This document shows, one piece after another, positions 1 through 45,457 of a stretch of DNA of 45,457 nucleotides; position 1 is the stretch's first letter; every line of letters starts with the position of its first letter. Origin of the DNA: Longimicrobium sp. (GTDB taxonomy: Bacteria > Gemmatimonadota > Gemmatimonadetes > Longimicrobiales > Longimicrobiaceae); contig DASVTZ010000185.1 of assembly GCA_036387335.1 (NCBI GenBank), forward strand, positions 1-45,457. The letters run 5' to 3'. The notes beneath the pieces were generated by a model, which was not told where the DNA came from, searched no databases, and saw only the letters and a list, made by a program, of their open reading frames with translations. A program made the position numbers and the translations under genes.

Positions 1-270
1 CACCGCCACGCGCATGATCAGCTCCGCGTCCGCGCGGGTGATCTGCCCGTCGCCGTCCGCGTCGCCGCGGCCCGGAACGTCGAAGCTGGCCGGGATCGGC
101 CGCCCCGCCAGGTAGGCATAAACGGCAAGGGCGTCGGCCGACGTGATTCGGCCGTCGCCATTGACGTCACCCACCAGGCCGGGGTCACGCTGCTGGGCCA
201 GTGCGGGGATCAGGGCGCCCAGCAGCAGCACCCCGGCCAGCACGGCCGCCTTCATGGAGTAGCGGGACAT
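1..270 (-). CDS. Secreted dockerin-type-repeat protein, 3' end beyond window
   Basis: Reading leftward from the ATG at 270, 90 codons stay open to the window edge, so the C-terminus is missing. Residues 1-25 form a signal peptide (basic start, then AAVLAGVLLLGALIPALA). Two calcium-binding EF-hand-like loops of the dockerin type I pattern follow: DVNGDGRITSADALAVYAYL at about 34-53 and DADGDGQITRADAELIMRV at about 70-88. In cellulosomal bacteria such repeats bind cohesins. In free-living non-cellulosomal bacteria they commonly sit at the ends of large secreted proteins, or form short stand-alone domains as here. No cohesin is visible in the window, so the partner is unknown. The domain call is good; the role is open. 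Confidence 0.8.
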   Translation of the reverse strand, partial: MSRYSMKAAVLAGVLLLGALIPALAQQRDPGLVGDVNGDGRITSADALAVYAYLAGRPIPASFDVPGRGDADGDGQITRADAELIMRVAV

Positions 271-610
271 CGACAGTCGGAGAGGAAATTCGGTCGGCAG
301 TGGGAGCCGCTGCATCGGGCGTTCAGCGCAGCCCGGACGGGTGCACTGGGGAGGCGCGCATCGCGGAAACGGTTACCCGCAACTCAGCCGGGCGACCCGC
401 TTCGCTCTGCCTATCGAAATGAAAGCAGCGGAAGTAGCTGGCGAAACGGCGGAGAGACGTGGCCTGCGGAACCGGGGGCGAGAGCCTTCACGTTAAACGT
501 ACTTTGCGCAAAGCGCAATCCCACAGTCCAGATCGGACCAGTGCCCGCTGAGCAACCGAAAATCACCGACCGCCGTGTAGGGCGCGGCGGTTCTCCAAGC
601 AAAAGTAGGA
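271..610. other. Intergenic, no gene seen
   Basis: I see no convincing gene in this stretch between the dockerin-like gene and the hicA remnant. Short open frames here have no RBS and no recognisable product. It must hold the leftward promoter of the dockerin-like gene, but I cannot place it. A small palindrome, TTTGCGCAAA, lies near 511-520. Confidence 0.4.
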
Positions 611-881
611 TCAGCCACGGAGATCGTCGCGCCTTGTCCCGCTCAAATCGCGAAACCTGGCTACGCTCAGGCCTGCGGCCGGTACGATCCCGCCGAGGGT
701 GAACGCGTTCACCGGATTGTGCCGCGGAACGGTGAGGATGCGCGCCCCGTCCGACATCACGATGTGCTTCCCCTGGCGCACTACGGAGAAGCCTGCCTTC
801 TCGAGCGCGCGAACCGCATCAAAGATGGTTTACCCCTGGAATCTTCCCCACCTCAAGCAGCAACTTCAACTTCACGGACAT
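611..881 (-). pseudogene. hicA: Frameshifted HicA-type mRNA interferase toxin
   Basis: HicA toxins are small dsRBD-fold ribonucleases with one catalytic His. Two leftward frames together give a full HicA. The first runs from the ATG at 881 (or a GTG at 851) and ends with VGKIPGVNHL followed by TGA. The second continues DAVRALEKAGFSVVRQGKHI and then VMSDGARILTVPRHNPVNAF to a stop at 611. The QGKHIVM segment holds the expected active-site His. An extra T at about 823-826 (CTTTGATG where CTTGATG would restore the frame) separates the halves. The gene overlaps or abuts hicB upstream. Its partner is broken too, so this is probably a decayed module; a sequencing indel is the alternative. Confidence 0.75.
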
Positions 882-1049
882 CCCCTCCGCTCGACATCTC
901 CTCGATAGTTTCGAGGTAGGCCTCGATCGCGTCGCGGATGTTGTCGAGCGCTTCGTCCTCAGTGTCTCCCTGCGACCAGCAGCAGGAAGCCCCGGGCAAC
1001 TCACGCTGTACCCTTCTTCCGACTTGTTGAGAACGACCTTGTAGATCAT
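853..1049 (-). pseudogene. hicB: Frameshifted HicB-type antitoxin
   Basis: HicB antitoxins have a partial RNase-H fold that covers the HicA active site. From the ATG at 1049 the frame reads MIYKVVLNKSEEGYSVSCPG, the classic HicB start. It then slips: the natural continuation (CWSQGDTEDEALDNIRDAIE, then AYLETIEEM) lies in the next frame and ends at the stop at 853. One base is missing near 983-988, where CCTGCTGCTGG would need one more G to read PGCW. This is the short HicB form without a visible DNA-binding tail. The order hicB then hicA with a tiny gap is common for this family. Both genes carry a single-base lesion, so the pair is likely non-functional. Confidence 0.75.
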
Positions 1050-1172
1050 ATCGGCGCCCGCGGATGTCACGACGCGAAGGGATGCATACCAATATCCGCG
1101 TTCACAAGGCTGCACCAAGTTCTCCGCGGAATCAAGGTCCGCCGGGAAACTCGTGCGCGGGCAGGCGCGAAG

Positions 1173-2657
1173 TCAGCGCTCCAGTCTGAAGCCCGGGTCT
1201 ACGGCCGGGCGCTGGGCGGCGTTGGCGACGGCCCAGCCCGTCGCATACATCCACTGCGTCATGCGCGTGAGCTTCGCGATGTCGATCCGCTCCGGCTCGT
1301 CCTCCGGCGTGTGGTAGTCGGGGTGCAGGAGGGTGGTGAAGAAGATCGCCGGCACCCCCTCCCGCGCGTACGGAAGGTGGTCGCTGCGGAAGTACCAGTT
1401 CTCCGGGTGCGCGGGATCGTCCCAGCTGTTGTCGAGGATGAAGCGGGTGTGGCGGCGGTTGGCCTCCAGCGCCATCTCCACCAGCGCCATGGAGTTGCGG
1501 TGCGGCGGGATGGAGCCCAGGAGCGCCGCGCTGTCCGGGTGGTTGCGGCCGATCATGTCGCCGTTGAGCACCGCCACCAGCGACTCCTTCGGCACCGTGG
1601 GATGCTCGGAGTACCAGTACGAGCCCAGCAGCCCGCGCTCCTCCGCCCCGTGCCACACGAAGAGCGCCGACCGCCGTCCCGGCCGCCGCGCGAAGGCCCG
1701 CCCGATGGCCAGGAGCGCCACGCTGACGGTGGCGTTGTCGTCCGCGCCGTTCCAGATGGAGTCGCCGTTCACCGGCTCGCCGATGCCGTCGTGGTCCTGG
1801 TGGCCGCTGAACACCACGTGCTCGGCGCGCAGGCGCGGGTCGGTGCCGGGCACGCGCGCCACCACGTTGACCGAGGGAAAGACGAAGCTCTCCACGGCGA
1901 GATCCGCGGTGAAGCGGGCGCCGTCCGCCAGCCGCTCCATGACGCCCGGGCGCACGAGGAAGACGGGCGGTCCGGGGGCGGCGCGCATCGTGCCGCGCGG
2001 CTCGTCCAGCAGGTACAGGCCCTCGCGCTGCCAGTGCTGCATCCGCCCGAAGGCGGCCGCGGCGACCGTGTCCGCTACGAGGACGATGGCGGCGGGGTTC
2101 CCCGCCCGCAGCGCCATGCTCTGCTCGCGCATGGCGGACATGGCGTAGCGCCACTCCCACAGGCTCACGCCGCGCGGGGGCACGCGCGAGGGCGCCTTCA
2201 GCCGCGCCACCACCACACGCCCCTGCTCCCCCGCGCCCGCTCCCTCCACGCGGGCAACCTGCGCATTCACCCGCGCGGTGACCGGGGCGAGGAGGACCGC
2301 ATCCTCCCAGAGCGCCAGCGGCGCGCCGCCGATGGCCACGGTGCTCGCCGCCGTCTGCCGTATGCGGCGCAGGGGGAAGAACTGGAAGTAGGTGCCGTCG
2401 TCGCCCGCGGGCAGCAGCCCCGCCTGCCGTGCGCGCTCCGCCACCCAGACGGAGGCGCGCAGCTCATCCTGAGTCGCGCCCTCGCGCCCGCGCATGGAGT
2501 CCGACGCCATGGCGAAGAGGTCGCGGCGGAGCTCCTCTCGGGTGATGGCGGAGAGCGCGGGGGGCGCGGCGCTCGCGGCGCGGGGAGTCTGCGCCGCGGC
2601 GGCGCCGGCCACGACGGCCAGCATCGCGGCCAGGGCGATGGATCGGGTGTGTGGCAT
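1173..2657 (-). CDS. Secreted M28-family zinc metallopeptidase
   Basis: M28 enzymes are co-catalytic di-zinc aminopeptidases. I start at the ATG at 2657 (494 aa), where a signal peptide begins (MPHTRSIALAAMLAVVAGAA, Ala-rich cleavage region); a GAAGG lies about 10 bases upstream. An upstream in-frame extension lacks these features. The five metal ligands are visible in order: H of SGHQDHDG, D of WNGADDNATV, the EE of WHGAEERGLLGS, D of NGDMIGRN and H of LHPDYHTPEDEPERID. The region between signal peptide and catalytic core (about residues 90-240) resembles a PA-type insert. It is likely periplasmic or secreted and acts on peptides; the substrate is unknown. It stands alone on its strand between hicAB and the methyltransferase. 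Confidence 0.88.
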   Translation of the reverse strand: MPHTRSIALAAMLAVVAGAAAAQTPRAASAAPPALSAITREELRRDLFAMASDSMRGREGATQDELRASVWVAERARQAGLLPAGDDGTYFQFFPLRRIRQTAASTVAIGGAPLALWEDAVLLAPVTARVNAQVARVEGAGAGEQGRVVVARLKAPSRVPPRGVSLWEWRYAMSAMREQSMALRAGNPAAIVLVADTVAAAAFGRMQHWQREGLYLLDEPRGTMRAAPGPPVFLVRPGVMERLADGARFTADLAVESFVFPSVNVVARVPGTDPRLRAEHVVFSGHQDHDGIGEPVNGDSIWNGADDNATVSVALLAIGRAFARRPGRRSALFVWHGAEERGLLGSYWYSEHPTVPKESLVAVLNGDMIGRNHPDSAALLGSIPPHRNSMALVEMALEANRRHTRFILDNSWDDPAHPENWYFRSDHLPYAREGVPAIFFTTLLHPDYHTPEDEPERIDIAKLTRMTQWMYATGWAVANAAQRPAVDPGFRLER

Positions 2658-2752
2658 CCGCTGGGCCTTCGTTGGGGTGCACGGGGGGAGCGCCGCACCG
2701 CAGCGCACGTGCCGGGCCGCGCTGCCGGGTGTGGCGGCTCAGGCGCGCGCGC

Positions 2753-3490
2753 TCATGGGCGCGCGATCACGAGACGGTATCCGAGATCGACCTCGGTCCG
2801 CCGCAGGAGATCCCCGTGCCGGCGCTCCCACGTGCCACTCTCGAGATCATCGCGCAGGCGGCTCACCCCGGTTTCGACCTCGCCGATCATCGAGAATGCG
2901 GAGATCGCCCCGCGGACACCATCGTCCAGGTAGGCGTGTGGCCGCCGCCAGTATGCCCCGAGAAAGCCATCGGTGCAGTCGTGCGGAACGGGCAGCGGGC
3001 GCACGTCGATCTCCCCCAGCACCGCTCGCAACTCCTCGACGGACGGCATGTTGCGGCGATCGATCTCCCCGATAGCGGGAAAGTAGTCGTCCACGAGCCA
3101 GAAATTCGACGCCGTCGGATCAAAGGTGACGACGACGACCCGTCTCCGGGCGACCCGCGCCAGTTCGGCAAGGCCGCGCACTCGATCGGGCCAATGGTGC
3201 GCCGTCAGAATGGCGAGCGCCGCGTCGAACGCATCGTCCCGGAACGGCAGGTCCGTCGCGCTGCCCTGCACCACCGGCGCACTCCCCGCCCGGCGTTGCC
3301 GGATCATCTCCAGCGACGGTTCCACGGCGATCACGGCGCGATCAGACGGTTCATACGATCCCGCGCCAGCGCCGACGTTCACCAGGCTCGCCGCGTCGCC
3401 GAGCGCGCCGAGTATGGCCGCGCCGATCCGCGGGTCCGGGCGCCGGTAGTGCGCGTACCCGAGGCCGATCTCGTCGTAGAGCTGCGGCAT
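2753..3490 (-). CDS. Class I SAM-dependent methyltransferase
   Basis: The start at 3490 (MPQLYDEIGLGYAHYRRPDP) is preceded by AAAGGTGA at RBS distance, so I prefer it to an ATG 23 codons upstream. The product is about 245 aa. SAM-binding motif I is SLVNVGAGAGSYE (about residues 36-48), followed by an acidic AVEPS (motif II) and GSATDLPFRDDAFDAALAIL (motif III), the Methyltransf_11 pattern. The substrate cannot be told from sequence. Homologues with this YDEIGxGYxxYRRPDPRI start are usually annotated simply as methyltransferases and often act on small molecules. It is cytosolic, probably monocistronic, and about 95 bases downstream of the M28 start on the same strand. Confidence 0.85.
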   Translation of the reverse strand: MPQLYDEIGLGYAHYRRPDPRIGAAILGALGDAASLVNVGAGAGSYEPSDRAVIAVEPSLEMIRQRRAGSAPVVQGSATDLPFRDDAFDAALAILTAHHWPDRVRGLAELARVARRRVVVVTFDPTASNFWLVDDYFPAIGEIDRRNMPSVEELRAVLGEIDVRPLPVPHDCTDGFLGAYWRRPHAYLDDGVRGAISAFSMIGEVETGVSRLRDDLESGTWERRHGDLLRRTEVDLGYRLVIARP

Positions 3491-3575
3491 CCTGTCACCT
3501 TTCCCGAGCTGCGGCTGGCTGTACGGCATACATGTAAGACATACTCGCAACGCGATCAAACGGCTGCAACAAAAC

Positions 3576-3633
3576 GCCGGGGGATGAAATGAATCCCCCG
3601 GCTGGAACTACGCAAAGACGGCTGAAGCCGTCT
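3576..3633. repeat. Double inverted-repeat intergenic element
   Basis: Two perfect hairpins sit side by side: GCCGGGGGAT / ATCCCCCGGC (3576-3585 and 3593-3602, loop 7) and AGACGGC / GCCGTCT (3616-3622 and 3627-3633, loop TGAA). The spacer reads TGGAACTACGCAA. The layout is typical of short dispersed palindromic elements in intergenic DNA. No other copy is obvious in this window. Confidence 0.55.
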
Positions 3634-3909
3634 CGTGAGCGGCCGCTCGTTCCCGCGTCTGACCGTCACCCTGGTATCTCAGCTCAGAGACTCCTACAAA
3701 CACGTTGCTGCGCCTGCGCTTACAACATATCGTCCTCCGAGGGCCCATTTCGGATGTTGCACCTTGTAACGAAACCCTCAGTTGTAAGACATCCGAATTG
3801 TCACCACACCCCGCCTGGCACGGGGAACGCGTTCTCGTGGCGGAGGGTACCCCGTCCGGACTGCTGCCGCGGGACGCTCGCTCCGACCACGCTCATGCTG
3901 GGAAGCTCG

Positions 3910-4407
3910 ATGAAGATCCGAACTCTGACGTTCGCGCTGCTGGTGACCGGGCTCTCCGGGTGCATGCCGCCGCCTCCGCCCCCCCCTCCGCCGGCGCCCC
4001 TTCCGGCCCCGGCCGCCCCGCCCCCCAGCGCGGAGGAGGTGGAGCGCGCGGCGGAGGAGCAGGCCCGTCGCTCGTGGGAGCAGGCGACGACGCTGGGCCG
4101 GCAGGGCCGCTGGCGGGATGCGGAGGCGCTCCTGAGGACGGCGGTCCAGCAGCGCCCCTCGAATCCCACGTATCACCTGGCGCTCTCCAACGCCCTCATA
4201 CAGCAGTCGCGCGAGAGCGAGGCCGCCGACGCGCTCTGGGCCGGCATCCGCGCGCAGGAAGCGGTGCCGAGCCCCAACCACCGCGTCCTGGTGGTGGACT
4301 ACGAGCGCCTGGTGGAGCTCCTCACGCGCGTGGGCCGCGCCGCCGAGGCGCAGCAGGCCCGCGCCCGCCAGGCCGAGCACCGGCGGCTGCGGGATGCGGG
4401 GCAATGA
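3910..4407 (+). CDS. Proline-rich TPR-like lipoprotein
   Basis: The start is the ATG at 3910 (165 aa), where a lipoprotein signal begins: MKIRTLTFALLVTGLSGC with lipobox LSGC and Cys at 18. A run of about nine prolines and further Pro/Ala residues (19-45) would form an extended linker from the membrane. Helices of TPR character follow: SWEQATTLGRQGRWRDAEAL and NPTYHLALSNALIQQSRESE fit the 34-residue TPR spacing. It probably sits in the outer membrane or periplasmic face and works as a protein-interaction scaffold. Partners are not indicated, and the upstream 300 bases hold no gene. Long in-frame extensions upstream have no RBS and would bury the lipobox. Confidence 0.75.
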   Translation: MKIRTLTFALLVTGLSGCMPPPPPPPPPAPLPAPAAPPPSAEEVERAAEEQARRSWEQATTLGRQGRWRDAEALLRTAVQQRPSNPTYHLALSNALIQQSRESEAADALWAGIRAQEAVPSPNHRVLVVDYERLVELLTRVGRAAEAQQARARQAEHRRLRDAGQ

Positions 4408-4488
4408 TCGCGCGCAACGCACCGCCCCGGACAGGGATGCGCCGCAACTCTACCACCGCGGGATGTTTCGCTGACCCACGTGTGCCAC

Positions 4489-4517
4489 TTGCATGCGAGG
4501 GCTGACCGCTGTATTTT
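4489..4517 (+). promoter_or_regulatory. Sigma-70-like promoter of NYN gene 1
   Basis: TTGCAT (4489-4494), a 17-base spacer and TATTTT (4512-4517) match a housekeeping promoter. Transcription would start at about 4524, at the foot of the leader hairpins. The NYN gene at 12231 has a matching arrangement (TTGACG, 17 bases, TAATTT). Confidence 0.55.
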
Positions 4518-4521
4518 ACAA

Positions 4522-4588
4522 GCATCACCTCGGCGGCCCTCGTGGACGCCGATCCATGCGGTGGCCCGGTGCTCGCGCACCGGGCCAC
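4522..4588 (+). ncRNA. Two-hairpin structured leader of NYN gene 1
   Basis: Hairpin A pairs GCAT (4522-4525) with ATGC (4556-4559) and TCGGCG (4530-4535) with CGCCGA (4547-4552), leaving a small internal loop and an 11-base apical loop. Hairpin B, one base further on, is a perfect 12-bp stem GTGGCCCGGTGC / GCACCGGGCCAC (4561-4572, 4577-4588) with a TCGC loop. No U-run follows, so B is not a canonical terminator. The ATG is 23 bases downstream and lacks a clear Shine-Dalgarno. The same promoter / hairpin A / hairpin B / NYN order recurs at 12376-12231. A leader processed or bound by its own encoded nuclease is a reasonable inference, not shown. Confidence 0.5.
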
Positions 4589-4611
4589 TTGCGTTGTGCC
4601 CCCTACGAATT

Positions 4612-5298
4612 ATGCCGTTCGAGCCCTCCCACCCGACTTCACCCGCGCCGCCCACGGCTGCCTCGGACGCTGGCGCCGCGCGTCCGGTGCGTGTCACCGT
4701 CTACGTGGACGGGTTCAACCTGTACCACGGGCTTAAGGAGCACAGCAAGGCGCGCGCGTACCGATGGCTCGACCTGCACGCGCTGTCGGAATCGCTCCTC
4801 CTTCCTGGCCACCGCCTCGAGAAGGTGCTGTACTTCACGTCTCTGCCGCCGTGGAGCCCGCAGAAGATCGCACGTCACCAGGTGTATATCGACGCGCTGA
4901 AGAGCGTGGGGGTGACGGTGGTCGAAGGGCGCTTCCAAAAGGATACCCGGACTTGCTTCGCGATCTGCCGGTTGCCGTTCGACGTGTACGTCGAGAAGCT
5001 GACCGACGTGAACATCGCTACACGCATGATCGAGGATGCCGTGCTGGATCGGACGGACTGGATCTACCTCGTGACGGGCGATGCCGATCAGGCACCTGCG
5101 ATCCGCACCCTTCGGACGCTGGTGCCACAGAAGGTCGTCCGGGTGATCTTCCCACCCCGCCGCCACTCGGCCGAGTTGCAGCAGGTGGCGGATGAACATC
5201 TCGGCCCTATAGGACACAGGAAGCTCAAGCCGTTTTTGCTGCCTGATGCGATCACCCTTGCCGACGGCCGCACGATCCATAACCCCGACGGCTGGTAG
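4612..5298 (+). CDS. NYN-domain (PIN-like) ribonuclease family protein 1
   Basis: This is a 228-aa protein. NYN domains are PIN-like metal-dependent nucleases, mostly acting on RNA. The strand-1 motif VTVYVDGFNLY carries Asp33; VEKLTDVNIATRMIEDA (about 127-143) supplies further acidic residues including D132; LVTGDADQAPAI (153-164) carries D157 and D159. Together these give the expected acidic cluster. The first 25 residues are Pro/Ala/Ser-rich and likely flexible. The start at 4612 is chosen because it follows the leader hairpins; upstream in-frame ATGs would run translation through both hairpins. The gene stands alone, about 110 bases before the Rrf2 gene. COG1432/LabA-like relatives have roles in RNA turnover or processing; the target here is unknown. 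Confidence 0.85.
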   Translation: MPFEPSHPTSPAPPTAASDAGAARPVRVTVYVDGFNLYHGLKEHSKARAYRWLDLHALSESLLLPGHRLEKVLYFTSLPPWSPQKIARHQVYIDALKSVGVTVVEGRFQKDTRTCFAICRLPFDVYVEKLTDVNIATRMIEDAVLDRTDWIYLVTGDADQAPAIRTLRTLVPQKVVRVIFPPRRHSAELQQVADEHLGPIGHRKLKPFLLPDAITLADGRTIHNPDGW

Positions 5299-5353
5299 GT
5301 CACGCAAACCGGCGGTCAATTGAACATCTGCGTTCGCCTCGTTCACGCTTCTC

Positions 5354-5390
5354 TTGACTGCACTCCAATTCGAAACTATTCTGGTTACAG
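5354..5390 (+). promoter_or_regulatory. Rrf2 promoter with overlapping 26-bp operator
   Basis: TTGACT (5354-5359), a 17-base spacer and TATTCT (5377-5382) form a strong promoter for the gene at 5413. A 26-bp block (5365-5390) running from CCAATTCGAAAC to GGTTACAG overlaps the spacer and -10. The block recurs inverted at 6422-6447 upstream of the OYE gene, matching at 22 of 26 positions. Placement over the -10 suggests autorepression by the Rrf2 protein, as is common for this family. Confidence 0.65.
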
Positions 5391-5412
5391 TTAAACCGTT
5401 CCGAGGAGCTCG

Positions 5413-5907
5413 ATGATCAGCAGCAGGGTGGCAGTGGCGGTGCACGTGCTGGCGTACCTGGCGTGGCGGAGCGACGGACCTTCGACATCCGAACGCATCG
5501 CGGCCAGCGTAAATACCAATCCCGTGGTGGTGCGGCGCATCGTGGGGGCGTTGCGCAACGCGGGGATGGTGTCCGTGCAGCCCGGTGTGGGCGGCGGCGC
5601 GGTGCTGGCCCGCCACCCCGACGAGATCACCCTGCTGGAGGTGTATCGGGCGGTGGAGGACGGGGGCGAGCTCTTCTCCGTGCACGCCCAGCCGCCGTCG
5701 CGCGAGTGCAACGTGGGGGCGAACATCGTCGAGGTGCTGCAGGGCGTGTTTGTCCGCGCACACACGGCGATGGAGGAGGTGCTGGCGGGGGTTACGGTCG
5801 CGCAGATCGGGCGCGAGGTGATGGGGAGGGCGCGCGCGGCGGGGTGCTGCGGCGCGCCTGAGAAGTACGAGGATGCGGGGCGCGCGGCGGAGGCCGGAGC
5901 CGCGTAG
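5413..5907 (+). CDS. Rrf2-family transcriptional regulator
   Basis: This is a 164-aa DNA-binding regulator. The N-terminal winged helix is typical: RVAVAVHVLAYLAW, then SERIAASVNTNPVVVRRIVG (recognition helix about 30-50) and the wing GMVSVQPGVGGGAVLARHP. The middle carries ITLLEVYRAVEDG and a single ECNVGANI cysteine, as in CymR/YwnA-like members, not the three-Cys cluster of IscR or NsrR. An extra CC pair lies near the C-terminus (GCCGAP). A Fe-S cluster is therefore unlikely and thiol sensing is possible. Its promoter contains the 26-bp site also found before the OYE gene at 6497, so a small regulon of itself plus an electrophile-detoxifying flavoenzyme is inferred. Confidence 0.88.
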   Translation: MISSRVAVAVHVLAYLAWRSDGPSTSERIAASVNTNPVVVRRIVGALRNAGMVSVQPGVGGGAVLARHPDEITLLEVYRAVEDGGELFSVHAQPPSRECNVGANIVEVLQGVFVRAHTAMEEVLAGVTVAQIGREVMGRARAAGCCGAPEKYEDAGRAAEAGAA

Positions 5908-5981
5908 GACAATGTCACCGCGGCGGCGGCGGACCGGCGAGTGCCGGGCGCGGCCGGGCGGGCGAGCGGCGGAGGGACACC

Positions 5982-6362
5982 ATGGCATGGTTCAGCCGGG
6001 TGGTACGAGGATCGCCGGTTTTGCTGCTGATGTGGATGCTGCTGGCGGCGGGTCAGGGCGCGGCGCAGGAGCCGGGAAGGGTGGTGGGACGCATCACGGA
6101 CGGCGCGGGGAACCCCGTGCGAGGCGCGACGCTGGTGCTGGTGTCGGACGCGGACAGCTCGCGCAGCACGGCGACGTCGGGCGAGACGGGCGGGTTCGAG
6201 TTCGCGCGGGTGGCGGCGGGAACGTACACGCTGCGGGCCGAGCGCCCCGGCTTCGCCACGCGAACTACGCGGGTGACGGTGGAGCCCGGCGAGCGGGAGA
6301 CGGTGATCGCGCGGCTGCGGCCGGCGCGCACGGTGCCGACGGCGGCGCTTCGGCAGCCGTAG
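5982..6362 (+). CDS. Secreted carboxypeptidase-regulatory-like domain protein
   Basis: The ATG at 5982 is preceded by GGAGGGACACC, a good RBS. The 126-aa product has a signal peptide (about 1-28, SPVLLLMWMLLAAGQGAAQ) followed by one CarboxypepD_reg / transthyretin-like beta-sandwich: GRVVGRITDGAGNPVRGATL, then FEFARVAAGTYTLRAERPGF and a final TRVTVEPGERETVIARL. Such domains usually cap TonB-dependent receptors or proteases; here the domain stands alone. It lies about 75 bases after the Rrf2 gene on the same strand and may be cotranscribed. No enzymatic residues are expected. Its periplasmic or surface role is unknown. Confidence 0.8.
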   Translation: MAWFSRVVRGSPVLLLMWMLLAAGQGAAQEPGRVVGRITDGAGNPVRGATLVLVSDADSSRSTATSGETGGFEFARVAAGTYTLRAERPGFATRTTRVTVEPGERETVIARLRPARTVPTAALRQP

Positions 6363-6378
6363 CGGCGGAAACGCACGA

Positions 6379-6399
6379 CGGCCGGGAGAGGCCCGGCCG
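6379..6399 (+). terminator. Possible terminator hairpin
   Basis: CGGCCGGG / CCCGGCCG with loop AGAGG lies just after the stop at 6362. No U-run follows, so it is a weak candidate. Confidence 0.35.
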
Positions 6400-6421
6400 C
6401 AGGGGCCAAGTGCGCTCCAAT

Positions 6422-6447
6422 CTGTAACTTGAACGGTTTCGAATTGG
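6422..6447 (+). promoter_or_regulatory. Inverted copy of the Rrf2 26-bp site before OYE
   Basis: Read on the minus strand, this block aligns with 5365-5390 without gaps, differing at four positions (13, 14, 18 and 19). It lies 50 bases before the OYE start, where a repressor could block initiation. It contains the imperfect dyad TTGAAC..GTTTCGAA. I could not place a convincing -10/-35 for the OYE gene around it. Confidence 0.6.
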
Positions 6448-6496
6448 CGCCCCGCGCACCGCCGGGAGCCTTTCCAATAGACGATGGGGGTGGGGG

Positions 6497-7588
6497 ATGA
6501 ACGGGACGCACGAGCGGAGCCTCTTCGACCCGGTCCAGGTGGGACCGTACGAGCTGGCGAACCGCGTGGTGATGGCGCCGATGACACGCAGCCGCGCCGG
6601 GGCGGGGGGCGTGCCCTCCGAGCTGGCGCCGGCCTACTACGCGCAGCGCGCCACGGCCGGGCTGATCGTGACCGAGGGGGCGCAGGTGTCGCGGCAGGGG
6701 GCCGGGTACGTGAGCACGCCCGGCATCCACACCGACGAGCAGGTTGCGGGATGGCGCCGCGTGACGGAGGCGGTGCACGCGGCGGGCGGGCGCATCTTCC
6801 TCCAGCTCTGGCACGTGGGGCGGGTGTCGCACCCGTCGCTGCAGCCGGACGGGGCCCAGCCGGTGGCGCCGTCTGCCGTGGGAATCGAGGGGACCACCTT
6901 CACGGCGGATGGGCCGAAGCCCTTCGTGACGCCGCACGCCCTGGAGCGCGACGAGATCCGCGGCGTGGTGGAGCAGTTCGAGAACGGCGCGCGGCACGCG
7001 TACCGGGCCGGCTTCGACGGCGTGGAGCTGCACGGCGCCAACGGCTACCTGATCGACCAGTTCCTCCGCGACGGCGCCAACCGCCGCCGCGACGAGTACG
7101 GCGGGAGCGTGGCGAACCGGTCGCGCTTCCTCCTGGAAGTCACCGAGGCGGTGACGGGGGTGTGGGGCGGCGACCGGGTGGGGGTGCGCATCTCGCCGGT
7201 GAGCGCCGGGAACGGGATGAGCGACAGCGATCCGCTTGCGATCTTTGCGTACGCCGCGTACGCCCTCAACCGCTTCGGGCTGGCGTACCTGCACGTCACC
7301 GAGCCGGCAGTTGGCGCCGAGCCGCGCATCACGCCCACGCTGCGGGCCATCTTCCGCGGGGCGCTGATCGCCAACGGCGGCTACGGGCGCGAGACGGCCG
7401 ACGCGGCCATCGCCCGCGGCGAGGCGGACCTGGTGGCGTTCGGCATCCCCTTCCTCGCCAACCCGGACCTGCCGCGCCGCCTGCGCGAGGGGGCGCCGCT
7501 GAACGCGCCCGACCGCGCCACCTTTTACACTGGCGGCGAGCGCGGCTACGTGGACTACCCCACGCTGGAGGCGGCCGCCGCGCGCTGA
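6497..7588 (+). CDS. Old Yellow Enzyme family alkene reductase
   Basis: OYE enzymes are FMN- and NAD(P)H-dependent reductases of activated C=C bonds, quinones and nitro-esters. The 363-aa length fits. Features are the N-terminal LFDPVQVGPYELANRVVMAP, the FMN-region PMTRSRA, TEGAQVSRQGAGY and QLWHVGR, the substrate-binding pair in VELHGANGYLIDQFL (H..N), the RRRDEYGGSVANRSRFLLEV signature and the C-terminal ANGGYGRETA phosphate-binding loop. The start ATG follows a G-rich RBS. It has its own terminator at 7621-7653. The Rrf2-type site upstream suggests induction by electrophilic or oxidative stress; this is inferred from site sharing alone. Confidence 0.93.
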   Translation: MNGTHERSLFDPVQVGPYELANRVVMAPMTRSRAGAGGVPSELAPAYYAQRATAGLIVTEGAQVSRQGAGYVSTPGIHTDEQVAGWRRVTEAVHAAGGRIFLQLWHVGRVSHPSLQPDGAQPVAPSAVGIEGTTFTADGPKPFVTPHALERDEIRGVVEQFENGARHAYRAGFDGVELHGANGYLIDQFLRDGANRRRDEYGGSVANRSRFLLEVTEAVTGVWGGDRVGVRISPVSAGNGMSDSDPLAIFAYAAYALNRFGLAYLHVTEPAVGAEPRITPTLRAIFRGALIANGGYGRETADAAIARGEADLVAFGIPFLANPDLPRRLREGAPLNAPDRATFYTGGERGYVDYPTLEAAAAR

Positions 7589-7620
7589 ACGACGCGCACT
7601 CGGCGGGGTACGAGAACGGC

Positions 7621-7656
7621 GCGAATCACCGGGCCGCACGCCCGGTGATTCGCTTT
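7621..7656 (+). terminator. Strong intrinsic terminator after OYE
   Basis: A perfect 14-bp stem GCGAATCACCGGGC / GCCCGGTGATTCGC (7621-7634, 7640-7653) with loop CGCAC is followed by TTTACAT. It separates the OYE gene from the MFS-ABC pair. Confidence 0.75.
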
Positions 7657-7679
7657 ACATACGTCCAGAGAGCTTTCTG

Positions 7680-8975
7680 TTGCCCGATACAGTCCCCGCC
7701 GCCACAGGCCGGCGGAGCGAGTGGGTGCTGCTGGCGGTGCTGACCGCCGTCCAGTTCTGCCACATCCTCGATTTCGTGATCATTATGCCGCTGGGCCCGC
7801 AGCTCATGCGCTCCTTTGGCATCGGGGCGAGCAAGTTCGCGCTGCTCGTATCCGCGTACACCTTCAGCGCGGCGATCACGGGGCTGTTCGCGGCGTCGGT
7901 GATGGACCGCTTCGACCGCAAGCGGATGCTGCTGGTGCTGCTGGCGGGGTTCGCCGTGGGGACGCTGCTTTGCGGGCTGGCGGGGAGCTTCGCGCTGCTG
8001 ATGGCGGCGCGGGTGGCGGCCGGGGCGTGCGGCGGGGTGCTGGCAGGCGTCGTCTTCGCCATCATTGGCGACCAGATTCCGCCCGAGCGGCGGGGGCGCG
8101 CCACCGGTGTGGTCATGGCGGGGTTCAGCGCCGCGTCGGTGCTCGGGCTGCCGCTGGGGCTTTCCGTGGCGGAGCGGCATGGGTGGCAGGCGCCCTTCGT
8201 GTTGCTGTCGGCGCTCACGACGGGGGTGGTGCTCGCCGGCGCACTGGCGCTCCCCCCCATGCGCAGGCACCTTTCCGCGCCGCGCGGCAAATCGCCGATG
8301 CGCGACCTGTGGGCGGTGGCTCGCGAGCCATCGCACCTGCGCGCCTTCGGGTTCACGACGGCGCTGATGTTCGCGGCGTTCACGGTGGTGCCCTTCCTCA
8401 GCCCGTACCTGACCTTCAACGCCGGGGTCCCGGAGTCGCGGCTGGACCTGATCTACCTGGCGGGCGGCCTGGTCACGCTCTTCACCGGGCCCGCCATGGG
8501 GTGGCTCGCCGACCGCTTCGGCCACGCGCGGGTGTTCAGGATCACGGCGGTGGTGAGCATCGTCCCCATCGTGGCCGTCACCAACCTGCCGCCCGTGGGA
8601 CTGCCGCTGGTGCTCACCGTCACCACGATGATGATGGTGCTGGGCTCGGGGCGGATGATCTCGGCCACGGCGCTGGTGACGGGGGTGGTGCTGCCGGCGC
8701 GGCGGGGGAGCTTCATGAGCCTCAACGCCGCCGTGCAGCAGGGCGCCGCCGGGCTCGCCGCCTTCGTGGGCGGGCTGATGATCGGCCGCGCGGCGGACGG
8801 CCGGATGGTGGGCTACGCTCGGGTGGGCGTGCTGGCGATCGCCGCCAACCTGCTCACGCTGTGGCTGGTGCGGCGGCTGCGCGAGGTGAAGCCGGAGCCC
8901 GCCACGGTGCTGGAGGCCGGCGCGCCCCCGCTGGCCGCACCGCTGGAGGCGCCGCGCGACGCGGCCGCCGACTGA
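7680..8975 (+). CDS. MFS transporter, DHA1-like drug/metabolite efflux
   Basis: The frame opens with a TTG at 7680, preceded by AGAGAG. The 431-aa product has about 12 hydrophobic segments, with charged DRFDRKRML between TM2 and TM3 (the MFS motif A position) and a second copy-like DRFGHARVF in the C-half. The N-terminal stretch VLLAVLTAVQFCHILDFVII is TM1, and the D in LDF is typical of DHA1 exporters. It is an inner-membrane, proton-coupled transporter with unknown substrate. It lies 18 bases before an ABC exporter gene and is almost certainly cotranscribed with it, which is a slightly unusual pairing of two export systems. Confidence 0.88.
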   Translation: MPDTVPAATGRRSEWVLLAVLTAVQFCHILDFVIIMPLGPQLMRSFGIGASKFALLVSAYTFSAAITGLFAASVMDRFDRKRMLLVLLAGFAVGTLLCGLAGSFALLMAARVAAGACGGVLAGVVFAIIGDQIPPERRGRATGVVMAGFSAASVLGLPLGLSVAERHGWQAPFVLLSALTTGVVLAGALALPPMRRHLSAPRGKSPMRDLWAVAREPSHLRAFGFTTALMFAAFTVVPFLSPYLTFNAGVPESRLDLIYLAGGLVTLFTGPAMGWLADRFGHARVFRITAVVSIVPIVAVTNLPPVGLPLVLTVTTMMMVLGSGRMISATALVTGVVLPARRGSFMSLNAAVQQGAAGLAAFVGGLMIGRAADGRMVGYARVGVLAIAANLLTLWLVRRLREVKPEPATVLEAGAPPLAAPLEAPRDAAAD

Positions 8976-8993
8976 ACTCAAGGAGACTGCGCT

Positions 8994-10841
8994 TTGTCCA
9001 ACGGCTCGGATAAGAAGAAGAAAAAGGTCACCGCCGAGGCGTGGGCCGAAGCGCGCGCGCTGGTCTGGCAGCACCGCGGAAAGCTAAGCATCGGGATGGT
9101 GCTGATGCTCATCTCGCGCGTGGCCGGGCTGGTGCCCGCGGCCGCATCCAAGTTCCTGATCGACGACGTGATCGGAAAAGGGCGCGCCCAGCTGCTGATG
9201 CCGCTCGCCATCGGCGTGGCCGGCGCGACGCTGATCCAGGCGCTGACCTCGTTCTCCCTTTCGCAGGTCATCAGCGTCACGGCGCAGCGTGCCATCAACG
9301 ACATGCGGCGCCGCGTGATGAACAAGGTCACCCGCCTGCCGGTCAGCTACTTCGACTCCACGCAGTCCGGCGTGCTGGTGACGCGCATCATGACCGACGC
9401 GGAGGGGATCCGGAACCTGGTGGGCACCGGCATCATCCAGCTGGTGGGCGGCATCGTGACGGCGGTCGCGGCGCTGGTGTGGCTCTTCGTCCTCAACTGG
9501 CTGCTGACGGCCATCATCCTCGTCATCCTGCTGGTGTTCGGCGGGGCGATGGCTCGCACCTTTACGAAGCTGCGCCCCGTCTTCCGCGAGCGGAACGAGA
9601 TCAATTCGCGCATCACGGGGCGCCTCACCGAGACGCTGGGCGGCATCCGCGTGGTGAAGGCGTACGGCACCGAGAAGCGCGAGCAGCGGGTGTTCGCGCG
9701 CGGCGTCAACAAGCTCTTCCGCAACATCGCGCAGAGCATCACCGCGGTGTCGGCGGTCGGCTCGGCGGCCACCGTGGTGATCGGGCTGGTGTCGGTGGCG
9801 ATGATCGTGGTGGGCGGGCGCGCGATCCTCGACGGCAGCATGACTCTGGGCGACCTCTTCTCGTACACCATCCTCACGGGGCTGCTGGCGGCGCCCGTCT
9901 TTCAGATCGCCTCCATCAGCACGCAGATCAGCGAGGCGTTCGCGGGGCTGGACCGCATCCGCGAGATCATGAAGATGCGCACCGAGGACGACGAGGACGA
10001 GGAGCGCGGCTCCATCGGCCGAATCCATGGCGACGTCGAGCTGCGCGACGTCTGGTTCGAGTACAACCCCGGCCAGCCGGTGCTCAAGGGCGTCACGGTG
10101 GACGCCCCGGCCGGGAGCACGACGGCGCTGGTGGGCTCCAGCGGCTCGGGCAAGAGCACTCTGGTGAGCCTGGTGATGGCCTTCAACCGCCCCTCGCAGG
10201 GGATGCTGCTGGTGGACGGGCGCGACCTGAACGACATCCGCCTGGGCGACTACCGCGCGCAGCTGGGCGTGGTGCTGCAGGAGAACTTCCTCTTCGACGG
10301 CACGGTGGCGGACAACATCCGCTTCAGCCGCCCGGACGCGACGCGCGACGAGATCGAGGAGGTGGCGCGGATCGCCAACGCGGACGAGTTCATTCGCGGC
10401 TTTCCGCAGGGGTACGACACGGTCGTGGGCGAGCGGGGGATCAAGCTCTCCGGCGGGCAGCGGCAGCGGATCGCCATCGCGCGCGCCATCCTGGCCGACC
10501 CGCGCATCCTGATCCTGGACGAGGCCACCTCCGCGCTGGACAGTGAGAGCGAGGCGCTGATCCAGGAGGGGCTGCGGCGGCTGCGAAAGGGGCGCACCTC
10601 GTTCGTGATCGCGCACCGTCTCTCCACCATCCGCAGCGCGGACCAGATCCTCGTGCTGGAGGCCGGCGAGGTGGTGGAGCGCGGCACGCACACCGAGCTG
10701 ATGGCGCTGGGCGGCCGCTACCGCGACCTGCACGACCGGCAGTACGCCTGGGAGTCGGACCGCTTCGTGAACCCGGGCGAGGACTTCACGCCCGAGCCGG
10801 AGCTGCCCAAGGCCAAGGTGCGCGCGGCCGCGGCAAGCTGA
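8994..10841 (+). CDS. MsbA-like ABC exporter, fused permease-ATPase
   Basis: The TTG start at 8994 follows AAGGAG at the right distance. The 615-aa half-transporter has an N-terminal six-helix ABC membrane domain (about 25-315, including YFDSTQSGVLVTRIMTDAEG and the coupling-type RLTETLGGIRVVKAYG) and a C-terminal nucleotide-binding domain. Walker A is GSSGSGKST, the Q-loop is VVLQENFLFDGTV, the signature is LSGGQRQRIAIARAI, Walker B is ILILDEATSALD, and the H-loop is IAHRLSTI. All catalytic residues are present. A Lys-rich N-terminus (KKKKK) precedes the first helix. It should work as a homodimer exporting lipids or hydrophobic compounds. Translation may be coupled to the MFS gene upstream. 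Confidence 0.93.
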   Translation: MSNGSDKKKKKVTAEAWAEARALVWQHRGKLSIGMVLMLISRVAGLVPAAASKFLIDDVIGKGRAQLLMPLAIGVAGATLIQALTSFSLSQVISVTAQRAINDMRRRVMNKVTRLPVSYFDSTQSGVLVTRIMTDAEGIRNLVGTGIIQLVGGIVTAVAALVWLFVLNWLLTAIILVILLVFGGAMARTFTKLRPVFRERNEINSRITGRLTETLGGIRVVKAYGTEKREQRVFARGVNKLFRNIAQSITAVSAVGSAATVVIGLVSVAMIVVGGRAILDGSMTLGDLFSYTILTGLLAAPVFQIASISTQISEAFAGLDRIREIMKMRTEDDEDEERGSIGRIHGDVELRDVWFEYNPGQPVLKGVTVDAPAGSTTALVGSSGSGKSTLVSLVMAFNRPSQGMLLVDGRDLNDIRLGDYRAQLGVVLQENFLFDGTVADNIRFSRPDATRDEIEEVARIANADEFIRGFPQGYDTVVGERGIKLSGGQRQRIAIARAILADPRILILDEATSALDSESEALIQEGLRRLRKGRTSFVIAHRLSTIRSADQILVLEAGEVVERGTHTELMALGGRYRDLHDRQYAWESDRFVNPGEDFTPEPELPKAKVRAAAAS

Positions 10842-10855
10842 GGAAGGAACAGCAG

Positions 10856-11036
10856 CCTCACACAGAGACACAGAGGGGTACTGCAAGAGGGTACGGAAAG
10901 GGATTCTGCTGTTCCTCTGTGGCTTTGTAGTGCAGCGGGTGAGCCAGAACTGCATGGCTCACGCGGAGACGCAGAGACGCGGAGAGAGAACCGCAACGGC
11001 GGGGCGCACACAGAGGCACAGAGACCACAGAGGAAC
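10856..11036. repeat. CACACAGAG-type dispersed repeat, two adjoining units
   Basis: GCCTCACACAGAGACACAGAGG starts at 10856 and a partner arm, CTGTTCCTCTGTGGCTT, lies at about 10910-10926. A second degenerate unit with CGGAGACGCAGAGACGCGGAGAG and CACACAGAGGCACAGAG spans 10964-11025. Between them GTGAGCC / GGCTCAC pair (10940-10963). The family recurs at 20521, 24584, 32668, 35341 and 38057. Confidence 0.7.
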
Positions 11037-11112
11037 GGCTCGCATTGTCCGCGTCTCGCGTGTGCAGTCTGGTTAGAACGATCAGGAATGTACAGGAACT
11101 AGAGGAGAGGGT

Positions 11113-11361
11113 ATGCAGACCGTCATTGACTTGCCGGCTCCGCGCCTTATCCGCACGGAGGAGGAATATGATGCTGCCGTTGCGGAGATAGACCGGCTCC
11201 TGGACTTGGGCCCGTTTCCGAATCGCGGAGAGTACGATCGTCTGGAGATGCTGTCGCTTGTCGTGGAGGACTACGACTCACGCAACCACCCGATCGACGA
11301 TTCCGACCTGACGCCGCAGGACCTCAGTGAGCAGAGAGAGCCACAGAGGAAGCACGAATAA
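11113..11361 (+). pseudogene. Truncated HigA-like antitoxin ending in repeat DNA
   Basis: A good RBS (GAGGAGAGG) precedes the ATG. The first 66 or so residues match the N-terminal half of HigA-type antitoxins: LIRTEEEYDAAVAEIDRLLD, then EYDRLEMLSLVVEDYDSRNH and PIDDSDL. Such proteins normally continue into a Xre helix-turn-helix. Here the frame passes into DNA of the CACAGAGG repeat family (TGAGCAGAGAGAGCCACAGAGG from about 11326) and stops after 82 aa. The HTH is missing, so it cannot act as a normal repressor. No HigB toxin is adjacent. It looks like a module cut short by a repeat insertion or recombination, although the stub may still be expressed. Confidence 0.6.
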
Positions 11362-11394
11362 CGTAGGAGAGGGGCATAAGATTTCTCCGCGCCT

Positions 11395-12231
11395 CTACTC
11401 GGGCGGAAGCACCTTGGCCAGAGCGATCGCCGCTAGACGGGTTTCGCAGGCTGAGAGGAATCCCTTGCGGACTTCCCGCCGCTCAGCGGAAGTAAGGTCG
11501 CGGGCCAGGTGAGTGCGGCTCCGCGCCAGGAGACGACCGTCGAGCTGCTTCGGTAGCTGGTGGGTTGCGCGGATGCTTGCCACGAGCCCATCGAGCTCGG
11601 CTTCGGCGACCTCATTCGCCATCCCCTCCACGACTTCCGTGAGCGGATCTGTTGAGGGGCCGGGCTGCGGGCCTGGAAACATTGCCGCTGGCTGGCGTGG
11701 ATTGCAGGAGAGGAAGGGGGAAAGGTCCGACTCGCTCCACTCGGCCGTGGTGTCGGCTTCCTGGAGCAGGAACACGGACTGGCTTCCGCGGCTTGGCTTG
11801 ATCCCCAGCAGGTGCACCCGGACGCCAAGCTCCTGCGCCTGTTGCACGCCTACTCGCAGGTCTTCGTCGCCGGACAGCAGGACGGCTTCGGCCATTGCGC
11901 GGTTCTGGGCAAGGGTGATCATGTCGGTGACGATCAGCGAGTCCACGCCCTTCTGCTCGCCCATGCTGTTCACCAGGCCGAGACGCACCTTTACTCCAGG
12001 GAGGTAGGCGAGCGCAATGTGCTGGGCTGTCGGTCCGCTGGAAGTTCCATCGTACCAGTAGATCCGCAGCAACGGCAAACGGCAGACGCGCTCGGCGAAC
12101 TGAGTGAGAGCTTCGGCGACTTTCGCGTGGTCGATCACGACTTCGCCCCGAGCCAGCTTGCTGCCGGCAAGGAGGCTGCTGCCCTGGGCAAAGAGATATC
12201 CGGCATCGACGAACACCGCCACGCGATCCAT
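11395..12231 (-). CDS. NYN-domain (PIN-like) ribonuclease family protein 2
   Basis: The start at 12231 is set by GAGGGGGTG eight bases upstream; product 278 aa. The NYN core is clear: RVAVFVDAGYLF with D9, then RIYWYDGTSSGP, KGVDSLIVTDMITLA with D97 and D103, and LLSGDEDLRVGVQQA with D122 and D124. After about residue 160 a Pro-rich linker leads to a C-terminal helical region (about 195-278) that I do not recognise. It is not obviously related to NYN protein 1 beyond the fold. It is preceded by a two-hairpin leader like that of the gene at 4612. Probable RNA nuclease; target unknown. Confidence 0.85.
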   Translation of the reverse strand: MDRVAVFVDAGYLFAQGSSLLAGSKLARGEVVIDHAKVAEALTQFAERVCRLPLLRIYWYDGTSSGPTAQHIALAYLPGVKVRLGLVNSMGEQKGVDSLIVTDMITLAQNRAMAEAVLLSGDEDLRVGVQQAQELGVRVHLLGIKPSRGSQSVFLLQEADTTAEWSESDLSPFLSCNPRQPAAMFPGPQPGPSTDPLTEVVEGMANEVAEAELDGLVASIRATHQLPKQLDGRLLARSRTHLARDLTSAERREVRKGFLSACETRLAAIALAKVLPPE

Positions 12232-12281
12232 GCGCACCCCCTCAAAAATAGGCTTAAAGTGGACATATTGCACCACGAAGA

Positions 12282-12342
12282 AAGGGGTCCCCGAGGGGAC
12301 CCCTTAGTACGCTGCTCCATTTTAAAAGTAGTCGGAGCAACG
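12282..12342 (-). ncRNA. Two-hairpin structured leader of NYN gene 2
   Basis: Reading leftward, hairpin A pairs CGTTGCTCC (12342-12334) with GGAGCAGCG (12318-12310), 9 bp with one G-U, and its 15-base loop contains TTTTAAAA. Four bases on, hairpin B is a perfect 11-bp stem AAGGGGTCCCC / GGGGACCCCTT (12305-12295, 12292-12282) with a tight loop, followed by TCTTCG. The ATG is 50 bases downstream. Order and spacing relative to the promoter parallel 4522-4588, although the stem sequences differ, so the similarity is structural. Confidence 0.5.
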
Positions 12343-12347
12343 CTCTA

Positions 12348-12376
12348 AAATTACCGAAACGGTCTGGCAACGTCAA
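12348..12376 (-). promoter_or_regulatory. Sigma-70-like promoter of NYN gene 2
   Basis: TTGACG (12376-12371), a 17-base spacer and TAATTT (12353-12348), read leftward. Only five bases separate the -10 from hairpin A, so the transcript would begin almost inside the hairpin, as at NYN gene 1. Confidence 0.6.
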
Positions 12377-12440
12377 GTGTCGCGAACAGCTTACGCCGTT
12401 CAGAACTGAAGCAAGCCGTGAGACGTAGGGTGAGAATTGA

Positions 12441-12475
12441 AGGAGGCGCGGAGAGATGGTCTCTCCGCGCCTCCT
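12441..12475. terminator. Bidirectional 16-bp terminator hairpin
   Basis: AGGAGGCGCGGAGAGA / TCTCTCCGCGCCTCCT (12441-12456, 12460-12475), a perfect 16-bp stem with loop TGG, seven bases after the stop of the RG-rich gene on the minus strand. T-rich flanks exist on both sides. Its stem sequence resembles the repeat unit at 43791-43823. Confidence 0.7.
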
Positions 12476-12481
12476 TTGTGC

Positions 12482-12988
12482 TCAGAACTTCTTGCGCCCG
12501 CCGCCTCCACCGCCGCGGCTGGGGCCTTTGGAGGGGCCGCGAGCGGGGCCCTTGAAGGGAGGCTTGCCGGGGCCGCGGCGCGGCTTCGCGTCGCGCGGGG
12601 CCTCGTCTTCGTCGCGGTCGCGGGAGCGGGGCGGGGCGCCGCGGGTGCCGCCCCGCGGGCCGCCGCCGGTGCGCCCGGCCGAGCCGCCGCGCGTGCCGTA
12701 GCCCGGGCCTGAACGCTCCGACGGGCCGGAGCGCTCGCGCGGGGCCGTGCTCGGGCGGGCTCGGGGGGCGGGACGGTCCTCGTCGGAGCGCTCCATCCCC
12801 TGGGCGATGCGCTGAAGCTGGCGGGCCTGGCTCAGGAGCGCGCGGCCCTGCTCTTCCAGCGCGTCCGCCATCTCCAGCAGATCCTCGGAGCGCGAGCCGC
12901 GGGCGCGGGCCGGCGCGTTGAAGCCACCCTCTTCACCATCGTTATCGGCAGCGCGGCCGGGAGGGCCGCGGCGCGTCGGTTGTCTCAT
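12482..12988 (-). CDS. RG/GGR-rich intrinsically disordered protein
   Basis: The product is 168 aa, starting at the ATG at 12988 with GTGAGGACAC before it. Residues about 33-68 form one predicted amphipathic helix (SEDLLEMADALEEQGRALLS, then QARQLQRIAQGM). The remainder is low-complexity Arg/Gly/Pro/Ser, with RGG and GGTRG-type stretches, and ends GPSRGGGGGGRKKF. The tail is strongly basic. RG-rich tails in other proteins bind RNA or drive condensation; that role here is inference. No family is recognised. Purine-rich codon bias could inflate open frames in GC-rich DNA, but the good RBS, a helix-then-tail layout and a terminator right after the stop support a real gene. Confidence 0.65.
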   Translation of the reverse strand: MRQPTRRGPPGRAADNDGEEGGFNAPARARGSRSEDLLEMADALEEQGRALLSQARQLQRIAQGMERSDEDRPAPRARPSTAPRERSGPSERSGPGYGTRGGSAGRTGGGPRGGTRGAPPRSRDRDEDEAPRDAKPRRGPGKPPFKGPARGPSKGPSRGGGGGGRKKF

Positions 12989-13106
12989 GTGTCCTCACGT
13001 GTGGGTGTGACGCGGATGCGGAACCGGGTCCGCCCCCGCTGCACGATGCGCACCCGCCGCACGGGCGGTGCCGCGCACAAGGTAACGCCCCGCGCGCGCC
13101 GCCGCT

Positions 13107-13625
13107 TCAGGACCAGGGCTCGTCGGCGCTGGGACCGTAGATCGACGGCACCGGAACGTCCAGCAGCCGCAGGTACACGCTGAGCTGCCCGCGGTGGTGC
13201 ACCATGTGGCTCACCACCATCCCGCGCAGCACGCCGATGCGCGGCTGCGTGAAGACCACGTGCTCGCCCGCGCGCAGCGTCCAGGGCTCGCGCAGCGACA
13301 GGTCGTCCGCCTCCTCCAGCAGCGGGCGAAAGGCCGCCACCGTTTCGTCGAAGCGTCGCAGGATCTCGTCACGCGTGGTCGCCGGCGGGTTGGGCGGCAG
13401 CGGGGCGGTGACGTCGAACTCCTGCCCCTGTATGATCGCCGTCCCGTAGAACGGGATCGTGGCGATGTGCGTGGCGAGCCCGCCCAGCGACATCGACTTC
13501 GGGTGCGGCTTCCAATCGAAGTGCTCTTCAGGGACGCGCTCCAGCACGCGGCGCGTGGTGGCGATCTCGGTCTCGAGGTCGCCCAGGGCGATCTTCTGCA
13601 GAGGGGGGCGGGTGGCTTCGGTCAT
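13107..13625 (-). CDS. DinB-family metal-binding four-helix protein
   Basis: The 172-aa product fits DinB/YfiT-like proteins, which are four-helix bundles with a metal held by three His residues and which often act as thiol-dependent transferases. The pattern is visible: EEHFDWKPHPKSMSLGGLAT with a first His in GLATHIATIPFY, and VVSHMVHHRGQLSVYLRLLD with the H..HHRGQ pair near the end, followed by VPVPSIYGPSADE. FDWKPHPKSMSLG is a hallmark of the DinB_2 subgroup. It is cytosolic, and the exact substrate is unknown. No clear Shine-Dalgarno is seen before the ATG at 13625. Confidence 0.88.
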   Translation of the reverse strand: MTEATRPPLQKIALGDLETEIATTRRVLERVPEEHFDWKPHPKSMSLGGLATHIATIPFYGTAIIQGQEFDVTAPLPPNPPATTRDEILRRFDETVAAFRPLLEEADDLSLREPWTLRAGEHVVFTQPRIGVLRGMVVSHMVHHRGQLSVYLRLLDVPVPSIYGPSADEPWS

Positions 13626-13654
13626 GGCCGGGTTCGGTTGGCGGGTGGAAAGGG

Positions 13655-13681
13655 AAAGGCGGCCCCGGGGGACCGCCTTTT
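13655..13681 (-). terminator. Terminator after metallothionein-like gene
   Basis: AAAGGCGG / CCGCCTTT (13655-13662, 13673-13680) flank a C/G-rich loop, with Ts and As on either side. It lies just downstream of the 13707-13793 gene on the minus strand. Confidence 0.6.
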
Positions 13682-13706
13682 CACATGCAGCGGCGAGGCG
13701 CCAGGC

Positions 13707-13793
13707 TCAGCCGCAGCACTTCTCCTTGCAGCAGTCGCAGCTCTCGCAGCATTCGGTGCAGTCGCAGTCCGGGCAGTCGCACTTGACGTTCAT
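13707..13793 (-). CDS. 28-residue Cys-rich metallothionein-like peptide
   Basis: The ATG at 13793 is preceded by GAAGGAG with a four-base gap, an excellent RBS. The peptide starts MNVKCDCPDCDCTECC and ends ESCDCCKEKCCG, with 11 Cys in 28 residues in CxC, CxxC and CC pairs. It has no aromatic residues and a few Lys and acidic residues, the hallmark composition of a metal-thiolate cluster peptide. It does not match the longer cyanobacterial SmtA or mycobacterial MymT layout that I know. A terminator follows. Binding of Zn, Cu or Cd is inferred from composition. Because of its size it would be missed by most gene callers. Confidence 0.72.
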   Translation of the reverse strand: MNVKCDCPDCDCTECCESCDCCKEKCCG

Positions 13794-13935
13794 GGGGCTC
13801 CTTCACGGTGGATGAAAGCTGAATCCGCTCGCATGGAGGGTAAGCGACTCCGGGCTCCGGGTCAAGGCAACAGCGGGCCTCACATAGCGCCGCAGAGGGG
13901 AACCGCAAGAGAACGGAGAGTTCGTGCCGGCCTGT

Positions 13936-14481
13936 TCAGACCGGCGCGAGGGGGTGGTGCGGCTCGGGAGGGAGCTCCACGCGGATGCCGTCGCCCGGGC
14001 GCACCTCGCCGTCCGCGACGATCACGCCCATGATGCCCGCCTTGCGCACCAGGTTGCCGTCGGCGTCACGGGCGAGGACGGCGGACATCAGGCCGGGCTG
14101 GAAGCGATCGAGCTGATAACATGGGTTGCGGAGGCCGGTGACTTCCACGACGGCACCGCCGCCCAGGTGCAGCCGCGTGCCCACCGGAAGCGCCAGCAGG
14201 TCGACGCCGCGGGTGGTCACGTTCTCGCCCATCTCGCCCGGCTGCACGGTGAAGCCGGCCTCCCGCAGCTCGTCATGCAGTTCGGCGTGGATCAGGTGCA
14301 GCTGGCGCAGGTTGGGCTGCGTGGGGTCGCGCGCCACGCGTGAGAGGTGCTGCACGGTGACGCCCTGGTGCGCGTCGCCCTCCACGCCCAGGCCGGCCAG
14401 GAGGCGGATGCACTCCTGGTTCGGCTTGCTGAACGAGTGCTCGGGGCCGCAACTGACCGCGATGACCATCCCGTCGCGCAC
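13936..14481 (-). CDS. MOSC-domain protein
   Basis: MOSC domains move sulfur to or from molybdenum cofactor or similar acceptors through a conserved Cys. The 181-aa product starts at a GTG (14481, with GAGG upstream) or the ATG at 14469. Motifs are VSCGPEHSFSKPNQECIRLL, GVEGDAHQGVTVQHLSRV, RQLHLIHAELHDEL, GEMGENVTTRGVDLLALPVG and the catalytic-Cys segment VTGLRNPCYQLDRF. It is a stand-alone MOSC of YiiM type and cytosolic. It lies 9 bases after the DUF2059 gene and is probably cotranscribed. Confidence 0.88.
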   Translation of the reverse strand: MRDGMVIAVSCGPEHSFSKPNQECIRLLAGLGVEGDAHQGVTVQHLSRVARDPTQPNLRQLHLIHAELHDELREAGFTVQPGEMGENVTTRGVDLLALPVGTRLHLGGGAVVEVTGLRNPCYQLDRFQPGLMSAVLARDADGNLVRKAGIMGVIVADGEVRPGDGIRVELPPEPHHPLAPV

Positions 14482-14490
14482 GGCCGGGCC

Positions 14491-14976
14491 TCAGGGGTTG
14501 GTGCGCTTGCTGTCCACCTGCTGAAGGCGGGCGATGAGGTCGGCCTGCTTCCTCTCTGCGAGGCGGCGGCCCAGCTCGGCGCCACGTGTGGCCATCACGG
14601 GCTGAATCGCCGCCACCCGCTGCCCGAGCGGCGTCCGGTAGAAGGCGGTCAGCGCGCGGAGGTCTTCTTCGTTGAACGCTTCGGCGTAGAGCGCCGCGAA
14701 GGCGTTGGTCGCCTCCTCGCTGGAGAAGATGTCACGTGCCCAGCCGATCATGGCCTCGCGGTAGCGGCCCATCTCCGGGTTCGTGCGGATCTGCTCGGCG
14801 AACATGGCCTCCACGCCCGCCATGGAGAGCTTCTGGATCTGGATCTCCTGCAGAAGCTCCCGCGCCACCGCCAGGTGCGAGGGCGTGAAGGTGCGTGCTG
14901 GGACCGTGTCGCGCTGCGCCGCCGCGGGGGTGGCGAGCGCGAGGGCGAGTCCGAGTGCGAATACGGTGCGGCGCAT
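14491..14976 (-). CDS. Secreted DUF2059-domain protein
   Basis: This is a 161-aa product with a signal peptide (MRRTVFALGLALALATPAAA, cleavage before QRD). The mature part matches DUF2059: LLQEIQIQKLSMAGVEAMFA, AMIGWARDIFSSEEATNAFA, then ALYAEAFNEEDLRALTAFYR and TPLGQRVAAIQPVM. DUF2059 proteins are helical periplasmic proteins of unknown function. It is first in a likely two-gene unit with the MOSC gene. Confidence 0.85.
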   Translation of the reverse strand: MRRTVFALGLALALATPAAAQRDTVPARTFTPSHLAVARELLQEIQIQKLSMAGVEAMFAEQIRTNPEMGRYREAMIGWARDIFSSEEATNAFAALYAEAFNEEDLRALTAFYRTPLGQRVAAIQPVMATRGAELGRRLAERKQADLIARLQQVDSKRTNP

Positions 14977-14993
14977 GAATTCTCCTAGTTCTC

Positions 14994-15011
14994 CCCGGGC
15001 GCGCGCCCGGG
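14994..15011 (-). terminator. Possible GC hairpin after FlaR-like gene
   Basis: CCCGGGC / GCCCGGG with a GCGC loop (14994-15011), about 47 bases beyond the stop at 15058. No U-run; weak. Confidence 0.3.
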
Positions 15012-15057
15012 CGTTGGGGTTCGTGGCGGGGTGCCTATGCCGCCGCGGCCGTCTTCT

Positions 15058-15579
15058 TCATCGTCCGCCGCTCGCCTGTACGCCGGCGAGGAACCGGTCG
15101 GCCTCTCGCCGCGAGCGAAGGTGGACGACCCGCTTGTCCGGGCCGAGCGCCGCCAGGCGTCGGAGGACGCCGGGGCGCCGGTCGCGCGGGTAGCGCCACA
15201 CCCAGCGCGCGAACTCCCACGTCATCTGCTCGGGGCAGCCGGGGTCCAGGTCCGGCCGCGCGCGCCCCCGGAAGCGCAGCCAGCGCCGCAGCACGCGCGC
15301 CAGGCACACCGTCCGCGGCAGGTCCATGAAGACCACCGTGTCGCACGCGGCCAGCCTCTGGTCCATCGTGCGGCCGTAGTTGCCGTCCATGATCCACGCC
15401 GGCCGTGCCGCCAGCCCCGCGATCGTCGCGTCCCACTCGGCGTCGGGCGTGGGCACCCAGCCGGGCTTCCAGTAGAGCACATCCAGGTGGTGCACCGGGA
15501 GCCCCGTGGCCTCGCCCAGCCGCCTGGCGAGCGTGCTCTTACCCGCGCCCCCGGAGCCGATCACGATCACGCGCCGCAT
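15058..15579 (-). CDS. FlaR-like P-loop nucleotide kinase
   Basis: A 173-aa P-loop protein. Walker A is VIGSGGAGKSTLARRL (about 6-21). It continues VHHLDVLYWKPGWVPTPDAE and WIMDGNYGRTMDQRLAACDT, motifs of the 'topology modulation protein' FlaR/adenylate-kinase-like group. VVFMDLPRTVCLARVLRRWL and the lid-like RPDLDPGCPEQMTWEFARWV follow. Related proteins are probably small-molecule kinases; the old DNA-topology name rests on thin evidence. Cytosolic. It starts 25 bases after the stop of the SnoaL-like gene on the same strand, so cotranscription is likely. Confidence 0.85.
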   Translation of the reverse strand: MRRVIVIGSGGAGKSTLARRLGEATGLPVHHLDVLYWKPGWVPTPDAEWDATIAGLAARPAWIMDGNYGRTMDQRLAACDTVVFMDLPRTVCLARVLRRWLRFRGRARPDLDPGCPEQMTWEFARWVWRYPRDRRPGVLRRLAALGPDKRVVHLRSRREADRFLAGVQASGGR

Positions 15580-15603
15580 CGCCGCCGGGGTGCGCGGCGC
15601 GTC

Positions 15604-16098
15604 TCAGGGCGCGGGGCGCGCGCCGGGGATGCGCGGGCACTCGCGGCGGCGCGTGTCGATGATCTGGATGATCTGCCACCCTTTGTCCTTCGTGCGAAAG
15701 AGCTGCAGCGCGTTCACCCCGCAGTGGCTGAACCTCCCGTCCAGGTAGAACGCGTAGTCCATCCAGGCGGTGGCCAGGTCGCCGTCCGTGCGGATCTCGA
15801 GGTTGGAGACGCGCTCGTCCCACGTCTGCGTGTGCGGCGTGCCGACCGCGCGCAGGAACGCCTCGATGCTGTCCGTGCGCAGCACCGGCTCGCCCTGGCG
15901 CACGGCAGTCGTCTGCAGCCGCGCCTGCGGATGGAAGACGGCGTGCACCGCCGCACTGTCCGCGGCCCGCATCCCGTTGAAGAGCCGCTCCACCGCCGCC
16001 TTCACCTCCTGCTCCGGCGTGGCGGCCTGCGCGGCGGCGGTACCCACGTAGGCGGCGGTAGCGAGCATTACGGCGAACATCAAGCGGATGGGACGCAT
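15604..16098 (-). CDS. Secreted SnoaL/NTF2-like (DUF4440) protein
   Basis: I start at the ATG at 16098, where a signal peptide begins (MRPIRLMFAVMLATAAYVGT, then AAAQ), giving 164 aa; the frame is open further upstream but without signals. The mature part is an NTF2-like cone fold: EQEVKAAVERLFNGMRAADS, AAVHAVFHPQARLQT, RTDSIEAFLRAV, DLATAWMDYAFYLDGRFSHC and WQIIQIIDTRRRECP. These are exported DUF4440-type proteins of unknown ligand. Likely in one transcript with the kinase gene downstream. Confidence 0.85.
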   Translation of the reverse strand: MRPIRLMFAVMLATAAYVGTAAAQAATPEQEVKAAVERLFNGMRAADSAAVHAVFHPQARLQTTAVRQGEPVLRTDSIEAFLRAVGTPHTQTWDERVSNLEIRTDGDLATAWMDYAFYLDGRFSHCGVNALQLFRTKDKGWQIIQIIDTRRRECPRIPGARPAP

Positions 16099-16442
16099 GG
16101 GCAGTTGCCTCGGAGGGGAGAGCAGGCGGAAGGCTTTCGCGGAGTATAATCGTTGATGCACGCTCCGCAAAAGGGCCGTTTCACGCACGCGCACAGAAGG
16201 GCGCGGCGAGAACATCGCGAGAGGCTTCCCTCCGTGCCTTCGCGGTTCCCTCCGTGCCCTCTGTGTGATGCGCTGTTCTTCGGCTCCGGCGGGTACTGCC
16301 GCTCGTCGCGCCCGCATGGGTGCCGGTGGCGCAGCGTACCGTGGTCGTTGCGGCGAGCGCGTATCGTCGCTGACGGCGTCCTCGCATCCAGGTGGGTTGG
16401 GGAGGCGGACGGGCGCCCGGAAACTCCGAACGCCTTTGGACC
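16099..16442. other. Intergenic, partial repeat only
   Basis: No gene seen. A degenerate CTCCGTGCC / CTCCGTGCCCTCTGTGTG block at about 16231-16267 is a single arm of the dispersed repeat family. The rest shows no structure I can support. Confidence 0.4.
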
Positions 16443-16658
16443 TCAGTTGGAGAAGCAGGCGACGACGTCTTCGGCGAACTGCTGGAGGCACTCCGACTTC
16501 GTGGGGCCGCCGCACCTCACGAACTTCGCGGCCGCCGCCAAGAGGCACCACACCGGAACACGCGCGTCGACGAGTGCCTCCCGGTCTGCCTCCGTGAAGC
16601 CCTTTTCGGTGTTGACGAGCTGATCGAGGAACTGCTGCTCGTTGCGGGACATGGCCAT
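16443..16658 (-). CDS. Small conserved-looking protein with four Cys
   Basis: The ATG at 16658 has GGAGG seven bases before it, better than the in-frame ATG nine codons upstream. The 71-aa product begins MAMSRNEQQFLDQLVNTEKG and is mostly helical. A C-terminal half with four cysteines follows: VWCLLAAAAKFVRCGGPTKS, then ECLQQFAEDVVACFSN. Spacing is irregular for a zinc site, and disulfides or a helical hairpin are possible. No family recognised and no signal peptide. It stands alone between the acylase terminator and the SnoaL-like gene. RBS and composition argue that it is real. Confidence 0.55.
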   Translation of the reverse strand: MAMSRNEQQFLDQLVNTEKGFTEADREALVDARVPVWCLLAAAAKFVRCGGPTKSECLQQFAEDVVACFSN

Positions 16659-16761
16659 GGCTGCCTCCGGTGTGGTGGTGATCACAGGGCGGAACCTTCA
16701 CCGAATTAGAGGGACACGCTTACCGGGATTCGCGGCGCAGCACCGGAACCGGCAGAAGAGA

Positions 16762-16792
16762 AGGCCCGGCGAGCACGATGCTCGCCGGGCCT
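16762..16792 (-). terminator. Terminator of penicillin acylase gene
   Basis: A perfect 14-bp stem AGGCCCGGCGAGCA / TGCTCGCCGGGCCT (16762-16775, 16779-16792), loop CGA. Read leftward it ends in TCTCTTCT, and it sits 26 bases past the stop at 16818. Confidence 0.75.
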
Positions 16793-16817
16793 CCGGTTCA
16801 GTCTGTGGAAGGTCCGT

Positions 16818-19019
16818 TCACCGCCCCGGCCGGTACTCCCGCTCGGTGTGCCCGCGAAGCTGCCCGGGGTAGAAGTACACCTCGCGCAGGTTGCCGGTGG
16901 CGTAGCGCTCCGCCTGGTCGTTGAAGTGCGGCGAGCGCGGGTCGCCGCTCTGCCCGCCGGCGGTCACGGCGCGCGCCCGCACGCTGTCGCCGAACTCGAC
17001 GATGGCGACGAAGCTGTTGCCGCTGGTGCCGTAGTAGCGCTTCGTCCCCGGGTAGCGGCGCGCGCCAAAGGAGGCGAGCGAGCCCCACTGCGCGGACGTG
17101 AACGGCACCGGGATGCTGGGCCCCGCATCGGTGAACGGCTGCACGATGGCGCCGGTGAGGCGCTGGAAGCGGTTGATCTCTCCCCATGGCGTGCGCCACG
17201 TGCCGAAGTCCTGCCGCAGCCGGTCGGAGGCGGCGGCGAGCGCCTGGAGCTTCTGCTCGGCGGTGGCGCGCGTGGCGATGTAGTCGTACACGTTCATCCC
17301 CGCCCCGCGCGCGTCCGGGCCCACACGGCCCCACATCTCCTCACCCCAGAACACCGCCAGCGAGGTGGGCACCGACGCCGCCGACCAGCGGAAGTCCCAC
17401 CCGCGCAGCACCCCGATCTGCTCAGCGAGGCGCGCCTTGAGCGGATCGGATGCGGGAGTGCGGTCGTACGCCTCCAGCAGCGTGGGGATCAGCCGCGCGA
17501 ACGCCGTCAGGTAGGGATCGTACGCCGCCGCGCGCAGCGACTCGATGGTGAAGTCCTTTTTGTTCTCCAGCACCATGACGGCGTGGATGCCGCGCGGGTT
17601 CTCGCCGGCGACGTCCATGTAGCGCGGAAAGCTCTCGCGCTTGGGGCTGTACGGCCCCGCCGCCGAGTACGGCCAGTTGTTGGTGTTCTGGATCCAGCCG
17701 TTGGGCGGGTTCAGCAGGTGCGGCGCCTCGGCCAGCGTGTGCAGCCCCTTCCAATCGCTCGCCGGATCGCTGCCATCCACGGGCTTCGTGTAGTCGAAGC
17801 GGTCGTCGCGCCGCGGAATGAAGTGCGGATGGCTGTACGCGATGTTCCCCTCCGCGTCGGCGAAGATCGTGTTGTTGGACGAGTTCGCCTTCATCTGCTC
17901 CGCCACGCGCTGGAACTCCAAGTAGTTGCGCGCCCGGGTGCGCAGGAACGACTGGCTGAGCGCCTCCACCGGCTTCCGCATCAGCGCGATGCTCACCCAC
18001 TTCCCGTCCGCCTCTCGCACGATGGGCCCGTGGTGCGTCTTGTAGACCGTGAACCTCCTGCTGGCCATCCCCGCCGGCGTGTGGTACGGGATGGTGATGG
18101 TGTCGGTGACGACGGGCCGCTCCTGCGCGCCGTAGCGGTAGAAGCGCCGCCCGTTCCGCTCCACGACGGTCTCCAGGAACTCGTCCACCACGTCCACGCC
18201 GCTGGAGGTGTGCATCCATCCGGCGCGCTCGTTGAAGCCCTGGTAGACGAAGAACTGCCCCCACGTCACCGCGCCGTACGTGTTCAGCCCCTCGTCGCTC
18301 GCCATCTGCAGCTCGGCCCGAAAGAAGAACGACGTGTGCGGGTTGATGAGGAGGAGCGCGCGCCGGTTGAGCGTGTTCTGCGGCGCGATGGCGAAGCCGT
18401 TGGACCCGCGCGGCTCTTTGAAGCCGTCGTCGTGCCGCGCCGCCACCGTGCGCCGCCCGTAGAATGCCTCCAGATCGCGCAGCGACACCCGCTCGATGTC
18501 GCCGCCGATGCTCCCCTCGCTGAACGAAAGCGCCATCCACGGCTCGAAGCGGCGGATGACGCGCGGCGTGACCTGCGGGTGCGTGTGGAGGTAGAAGTTG
18601 AGCCCGTCCGCCCACGCGTCCATCAGCGAGCGGAGCCACGCGGGGCCGGCGGCGTACTGGGCGCGCAGCGTGTCGGGGTCGATGAACAGCTTCATGCGCA
18701 GGTCCTGCCAGATCGCGGCCTCACCCTCGGCCTCGGCGAGGCGCCCCATCGCGTTGACGAAGTTGGTCTCCACGCGGTTGAAGTCGTCCTCCGCCTGCGC
18801 GTACACCATCCCGAACACCGCATCCGCGTCCGTCTTCCCGCGGATGTGCGGGATCCCCCAGTCGTCGCGGGTGATGGTGACGTTCCGCGCCCTCTGCTCC
18901 CACCGCCCCACCTCCCCCCCCGCCGCCGCGACGCTCCCGGTGGCCTGCGGCATCTGCGGCGCGCACGCGCCCAGGAGGAGCGCGACCGTCGCGAGTGTGT
19001 AGCGGGTGGTGCGGATCAT
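16818..19019 (-). CDS. Penicillin acylase family lipoprotein (Ntn hydrolase)
   Basis: The start at 19019 gives a lipoprotein signal (MIRTTRYTLATVALLLGAC, lipobox LGAC) and 733 aa, the usual size. These enzymes self-cleave to alpha and beta subunits, and the beta chain starts with the nucleophilic Ser. That site is PRGSNGFAIAP near residue 205, with Ser followed by NGFAI as expected. The alpha part shows ITRDDWGIPHIRGKTDADAV and FGMVYAQAEDDF. Downstream are NPHTSFFFRAELQ, YKTHHGPIV, the beta-subunit Asn region QMKANSSNNTIFADAEGNIA and the C-terminal GQSGDPRSPHFNDQAERY. Substrates in the family range from beta-lactams to acyl-homoserine lactones and cyclic lipopeptides; the specificity cannot be called. 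Confidence 0.92.
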   Translation of the reverse strand: MIRTTRYTLATVALLLGACAPQMPQATGSVAAAGGEVGRWEQRARNVTITRDDWGIPHIRGKTDADAVFGMVYAQAEDDFNRVETNFVNAMGRLAEAEGEAAIWQDLRMKLFIDPDTLRAQYAAGPAWLRSLMDAWADGLNFYLHTHPQVTPRVIRRFEPWMALSFSEGSIGGDIERVSLRDLEAFYGRRTVAARHDDGFKEPRGSNGFAIAPQNTLNRRALLLINPHTSFFFRAELQMASDEGLNTYGAVTWGQFFVYQGFNERAGWMHTSSGVDVVDEFLETVVERNGRRFYRYGAQERPVVTDTITIPYHTPAGMASRRFTVYKTHHGPIVREADGKWVSIALMRKPVEALSQSFLRTRARNYLEFQRVAEQMKANSSNNTIFADAEGNIAYSHPHFIPRRDDRFDYTKPVDGSDPASDWKGLHTLAEAPHLLNPPNGWIQNTNNWPYSAAGPYSPKRESFPRYMDVAGENPRGIHAVMVLENKKDFTIESLRAAAYDPYLTAFARLIPTLLEAYDRTPASDPLKARLAEQIGVLRGWDFRWSAASVPTSLAVFWGEEMWGRVGPDARGAGMNVYDYIATRATAEQKLQALAAASDRLRQDFGTWRTPWGEINRFQRLTGAIVQPFTDAGPSIPVPFTSAQWGSLASFGARRYPGTKRYYGTSGNSFVAIVEFGDSVRARAVTAGGQSGDPRSPHFNDQAERYATGNLREVYFYPGQLRGHTEREYRPGR

Positions 19020-19099
19020 GGGCGGTGCATCCGGTATGGGTGCCTTGGGTGGATGCCCCAAGCTCGGTTCCCCGCCCCGTCGCCGCAAGAACCGGAGGC

Positions 19100-19513
19100 T
19101 CAGCCGTCTCCCGGCGTTGTCTGCGCATCGACGCCGTGGTACTCCACGAACCAGCGGAGGTGGTGGAAGCAGCGCTCCAGCGCTTCGAATCCGTCGGGGC
19201 TCCGCTTCAACCACACACCGGGAGCCGCGCGAGGCTCCAGGTGGCGCCAGACACCGCCGGAGAGGTAGCGCACAACGAACTCCCCCGAATCGTAATCGAC
19301 GCGGATCTCGTCGTCCCAGGTGGAGTAGCGCTGCTGCTGGTACAATCTGACCGTGTGCATCGACTTCACCGGGAACAGCCCCGCCGCGTACCGCGAGCCG
19401 GCAAGCCGCTCTACGAAGTCAGCCATCGGCGCGAAGTACGGATTGGCACCCGCGAGACCACGGAAGCGGCTCGCGACATACTGCCATGAGTGCGCTTCGT
19501 ATCTAAGAGTCAC
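19100..19513 (-). CDS. Unknown 137-aa protein, last gene of overlapping operon
   Basis: I use a GTG start at 19513, which overlaps the end of the preceding small gene; the frame is open further upstream but only inside that gene. The 137-aa product reads MTLRYEAHSWQYVASRFRGL, then FAPMADFVERLAGSRYAAGL, FPVKSMHTVRLYQQ, TWDDEIRVDYDSGEFVVRYL and FEALERCFHHLRWFVEYHGV. Beta-strands around DEIRVDYD and a His-rich helix RCFHHLRWF stand out. I recognise no named family. The overlap with a short antitoxin-like gene makes a toxin role possible but unproven. Confidence 0.6.
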   Translation of the reverse strand: MTLRYEAHSWQYVASRFRGLAGANPYFAPMADFVERLAGSRYAAGLFPVKSMHTVRLYQQQRYSTWDDEIRVDYDSGEFVVRYLSGGVWRHLEPRAAPGVWLKRSPDGFEALERCFHHLRWFVEYHGVDAQTTPGDG

Positions 19514-19649
19514 GCGGTGTGTCCAGGCGATTGGCGACCTCCGCCTGGAGCACGTCCAACCTGAAGTCTTCGTATCCGCTCTCCAGCCCTTCAGCAAACT
19601 CGGCGTCGCGAGCGGCCCGCTCCTGGGAGTAGCGACTCAACTCAGTCAT
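19503..19649 (-). CDS. 48-aa antitoxin-like small protein
   Basis: The ATG at 19649 overlaps the stop of the LprI-like gene (ATGA), and the 3' end overlaps the next gene by 11 bases. The product begins MTELSRYSQERAARDAEFAE, followed by GLESGYEDFRLDVLQAEVAN and RLDTPRDS. The ARDxEFAExxESGYExF pattern resembles the N-terminal toxin-contact segment of Xre/HigA-type antitoxins, which would then continue into an HTH that is absent here. It may be a natural mini-antitoxin or an internal-deletion product. Confidence that it is translated is moderate, because overlaps on both sides are typical of coupled genes. Confidence 0.5.
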   Translation of the reverse strand: MTELSRYSQERAARDAEFAEGLESGYEDFRLDVLQAEVANRLDTPRDS

Positions 19650-19999
19650 GCGTCCTCTGCGTTCTCCGCGCGCAGCGAGGCGGTGCGCGCTTCGGTGAGC
19701 TCGGCCAGGCAGCGCAGGCGCACGACCTGGTACTCGCGCCGGCCCGCCGACCTGGAGCTGCGGAAATCGCACTCGGCCTCGCGGAAGCGCTCCCAGAGCT
19801 GCTCGGCGGCGCGGAGCTTCACGCGCGGCTCCGGCTCCAGGCGCGCCGCGGTCTCGCGGAACACGCGCTGCTGTTCCGCGTGCGCCCTGCGATAACGGTC
19901 GATGGCGCACTGGTACATCGCGGCAAAGGTCTGCGCATCGCACCGCGGCTCCTGTGCGCCGAGGGTGAGGGCCAGCGCGAGCATCGAAATGCCAGTCAT
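19646..19999 (-). CDS. LprI-like (DUF1311) secreted protein
   Basis: The 117-aa protein has a short signal-like start (MTGISMLALALTLGAQEPRC). Its mature part has DAQTFAAMYQCAIDRYRRAH, LRAAEQLWERFREAECDF and YQVVRLRCLAELTEARTASL. The W-x-x-[FY]-R-[ED]-x-[ED]-C motif and paired cysteines are the DUF1311/LprI signature; some members inhibit lysozyme in the periplasm. Its ATG overlaps the stop of the upstream 165-aa gene and its own stop overlaps the next ATG, so it lies in a tightly coupled operon. Confidence 0.8.
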   Translation of the reverse strand: MTGISMLALALTLGAQEPRCDAQTFAAMYQCAIDRYRRAHAEQQRVFRETAARLEPEPRVKLRAAEQLWERFREAECDFRSSRSAGRREYQVVRLRCLAELTEARTASLRAENAEDA

Positions 20000-20493
20000 G
20001 ATCCCTCACGAAAGCGGTCTCGGATCCGTCGCGCGCCGTATTCGCCGCGCCGGATGCAAGATTCACAGGTGCAGGGCGCTTTCCCGTGCGCGCCGGGGAA
20101 GTACCGCCATCCCGCGAGCTGCGAAAGGCGCCGCACGCGGTGGATCTCGCCGGGTGCGATGCCGCGGGGGATGATCACCTCGCAGCCGAGCGCCGCGTCC
20201 GCCTCGAAGAGCATCGCGGCGGCCTCGCCGGCCTGCATGCGCTCATGCCTTTCATTGTAGTGCCCCACGTAGACGAGCTGGTCGTTGGGAACGCGGAAGT
20301 ACACGCCCCAGAAGGTGCGGTCACCGCGCCGCTTCAGCTCGCGCAGCCATTGGTGCGAGACGAAGAAGTTAGGCGTAGTAGGCATCGCGTACACACCATC
20401 GGGCACCTTCCAGCACGTCGGCCCCGCTCTGATCCCGGCGCGCAGGATGCGGTCTACCAGGCGCTCCGGGGTGAGGTGAACGAAAGTCGCCAT
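19996..20493 (-). CDS. Unknown protein with ADP-ribosyltransferase-like features
   Basis: A 165-aa cytosolic protein. It starts MATFVHLTPERLVDRILRAG, continues VYAMPTTPNFFVSHQWLREL, then GVYFRVPNDQLVYVGHYNER and CEVIIPRGIAPGEIHRVRRL, and ends with a Cys-rich CTCESCIRRGEYGARRIRDR. The early His in a 'HLT' strand plus the late Glu in 'cEVIIPrgI' recall the H...E layout of DarT/KptA-type ADP-ribosyltransferase folds; this is a motif-level guess. CxCxxC could bind a metal. It begins a four-gene run with ATGA overlaps, just downstream of a dispersed repeat and an MNT-HEPN pair. Confidence 0.55.
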   Translation of the reverse strand: MATFVHLTPERLVDRILRAGIRAGPTCWKVPDGVYAMPTTPNFFVSHQWLRELKRRGDRTFWGVYFRVPNDQLVYVGHYNERHERMQAGEAAAMLFEADAALGCEVIIPRGIAPGEIHRVRRLSQLAGWRYFPGAHGKAPCTCESCIRRGEYGARRIRDRFREGS

Positions 20494-20520
20494 CGTTGCT
20501 GTGCAGGAAAGGAAAACTGC

Positions 20521-20610
20521 GCCTCACACAGAGGCACAGAGCCAGAGAGTGAGAACCGCAAAAGTGGTTCTCTGTGGCTTGCGGTTTCCTCTGCGTTCTC
20601 TGTGTGAGGC
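20521..20610. repeat. CACACAGAG-type hairpin repeat
   Basis: Perfect 13-bp outer arms GCCTCACACAGAG (20521-20533) and CTCTGTGTGAGGC (20598-20610). Inner pairings include GAACCGCAAA near 20553 with TTGCGGTTTC near 20579. The whole element could fold as one long stem about 90 bases long. It sits between the HEPN gene and the 165-aa gene, both leftward, and may act as a terminator. Confidence 0.75.
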
Positions 20611-20621
20611 TGTTCCCGCGA

Positions 20622-21089
20622 TCATGCCGGTAAGCGGATCTCCGCGGCAACGGAGCGGCGATGCTCGCGGATCCAGGCGGCGGCAAGCTCCAGGATCGCG
20701 CGCGATTGTGCAACCGCGCTCCGAACTTCTTCGTCGGTGGCACGCTTCGCCCAGCCATATTCGATCTGGATACGGTCCATCCTGCGCTCCTGGAATTCCT
20801 GGAGAAGGGGTTCGAGCGCGCCCTGAACCAGGAAGCCCGCGGTGGCGAGCGTCACCTCGTGATGATTGTTGGCGCGCACGCGCAGGTTCGCGGACCGCAC
20901 CACGGCCAGCGCCGCCGTGCGGCCCGCGTCGTACGCCGCCGTCAGCCGCCGGTTGGGCGCGCGCATTGAGAGGGAGGCGTCCTCGATCGCCTCCAGGGCG
21001 CCAGCCCACAGGCCGATGACTTCCTCGTCCGGCGCGGGCTCGTCCACCAGGCGGCCCATTCCGCGGAGATTGTCGATCCTCTCGTTCAT
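20622..21089 (-). CDS. HEPN-domain protein, partner of MNT nucleotidyltransferase
   Basis: The ATG at 21089 overlaps the stop of the nucleotidyltransferase gene (ATGA). This 155-aa helical protein has the HEPN core: AAYDAGRTAALAVVRSANLR, then VRANNHHEVTLATAGFLVQG. The R-x4-6-H ribonuclease motif is present (R72 to H77, or R70 to H76). Type VII toxins usually carry R-x4-H-x-Y, where Tyr is AMPylated by the MNT antitoxin; the residues after H77 are EVT, so the Tyr is missing. If this is a toxin, its neutralisation may differ. Second gene of a two-gene operon. Confidence 0.7.
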   Translation of the reverse strand: MNERIDNLRGMGRLVDEPAPDEEVIGLWAGALEAIEDASLSMRAPNRRLTAAYDAGRTAALAVVRSANLRVRANNHHEVTLATAGFLVQGALEPLLQEFQERRMDRIQIEYGWAKRATDEEVRSAVAQSRAILELAAAWIREHRRSVAAEIRLPA

Positions 21090-21697
21090 GAGGCCAGCGC
21101 CTCCGCGGACGGAAGGTGGTCGGGAGAGCCGAGGAGCCAGAGCTTGGGGCCGCTCAGCGCGCTCGGCAGGAAGCTGGCGCCGGGCCGCGCGTCGCGCCGG
21201 AAGGTGGGGGAGTCGTAGCGCTTCGCGTCGACGGGACGGTCGAGGACTACCGACGCGTCGAGCAGCGCCTTGCCTACGGCCCCGTTTGGGATGCGGTCGC
21301 CGTACACGAAGAGGTCGATGTCGCTGTCCGGCCGCGCGTCGCCGCGGGCGAAGGAGCCGAAGATGAACGCGGCTTCCAGGCCAGGAACGTCCGCCAGCAC
21401 CGACTCCAGGATCAGCGCCGGCGCGTACTCCTGCACCAGCGAGGCGAGGGCGGGCCACCGCGGATGCGAGTGGTTGCGCCCCACGAGCACGGCCTGGCCC
21501 TCGCGGCTGCGCTCCAGCAGCCCCAGGCCGGCCAGCCGGTCGATCTCGATCTGCAGCGACCTCTTTCCCGCCACGCCGGTGCGCCGCCCGAGCGCGCGAA
21601 CACTCAGGCGTGAACGCGGGTACACCACGAAGTGGACGAGGATGCGCGCTCGCGCGTCCGAGCCCAAAAGGCTCGCCAGCGGACTCGTTTGTTCCAT
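21086..21697 (-). CDS. MNT-type nucleotidyltransferase with N-terminal HTH
   Basis: The start at 21697 follows AGGAGGTGAA, a near-perfect RBS. Residues about 10-75 form a winged helix (ARILVHFVVYPRSRLSVRAL, then LLERSREGQAVLVGRN), and residues about 100-200 the minimal nucleotidyltransferase. The GSFARGD motif is at 114-120 and the metal-binding DSDID at 124-128, so the active site is intact. In MntA/HepT modules such an enzyme AMPylates the HEPN toxin; the winged helix suggests that this version also binds its own promoter. It is upstream of and overlapping the HEPN gene, the reverse of some canonical hepT-mntA orders. Confidence 0.85.
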   Translation of the reverse strand: MEQTSPLASLLGSDARARILVHFVVYPRSRLSVRALGRRTGVAGKRSLQIEIDRLAGLGLLERSREGQAVLVGRNHSHPRWPALASLVQEYAPALILESVLADVPGLEAAFIFGSFARGDARPDSDIDLFVYGDRIPNGAVGKALLDASVVLDRPVDAKRYDSPTFRRDARPGASFLPSALSGPKLWLLGSPDHLPSAEALAS

Positions 21698-21832
21698 TTC
21701 ACCTCCTGCCCTGGAATATAGGGCATGCGCTGGAACGGGCAACAGCCTTGCGGGGCCACGGGAGTGAGCTAGTATCCATGATTCGGGCACAACCATCGGA
21801 AAGGGCGCGGCGGGCGGCGCCCAAGGAGTGAG

Positions 21833-22498
21833 ATGACTACATCATCCCCCCGACGGACTCTGGCGCTGCTGCTGGGCGCAGTGATCTGCGGCGGCGCGGG
21901 ACAGGCGGCGGCGCAGGGGCACTCGCACGGCGGGCAGCACACGCACGCGGCGGTGCCGGCCGACAGCGTGCACCGGCCGTGGACCGCGGCGGACGTGCAC
22001 TTCATGTCGCACATGATCGGGCACCACGCGCAGGCCATCGAGATGGCGCGCCTGGCGCCCACGCACGGCGCCAACCCCACCGTGCGCCGGCTGGCCGAGC
22101 GCGTCATCAACGCCCAGCAGGACGAGATCGCCACGATGCAGCAGTGGCTCCGCGACCGGAAGCAGCCGGTGCCGGAGGCGCGCGCGTCGGCCACGATGAC
22201 GATGACCACCAACGGCGTCGAGCACCAGATGCGGATGCCGGGGATGCTCACCGACGCGCAGATGAAGCAGCTGGGCGAGGCGAGGGGCCCGGAGTTCGAC
22301 CGGCTCTTCCTCACCTTCATGATCCAGCACCACCGCGGCGCGGTCGCCATGGTGGAGGAGCTGTTCGGCACGCACGGCGCCGGGCAGGACGATACGGTGT
22401 TCAAGTTCGCATCGGACGTGAACGTCGATCAGACCACCGAGATCGCGCGGATGCAGCAGATGCTGGTCGCGATTCTCTTCGATGGAGGCACCCCGTGA
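21833..22498 (+). CDS. Secreted DUF305 (ferritin-like) protein
   Basis: A 221-aa protein with an RBS (AAGGAGTG) before the ATG. A signal peptide covers about 1-28 (LALLLGAVICGGAGQAAAQ), followed by His-rich GHSHGGQHTHAA. Two DUF305 half-motifs are present: VHFMSHMIGHHAQAIEMARL and FLTFMIQHHRGAVAMVEELF, each with the M-x2-HH metal-type pair, linked by the Met-rich ATMTMTTNGVEHQMRMPGML. DUF305 proteins are helical and often linked to copper. The His- and Met-rich stretches support metal binding here, though the metal is unproven. It overlaps or nearly touches the LVIVD gene downstream. Confidence 0.88.
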   Translation: MTTSSPRRTLALLLGAVICGGAGQAAAQGHSHGGQHTHAAVPADSVHRPWTAADVHFMSHMIGHHAQAIEMARLAPTHGANPTVRRLAERVINAQQDEIATMQQWLRDRKQPVPEARASATMTMTTNGVEHQMRMPGMLTDAQMKQLGEARGPEFDRLFLTFMIQHHRGAVAMVEELFGTHGAGQDDTVFKFASDVNVDQTTEIARMQQMLVAILFDGGTP

Positions 22499-22551
22499 GC
22501 CAACCGATGTCCGTGCGCAGGTCCCTTTTGGCCCCTATCCAGGAAGACGCG

Positions 22552-24567
22552 ATGCAATCACCATCCCCCGCTCCGCGCGCCGCGCTGAAGCGGTCGCTCG
22601 TCGCCGCGCTGCTCTCGCTGGCCGCGCTCACCCCGGCGGCCGCCCAGAACGGCGGCCCGTCGTCGGGCTCCGACAACCGCACGACCGGCGCCCCCGCGCC
22701 CGATCCGCGCGTGGGCCTTCGCGCCGGCCTCCACGACGCCGCCGAGGCGACGTGGAACATGCGCATCCTCTCCAAGACACGCCCGCCGGAGAGGTTCGCC
22801 ACGAGCACCAACTCCGACCTGGCGTTCAGCGGCAAGTACGCCATCCAGGGGAACTACAATGGCTTCCAGGTCTGGGACATCAGCAACCCCAGGAGCCCCA
22901 CGCTGGCCAAGGAGTACTTCTGCCCGGCATCGCAGAGCGACGTGTCGGTGTACAAGAACCTCCTGTTCGTGTCCGGCGAGGCAGGGTCGGGGCGGCTGGA
23001 CTGCGGCGGGCAGGGCGTGCCTGAGCCGGTGAGCCGCGAGCGGCTGCGCGGGCTGCGCATCTTCGACATCAGCGACATCAACAATCCGCGCTACCTGGGC
23101 AACGTGCAGACGTGCCGCGGCTCGCACACGCACACGGTGCTCGCCGACCCGCGCGATCCGCAGAACGTGTACGTGTACATCTCCGGCTCGGCCGGGGTGC
23201 GCTCGCCCGAGGAGCTTCCCGGGTGCGTGAGCGACACGCCGGACAGGAACCCGAACTCGGCGCTCTTCCGCATCGAAGTCATCCGCGTGCCGCTGGCCAA
23301 CCCGGAGCGCGCCGCCATCGTGAGCTCGCCGCGCATCTTCACGGGCCTGACGGCTCCGCAGCGCCACGGTGAGACGCCGGAAGACATCGCCGCCAACGCC
23401 CAGATGGTCGCCGCGGCGAAGGCGCGCGGGGCGTTCACCGCCATGGTCCAGGGGATTGAGCGGGCGCTTCCGCCCCGCATGACGGCGCCCATGCTGGACA
23501 GCATCGTGAAGGCGCGCGGCGGCACCGGCACGCCCACGGGCGCGGACAGCGCCGCGCTGCGCGCCGGCATCCAGAACATCGTCAACCAGATGATCGGCGA
23601 GCAGGCGGGGGCCGGCCCGCGTCCGGGGCCCACGCAGTGCCACGACATCACGGTGTACCCGGCGGTCGGGCTGGCCGGCGGCGCCTGTGAGGGCTACGGA
23701 CTGCTGCTGGACATCCGCAACCCGGCCAACCCGGTGCGGCTCACCGCCGTGGCGGACTCCAACTTCTCGTACTGGCACTCGGCGACGTTCAACAACGACG
23801 CCACCAAGGTGCTGTTCAGCGACGAGTGGGGCGGCGGCGGACAGGCCAAGTGCCGCGCCACCGACCCGCGCGGATGGGGCGCCGACGCCATCTTCACCGT
23901 GAACGCGCGCCGCGAGATGCAGTTCCAGAGCTACTACAAGCTCCCGGCGCCGCAGACCGCGCAGGAGAACTGCGTGGCCCACAACGGCTCGCTGATCCCC
24001 ATTCCGGGGCGCGACGTGATGGTGCAGTCGTGGTACCAGGGCGGCGTGTCGGTCTTCGACTGGACGGACGCGCGGAAGCCGGTGGAGATCGCCTTCTTCG
24101 ACCGTGGCCCGGTGGACTCCACCCGCATGGGCAGCGGCGGCACGTGGTCCGCGTACTGGTACAACGGCGTGATCGTCAGCTCGGAGATCTCGCGCGGGCT
24201 GGACATCATGGAGTTGACGCCGAGCGCGCTGCTCTCGCAGAACGAGATCGACGCGGCCAAGACGGTGCGTGTGGACTACCTGAACCCGCAGGGCCAGCCG
24301 AAGATCGTGTGGCCGGCGTCGTTCGCGCTCGCCCGCGCCTACGCGGACCAGCTGGAGCGCTCGCGCGGGCTCACCGCGGCGCGGCTGGGCACGATCCGCC
24401 AGGCGCTCACCACCGCCGAGCGCGCGCCCGCCGCGCGCCGCCGCACGGCCCTGACCACGCTCGCGGGCCAGATCAGCGGCTACGCGGCCGGTTCGTCGGA
24501 CGCCGCCAAGGTGCGGATGCTGGCCGGCGCGGTGCGCGACCTGGCTTCGGGGCGCCAGGGGCAGTAA
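22552..24567 (+). CDS. Secreted LVIVD-repeat beta-propeller protein
   Basis: I place the start at the ATG at 22552 (AGGAAG upstream), where a signal peptide follows (LKRSLVAALLSLAALTPAAA); a GTG at 22495 overlapping the DUF305 stop, with GGAGG before it, is an in-frame alternative. The 671-aa protein has propeller blades of LVIVD type: GNYNGFQVWDISNPRSPTLA, GLRIFDISDINNPRYLG, GYGLLLDIRNPANPVRLTAV and GGVSVFDWTDARKPVEIAFF. It also has a conserved CRGSHTHTVL and several Cys. The C-terminal 110 residues are Ala/Arg-rich helices. Probably periplasmic or exported, of unknown function, coexpressed with the DUF305 gene. Confidence 0.85.
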   Translation: MQSPSPAPRAALKRSLVAALLSLAALTPAAAQNGGPSSGSDNRTTGAPAPDPRVGLRAGLHDAAEATWNMRILSKTRPPERFATSTNSDLAFSGKYAIQGNYNGFQVWDISNPRSPTLAKEYFCPASQSDVSVYKNLLFVSGEAGSGRLDCGGQGVPEPVSRERLRGLRIFDISDINNPRYLGNVQTCRGSHTHTVLADPRDPQNVYVYISGSAGVRSPEELPGCVSDTPDRNPNSALFRIEVIRVPLANPERAAIVSSPRIFTGLTAPQRHGETPEDIAANAQMVAAAKARGAFTAMVQGIERALPPRMTAPMLDSIVKARGGTGTPTGADSAALRAGIQNIVNQMIGEQAGAGPRPGPTQCHDITVYPAVGLAGGACEGYGLLLDIRNPANPVRLTAVADSNFSYWHSATFNNDATKVLFSDEWGGGGQAKCRATDPRGWGADAIFTVNARREMQFQSYYKLPAPQTAQENCVAHNGSLIPIPGRDVMVQSWYQGGVSVFDWTDARKPVEIAFFDRGPVDSTRMGSGGTWSAYWYNGVIVSSEISRGLDIMELTPSALLSQNEIDAAKTVRVDYLNPQGQPKIVWPASFALARAYADQLERSRGLTAARLGTIRQALTTAERAPAARRRTALTTLAGQISGYAAGSSDAAKVRMLAGAVRDLASGRQGQ

Positions 24568-24583
24568 CCGCGGGGAACCGCTG

Positions 24584-24677
24584 GCCTCACACAGAGCCAC
24601 AGAGGTAAAGGAAAGCGGGAACGGAAAGAAGCTCTCTTCCGTTCTCGCTTTTCCTCCTCTGTGCCTCTGTGTGAGGC
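24584..24677. repeat. CACACAGAG-type hairpin repeat, best-preserved copy
   Basis: Outer 13-bp arms GCCTCACACAGAG (24584-24596) and CTCTGTGTGAGGC (24665-24677). The inner arms GGAAAGCGGGAACGGAA (from 24610) and TTCCGTTCTCGCTTTTCC (to 24654) pair almost completely. The element forms a near-continuous hairpin of about 94 bases. It follows the LVIVD stop and probably terminates that transcript. Confidence 0.8.
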
Positions 24678-24757
24678 TTTTTTTCTTTTGGAACTCCGCG
24701 GGGCACGATGACGTACACGGCGGTGGCAGTTCATCCCTTCCCCGGCCCTACCCCCAC

Positions 24758-26947
24758 ATGCGCTCCGCAGCCGTCCTCGCCCTTCTCCTGTTCGCCCTGC
24801 CCGCCGCCGCGCAGGACGACGCCTACCGCGACCCGCGCGCACGCGAGCTCGTGAGGCTCGCGCGGGCGCGGCGCGCGGTGGTCGACACGCGCATCACCGG
24901 CTACCAGGTGACGGCGCGGGAGCGGATCTCGGCGCGGATGTCGGTGATGGGGATCGAGAAGCTCCTCTTCCGGCGGGAGACGGCGTCGCGCGTCGACTGG
25001 TCCCGCGACACCGTGCGCGTGGAGGTGATCGGCGCGCGCGAGGCGATTCCGGCCGTGCGCGTGGGGGCGCAGCGCATCTCGCCCGACAACATCGCCGGGT
25101 CCGCGATGGTGATCGCCTTCGATCCGGCCGATCCGGAGATGCTCCTCCGCTTCGACTCCACCGTGATCCGTAACCCGCTGGCGGCGGGGAGCGAGGCGCA
25201 CTACCGCTACTCCAGCGGCGACAGCCTCTCCATTCGCCTTCCCAACGGGCGGGGCGTGCGCATCCTGGAGCTGCGCATCGCCGCGCGCCGCGCCGATCCG
25301 CACCTCATCAACGGCTCCTTCTGGCTGGACTCGGAGACGCACGCGGTGGTGCGCGCCGGCTTCCGCCAGAGCCGCCCCTTCAGCAGCACCGGGTCCGGCG
25401 TCACCATCGTCATGCCCGAGGCGGGGGCCGAGCTGGACTTCGTGGCGATCGACTACGGGTTCTGGGACCGCCGCTGGTGGCTTCCGCGCAGCGTGGCCGC
25501 GCGCGGCGTGGCGCACTTCGCCGGTCGCCGCTTTCCCCTCTCGTACGAGCGCACCTACGAGGGGTACCAGGTGACGGGCGACACGCTGGCCGCCGCCCCC
25601 ACCCGCCAGAGCGTGGCCGAAGGCGCCGTCGCCACGCCGCCGCGCTGCCGCAGGCAGATCACCGCCAGCATCAACGTCGGCAACGGTGTGCAGAGCGACT
25701 CGAGCTGGGAAGCCGCGTGGGACCGGCAGGTCGCCGACATGGCGGCCGCCGACACGGCGCAGCGCGACAGCACGGCGAGCGGGTCCGCGCCGAAGTGCAC
25801 CCAGGCCTTCGTCCTGACGCGCGCTCCGGGCACGGACCTGGTGAGCGGCCCCACGTTCCCCGCGGGGATCTACGACGAAAAGGAGGGCGCCGTCAGCGAG
25901 CAGGATCTGCGCACCCTCACCGACCTGGTGCGCGACCTGCCGGGCACGCCGTGGAGCATCGGCAAGCCGGGCGTGCGGCTGCTGAGCCCGGAGACGATCC
26001 GCTTCAACCGCGTAGAGGGGCTTTCGGTGGGACCGCGCGCGAGCCTGCCGCTGGGCCCCGCGGAGCTGCGCGCCGAGGTGCGCGCGGGCACGACGGGCGA
26101 AATCGGCGCGCGCCTGGCTGGGATCCACTCCACGGCCGCGCTGCGCACCGAGGTGGCGGCGTACCGCGGGCTGGAGGCGGTGGCGGTGTCGTCGCAGCCC
26201 TTCTCCCTCGGAAGCTCCGCGAGCGCCCTCCTGCTGGGACGAGACGAGAACGACTACTTCCGCGCGACGGGCGCCGAGCTGCGCCTTTCTCCCGCGGCCA
26301 CGCGGCGCCAGCGGTGGGACGTGCGCCTCTTCGCCGAGCACCAGCGCGGCGTGAGTGCCCGCACCGACGTCAGCCTGCGCGGCGCCTTCGACGATGGCTT
26401 CGACGCGCGAGAGAACGTCCTGGCCGAGACGCTCGACCAGGCCGGCGCCACCTTCCGCGTCCGCGCCTCCCGCGGCGACGACCCCTCGCGCCTGCGCACC
26501 CGCGCCGAGCTGGAGCTCCACGGCGAGACGGGCGGCGCCACCTTTGGCCGTCCCCTCCTCCGCCTGGGCGCGGAGGGGCCGGTCGCGGCCGGCGTGGGCT
26601 ACGGCCTCTCGCTGGCGGGGGGCACGGGCTTCGGCGAGGTGCCGGTGCAGCGCTTCTGGCAGATCGGCGGCGCCACGACGGTTCGCGGCCACGACCCCGC
26701 CTCCATGCGCGGCGAGACGCTCTGGCTCGCCCGGGCCGAGCTCACCCGCGGCGCCCCCATGATGCGCCTCTCCCTCTTCGGCGACGCCGGCTGGGCGGGC
26801 GACACCGCGGACCTGTGGGATGCGCGGCCGCTGCGCGGCGTGGGCATCGGCGTGGCGTTCCTGGACAACCTGGTGCGTGTGGACCTGGCGCAGGGGCTCG
26901 GCGGCGGCGGGTTCCACCTCCACCTGCGGATGGGCGGGGGGATCTGA
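24758..26947 (+). CDS. Outer-membrane BamA/TamA-type barrel protein
   Basis: I start at the ATG at 24758, where a signal peptide begins (MRSAAVLALLLFALPAAAQD); the 729-aa protein has no POTRA domains that I can identify. The first 320 residues are beta-rich (DVxGYQV-like strands, FDSTVIRNPLAAGSEAHYRY). The C-terminal half is a 16-strand-like barrel of alternating residues with the Omp85 signature RFWQIGGATTVRGHDPASMR, corresponding to the VRGY/F lid-lock loop, and final strands LVRVDLAQGLGGGGFHLHLR. The family includes BamA, TamA and two-partner secretion pores. The cargo is unknown. The N-terminal extension differs from textbook BamA, so a dedicated secretion or surface-antigen role is more likely than essential assembly. 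Confidence 0.75.
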   Translation: MRSAAVLALLLFALPAAAQDDAYRDPRARELVRLARARRAVVDTRITGYQVTARERISARMSVMGIEKLLFRRETASRVDWSRDTVRVEVIGAREAIPAVRVGAQRISPDNIAGSAMVIAFDPADPEMLLRFDSTVIRNPLAAGSEAHYRYSSGDSLSIRLPNGRGVRILELRIAARRADPHLINGSFWLDSETHAVVRAGFRQSRPFSSTGSGVTIVMPEAGAELDFVAIDYGFWDRRWWLPRSVAARGVAHFAGRRFPLSYERTYEGYQVTGDTLAAAPTRQSVAEGAVATPPRCRRQITASINVGNGVQSDSSWEAAWDRQVADMAAADTAQRDSTASGSAPKCTQAFVLTRAPGTDLVSGPTFPAGIYDEKEGAVSEQDLRTLTDLVRDLPGTPWSIGKPGVRLLSPETIRFNRVEGLSVGPRASLPLGPAELRAEVRAGTTGEIGARLAGIHSTAALRTEVAAYRGLEAVAVSSQPFSLGSSASALLLGRDENDYFRATGAELRLSPAATRRQRWDVRLFAEHQRGVSARTDVSLRGAFDDGFDARENVLAETLDQAGATFRVRASRGDDPSRLRTRAELELHGETGGATFGRPLLRLGAEGPVAAGVGYGLSLAGGTGFGEVPVQRFWQIGGATTVRGHDPASMRGETLWLARAELTRGAPMMRLSLFGDAGWAGDTADLWDARPLRGVGIGVAFLDNLVRVDLAQGLGGGGFHLHLRMGGGI

Positions 26948-26955
26948 CGCCCGAG

Positions 26956-27498
26956 GTGCTCCGCCCTGGGGAGCGCTTCGAGCATCCGCGCTTCGTGCTC
27001 CGCTGCCGCGAGGAGGCGGATGCGCCGCGGTTTCGGGAGGTGATCGACCGCAACCTCGATCACCTGCGGCGCTTCATGCCCTGGGCGCGCGACGAGCCCC
27101 GCCCGCTGGACGCCCTCATCGAGCACATCCGCGACGCGCGCGAGAATTTCGAGCGCGGCGAGGAGTGGCAGTTCGGCATCTTCTCCCCGGACGAGGCTCG
27201 CGTGCTGGGTGCGATCGGCCTGCACCGCGGCGACCCGCAGCGAGCGATGGAGATCGGCTTCTGGTTGTGCGAGAGCGCCGTGGGCCAGGGGATCGCCACC
27301 GAAGCCACGCGCATCCTCACCAACCTGGCGCTCACGACGTTGGGCGCGACCCGCGTCGAGATCCGTTGCGACGTCCTCAACGAGCGCAGTGCCGCGGTGC
27401 CGCGCAGGCTTGGCTACGTGCTGGAAGACACGCGCGAGGAGGTGTTCGAGGGGGCGGTGCGCACCGCGCAGACGTGGGTGCGCACCGAACCGGTCTGA
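26956..27498 (+). CDS. RimJ/RimL-type GNAT N-acetyltransferase
   Basis: The reading frame follows the barrel gene directly. I use the GTG at 26956; a CTG at 26944 overlapping the upstream stop is possible. The 180-aa product matches GNATs that acetylate ribosomal-protein N-termini or small amines: FVLRCREEADAPRFREVIDR, HLRRFMPWARDEP, GAIGLHRGDPQRAMEIGFWL, the acetyl-CoA loop VGQGIATEA and NERSAAVPRRLGYVLED. One unusual detail is the P in 'SAAVPRRLGY', where most relatives have 'SAAVAERLGY'. Cytosolic; substrate unknown. Translationally close to an outer-membrane gene, probably by chance. Confidence 0.85.
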   Translation: MLRPGERFEHPRFVLRCREEADAPRFREVIDRNLDHLRRFMPWARDEPRPLDALIEHIRDARENFERGEEWQFGIFSPDEARVLGAIGLHRGDPQRAMEIGFWLCESAVGQGIATEATRILTNLALTTLGATRVEIRCDVLNERSAAVPRRLGYVLEDTREEVFEGAVRTAQTWVRTEPV

Positions 27499-27526
27499 CC
27501 ACCGGGGTCTGCGCGGCGGAGAGGGC

Positions 27527-27548
27527 GGGCAGACACGCAGGTCTGCCC
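27527..27548. repeat. GGGCAGAC hairpin intergenic element
   Basis: GGGCAGAC / GTCTGCCC (27527-27534, 27541-27548), loop ACGCAG, followed by CTACGGG. Another CCCCTACGGG lies at about 27609. This is the look of a dispersed GC-rich palindromic repeat. Confidence 0.5.
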
Positions 27549-27661
27549 CTACGGGTTTCGATGTCCGATGGCAGGCGGTGGAGCCGGGGCGGGCACGGGC
27601 GGCCACGGCCCCTACGGGTGATGGTTTGCGCGGCGGGCGGCGGAGCAGCACCAAACAAAAC

Positions 27662-27693
27662 CCCCCTCCCCCGGGCGGTTTCGGGGGAGGGGG
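27662..27693 (-). terminator. Intrinsic terminator of GGDEF-EAL gene
   Basis: CCCCCTCCCCC / GGGGGAGGGGG (27662-27672, 27683-27693). Read leftward the stem is followed by GTTTTGTTTGG, a real U-tract. It sits 32 bases past the stop at 27725. Confidence 0.8.
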
Positions 27694-27724
27694 ATGCGTC
27701 GCGGAGCAACGCTGGGGGTGGGGC

Positions 27725-29794
27725 CTACCACCGCGGATCGCTCGCCAGCAGCGCGCGCATCTCGCTCTCCGGCAGAGGCGGAGACAGCAGGTAGCCCTGC
27801 GCGAAGTCGCAGCCGATGTCGCGGACCTGGGCGAGCTGCATGGGGGTCTCCACGCCCTCGGCGGTGACGGCGAGGTCGAGGCCCTTGGCCATCCCGGCGA
27901 TGGTGCGGACGAGCTGGGCGGTGGCGTTCTCCGGCTGCATGCGGCTCACGAAGGAGCGGTCGATCTTGAGCGCGCCGATGGGGAAGCGGTGCAGGTACGC
28001 CAGCGACGAGTAGCCCGTGCCGAAGTCGTCGAGCTGCAGGTCGATCCCCAGCGCCTGGAGCTGCTGCAGCATCGCCGCGGCCGTGCCGCCGCCCTCCATC
28101 AGCACGCTCTCGGTGAGCTCCAGCTTCAGGTGGCGCGGGTCCAGCCCCGTGTCCGCCAGGGTGCGGCGGATGTGGCCGACGAGCCCCGGGTGCGCGAACT
28201 GGCGGGCGCTCAGGTTGACGCTCATGGCGATGCGCGCGTGCTCGAACTCCCGCCGCCACTCCGCCAGCCGCTGGCACGCCTCCTCCAGCACCCACTCCCC
28301 CAGCGGCACGATGATCCCCGTCTCCTCCGCCGTGCCGATGAAGTCGCTCGGCGCGATCACCCCCTGCTCGGGGTGCACCCAGCGGCAGAGCGCCTCCACG
28401 CCCACCATCCGCCCCGTCGCCAGCGCCACGATGGGCTGGTAGTGGAGGACGAACTCGCCGCGGGCCAGCGCGCGCCGCAGGTCCGTCTCCATCTGCAGGC
28501 GGGCCAGGGCGCGGGCGTGCATGGCGCGGTCGAACACCTCGCAGCGCGCCCCGCCGGAGCCCTTGGCGCGGTACATCGCCATGTCCGCGTTGCGCAGCAG
28601 GTACTCGGGCCGGTCGTGCCCTGCCTCGCCCAGCGCGATGCCGATGCTGGCGGCGGTGAACACCTCGTAGCCGCTCAGGTTGACGGGCGCCGCCACCGCC
28701 GCCGCGATCCGCTCCGCCACCATCACGGCCTGGGCGGGATCCTCCAGCTCCTCCAGCAGCACCGCGAACTCGTCGCCGCCGAAGCGGGCCACTGTGTCGG
28801 TCTCGCGCAGGCACCCCTTCAGCCGCCCCGAGACGGCCACCAGCAGCTCGTCGCCCACGTGGTGGCCGAGCGAGTCGTTGACCACCTTGAAGCGGTCCAG
28901 GTCCAGGAAGAGGACGGCCGGCGGCGTCGTCTCGCCGCGGCGGTGGCGCACCAGGGCGGCGGCCAGGCGCTGCATGAAGAAGGGGCGGTTGGGGAGCCCC
29001 GTCAGCGCGTCGTGCATGGCGTCGTGAAGGAGGCGCGCGTCGCTCTGCTTGCGCTCCGTCACGTCCTCGCCGAAGAGGTGCACGGTGCCCAGCGCCGGCT
29101 GCGGGTTGTAGAGCCACGCCAACACGCGCCCGCCGACGCCCACCTCCACGTCGCGCACCCCCGCCCCCGTCTCCAGCGCGCGGCGCACGATGGCCACGTG
29201 GTCCTCGGGAAGGATGAGGTGCGGGCTGTCCACCCCCAGCTCCAGAAGGGTGCGCTCGACGGCGGGGTTGGCGTAGCGCACCTCCCCCGTCGCGTCGCAC
29301 TCCAGGATCGGCGAGGGGGTGGCGCGTGGGAAGGCGGCCAGGCGCGCGCTCTCCTCCTCCGCCCGCTTGCGGCCGGTGACGTCGCGCGAGTTGACGATGA
29401 CGCCGCGCACGGTGGGGTCGTCCAGCAGGTTGGTGCCCACCCCCTCGAAGATCCGCCAGCTCCCGTCGCGGTGCCCCACGCGGAACTCCAGCCCTCGTCC
29501 CGAGCCCGGGGCGTAGCGGTCCAGCCGCAGGGCGGCCATGGCGCTCTCGCGGTCGTCGGGGTGCACCAGGTCCAGGGCCATCCGCCCGATCAGCTCCTCC
29601 GGCGAGAACCCCAGCAGCCGCTTCACCGACGGGGTGATGTAGCGCGTGGTGCCGTCCTCGTTGATCACGTGGATGACGTCGCGCGCGTTCTCCACCAGCG
29701 AGCGGAAGTACGCGTCGCTCTCCCGCAGCGTGCGCACCCCTTCGGCGGGGGAGAGAAAGGTGTAGCCGTGCAGCGGCGGCGGCGAGGCGGACAA
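27725..29794 (-). CDS. PAS-PAS-GGDEF-EAL cyclic-di-GMP signalling protein
   Basis: Domains in order: PAS 1 (about 20-140; YFRSLVENARDVIHVINEDG, then GFSPEELIG), PAS 2 (about 150-255, ending GEDVTERKQ), GGDEF (about 265-430; the motif is RFGGDEFAVLLEEL, with GLPNRPFFMQRLA ahead) and EAL (about 440-685). The EAL catalytic set is complete: VGVEALCRW, NLSARQF, ELTESVL, LDDFGTGYSSL, KIDRSFV and AEGVET. Both cyclase and phosphodiesterase halves may be active; the I-site RxxD is not clear. There is no ATG in this frame near the PAS start, so I use TTG at 29794 (GTG at 29737 is the alternative). No membrane segment, so a cytosolic PAS sensor. Confidence 0.88.
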   Translation of the reverse strand: MSASPPPLHGYTFLSPAEGVRTLRESDAYFRSLVENARDVIHVINEDGTTRYITPSVKRLLGFSPEELIGRMALDLVHPDDRESAMAALRLDRYAPGSGRGLEFRVGHRDGSWRIFEGVGTNLLDDPTVRGVIVNSRDVTGRKRAEEESARLAAFPRATPSPILECDATGEVRYANPAVERTLLELGVDSPHLILPEDHVAIVRRALETGAGVRDVEVGVGGRVLAWLYNPQPALGTVHLFGEDVTERKQSDARLLHDAMHDALTGLPNRPFFMQRLAAALVRHRRGETTPPAVLFLDLDRFKVVNDSLGHHVGDELLVAVSGRLKGCLRETDTVARFGGDEFAVLLEELEDPAQAVMVAERIAAAVAAPVNLSGYEVFTAASIGIALGEAGHDRPEYLLRNADMAMYRAKGSGGARCEVFDRAMHARALARLQMETDLRRALARGEFVLHYQPIVALATGRMVGVEALCRWVHPEQGVIAPSDFIGTAEETGIIVPLGEWVLEEACQRLAEWRREFEHARIAMSVNLSARQFAHPGLVGHIRRTLADTGLDPRHLKLELTESVLMEGGGTAAAMLQQLQALGIDLQLDDFGTGYSSLAYLHRFPIGALKIDRSFVSRMQPENATAQLVRTIAGMAKGLDLAVTAEGVETPMQLAQVRDIGCDFAQGYLLSPPLPESEMRALLASDPRW

Positions 29795-29995
29795 GGGGCG
29801 AGCGGCTCGGGGGGATGCGGGCTGTTTTCCGCCGGCATCGAAAGGGGGACTTCCTGTAAGCGGTTGTGTGCATGAAGAATAGCACGCCCGGCGCGCTTCG
29901 CAAACACTTTCGCGCCCCCGCCCGGCCGTTTGCGCTCCCAAACCGCGGGGCACTATCGTTGCGGCAGGAGCAGGACAACTCTTGACCGGAACGCC

Positions 29996-30904
29996 GTGCC
30001 CTCCGAGCCCAACCGCCCGACCGCTGCTTCGGCCGCGCGCCGCGCCACCGACGATCCGAACCTCTTCCTGATCCCGGAGGCGAGCCTCCCCCCGGGCTTC
30101 GCGGAGCGCGTGGACGACGAATCGCTGATCCCCGCCCCCCCGCGCCCCGCCGCCACCGTGGCGCTGCTGCGCGAGGGCGGCACCGGGCCGCAGGTGCTCC
30201 TGCTGCGCCGCCATGGACGGAGCGGCTTCGCGGCGGACGCGTGGGTCTTCCCTGGCGGCGTGGTGGACAAGGCGGACCGCGACCTGTCGCTGGCAGACCA
30301 TCTGGACGGCCCCACCCCGGCGGAGTGGGCCGCGCGGTTAGGAACGGAGACGCCGGAGGAGGCGCTTGGCTTCGTGGCCGCCGCCCTGCGCGAGTCGTTC
30401 GAGGAAACAGGGATCCTCCTGGCTCGCGCCGACCCCGCCGCCCCCTCGCGCATCGACGACGAAGGCGCGCTCTCGGTCGCCCGGCGCGCGCTGCTGGACG
30501 GCGTGGCGACGCTGCGGCAGCTCGCGGTCGGGAACGGGGTGCGGCTGGCGGGCGACTCGCTGGCGTACCTTGCGCACTGGATCACCCCGCTCCCGGAGCC
30601 GCGCCGCTACGACACGCGCTTCTTCCTCGCCCTGGCCCCCGAAGGCGCCGAGTGCGACGCCCACGGCGAGGAGATGACCGACGCCCTCTGGTGCGGCCCC
30701 GCGGAAGTCGTGGAGCGCTTCGAGCGCGGCGAGATGAAGATGCTGCCGCCGACGGTCCACACCCTTCGCCGCCTCGCCCAGTACGCCTCCGCCGCCGACG
30801 CCCTCGCCGCCTATCGCGACGCCGCCGTCCCCGCCATCACCCCCCGCATGCGCCGCCACCCGGACGGCGTGGCGATCGAGGTGCCGGGAGGGGAAAGTGC
30901 GTGA
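29996..30904 (+). CDS. NUDIX hydrolase, NUDT19-like
   Basis: This frame has no ATG close to the domain, and the GTG at 29996 is the best start (302 aa). The N-terminal RPAATVALLREGGTGPQVLL begins the NUDIX fold, and AADAWVFPGGVVDKADRDL supplies the first Nudix-box Gly. The helix AALRESFEETGILLARA carries the RESFEETG (REUxEExGU) catalytic residues, separated from the Gly by a long insert (about 40 residues). That insert is characteristic of NUDT19/RP2-type enzymes, which hydrolyse acyl-CoA or similar diphosphates. It is divergent from the GGDEF-EAL gene. Substrate is an inference from the subgroup. Confidence 0.85.
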   Translation: MPSEPNRPTAASAARRATDDPNLFLIPEASLPPGFAERVDDESLIPAPPRPAATVALLREGGTGPQVLLLRRHGRSGFAADAWVFPGGVVDKADRDLSLADHLDGPTPAEWAARLGTETPEEALGFVAAALRESFEETGILLARADPAAPSRIDDEGALSVARRALLDGVATLRQLAVGNGVRLAGDSLAYLAHWITPLPEPRRYDTRFFLALAPEGAECDAHGEEMTDALWCGPAEVVERFERGEMKMLPPTVHTLRRLAQYASAADALAAYRDAAVPAITPRMRRHPDGVAIEVPGGESA

Positions 30905-30916
30905 GTGCGGTTCCTT

Positions 30917-31158
30917 TGTCATCCTGAGGGAGCCGCCGGACGGAGGCCCGCGACGCAGGCGATCCTCCCTGCGGCGACCGAACGGATCTAGCCCGCGAGG
31001 CAGGAGAACGGTGCCGCAACGACGAGCCCCTCGCCACGCGCAGTAGATCCTTCGCTCCGCGCCACAGATCGGAGCATGGGAGGGTATGGAGAAGCGCGTC
31101 GCTCAGGATGACAGAAGAGGTGGGGAAGCCCTCACGCGCACTAACGCACTAACGCACT
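30917..31158. repeat. Long inverted repeat TGTCATCCTGAG...CTCAGGATGACA
   Basis: 12-bp arms at 30917-30928 and 31102-31113 enclose about 173 bases that include AGATCCTTCGCTCC. Outside the right arm, the octamer CGCACTAA is repeated at 31137-31152 and continues CGCACTT. This resembles a widespread class of intergenic inverted repeats. It occupies the gap between the NUDIX and AAA genes, and no gene is seen inside. Confidence 0.6.
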
Positions 31159-31191
31159 TCTGTTTCGTTGTCCAAACCCAGGAACCCATCC

Positions 31192-32652
31192 ATGGACCAC
31201 CGCCCCACCACGCTCGGCGCGCTCCGCGAGGCCGGGTACCGCACACGCTCCGTGAAAGCGGAGATGCGCGAGAATCTGATCGCCCGGCTGCGCGCGGGCG
31301 GCACCATCTTCCCCGGCATCGTGGGCTACGAGGACACCGTGGTCCCCGCACTATGCAACGCGGTGCTGGCGCGGCAGAACTTCATCCTGCTGGGGCTGCG
31401 CGGGCAGGCCAAGAGCCGCATCCTCCGCCAGCTCACCTCGCTGCTGGACGAGGCGCTCCCCGTGCTGGCGGGCACCGAGACCAACGACGACCCGCTGCGC
31501 CCCATCTCGCGCGCCGGCCGCCTGCTGGTGGAGGAGGCGGGCGACGACGCACCCATCGCCTGGCTGGGCCGCGACGCGCGCTACGTGGAGAAGCTCGCCA
31601 CCCCCGACGTCACCGTGGCCGACCTGATCGGCGACATGGACCCCATCCGGGCCGCCCGCGGCGGACACCTGCTGTCGGACGAGCTGTCGATCAACTATGG
31701 CCTCCTGCCGCGCGCCAACCGCGGCATCTTCGCCCTCAACGAGCTGCCGGACCTGAGCGGCAAGGTGCAGGTAGGGCTCTTCAACGTCCTCCAAGAAGGG
31801 GACATCCAGATCAAGGGCTACCCGGTGCGCCTGCCGCTCGACGTGCTCCTGGTGTTCAGCGCGAACCCCGAGGACTACACGGCGCGCGGCAAGATCATCA
31901 CGCCGCTCAAGGACCGCATCGGCGCCGAGATCCTTACGCACTACCCGCGCTCGCCCGAGGAGGCGATGACGATCACCGCGCAGGAGGCGCAGATCGCGCG
32001 CGACGGGGTGCCGGTGTCGGTGCCGCCGTTCGTCGCGGAGCTGGTGGAGCGCATCGCCTTCCTGGCCCGCGACGACAAGCGCATCGACCGGCGCAGCGGC
32101 GTGTCGCAGCGCATGCCCATCTCGGTGATGGAGACCGCCGTGTCCAACGCCGAGCGCCGCGCCCTCCTCGCCGGCGAGACGGCCGTGGTGCCGCGCGTGG
32201 CCGACGTGTACGCGGCGCTCCCCTCCATCACGGGGAAGATGGAGCTGGAGTACGAGGGCGAGCTGCAGGGCTCGGAGACGATCGCAAAGGACCTGATCGC
32301 CGCCGCCGCGCGCGAGCTCTTCGACCAGGTGTGGGAGGTGGACTCGATGGACACCATCATCGAGCACTTCGACCGCGGCGGTGTTTTGCAGGTGTCGGAC
32401 AGCGCGTCGGCGGAGGCCGCGCTGGGGGGGCTGGGCGGCGTGCCCGGATTGGTGGAGGCGCTGGAGGAGGTGGGGATGTACCGCCGCGAGGACCCCGGCA
32501 CCACCGTCGCCGCCGCCGAGTTGCTGCTGGAGGGCCTCGCCGCCCACCGCCGCATCTCGCGCGCCGAGCAGGGCTACGCCCGCGCGCGCCCCGAGCCGAA
32601 GTCCAAGGGCAAGGGCGGCGGCTTCCAGTTCGGCCAGGACCTGTTCGCGTAG
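31192..32652 (+). CDS. ChlI/MoxR-like AAA+ ATPase
   Basis: The ATG at 31192 follows CAGGAAC; 486 aa. Relatives are ATPases of the magnesium-chelatase clade that pair with VWA-domain proteins as chaperones. Walker A is GLRGQAKSRIL, with Ala where Gly is usual before the Lys. The Walker B region is RGIFALNELPDLSGKVQVGL, with the acidic N-E-L-P form. The clade insert NVLQEGDIQIKGYPVRLPLD and sensor VFSANPEDYTARGKIITPLK follow. The C-terminus is a helical lid with Gly/Lys-rich end KSKGKGGGFQFGQDLFA. No VWA partner is in the window, so it may lie elsewhere. Cytosolic. Confidence 0.85.
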   Translation: MDHRPTTLGALREAGYRTRSVKAEMRENLIARLRAGGTIFPGIVGYEDTVVPALCNAVLARQNFILLGLRGQAKSRILRQLTSLLDEALPVLAGTETNDDPLRPISRAGRLLVEEAGDDAPIAWLGRDARYVEKLATPDVTVADLIGDMDPIRAARGGHLLSDELSINYGLLPRANRGIFALNELPDLSGKVQVGLFNVLQEGDIQIKGYPVRLPLDVLLVFSANPEDYTARGKIITPLKDRIGAEILTHYPRSPEEAMTITAQEAQIARDGVPVSVPPFVAELVERIAFLARDDKRIDRRSGVSQRMPISVMETAVSNAERRALLAGETAVVPRVADVYAALPSITGKMELEYEGELQGSETIAKDLIAAAARELFDQVWEVDSMDTIIEHFDRGGVLQVSDSASAEAALGGLGGVPGLVEALEEVGMYRREDPGTTVAAAELLLEGLAAHRRISRAEQGYARARPEPKSKGKGGGFQFGQDLFA

Positions 32653-32667
32653 ACCAACACGAACGGC

Positions 32668-32743
32668 CACACACAAGCACACAGAGGGAACTGCAAGCCG
32701 CGCGGAGAGATGCGTTTGTAGTTCTCTCTGTGCCTGTATGTGC
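32668..32743. repeat. CACACAGAG-type hairpin repeat at 5' side of Septu cassette
   Basis: CACACACAAGCACACAGAGGGAACTGCAA and GTAGTTCTCTCTGTGCCTGTATGTG form the two arms, with several mismatches. It lies between the AAA gene stop and the defence cassette and matches the copy at 35341-35407 on the other side. Confidence 0.65.
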
Positions 32744-32995
32744 ACCTGCAGATGCTGGAGGAGCGGGCCCTTTCCCCGTCGCCGCCACGACAACGGCCCC
32801 GTGAGATCTTCCAGCGCTGGGGAAGCCGAGAACACCCGCGGAAGCACACGAAGGCGAAGTACCCACTGTGCCGAGGGCGGACTGGTGGTCCGCATGCCGC
32901 ACTTGACTGATTGGGCCAGGAGCGTAGCGTATGTGGTCGCGGCAAGCAGATCCGCCAAGTAGTAGGATAGTGTCCCTAATCTCTGAGAGGTTCAC
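32744..32995. other. Intergenic before the defence cassette
   Basis: No gene seen; no reverse transcriptase frame or retron-like ncRNA is evident. It should hold the promoter of the ATPase gene: TTGACT occurs at about 32904 and TAGGAT at about 32961, but not at standard spacing to each other. Confidence 0.35.
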
Positions 32996-34477
32996 GTGAG
33001 CTTCACCAAAGTGAAAAAGGAGAGAACCCGTCAAGACCACGTGGTGCGACCTGATGCAGTGCCAGTATATTTGTCCTTATTGCGCCTCCAGAACATCCGC
33101 TGCTTCGGTCCTAGCCAAGTGCTAGATCTGACGGATGGCGCAGGGAGGCCGGCGCGTTGGACGGTGATCCTCGGCGACAACGGTGTGGGGAAGACAACCC
33201 TTCTTCAGTGTCTCGCAAAGTCGACTGTAGTTCCTGTGTTGCAGGCCTACTCGCAACAAGATGCCGAAGCTGGTGAAGCACCGAATTCTGAAACTCGTTG
33301 GCGTGCGGCGTTGTCCGCCGACCCCGAGTTTCAGGAAAGCTTGCTGCGCGATCGAGAGTTCGACCTGATCAACCATGTCACGAGTACAATGGAGAAGGGC
33401 AAGCTAGATCAGTTTTTCGAGAGGGTCGGGCGTGGTGAGCTCTCGGGCGAGGAGGGATCCTTTGTCCGTTTTGTGTGGAACTACGGAGCCACTCTCACGC
33501 AGAGGAAAAAACGCCAGGAGTGTTCGTATTCGACTTTGTTTTCACGACTTATCAACATCGAGCACCGCACCAGCGAGAATGCTCTGCAGAATTATGTATG
33601 CTACGCGTACGGGGCGACGCGGCGTATGTCGTCTACGAGGATGGCAGATCCGCAGGAAACCGGCGCTGTTTCATCGCTTTTTTCGGAGGACGCTTCTCTC
33701 GTCAATGCGGAGGAGTGGTTGCTGCAAGCCGACTACGCTGCACTCGTCGACTCACCGGATCGTGCGTATGCAGAACGGCGGCGTGACACCGTCAAAGATG
33801 TCTTGATAGAGCTCCTCCCGGATGTCAGTGACATTCGGTTTTCGCGTCCAACCGGAGGTAAATGGTCACCGCGCGTGGAAGTGCAGACTCCTTATAATTG
33901 GGTGCATCTCCAGAGTCTTAGCCTTGGCTACCGCACTCTGATTGCCTGGGTTGTTGACCTCGCATATCGCATGTTCGAGCGTCACCCGGGGAGTGAGAAC
34001 CCGCTGGCCGAACCCGCGGTCGTGCTCGTCGACGAGATTGACCTTCACCTGCACCCGAAGTGGCAGAGATCTCTTGTCTCGTATTTGACGAAGCGTTTCC
34101 CGAATACACAGTTCGTCGTAACAGCCCACAGCCCGCTCGTGGTACAGGCCGCTTTGGAGGCTAACATCGTGCTGTTACGGCGAGAGGGCGACCACGTCGT
34201 AATAGAGAATGAAACCACCGCGATCCGCAACTGGCGTGTCGATCAGATCCTGACCAGCGACTTGTTTGGCCTTGCGAGCGCCCGTCCTCCACGTGTGGAG
34301 CGACTACTCACAAAACGCACTACGCTGCTGTCGAAATCGCACCTCAGCCGAGCGGATCAGGACCGCCTAAGAGCACTCGACGCGCAGATTGGTGATCTTC
34401 CTGTGGGTGAGACACCCGACGATATCGAAGCGATGGACATCATCCGAGAGGCGGCTGCAGCGATTCGGGGACCGTGA
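32996..34477 (+). CDS. ptuA: Septu-like PtuA ATPase (AAA/ABC-type)
   Basis: A GTG start follows GAGAGG; 493 aa. It is an SMC/ABC-type ATPase. The N-terminal lobe has LSLLRLQNIRCFGPSQVLDL and Walker A LGDNGVGKTTLLQ (59-71). An insert of about 200 residues follows. The C-terminal lobe has a signature-like SLGYRTLIAWVVDLAYRMF, Walker B AVVLVDEIDLHLHPKWQ and an H-loop VVTAHSPLVVQA. The partner gene downstream is an HNH nuclease of TIGR02646 type, and ATPase plus HNH is the two-gene Septu anti-phage architecture. Base composition is visibly less GC-rich than its neighbours. Function as phage defence is inferred from family pairing. Confidence 0.78.
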   Translation: MSFTKVKKERTRQDHVVRPDAVPVYLSLLRLQNIRCFGPSQVLDLTDGAGRPARWTVILGDNGVGKTTLLQCLAKSTVVPVLQAYSQQDAEAGEAPNSETRWRAALSADPEFQESLLRDREFDLINHVTSTMEKGKLDQFFERVGRGELSGEEGSFVRFVWNYGATLTQRKKRQECSYSTLFSRLINIEHRTSENALQNYVCYAYGATRRMSSTRMADPQETGAVSSLFSEDASLVNAEEWLLQADYAALVDSPDRAYAERRRDTVKDVLIELLPDVSDIRFSRPTGGKWSPRVEVQTPYNWVHLQSLSLGYRTLIAWVVDLAYRMFERHPGSENPLAEPAVVLVDEIDLHLHPKWQRSLVSYLTKRFPNTQFVVTAHSPLVVQAALEANIVLLRREGDHVVIENETTAIRNWRVDQILTSDLFGLASARPPRVERLLTKRTTLLSKSHLSRADQDRLRALDAQIGDLPVGETPDDIEAMDIIREAAAAIRGP

Positions 34478-35247
34478 TCCGGGTTCGAAGACCGAAAGCT
34501 GTGCCGGAGGTTCTTCTGACGCGCGGAGTGCAATGCCGCGACCGCGTGTGTACTCGGCTGCAAGCGCAGCAGAATGGTTCGGCTCCCCCAGGAAAGCTCC
34601 ACTTCGATCAGGGTGTCTATGGCAATCCGACGGTCAAGTCGACCCTGGTGGGCGCACAGCACCAGAAGTGCTGCTACTGCGAGTCGATCATCGGAAGCGC
34701 AGGGGACATCGAGCACTTTCGTCCGAAGGGAGGTGTTCAGCAGAGCGCTTCTGAGCCGGTCGAAGCCCCAGGGTATTATTGGCTCGCATTCGAATGGACG
34801 AACCTCTTGTTATCCTGCAAACCGTGCCATCAACTATATAAGAAGAACCTGTTTCCGCTCCGTAATCCGCAGCGTCGGGCAAGGAAGCCGTCCGATCCTC
34901 TCTCGCGCGAAAAGCTGCTACTGATAGATCCAGCTGCAATGGAGCCCGAAGACTATATCTCATTCCGCCGGGAGGTGCCTTACGCGGTGCGGGGGAACCG
35001 AATAGGAAAGTCGACGTTGGAGGTACTTCAACTGCACAATCGGACCGATCTCAACGACCGCCGCCGAACGCATCTGGAATCCGTCATTCAGATGCGCGTC
35101 GTCGTGGATCTCGCAAAGCTGAACCCCAAGAACTTGCGGCTCCGGAAGGCAGCGCGTCGTGCGGAGGCATTTCTCGTGCGCGCGCTCTCCGATGCAGGAG
35201 AGTTTAGTGCCATGACAAAGGCGGCTCGTGCGGCTGGCTTGTTCTGA
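34474..35247 (+). CDS. ptuB: Septu-like PtuB HNH endonuclease
   Basis: The GTG start overlaps the ATPase stop (GTGA); 257 aa. Zinc and active-site elements are clear: QKCCYCESIIGSAGDIEHFR, then the WTNLLLSCKPCHQLYKKNLF segment, giving C-x2-C ... H ... N ... C-x2-C-H. The GDIEHFRPKGG motif and the following YYWLAFEWTNLLLSC are the hallmark of the retron/Septu HNH group. The C-terminus is helical and basic (RIGKSTLEVLQLHNRTDLND). Likely the toxic DNA (or tRNA) nuclease of the pair, held in check by the ATPase. Same lower-GC block. Confidence 0.8.
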   Translation: MIRVRRPKAVPEVLLTRGVQCRDRVCTRLQAQQNGSAPPGKLHFDQGVYGNPTVKSTLVGAQHQKCCYCESIIGSAGDIEHFRPKGGVQQSASEPVEAPGYYWLAFEWTNLLLSCKPCHQLYKKNLFPLRNPQRRARKPSDPLSREKLLLIDPAAMEPEDYISFRREVPYAVRGNRIGKSTLEVLQLHNRTDLNDRRRTHLESVIQMRVVVDLAKLNPKNLRLRKAARRAEAFLVRALSDAGEFSAMTKAARAAGLF

Positions 35248-35252
35248 TTGAC

Positions 35253-35333
35253 CAGTTCTCGATCGATTCGCTGGTTAACATGCTCGCGCACGCGGGGTTC
35301 ACGGTCGAGGTGAGGGTGCCCGCGGTAGTGTGA
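35253..35333 (+). pseudogene. 3' remnant of a Xre/HTH antitoxin gene
   Basis: Twenty-six codons read QFSIDSLVNMLAHAGFTVEV, then RVPAVV and a stop. This matches the C-terminal end of HTH-type antitoxins, in which a 'RFSIDxLVxMLxxLG' helix follows the Xre domain. No upstream body is present: the PtuB stop is five bases before it. It is most simply the scar of a toxin-antitoxin gene replaced when the cassette arrived. Confidence 0.5.
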
Positions 35334-35340
35334 CCCAGGG

Positions 35341-35407
35341 GAACAGCAAGCCACAGAGAAAACCCTTCGCTGTTCTTTCCGTACCCCTCCGTGTCTCTGT
35401 GTGAGGC
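35341..35407. repeat. CACACAGAG-type hairpin repeat at 3' side of Septu cassette
   Basis: GAACAGCAAGCCACAGAGAA and CCCCTCCGTGTCTCTGTGTGAGG, with GAACAGCAA also pairing with CTGTTCTT. With the copy at 32668 it brackets the lower-GC cassette. Confidence 0.65.
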
Positions 35408-35504
35408 CCGCTGTCGCAGTTCTCACGGGTACGGCTTTCGCTCCAGAGGGGAGCCTCGCGCACAATGGCGCGGGGCTCTTTGTTCTTACAGAAGGGGAAG
35501 CTGC

Positions 35505-35831
35505 ATGGCCACCAACGGAGCGATCGTCGCCATTCTCGCCGCGCAGGCGCAGGCGGAGCGGCACGCGTTCGAAGCCTTTCGCACGTCGGACGCCACGGCT
35601 CCGGAGAGGGCGAAGTCGCTCAGGGACCTGGATCTTCCCGAGAGCATGGCGCTGCGCGCGCTCACCAACCGCGGCATCGTGCGCGAGGCGGAGCCGGGGC
35701 TCTTCTGGCTCGACGAGCGCAAGGCCGCCGAACGGTCGCGCGCGCGCACGCCCGTGCTGGTCGCCATCATCGTGCTGCTGGTGCTGCTCGCGGCCGCGCT
35801 GGGGGTGCTGATGAAGGTTCGACAGGGTTGA
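35505..35831 (+). CDS. Small tail-anchored membrane protein, unknown
   Basis: The ATG at 35505 follows GAAGGGGAAG. The 108-aa product has an N-terminal helical part (NGAIVAILAAQAQAERHAFE, then FRTSDATAPERAKSLRDLDL), a short winged-helix-like segment (ALRALTNRGIVREAEPGLFW, LDERKAAERSRA) and one C-terminal TM helix (VLVAIIVLLVLLAAALGVLM). No signal peptide, so it is probably inserted by its tail with the body in the cytosol. A possible small sensor; no family recognised. Confidence 0.6.
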   Translation: MATNGAIVAILAAQAQAERHAFEAFRTSDATAPERAKSLRDLDLPESMALRALTNRGIVREAEPGLFWLDERKAAERSRARTPVLVAIIVLLVLLAAALGVLMKVRQG

Positions 35832-35918
35832 TGCGGCGGTGGAACCGCGCTTGCAAAGGCGCGGCTCTCCACCCGCGCGAACAAAGGCGCGGACGCGCAC
35901 CCACTCCACCGGTGAACC

Positions 35919-37013
35919 ATGGCAGCCACGAAGGAAGAAGCCGCTGGAGCGCTCGGCTTCATGAAGCAGACGTTCAAGGAGTTCGGCGACGACGAGTGCG
36001 CCATGCGCGCGGCGTCGCTCTCGTACTACATCGTCTTCGCGCTGGCGCCGCTCCTTCTCCTCATCATCCTGGTGGCGAGCGTCTTCGTGGACGCGGAGAC
36101 CGTCCGCCGCACCATCCAGGAGCAGTTCGCGGGGATGATCGGGCAGGACACCGCCGACCAGGTGTCGGCCATGATCGGCGCGGCGGACGAGAAGCAGGGG
36201 AAGGGGCTGTCGTCGGTGCTCAGCACGGCCGCGCTGATCTTCGGCGCGACGGGGGCGTTCATGCAGCTGCAGAGCGCCCTCAACCGCGCCTGGGAGGTGG
36301 AGCCGGACCCCAAGGCGGGCGGAATCAAGAACTTCATCTTCAAGCGCGTGCTGTCGCTGGGGATGATCATGGGGATCGCGTTCATGCTGCTGGTGTCGCT
36401 GGCGCTGAGCGCGTTCATCTCGGCGGCGGGGAGCGCGCTGGGGAGCATGCTGGGCGGGCTGGGGACGATCGTGCAGGCGGTGCTGGACCTTGGCCTCTCG
36501 CTGGTGGTGGTGACGCTGCTCTTCGCCGCCATGTTCAAGTTCCTGCCGGACGGCAAGATCGCGTGGAAGGACGTGTGGGTGGGCGCGTTCTTCACGGCGG
36601 CGCTCTTCACGGTCGGCAAGTTCGGGATCGGGCTATACCTGGGGCGCAGCGACCCCGGCCAGGGCTTCGGCGCCGCGGCGTCGCTGGCCGTGCTCCTGGT
36701 GTGGGTCTACTACTCGTCGATGATCCTCCTCTTCGGCGCCGAGTTCACGCAGACGTGGGCGGTGCGCAAGGGAAGCGGGATCGAGCCCAAGGAAGGCGCG
36801 CGCCGCATGGCGGACGAGACGGGCGGCGAGGAGGACCAGCGCCAGCCGTCGCAGCGCGGCAAGGGCGGCGGCAAGCGCTCGCATTCGGCCGGCAAGCAAA
36901 CGTCGTCTCCGGCTCCGGCCGGCAACGCGGGGCACAGGAAGAAGCGGAAGACGCCGCTGCTCGACGCGCGCCGCCGCGAGATCGCCGAAAAAGAGGCGCG
37001 CGGCGAGGAGTAG
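35919..37013 (+). CDS. YihY/BrkB-family membrane protein
   Basis: The 364-aa protein has about six TM segments with the family's start GFMKQTFKEFGDDECAMRAA, then LSYYIVFALAPLLLLIILVA. Other matches are FGATGAFMQLQSALNRAWEV, LVSLALSAFISAAGSALGSM and a final TM AASLAVLLVWVYYSSMILLF with the characteristic GAEFTQTWAVRKG. Residues about 295-364 are an additional Lys/Arg/Gln-rich cytosolic tail (RKKRKTPLLDARRREIAEKE), longer than usual. The family was once called RNase BN in error; its true role, possibly in transport, is unknown. Inner membrane. Confidence 0.9.
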   Translation: MAATKEEAAGALGFMKQTFKEFGDDECAMRAASLSYYIVFALAPLLLLIILVASVFVDAETVRRTIQEQFAGMIGQDTADQVSAMIGAADEKQGKGLSSVLSTAALIFGATGAFMQLQSALNRAWEVEPDPKAGGIKNFIFKRVLSLGMIMGIAFMLLVSLALSAFISAAGSALGSMLGGLGTIVQAVLDLGLSLVVVTLLFAAMFKFLPDGKIAWKDVWVGAFFTAALFTVGKFGIGLYLGRSDPGQGFGAAASLAVLLVWVYYSSMILLFGAEFTQTWAVRKGSGIEPKEGARRMADETGGEEDQRQPSQRGKGGGKRSHSAGKQTSSPAPAGNAGHRKKRKTPLLDARRREIAEKEARGEE

Positions 37014-37039
37014 CGTTTCCTTTGACTGAGACGAGGATC

Positions 37040-38008
37040 ATGAGGAGCATCCTCTCGGCGGCCTTTGCGGCGTGCGCCGGCATCGTGATGGCCGGCGGCG
37101 CGGCGGCGCAGACGCCGTCGCTCTCCACCTTCAGCATCGTGGCGTGCGACCCGCAGAACGGCTTCCTCGGGGTCGCCGTGCAGTCGCGGGTGGTGGGGGC
37201 GGGCTCCATCGTGCCGGCGGCGGAGGCGGAGGTCGGCGCCATCGCGTCGCAGGCGGCGGCCAACGTGGCGTTCAAGCGGCGCGGTCTGGAGTTGATGCGG
37301 CAGGGGCGCTCGCCCGACGAGGTGGTGGCCGAGTTCAGGCGCACCGATCCGGGGATCGCGCGGCGCCAGTTCGCGGTGATGGACGCGCGCTGCCGCACCG
37401 CCGCCTTCACCGGCGACAGCGCGCAGGCGTGGGCCGGGCACCGCACCGGCGACCACTTCAGCGTGCAGGGAAACATCCTCACCGGCGCGGCGGTGGTGGA
37501 CTCCATGGCCAGCGCGTTCCGGCGCGCGGAGGCGGCGGGGCGCCCCTTCGGCGAGCGGCTGCTGGAGGCGCTCAAAGCCGGTCAGGCGGCCGGCGGCGAC
37601 CGTCGCGGGCGGCAGGGGGCGGGGATGCTGATCGTGAAAAAGGGCGCTGGCTACGGCGGCGGCGACGACGTGTACGCCGACCTGCACGTGGAGGACGCGC
37701 CCGAGCCCATCCTGGAGCTGGAGCGCGTCTACAACGTCTGGATGTCCGTCTTCCACCCCGAGGACCACTTCCTCCCCAACGGCTCGCAGGCGTTCGCGGT
37801 GCCGGCGGGGGCGCACGTCTGCCTCCTCCGCAACCTGCTGGCGAAGGCGGGGCACGGCACGCGCACCACGCAGGAGTTCTGCGCCTTCGACGAGGAGGTG
37901 ATCACTGCGCTCAAGGCGTTCCAGCGCGCGCAGAACCTGCCCGTGGCGCCGTCGCTCAGCCCGCAGGCCGCGGCGCGCCTGCGCGAGGTGACGGGCGGGC
38001 GGCCGTAA
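37040..38008 (+). CDS. Secreted DUF1028 Ntn-hydrolase-like protein with C-terminal PG-binding-like helices
   Basis: The ATG at 37040 (GAGGATC before it) begins a signal peptide (LSAAFAACAGIVMAGGAAAQ). The 322-aa protein has the DUF1028 core: PSLSTFSIVACDPQNGFLGV, AVQSRVVGAGSIVPAAEAEV, ALAxQAAAN-like IASQAAANVAFKRRGLEL, GNILTG, LKAGQAAGGDRRGRQGAGML and YADLHVEDAPEPILELERVY. The predicted nucleophile follows the signal (TFSIVA). The last 70 residues, with FDEEVITALKAFQRAQNLPV, look like a peptidoglycan-binding-type helical bundle. Exported amidohydrolase-like; substrate unknown. It starts 26 bases after the BrkB gene and may be in the same transcript. Confidence 0.85.
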   Translation: MRSILSAAFAACAGIVMAGGAAAQTPSLSTFSIVACDPQNGFLGVAVQSRVVGAGSIVPAAEAEVGAIASQAAANVAFKRRGLELMRQGRSPDEVVAEFRRTDPGIARRQFAVMDARCRTAAFTGDSAQAWAGHRTGDHFSVQGNILTGAAVVDSMASAFRRAEAAGRPFGERLLEALKAGQAAGGDRRGRQGAGMLIVKKGAGYGGGDDVYADLHVEDAPEPILELERVYNVWMSVFHPEDHFLPNGSQAFAVPAGAHVCLLRNLLAKAGHGTRTTQEFCAFDEEVITALKAFQRAQNLPVAPSLSPQAAARLREVTGGRP

Positions 38009-38022
38009 CGGCGGGGCTCACG

Positions 38023-38142
38023 CGGAGGCGCGGAGGCGCGGAGGCGCGGAAGAAGCGTCACACAGACACGCAGGGAAGCGCAAAGCCACAGAGAAAACCC
38101 TTTTGGGAGGTTCTCTCTGTGGCTCCGTGTCTCTGTGTGAGA
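38023..38142. repeat. Tandem GGAGGCGC units plus CACACAGAG-type hairpin
   Basis: CGGAGGCG is repeated in tandem about three times at 38023-38049. The hairpin follows: TCACACAGACACG (about 38058) pairs with CGTGTCTCTGTGTGA (to 38141), and AAGCCACAGAGAA pairs with TTCTCTCTGTGGCT. It lies between convergent genes. Confidence 0.7.
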
Positions 38143-38163
38143 TTGCCGTTTGTCCGCGGCCGC

Positions 38164-39225
38164 TCAGCGCCAGCGGTGCGCGTTCTCCGGCCAGGTCCAC
38201 ACCACCGGCTGGTCGTCGACCGTGCCGATGATGTCGCCCCAGTCGTTGATCGCGGTCGCGGTGCTGTTCGCCTGTCCCATCGCGGGGAGCAGCTCGGTCC
38301 CGGTCTCCTTGCGCCAGACCCAGGCGTGGCTCCGGTTGTAGCCCAGGAGGTGAGCCGAGCCGACCACCTCGTTCAGGTTGTTGATGTCCGTAGCCGCGGC
38401 CACATCGGTGTCGGCGGGGCGCGGGATGGAGATCACCCCTCCCTCCGCCGTCCAGATAAAAGCGACCCAGTCCTGATACCGTCGGTGCGATCCCCAACTC
38501 CCCGACGAACCTACGACCGCGCCCCTGTCGTTGATCGCGTTGGCGTAATTGTGCTCGCCGTGGCTCCGGGTAATCCCCACCCACCTGTCGCTCCACGCCG
38601 TCCAAACGATCGCGCGCTGTTGCGCGTTCTCGGGCTCCTCGCGGGTGGTATACGTGAAGTGGCCGACGATGTCGCCCCGCACGTTGATATCCGTCGCGGT
38701 GCTTATGTAATTCGTGTCGGGCGTGGATTCGGGAAGGAGTGTCTTGAGGCCGGAACACGGGGTCCAGAAGAATGCGCGCTCCTGCGTTCCCGCAACCCAA
38801 CCCTGGGAGTTGATGCCCAACGCGCCGTCCCCTTCGCCGATCTCCACCACCTTCCCATTCTTCTCAAGGAGCACGAACTTGCTCCCGCTGATCCCCGCCG
38901 CCTGACCGGCCGCGTTGTAGTCCCTCACGACGGACATCGCCGTGAGCCGCAGCACCCCCGTGGCCTTGCTCCACGTCGCGGCGCCGGACGCATCCATGCC
39001 GGCCACCACCGCGTCGTTGGTGACCGCCACGCCGCGGATGGGGATCTCGATCACGATGCGCGGGCTCTCCAACTGCCGTGAACGCGCCGGCGCGCCGGCC
39101 AGCGACATCGCCGGCGCGAGGCGCGAACGGGCGGCGCACTCGGCCGCGTTCACGGATTCCACCGGGCTGTCTTTGCACGCCACCAGCGACACGCCGGCGG
39201 CGAGCGCGAGGATAAAGCGTTTCAT
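38164..39225 (-). CDS. HAF-repeat-type secreted lipoprotein, intact copy
   Basis: The ATG at 39225 follows AGGAGCTTGCG; 353 aa. The lipoprotein signal is MKRFILALAAGVSLVAC (lipobox LVAC). The body has beta-propeller-like repeats of about 45 residues with 'INxxGxVVGxxxxxxxxRAFxWT' character: INSQGWVAGTQERAFFWTPC, INVRGDIVGHFTYTTREEPE, INDRGAVVGSSGSWG, INNLNEVVGSAHLLG and INDWGDIIGTVDDQPVVWTW. HAF repeats mark extracellular proteins of unknown function. A broken paralogue lies just upstream at 39455-40530 and a relic of a third copy at 41811-41863, so the gene was tandemly amplified. Confidence 0.8.
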   Translation of the reverse strand: MKRFILALAAGVSLVACKDSPVESVNAAECAARSRLAPAMSLAGAPARSRQLESPRIVIEIPIRGVAVTNDAVVAGMDASGAATWSKATGVLRLTAMSVVRDYNAAGQAAGISGSKFVLLEKNGKVVEIGEGDGALGINSQGWVAGTQERAFFWTPCSGLKTLLPESTPDTNYISTATDINVRGDIVGHFTYTTREEPENAQQRAIVWTAWSDRWVGITRSHGEHNYANAINDRGAVVGSSGSWGSHRRYQDWVAFIWTAEGGVISIPRPADTDVAAATDINNLNEVVGSAHLLGYNRSHAWVWRKETGTELLPAMGQANSTATAINDWGDIIGTVDDQPVVWTWPENAHRWR

Positions 39226-39405
39226 CGCAAGCTCCTGGACCTGGGGGACGATCAAGCAGCCCCAGGAAGAGGAGCCCCACCATTCCGAGGAGGCACTTCG
39301 CGTGCCGCAAACGGCAACTCTGCGACAAACTTGCGTATCAGATAACCTCGGGTACTCCCGACACTCTGTGCTGCTCGCGCGCTGCCACGATCGGCTGGGA
39401 AGAGT

Positions 39406-39438
39406 AACGGGCCGGCTCCCGTGAGAAGCCGGCCCGTT
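39406..39438 (-). terminator. Terminator after HAF pseudogene
   Basis: AACGGGCCGGCT / AGCCGGCCCGTT (39406-39417, 39427-39438), perfect 12 bp, loop 9. Read leftward, ACTCTTCCC follows. Similar palindromes recur at 41759-41783 and 41921-41952. Confidence 0.65.
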
Positions 39439-39454
39439 TGAGGAGGTTGGAACG

Positions 39455-40530
39455 TCAGCGCCAGCGGTGCGCGTTCTCCGGCCAGGTCCACACCACCGGC
39501 TGGTCGCCCACCGTGCCGATTATGTCGCCCCAGTCGTTGATCGCTACCGCGGTGCTGCTGGCCTGGCCCATCTCTGGGAGCCGCTCGGTGCCGGTCTCCT
39601 TGCGCCAGACCCAGGCGTGGAGCTGGTGGTTGATCGTGTCGCGCGAGGAGCCCACCACCTCGTCCATGTTGTTGACGTCGCTGGCCTCGCCCCAGCGGGT
39701 CCCCGGGGCAACCGGGATGGGGACCAGTCCGCCCTCCGCCGTCCAGAAGAACGGGAAACGCTCCGGGGGTCCAACGCGCGACCCGTAGTTTCCCTGCGTA
39801 CCCGCCACCGCGCCCTTGTCGTTGATGGCAGCCGCCCGCGTATCGCGGTGGTAGTCGGTCGGCTGGATCTCCATCCACTCGTTGCTCCACGCCTTCCAGA
39901 TCGTCGCCCGGTGAGTGGTGTTCCCGCTCGAGCGGAGCGTCACGTCGCTCGAGCCCACCACGTCGCCCTGCGTGTTGATGTCTACGGCCACGCTGGAGAA
40001 GCTCCCAGCCTGCGGATCGAGTTCCGGCTGGCGGAGCTGCTTGATCCCGAAGCAGGTCGTCCAAAAGAACGCGCGCTTCGCCTGCTGTCCCACTACCCAC
40101 CCCACCGAGTTGATCCCGAACCCGAGGGTTGCCGGCGAGTCGCCGATCTCCGCCATCGTCCCATCGGTGTCGCGCCGCGCCAGCTTCGCGGGGGTGGTTC
40201 CGACTGCCTGCCCCGCCGGGCTGTAGTCCCCGACCGTCGTGAGCCCGGTGAGCGGGCGGACTCCCGTGGCCTAGCTCCACGTGGCCGCACCCGATGCATC
40301 GGTGCCCGCGACGACTGCATCGTTGGTCACGGCCACGCCCTTGATGGGGATCACGATCACCGTGCGCGGGCTCTCCAGCAGCCGCGAGCGCGCCGGCGCA
40401 GCCGCGAGCGACATCGAGGGCGCGAGCCGCGTTTTCGCGTTGCAGGCGGCCTCGTTCCCGGGGCCACCGGGCTGTCCGCGCACGCCGCTAGCGACACGCC
40501 GGCAGCCAGGGCGAGGGTAAAGCGTTTCAT
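39455..40530 (-). pseudogene. Broken paralogue of the HAF-type lipoprotein
   Basis: From the ATG at 40530 the same leader is read (MKRFTLALAAGVSLAACADS). A single-base shift follows near 40455-40465, after ADSPVAPG, and the paralogous sequence continues in the next frame (NEAACNAKTRLAPSMSLAAA). A TAG at 40271-40273 then replaces the Lys codon seen in the intact copy (WSKATG versus WS-stop-ATG). After it the frame is clean to the stop at 39455 and ends with the same PVVWTWPENAHRWR. The last 233 codons could only be made by re-initiation (ATG at 40156). Two independent lesions argue for a real pseudogene. Confidence 0.8.
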
Positions 40531-40686
40531 CACAAGCTCCTGCAACCCAGTGAGATGCTCAAGCGGCTCCCGGGAGCAGGAACCACCTGTTTCCGTGGGC
40601 AGATCGCGTGCCGAACTGTCACGAATGTGAGTATCAGGACGGATGGGCCAGAACGAGGTTTGCAGCGTTCGCGTGTTCGGATGCCG

Positions 40687-41697
40687 TCAGCGTGCGGCGT
40701 CCAGATCCAGGCCCCAGTGCAGTGTGAGATAGCTGTCCAGCACCTCGGCGGTGACGTCGCCGAAGCGGTCCATGTTGGCCTGGGTGTCGCGCACGCCGGT
40801 GAAGTTGGCTTCGATCTGCACCCCGCAGATGGCGCCGCGCGTGGCGCCGCCGAGCGGGCCGGCCTCCGCCCCGCACGTGTGCCGCGCCGTGTTGTAGCCG
40901 CCGCTGAAATATGCCTCGCCCTCTGCCGCGCTCGGGTACGTGGAGCTGGGGACGGCCGGGAAGCCGCGGCTGGCGTACAGGGTGCCCAGGCTGCCGGCCC
41001 CGCGCAGCAGCGCGGAAAAGGAGAGCCGCGTCGCCTGGGCGGAGATGGTCCTGATGCTGGAGGTGTCCTCGTACGCCCGGTATGCGTCCAGCCTGGCGTC
41101 GGAGAGGTCGAGCTGGTCGTCCCGGAGCAGGTATCCCAGCTCCAGGCGCTGAAGAGGGTGCCCGTGGCCGTGCATGTCCATGTACCACCCCCTGCCGCCT
41201 GCGCGGACGACGGCGTTGCGCGCGGTGGTGATGAAGTCGTGGAACTCGCGCCACGCCACCCCCGCCTCCACGTCGCCGCACGCGGCTTCCAGCAGATCCC
41301 GATTGGCGTCCAGCTTGGCCCGGTGCAGGTGGTTGAGGACGACGTGCGGATAGCGGCCGAAGCGCGCGAAGTAGCGCCGCTGCATGGCCACCGCCAGCTC
41401 CCGCGTGTTCAGGTCGCGCCCGATGGTGGCGGTTCCGCCACAGCTTTCGGCGGTGCGGTCCGGGATCTCCTCGGGAGCCAGATCCCCGCCGTGCGGCGCC
41501 GAAAGGATGACGGGCGCGTTGCCCGCGATGTATTCCACGTACCGATTCCGCCCGAAGTACGACTGTCCCGGCGTGTACGACACCGGCTGGACTACCGCGG
41601 GAGGTGCGGTGACGCCGTCCGTGGGCCCGCCGCAGCTCGCCAGGAGCCCCAGCGCGAGCAAAGAGAGCGGGAGGCCGCCGTAGTGGTTTATCCGCAC
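40687..41697 (-). CDS. N-formylglutamate amidohydrolase-like lipoprotein
   Basis: A GTG start at 41697 (CGAGGTAC upstream) gives MRINHYGGLPLSLLALGLLA with lipobox ASC; 336 aa. The core matches the FGase/HutG-like zinc fold: APVILSAPHGGDLAPEEIPD, IGRDLNTRELAVAMQRRYFA, YPHVVLNHLHRAKLDANRDL, WREFHDFITTARNAV, GWYMDMHGHGHPLQRLELGY and a late GVQIEANFTGVRD. The H-G-G, N-H-L-H-R and D-M-H-G-H ligands are all present. Most characterised FGases are cytosolic histidine-degradation enzymes; this is a membrane-anchored, exported relative, so substrates such as peptidoglycan or N-acyl compounds are possible. Well-supported fold, open substrate. Confidence 0.8.
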   Translation of the reverse strand: MRINHYGGLPLSLLALGLLASCGGPTDGVTAPPAVVQPVSYTPGQSYFGRNRYVEYIAGNAPVILSAPHGGDLAPEEIPDRTAESCGGTATIGRDLNTRELAVAMQRRYFARFGRYPHVVLNHLHRAKLDANRDLLEAACGDVEAGVAWREFHDFITTARNAVVRAGGRGWYMDMHGHGHPLQRLELGYLLRDDQLDLSDARLDAYRAYEDTSSIRTISAQATRLSFSALLRGAGSLGTLYASRGFPAVPSSTYPSAAEGEAYFSGGYNTARHTCGAEAGPLGGATRGAICGVQIEANFTGVRDTQANMDRFGDVTAEVLDSYLTLHWGLDLDAAR

Positions 41698-41758
41698 GAT
41701 GTACCTCGGAAGATTACGTTGCCGGGGCGTTGGGGCGCGGCGAGGCCGCATACCCGCA

Positions 41759-41783
41759 GGCCGGCTCCCGTGGGAAGCCGGCC
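41759..41783. repeat. GGCCGGCT palindrome, related to 39406 terminator
   Basis: GGCCGGCT / AGCCGGCC (41759-41766, 41776-41783) around CCCGTGGGA. It resembles the terminator at 39406-39438 (loops CCCGTGGGA and CCCGTGAGA). It was probably duplicated together with the HAF gene end. Confidence 0.5.
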
Positions 41784-41810
41784 CGGCCGCAAAGTGAAGA
41801 AGCCGGCCGC

Positions 41811-41863
41811 TCAGCGCCAGCGGTGCGCGTTCTCCGGGCCAGCTGCACACCACCGGCCGTCGA
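41811..41863 (-). pseudogene. Relic of a third HAF-lipoprotein gene 3' end
   Basis: Read leftward, the last codons GPENAHRWR plus TGA and about 50 bases match the 3' ends of the genes at 38164 and 39455, with one extra base and a few changes (CCGGGCCAGCTGC versus CCGGCCAGGTCC). No body remains upstream. It shows that the tandem array once had at least three copies. Confidence 0.7.
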
Positions 41864-41920
41864 CACGCAGACACGCTCGCGCGATACCGCCCTCGAATAT
41901 GTTGGGTCCGCGCGCGACAA

Positions 41921-41952
41921 CGGGCCGGCTCCCCACCTGGGAAGCCGGCCCG
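41921..41952 (-). terminator. Terminator of C39-like peptidase gene
   Basis: CGGGCCGGCT / AGCCGGCCCG (41921-41930, 41943-41952), 10 bp, 24 bases past the stop at 41976. Confidence 0.6.
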
Positions 41953-41975
41953 CCGAACGGCACTGAGGCGCGGTG

Positions 41976-42950
41976 TCAGGGCACCAGGTACATCTCGTGG
42001 TAGCGCACCGTGTTGGGATCGAAGTAGGTGCAGCTCCCCTGCCACGGCGTGGTGATCGCCTTCCCCACGATGGCGCGCCCGTACTTCACCCCGATCCCCG
42101 CCGTCGAAGAGCTCCCGTACGCGCTGCCGTCGCAGAGCGTCTGGCCCCACCGGCCTGCCGGGTCGTTCATCGTGTAGTTGGTGCCGTCGTTGCCGATCAG
42201 CAGCATCACGTGGCCGGAGCTGGTGAATTTGCCGTGGATGACGACGGGCCGCCCCTTGTTCAGCTCGGCATCCAGCTCCGGGATGGAACCCGTCTCCATG
42301 TGCACGCGAATGCGGTTCTTGATCCCGGCGCGGGCGGCGAGCTTGTTGAAGATCGTGTCGAACTTGAACTCGTCCTGCGATTGCTTGCGGAACTCGGTGT
42401 AGATCTGGTCCGGCGTGTAGTTGGCCCCGTAGTACTTCAGGAGCATCGCCATGGTGGTGTTGGCGCAGGTGGCGCCCGGCTCGTACGTGTTGGCGTACTG
42501 GTAGAAGTACGGCACGTTGGGCACCAGGTCCGCGATGGTGATGTCCTTGTAGAAGCCCGCCACCTGCGTCCCCGCCGAGTTGTAGCCGCGCAGGTAGATG
42601 CGCCGCACTCCCACGCCGCTGAACTTGTACTTCACGGGGAAGAAGTTCGCGCGGTCCGTGCTGGAGCCCAGCAGGTACGTGCCGTCCGCGAAGTACTTCA
42701 CCGTCACGATGTCGCTGGTCGCGTCCGCCTTGAAGGTGACGGGGTTGGTGGCGTAGCTCCCGGTGGGGAAGACCCATGCGACCGTCGCGGTGCCGGCGAG
42801 CGTCTTCGACGGCGCCTCGGGCGCGGTGATCCGCGATCCGCTTCCGTCGCAGGCCGTGAGGGAGGCGAGTACGGCGAGGAGCGCCAGTCCGCGCAGCGCG
42901 CGTCTCGGGCGGGTGGATCCCAGCGCCTTCCCGGATTGTGGATCGTTCAT
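41976..42950 (-). CDS. C39-like papain-fold peptidase lipoprotein
   Basis: A 324-aa protein with a lipoprotein leader (ALRGLALLAVLASLTAC). Residues about 50-140 form a beta-sandwich (TVAWVFPTGSYATNPVTFKA, then VKYFADGTYLLGSS; an Ig-like or fibronectin-like domain). The catalytic part is Peptidase_C39_2: PYFYQYANTYEPGATCANTT with nucleophile Cys in ATCANTT, GRPVVIHGKFTSSGHVMLLI with the His, and NYTMNDPAGRWG with the Asn/Asp. Here it is a free surface protease or transglutaminase-like enzyme, not the ABC-fused bacteriocin protease. Substrate unknown. Confidence 0.82.
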   Translation of the reverse strand: MNDPQSGKALGSTRPRRALRGLALLAVLASLTACDGSGSRITAPEAPSKTLAGTATVAWVFPTGSYATNPVTFKADATSDIVTVKYFADGTYLLGSSTDRANFFPVKYKFSGVGVRRIYLRGYNSAGTQVAGFYKDITIADLVPNVPYFYQYANTYEPGATCANTTMAMLLKYYGANYTPDQIYTEFRKQSQDEFKFDTIFNKLAARAGIKNRIRVHMETGSIPELDAELNKGRPVVIHGKFTSSGHVMLLIGNDGTNYTMNDPAGRWGQTLCDGSAYGSSSTAGIGVKYGRAIVGKAITTPWQGSCTYFDPNTVRYHEMYLVP

Positions 42951-43365
42951 GAGGTTCCCGGCGGTTCAGGTGGCGGAACGCTTCGGTGGGATGATCCTGT
43001 GAGGGAATATCCATACCGGAAAAGGGATGCAAAAGCGCGTTTGCCGGCTCCCCGTCCAACCCCCTGCGCCGCAAGGGGATCGGCCCTCGCGCGTCCGCCT
43101 GGCGCCACGCTCGCCGATTTCCCGCGTCGGAGCAATATGGTGCGATCCGCACAGATTGGTGCATGCCGGCCCCCGCACGCCGGGCCACGTCAGGGCGTCC
43201 ACACCGGGGTAGGATCGTCACTGTCGGTGTGCGTCAGACGGCTGGGAGCGCGATACACATCAAAGCGCATCGTGACACCCGCTCTTCTGTTACTCTCCCC
43301 CGTTCTTGCGTAAAGTGTCTTCGGGGCCCGCGAGGGCGTAGCCGTGAAACCACTTGGAGGAACCA
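42951..43365. other. Intergenic between divergent genes
   Basis: No gene seen. It should hold promoters for the leftward C39-like gene and the rightward gene at 43366. A GC palindrome (GCCGGC..GCCGGGCC) lies near 43164-43186. I cannot place -35/-10 boxes with confidence. Confidence 0.35.
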
Positions 43366-43749
43366 ATGGCCCAGCCATTCGAGCAGCAGTACGAGGACGT
43401 GTTGCAGAACATCGAGGCTCCCGTCGTCGAGCTCTACCGCGCCGACCCGTCGCTCGTCGACTACGAGGTGGATTCGGGCCTCGGGGCACTGATCGCGCAC
43501 TACACGGCCGAGCTACAGGGCCGCCCGTCCCCGGGCGCTCCCTCGGATGCGAACCGGCGGCGCGTGTTCGAGGAGGTGCTGGAGGCGTGCGAGTGGCGGC
43601 TGGGTCGCGGCCCCGACGCTGGCGCTAAGTTGAACACAACTGAGGAGATCGTCGCCTGCCTCAAGCGGGTGCGGAAGTCAGCGCAGCGGTGGACCAAGCG
43701 CGGGGGACGCCAGGGTTACCTCACCTTCGTCTCACGCTTCATCCCGTAG
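43366..43749 (+). CDS. Conserved-looking 127-aa orphan protein
   Basis: The ATG at 43366 follows GGAGGAACCA, a strong RBS, so I prefer it to upstream alternatives. The product is helical: FEQQYEDVLQNIEAPVVELY, DYEVDSGLGALIAHYTAELQ, RRVFEEVLEACEWRLGRG and IVACLKRVRKSAQRWTKRGG, ending GYLTFVSRFIP. The DVLQNIE, DYxVxxxLxALI and CEWRLGR segments look like a family signature, but I cannot name the family. No signal peptide or TM helix. A soluble, possibly DNA- or protein-binding protein; it stands alone. Confidence 0.65.
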   Translation: MAQPFEQQYEDVLQNIEAPVVELYRADPSLVDYEVDSGLGALIAHYTAELQGRPSPGAPSDANRRRVFEEVLEACEWRLGRGPDAGAKLNTTEEIVACLKRVRKSAQRWTKRGGRQGYLTFVSRFIP

Positions 43750-43790
43750 CCGCGCCCACGTGCACGAACGGCGGCCCACACGTGGAGACA

Positions 43791-43823
43791 CGGAGGCGCG
43801 GAGAGAGCTTCTCCGCGCCTCCG
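43791..43823 (+). terminator. GGAGGCGCGGAGA hairpin terminator
   Basis: CGGAGGCGCGGAGA / TCTCCGCGCCTCCG (43791-43804, 43810-43823), 14 bp, followed by CTTCTTC. Its stem matches the hairpin at 12441-12475 and belongs to the dispersed-repeat vocabulary of this genome. Confidence 0.65.
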
Positions 43824-44000
43824 CTTCTTCACCACCATACACCTCCGTGACGAAAAAGGCGCGCCTCAGACCCCAACGGGACACCGCGCAAACCGATGTG
43901 GGAAGGACACTTGCGAGACGCTGGTGTGCGGAGCGGGTTCTGCCTATCTTCGCCTAGCGTGGTGGACAACGGGACCTCCTCAAACGGCGGAGGATGGACG

Positions 44001-44210
44001 ATGGGCATCGAGCCTGAGACTGAGAGCGAAGCAACGCTGGACCCGTACGAACTCCAGCGGCTCCGACGCAACGAGCGGCTCATCGCTGCGGGCATAACAC
44101 CGGCGACAGGACCCTGGCCCCCGCCGGCTTTCGAGACGCTAAGGCCGCGGTTTTACCGCCTGCGTCGGCTGTGGTGGCCCATACGCAGATACCTGCGACG
44201 CATCATGTGA
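44001..44210 (+). CDS. Small antitoxin-like protein, copy 1
   Basis: The ATG at 44001 follows GGCGGAGGATGG; 69 aa. The product begins with an acidic stretch (MGIEPETESEATLDPYELQR), then RLRRNERLIAAGITPATGPW and a basic aromatic tail (PRFYRLRRLWWPIRRYLRRI). It aligns along its whole length with copy 2 at 44293: ELQRLRRNE, AGI, W-PPP, FETL, PRFYR and RRLWWP-RRYLRR are shared. It overlaps the start of a truncated PIN toxin. I recognise no named antitoxin family. The antitoxin role is inferred from its position before a PIN gene in both copies. Confidence 0.62.
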   Translation: MGIEPETESEATLDPYELQRLRRNERLIAAGITPATGPWPPPAFETLRPRFYRLRRLWWPIRRYLRRIM

Positions 44211-44290
44211 TCTGGGTCTTGGACGCCAGCTCACTCACGAAGCCTTGGGAACATCGCGCGGCGCTGAAACCATACTTACGGGAGGAGTAG
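44207..44290 (+). pseudogene. Truncated PIN-domain toxin, copy 1
   Basis: The GTG at 44207 overlaps the antitoxin stop, as in copy 2. The frame reads MIWVLDASSLTKPWEHRAAL and stops at 44290 after 27 residues. The first PIN motif (LDASSL, with the catalytic Asp) is kept, but the other three acidic residues and all later helices are gone. Nucleotide similarity to the full toxin continues to about 44270 (GGCGCTGAAAC). Then the sequence jumps to the RBS of the second antitoxin. It is the product of an internal deletion after tandem duplication. Confidence 0.7.
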
Positions 44291-44292
44291 CG

Positions 44293-44505
44293 ATGACAGG
44301 CGAGACGGAGACGGCGAACGCAGAGACGCTGGGTCCATTCGAGCTACAGCGGCTCCGGCGCAATGAACTGTTGCGCGCCGCAGGCATACGTCCGGCGCCC
44401 TGCCGCACCTGGCCACCACCGGAATTCGAGACGCTCAAACCGCGCTTTTACCGCGTGCGACGCCTTTGGTGGCCAGTCCGCAGATACCTGCGGCGCTTCC
44501 TGTGA
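44293..44505 (+). CDS. Small antitoxin-like protein, copy 2
   Basis: The ATG follows GGAGGAGTAGCG; 70 aa. It begins MTGETETANAETLGPFELQR and ends RFYRVRRLWWPVRRYLRRFL. Compared with copy 1 the N-terminus has diverged, while the WPPPxFETL and RRLWWP cores are unchanged. Its TGA overlaps the GTG of the complete PIN gene, so the two are translationally coupled in the usual antitoxin-then-toxin order. There is no obvious AbrB, RHH or Phd DNA-binding domain, which would make this an uncommon VapB-type partner. Confidence 0.65.
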   Translation: MTGETETANAETLGPFELQRLRRNELLRAAGIRPAPCRTWPPPEFETLKPRFYRVRRLWWPVRRYLRRFL

Positions 44506-45005
44506 TCTTTTTTCTCGACGCCAGCTCGCTCGTTAAGCTTTACCAAGACGAGACGGGCGCTGAAACGATGCGCGAGCTGTTCCGTCGCCCTGAGCTGTAC
44601 GGCGCGTTCTTCGTATCTGAGCTCGTGTCCCTGGAAGTTGTAGTGCGCCTGGCAAAGGGTGCCCGGATAGGCGGCCGGAAGGCGCGCCGGAGGCGGGATC
44701 GCGTGCTGAGGCAGCATGCTAGCCATCGTACCGCGTTTTTTACGATACTGAATATGGAGCCTCGTGTCGTACACGAGGCTGAATCGATCGCGATTGCATT
44801 CAGCGATTCCGGTGCGGGAACGCTGGACCTGCTCCATGCGGCCTCCGCGCAACAGGTGAGTGAGCTTGTACCGCACGAGCCGCTCGTGTTCGTGGCGGCG
44901 GACCGCAAGCTGCGGTCGCTTGCGGAGCGGATCGGGTTCCGAACCTTCGATCCAGAGAACGGCGACCCGGCACTGCTCACCCCCTCACGCATGGTTGCGG
45001 AATGA
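44502..45005 (+). CDS. vapC: PIN-domain ribonuclease toxin (VapC-like)
   Basis: A GTG start overlaps the antitoxin stop; 167 aa, slightly long for VapC. The four-acid PIN site is visible: MIFFLDASSLVKLYQDETGA (Asp6), FFVSELVSLEVVVRL (Glu), DSGAGTLDLLHAASA (Asp) and LVFVAADRKLRSLAERIG (Asp). A basic stretch GGRKARRRRDRVLRQ lies in the middle. VapC toxins cleave tRNA or rRNA and are held by a cognate VapB. Its own stop overlaps the next ATG (alpha/beta hydrolase), so that enzyme may be read in the same transcript. Confidence 0.82.
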   Translation: MIFFLDASSLVKLYQDETGAETMRELFRRPELYGAFFVSELVSLEVVVRLAKGARIGGRKARRRRDRVLRQHASHRTAFFTILNMEPRVVHEAESIAIAFSDSGAGTLDLLHAASAQQVSELVPHEPLVFVAADRKLRSLAERIGFRTFDPENGDPALLTPSRMVAE

Positions 45006-45457
45006 CGCTCTCGCTGGTGGCGGGCGGCCGGCGGCTGGAGTACGCGTGGATCGGTCCACCGCCGGATGCCGCGCCGACGCTCGTGTTCCTTCACGAGGGG
45101 CTCGGATCGCTGGCGGCGTGGCGCGACTTTCCGGCGGCGCTGGCGGCGGCGACCGGGTTCGGGGCGCTGGTCTACAGCCGCGCCGGGTATGGCGGATCGG
45201 ACCCGGCCGAGCTGCCGCGCCCCGTCCGCTTCATGCACGACGAGGCCGGGGTGCTTCGCGAGGTGATGGACGCAGCCGGGGTGCGCGACGCGGTACTGGT
45301 GGGGCACAGCGACGGCGCGTCCATCGCGATCATCCACGCGGGTAGCGAGGGCGGCAGCCGTGTACGCGCGCTGGTGCTGGAGGCGCCGCACGTCTTCACC
45401 GAGCCGGAAGGGCTGGCGAGCATCGCCCGCATCGCGGACACGTACCGCACCACCGAC
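45002..45457 (+). CDS. Alpha/beta-hydrolase, 3' end beyond window
   Basis: The ATG overlaps the PIN stop (ATGA), and 152 codons are open to the window end. It matches the alpha/beta-hydrolase fold: TLVFLHEGLGSLAAWRDFPA (the oxyanion-hole HEGLGS form), YSRAGYGGSDPAELPRPV, MHDEAGVLREVMDAAG and the nucleophile elbow VLVGHSDGASIAIIHA (G-H-S-D-G). The catalytic Asp and His lie beyond the edge. The HEGLGS plus GHSDGAS combination is common in small esterase-like proteins. Substrate unknown. Coupling to a toxin gene is probably incidental. Confidence 0.82.
   Translation, partial: MTLSLVAGGRRLEYAWIGPPPDAAPTLVFLHEGLGSLAAWRDFPAALAAATGFGALVYSRAGYGGSDPAELPRPVRFMHDEAGVLREVMDAAGVRDAVLVGHSDGASIAIIHAGSEGGSRVRALVLEAPHVFTEPEGLASIARIADTYRTTD

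Follow-up and report, generated by a model that had tools for sequence, protein, structure and literature searches.

NYN genes and adjoining RNAs in the window

The window, meaning the whole 45,457-nucleotide stretch of a Longimicrobium sp. contig that was analysed, contains two genes for NYN-domain proteins, each with a promoter-like sequence and a putative two-hairpin RNA ahead of it. The features and the evidence for each are as follows.

4489..4517, + strand: promoter-like TTGCAT-17-TATTTT of the small RNA (direct reading; matching position in relatives with sigma70 boxes)
4522..4599, + strand: small two-hairpin RNA, a predicted transcript with 5' GCAUCACC (layout as in homologues; fold z -3.96)
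4530..4552, + strand: hairpin A core (direct reading and fold test; covarying counterpart in homologues)
4561..4588, + strand: hairpin B, a perfect 12-bp stem, terminator-like, with a weak U-tract at 4589-4599 (reading, complementarity and fold test)
4612..5298, + strand: NYN-domain nuclease, PADLOC HEC-09, P0001 (Pfam NYN, HEC-09 profile, active-site residues, AlphaFold2 model and 2QIP)
11395..12231, - strand: second NYN-domain protein, of a different subfamily (domain and profile searches)
12278..12343, - strand: second two-hairpin RNA with terminator, of a different class (reading, fold test, layout in relatives)
12348..12376, - strand: promoter-like TTGACG-17-TAATTT of the second NYN-linked RNA (direct reading)

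At the first locus, direct reading gives a -35-like TTGCAT (4489-4494), a 17-nt spacer and a -10-like TATTTT (4512-4517), with ACAA between TATTTT and the GCAT at 4522. Hairpin A spans 4522-4559 with the core UCGGCG (4530-4535) / CGCCGA (4547-4552), the two 12-bp arms of hairpin B (4561-4572 and 4577-4588) are 100% complementary, and 23 nt without a Shine-Dalgarno sequence separate hairpin B from the ATG at 4612; on re-reading, the coordinates that the sequence-only reading had assigned to the promoter, both hairpins, the gap and the NYN ORF proved exact to the base. The fold is better than that of shuffled sequences (z=-3.96, with 1/200 shuffles as good). The promoter is weak by consensus, since a sigma70 scan of the window at the 9/12 threshold did not list TTGCAT/TATTTT, and its support comes from the matching position in homologues. 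Hairpin B was likewise missed by a strict terminator scan of the window, and is best described as terminator-like, with a weak U-tract (UUGCGUUGUG). The sequence-only reading placed the transcript start inside hairpin A; predicted homologue transcripts begin with an unpaired (G)CAUCAUCC immediately 5' of hairpin A, so the basal GCAU/AUGC helix of the window hairpin probably lies outside the structure.

Scored with filters off against the two covariance models described below, the window RNA reached 7.0 bits (R2) and 2.5 bits (R3), a match to neither; it lies beyond the reach of both, perhaps as a copy that has diverged or is decaying. Its position, layout and 5' motif point to a divergent relative of the HEC-09-associated RNA. 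Separately, the unpaired 5' motif AUCAUCC of class I RNAs (window 4522-4533: GCAUCACCUC) is similar to the 3' terminus of 16S rRNA (GGAUCACCUCC); this could be a hint of a target or chance. Strong palindromes with a common GGAGGCGCGGAGA core also lie at 12440-12476 and 43782-43832 of the window, possibly a dispersed repeat or a terminator of this genome.

The first NYN protein (P0001, 228 aa) matches Pfam NYN (E=1.6e-11) and, over residues 27-228, the PADLOC HEC-09 profile (E=9e-59), which also recognised the other tested RNA-linked HEC-09-type NYNs, each at E 1e-25 or better. Every active-site residue is intact: an alignment of 85 relatives shows no variation (85/85) at D33, N36, E128, D132, D157 and D159. 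The closest solved structure to its AlphaFold2 model (pLDDT 87) by fold search was 2QIP, and a sequence-profile search of solved structures gave no match. The protein sits on a long isolated branch of the NYN tree, with relatives in congeners at approximately 34-42% identity.

HEC-09 is PADLOC entry PDLC04163, an Hma-embedded candidate, the HECs being said to have been defined in a 2024 preprint by Payne et al. HECs, as Hma-embedded single-gene candidates, are described in PMC12988326. No Hma genes were seen beside the window NYN, and HmaB matches made up 2/143 neighbour ORFs of the NYN loci. Most neighbours were ordinary genes, with Hma, MADS, type I RM and BREX genes scattered between them, one locus (L232) being flanked by helicase-like and DUF1156-like methylase ORFs on by-eye reading, and neighbour scans revealed no conserved third gene. 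Neighbourhood support for a defence role is modest.

The second, sequence-divergent NYN gene with a like order of parts, also proposed from sequence, was found with TTGACG-17-TAATTT, a hairpin A and a hairpin B, the last reading AGGGGUCCCC-UC-GGGGACCCCU followed by UUCUUC. This RNA folds better than shuffles (z=-4.57), its layout is shared by relatives L247, L248 and L251, and the protein matches the HEC-09 profile at an E-value of only 0.0013, placing it in a different subfamily.

Occurrence and covariation of the RNA across relatives

Direct reading of the regions upstream of the congeners' NYN genes showed the same order of parts recurring. Wider occurrence was assessed across 80 named loci from at least 24 phyla, picked by NYN protein similarity alone, using a detector for a two-hairpin RNA (stem, stem, U-tract). 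The detector placed such an RNA at 76/80 loci, 48 in sense and 28 divergent, and at a score of at least 35 it recovered 68/80 NYN loci, the control figures being 9/191 (other gene starts) and 9/337 (random windows). Covariance models placed an RNA beside three of the four misses and 2.3 kb away at the fourth (L102). In total, 79/80 relatives carry the RNA within approximately 0.4 kb of the NYN gene, in the layout promoter, two-hairpin RNA, terminator, versus approximately 5-10% at other gene starts, leaving about 1/80 NYN genes with no RNA nearby. Sigma70 boxes (at least 9/12) were present, mostly 8-16 nt before hairpin A and on either strand, in 50/73 loci versus 9.8% in shuffles, which indicates a transcript start immediately 5' of hairpin A. 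At the sense loci the promoter is followed by the RNA and its terminator and then by the ORF, with often 10-40 nt left before the start codon. A held-out set of viral-contig loci gave an RNA at 43/55 (detector score of at least 30; control gene starts 20/191), and 24/25 R2 matches on viral contigs fell within an NYN leader. In the flank of one congener's NYN gene, Rfam also identified a cobalamin riboswitch (L031:1210-1337, minus strand).

The RNAs fall into classes that follow the NYN clades on the tree. Class I has the consensus (a)UCAUCC-[stem A]-GGCCCC-[stem B]-GGGUUUUU, class II ACCCC-[stem A]-CC-GACG-[stem B]-CGUUUCUUUU, and a third class, at congeneric 'group 2' NYNs, GUAC-RUARCUCCGGGGGGUUG...CAACCCCUCGUUAU. 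Across 48 class I sequences, compensatory changes occur in 17/18 pairs and in both hairpins, with 254 double-change cells versus 82.5+-8.8 in shuffled alignments and 91% of cells paired; slid structures collapse. The covariation check suggested with the original observation was thus passed by the family, through double-sided changes in those 17/18 pairs, and the leader is borne out as a real conserved RNA tied to the NYN gene, with the window copy itself unrecognised by the family models. Neither a pseudoknot nor a variable guide-like region was found in the NYN-linked RNAs. The earlier impression that no named RNA family matches agrees with Rfam 15, which at gathering score gave no match at the window RNA or at 40 related loci. 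A highly conserved separate RNA (CUCCGGGGGGUUG...CAACCCCUCGUUAU) was also observed ahead of another NYN subfamily in the genus (L018, L022, L024, L026, L029, L031 and L032).

Across 68 whole genomes the RNA models matched almost exclusively at NYN loci, a few orphan RNAs excepted. R1 gave 48 matches over 526 kb, 48/48 in NYN leaders. R2, run on 40 whole genomes of many phyla, gave 39 matches, of which 38 fell at the NYN locus and the remaining one at a second NYN with a frameshift. R3 gave a match in each of 28 genomes, at or near every NYN locus; its further matches were second NYN loci, tandem copies and a small number of orphans. Over 298 Gemmatimonadota genomes, the strong R2 matches (E up to approximately 1e-5) were all beside NYN genes save three orphans, one of which is in the window's own genome; weak ones (E>0.005, away from NYN, in coding sequence or beside tRNA) were rejected as noise. 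Some of the loci scanned had also gone into building the models, so the sensitivity of R1, R2 and R3 at those loci is circular, and E-values are rough owing to shortened calibration; the tests relied on are specificity, the counts from the protein-only selection and the held-out viral set.

Orientation, orphan RNAs and plasmid forms

The divergent arrangement of RNA and nuclease fills most of one large clade, where the divergence of class II was confirmed by covariance model, and the NYN tree implies five or more changes of orientation. Class II RNAs occur in sense in Chloroflexota (L095, L100 and L107) and on a Streptomyces plasmid (L243), and a class I RNA is divergent at L068. Since the RNA is conserved through these flips, it cannot act only in cis. 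One orphan class I RNA lies in the window's own genome (G000:C217:44691-44763, minus strand; locus L145/L220) with no adjacent NYN; it folds no better than shuffles (z -0.40), and its putative assignment draws on its covariance score and on homologous upstream sequence resembling that of L015. In a Deltaproteobacteria MAG (L219:2005-2715), a second NYN is split in two frames behind an intact RNA. The sequence-only reading had proposed a self-processing autoregulatory leader; as a general account this is not supported, since in 28/80 relatives the best-scoring RNA is encoded on the other strand and has a promoter and a terminator of its own, and orphan RNAs occur with no gene. Placement of the RNA on the nuclease mRNA, as a cis leader or riboswitch would have it, likewise failed as a general rule across the 80 loci, given the 28 divergent by detector score and the orphan copies. 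Opposite-strand RNAs with their own promoter and terminator, together with orphans, instead point to action as a separate transcript, i.e. a small RNA gene that in general cannot be a cis leader. The presence of RNA-only loci and near absence of nuclease-only loci is the asymmetry expected of antidote and toxin, and fits a required cofactor less well.

Relatives of the window NYN occur on 286 PLSDB plasmids, including cryptic plasmids of 3.5-4.3 kb from E. coli and Klebsiella. These small plasmids have longer RNAs, in which degenerate units are repeated ahead of the terminator (L237-L239, by eye). On a Klebsiella plasmid (L254) a 28-nt repeat pair has 53-nt spacing; Tandem Repeats Finder called no array in the Klebsiella RNA, the 'repeats' being a two-copy degenerate repeat. 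Two RNA copies stand side by side at three NYN loci (L231:2179-2325, L232:2414-2610 and L305:1303-1452), and most loci, including the window, have a single RNA unit. Other plasmid NYNs (L241, L245, L258 and L260) share a different RNA with a AUUAAGUU-like loop, and the NYN of a Rhizobium plasmid (L257:689-1896) has no RNA and follows an overlapping ORF, possibly a protein partner. On a Salmonella plasmid with a truncated NYN, the RNA region and the N-terminal part were lost together, and the case is therefore uninformative on the order of loss.

A putative RNA-controlled nuclease module

The conserved unit appears to be an independently transcribed, structured RNA of approximately 65-80 nt with an intrinsic terminator, accompanied by a predicted active HEC-09 NYN RNase. 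The computational analysis shows the RNA to be conserved and covarying, with its own promoter and terminator, and tied to HEC-09 in more than 20 phyla on either strand; it can exist with no nuclease, and the nuclease almost never occurs away from an RNA. From this near-constant pairing it would seem that the RNA restrains the enzyme in the way an antidote counters a poison. The best supported reading, to which we attach a moderate degree of confidence, is a type III-like toxin-antitoxin or abortive-infection module in which the NYN RNase is restrained in trans by its RNA. The RNA would bind and inhibit the enzyme, as ToxI does ToxN; at sense loci the terminator would keep the RNA in excess and leak a little nuclease mRNA; and if infection or plasmid loss stopped the RNA supply, the freed nuclease would cut RNA and arrest the cell. 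The early suggestion of an RNA partner as in type III systems thereby becomes the favoured one, the inhibition itself being somewhat probable. Against it stand the mostly single-unit RNAs, the lack of a pseudoknot, the non-ToxN fold, the modest neighbourhood signal and the failure of the window RNA against the models.

A rather unlikely alternative is an RNA-dependent effector, in which the nuclease needs the RNA, be it as activating cofactor, guide or sensor (for instance for phage or plasmid RNA), and is inert alone. The tight pairing with mostly single-unit RNAs, independent transcription on either strand, the conserved unpaired aUCAUCC and the tracking of NYN clades by RNA classes would all be consistent with it; however, no guide-like variable region is present, orphan RNAs kept with no nuclease are harder to explain, and tandem copies and repeats resemble antitoxin stoichiometry. 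For the window copy specifically, it is improbable that a real family is represented here by a decayed, non-functional remnant: the low model scores, weak U-tract and long NYN branch would fit such decay, but promoter spacing, the 5' GCAUCACC, both hairpins (z -3.96) and the nuclease active site are all kept. A cis attenuator or autoregulatory leader, which the NYN protein would cleave or bind to control terminator read-through, accords with the sense loci, where RNA and terminator intervene between promoter and start codon, and is quite improbable given a large clade whose RNA is outside the NYN mRNA, the orphans, and conservation despite orientation flips. A housekeeping role, in which hairpin B only terminates the upstream TPR protein gene (3589-4407) and hairpin A is incidental, is very remote: GC-rich hairpins are common before ORFs and the window copy has a weak promoter and U-tract, but a terminator-only explanation is ruled out by promoter spacing directly before hairpin A in relatives, covariation of both hairpins and a whole divergent clade, with the enrichment of 68/80 versus 9/191 also against it.

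The proposed type III-like module resembles ToxIN-type systems in its promoter, small structured RNA, intrinsic terminator and RNase ORF, in RNA classes specific to nuclease clades, and in its presence on plasmids with repeated RNA units in some copies. It differs in the NYN (PIN-like) nuclease, the usually single two-hairpin unit, the inferential status of inhibition, and the one clade with divergent RNA and nuclease, where the shared-operon rule fails. CptIN and TenpIN are further type III toxin-antitoxin systems, and to our knowledge the type III toxins known so far are all of ToxN fold; the present nuclease is NYN, and not ToxN/AbiQ, by Pfam, PADLOC and fold search. Published type III loci comprise a promoter, tandem RNA repeats, a terminator and a toxin ORF (PMC8860590). 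The arrangement of a promoter just before the RNA and a terminator before the ORF is found at sense loci, including the window, and breaks down in the divergent clade. The locus is not filed as a type III toxin-antitoxin system, because repeats are confined to some of the plasmid forms and the fold of the nuclease is different, although on present evidence it would work like one.

Several distinct small RNAs beside one nuclease-like family have reportedly also been described by the Breaker laboratory, as motifs associated with DUF3800 genes; that case is alike in its multiple RNAs and differs in protein family. A CRISPR-associated NYN ribonuclease, a Mn-dependent RNase with a proposed role in crRNA trimming in type III CRISPR loci and 2QIP as nearest structure (PMC11346440), shares the fold, catalytic aspartates and structural neighbour; in contrast, the NYN described here has a dedicated small RNA partner and no cas gene among the listed neighbour families. 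HEC-09 is catalogued as a protein-only candidate, whereas here the NYN has an RNA partner, of which the accessible sources, a scope that does not extend to the defining preprint, make no mention. A literature search with preprints and most subscription journals outside its range found nothing on NYN proteins with small or noncoding RNA or in type III toxin-antitoxin systems.

Whether HEC-09, instead of a single-gene system, is among the more widespread RNA-nuclease modules of bacteria, with a dedicated two-hairpin RNA that controls the NYN RNase in trans and comes in several classes co-diversifying with it, and so forms a new family (or type) of immunity by RNA antitoxin alongside ToxIN, is in our judgement evenly balanced. 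This candidate defence gene, which occurs in 24 or more phyla, in viral contigs and on plasmids of E. coli and Klebsiella, appears to have an RNA partner missed by protein-only searches, and HEC-09 cloned without its RNA could mislead tests through toxicity or inactivity. With the two covariance models the family can already be searched for, and the small E. coli plasmids open it to direct tests. Should the RNA prove to be an antitoxin, the small set of RNA-antitoxin systems would gain a further nuclease fold and an RNA of simple two-hairpin form.
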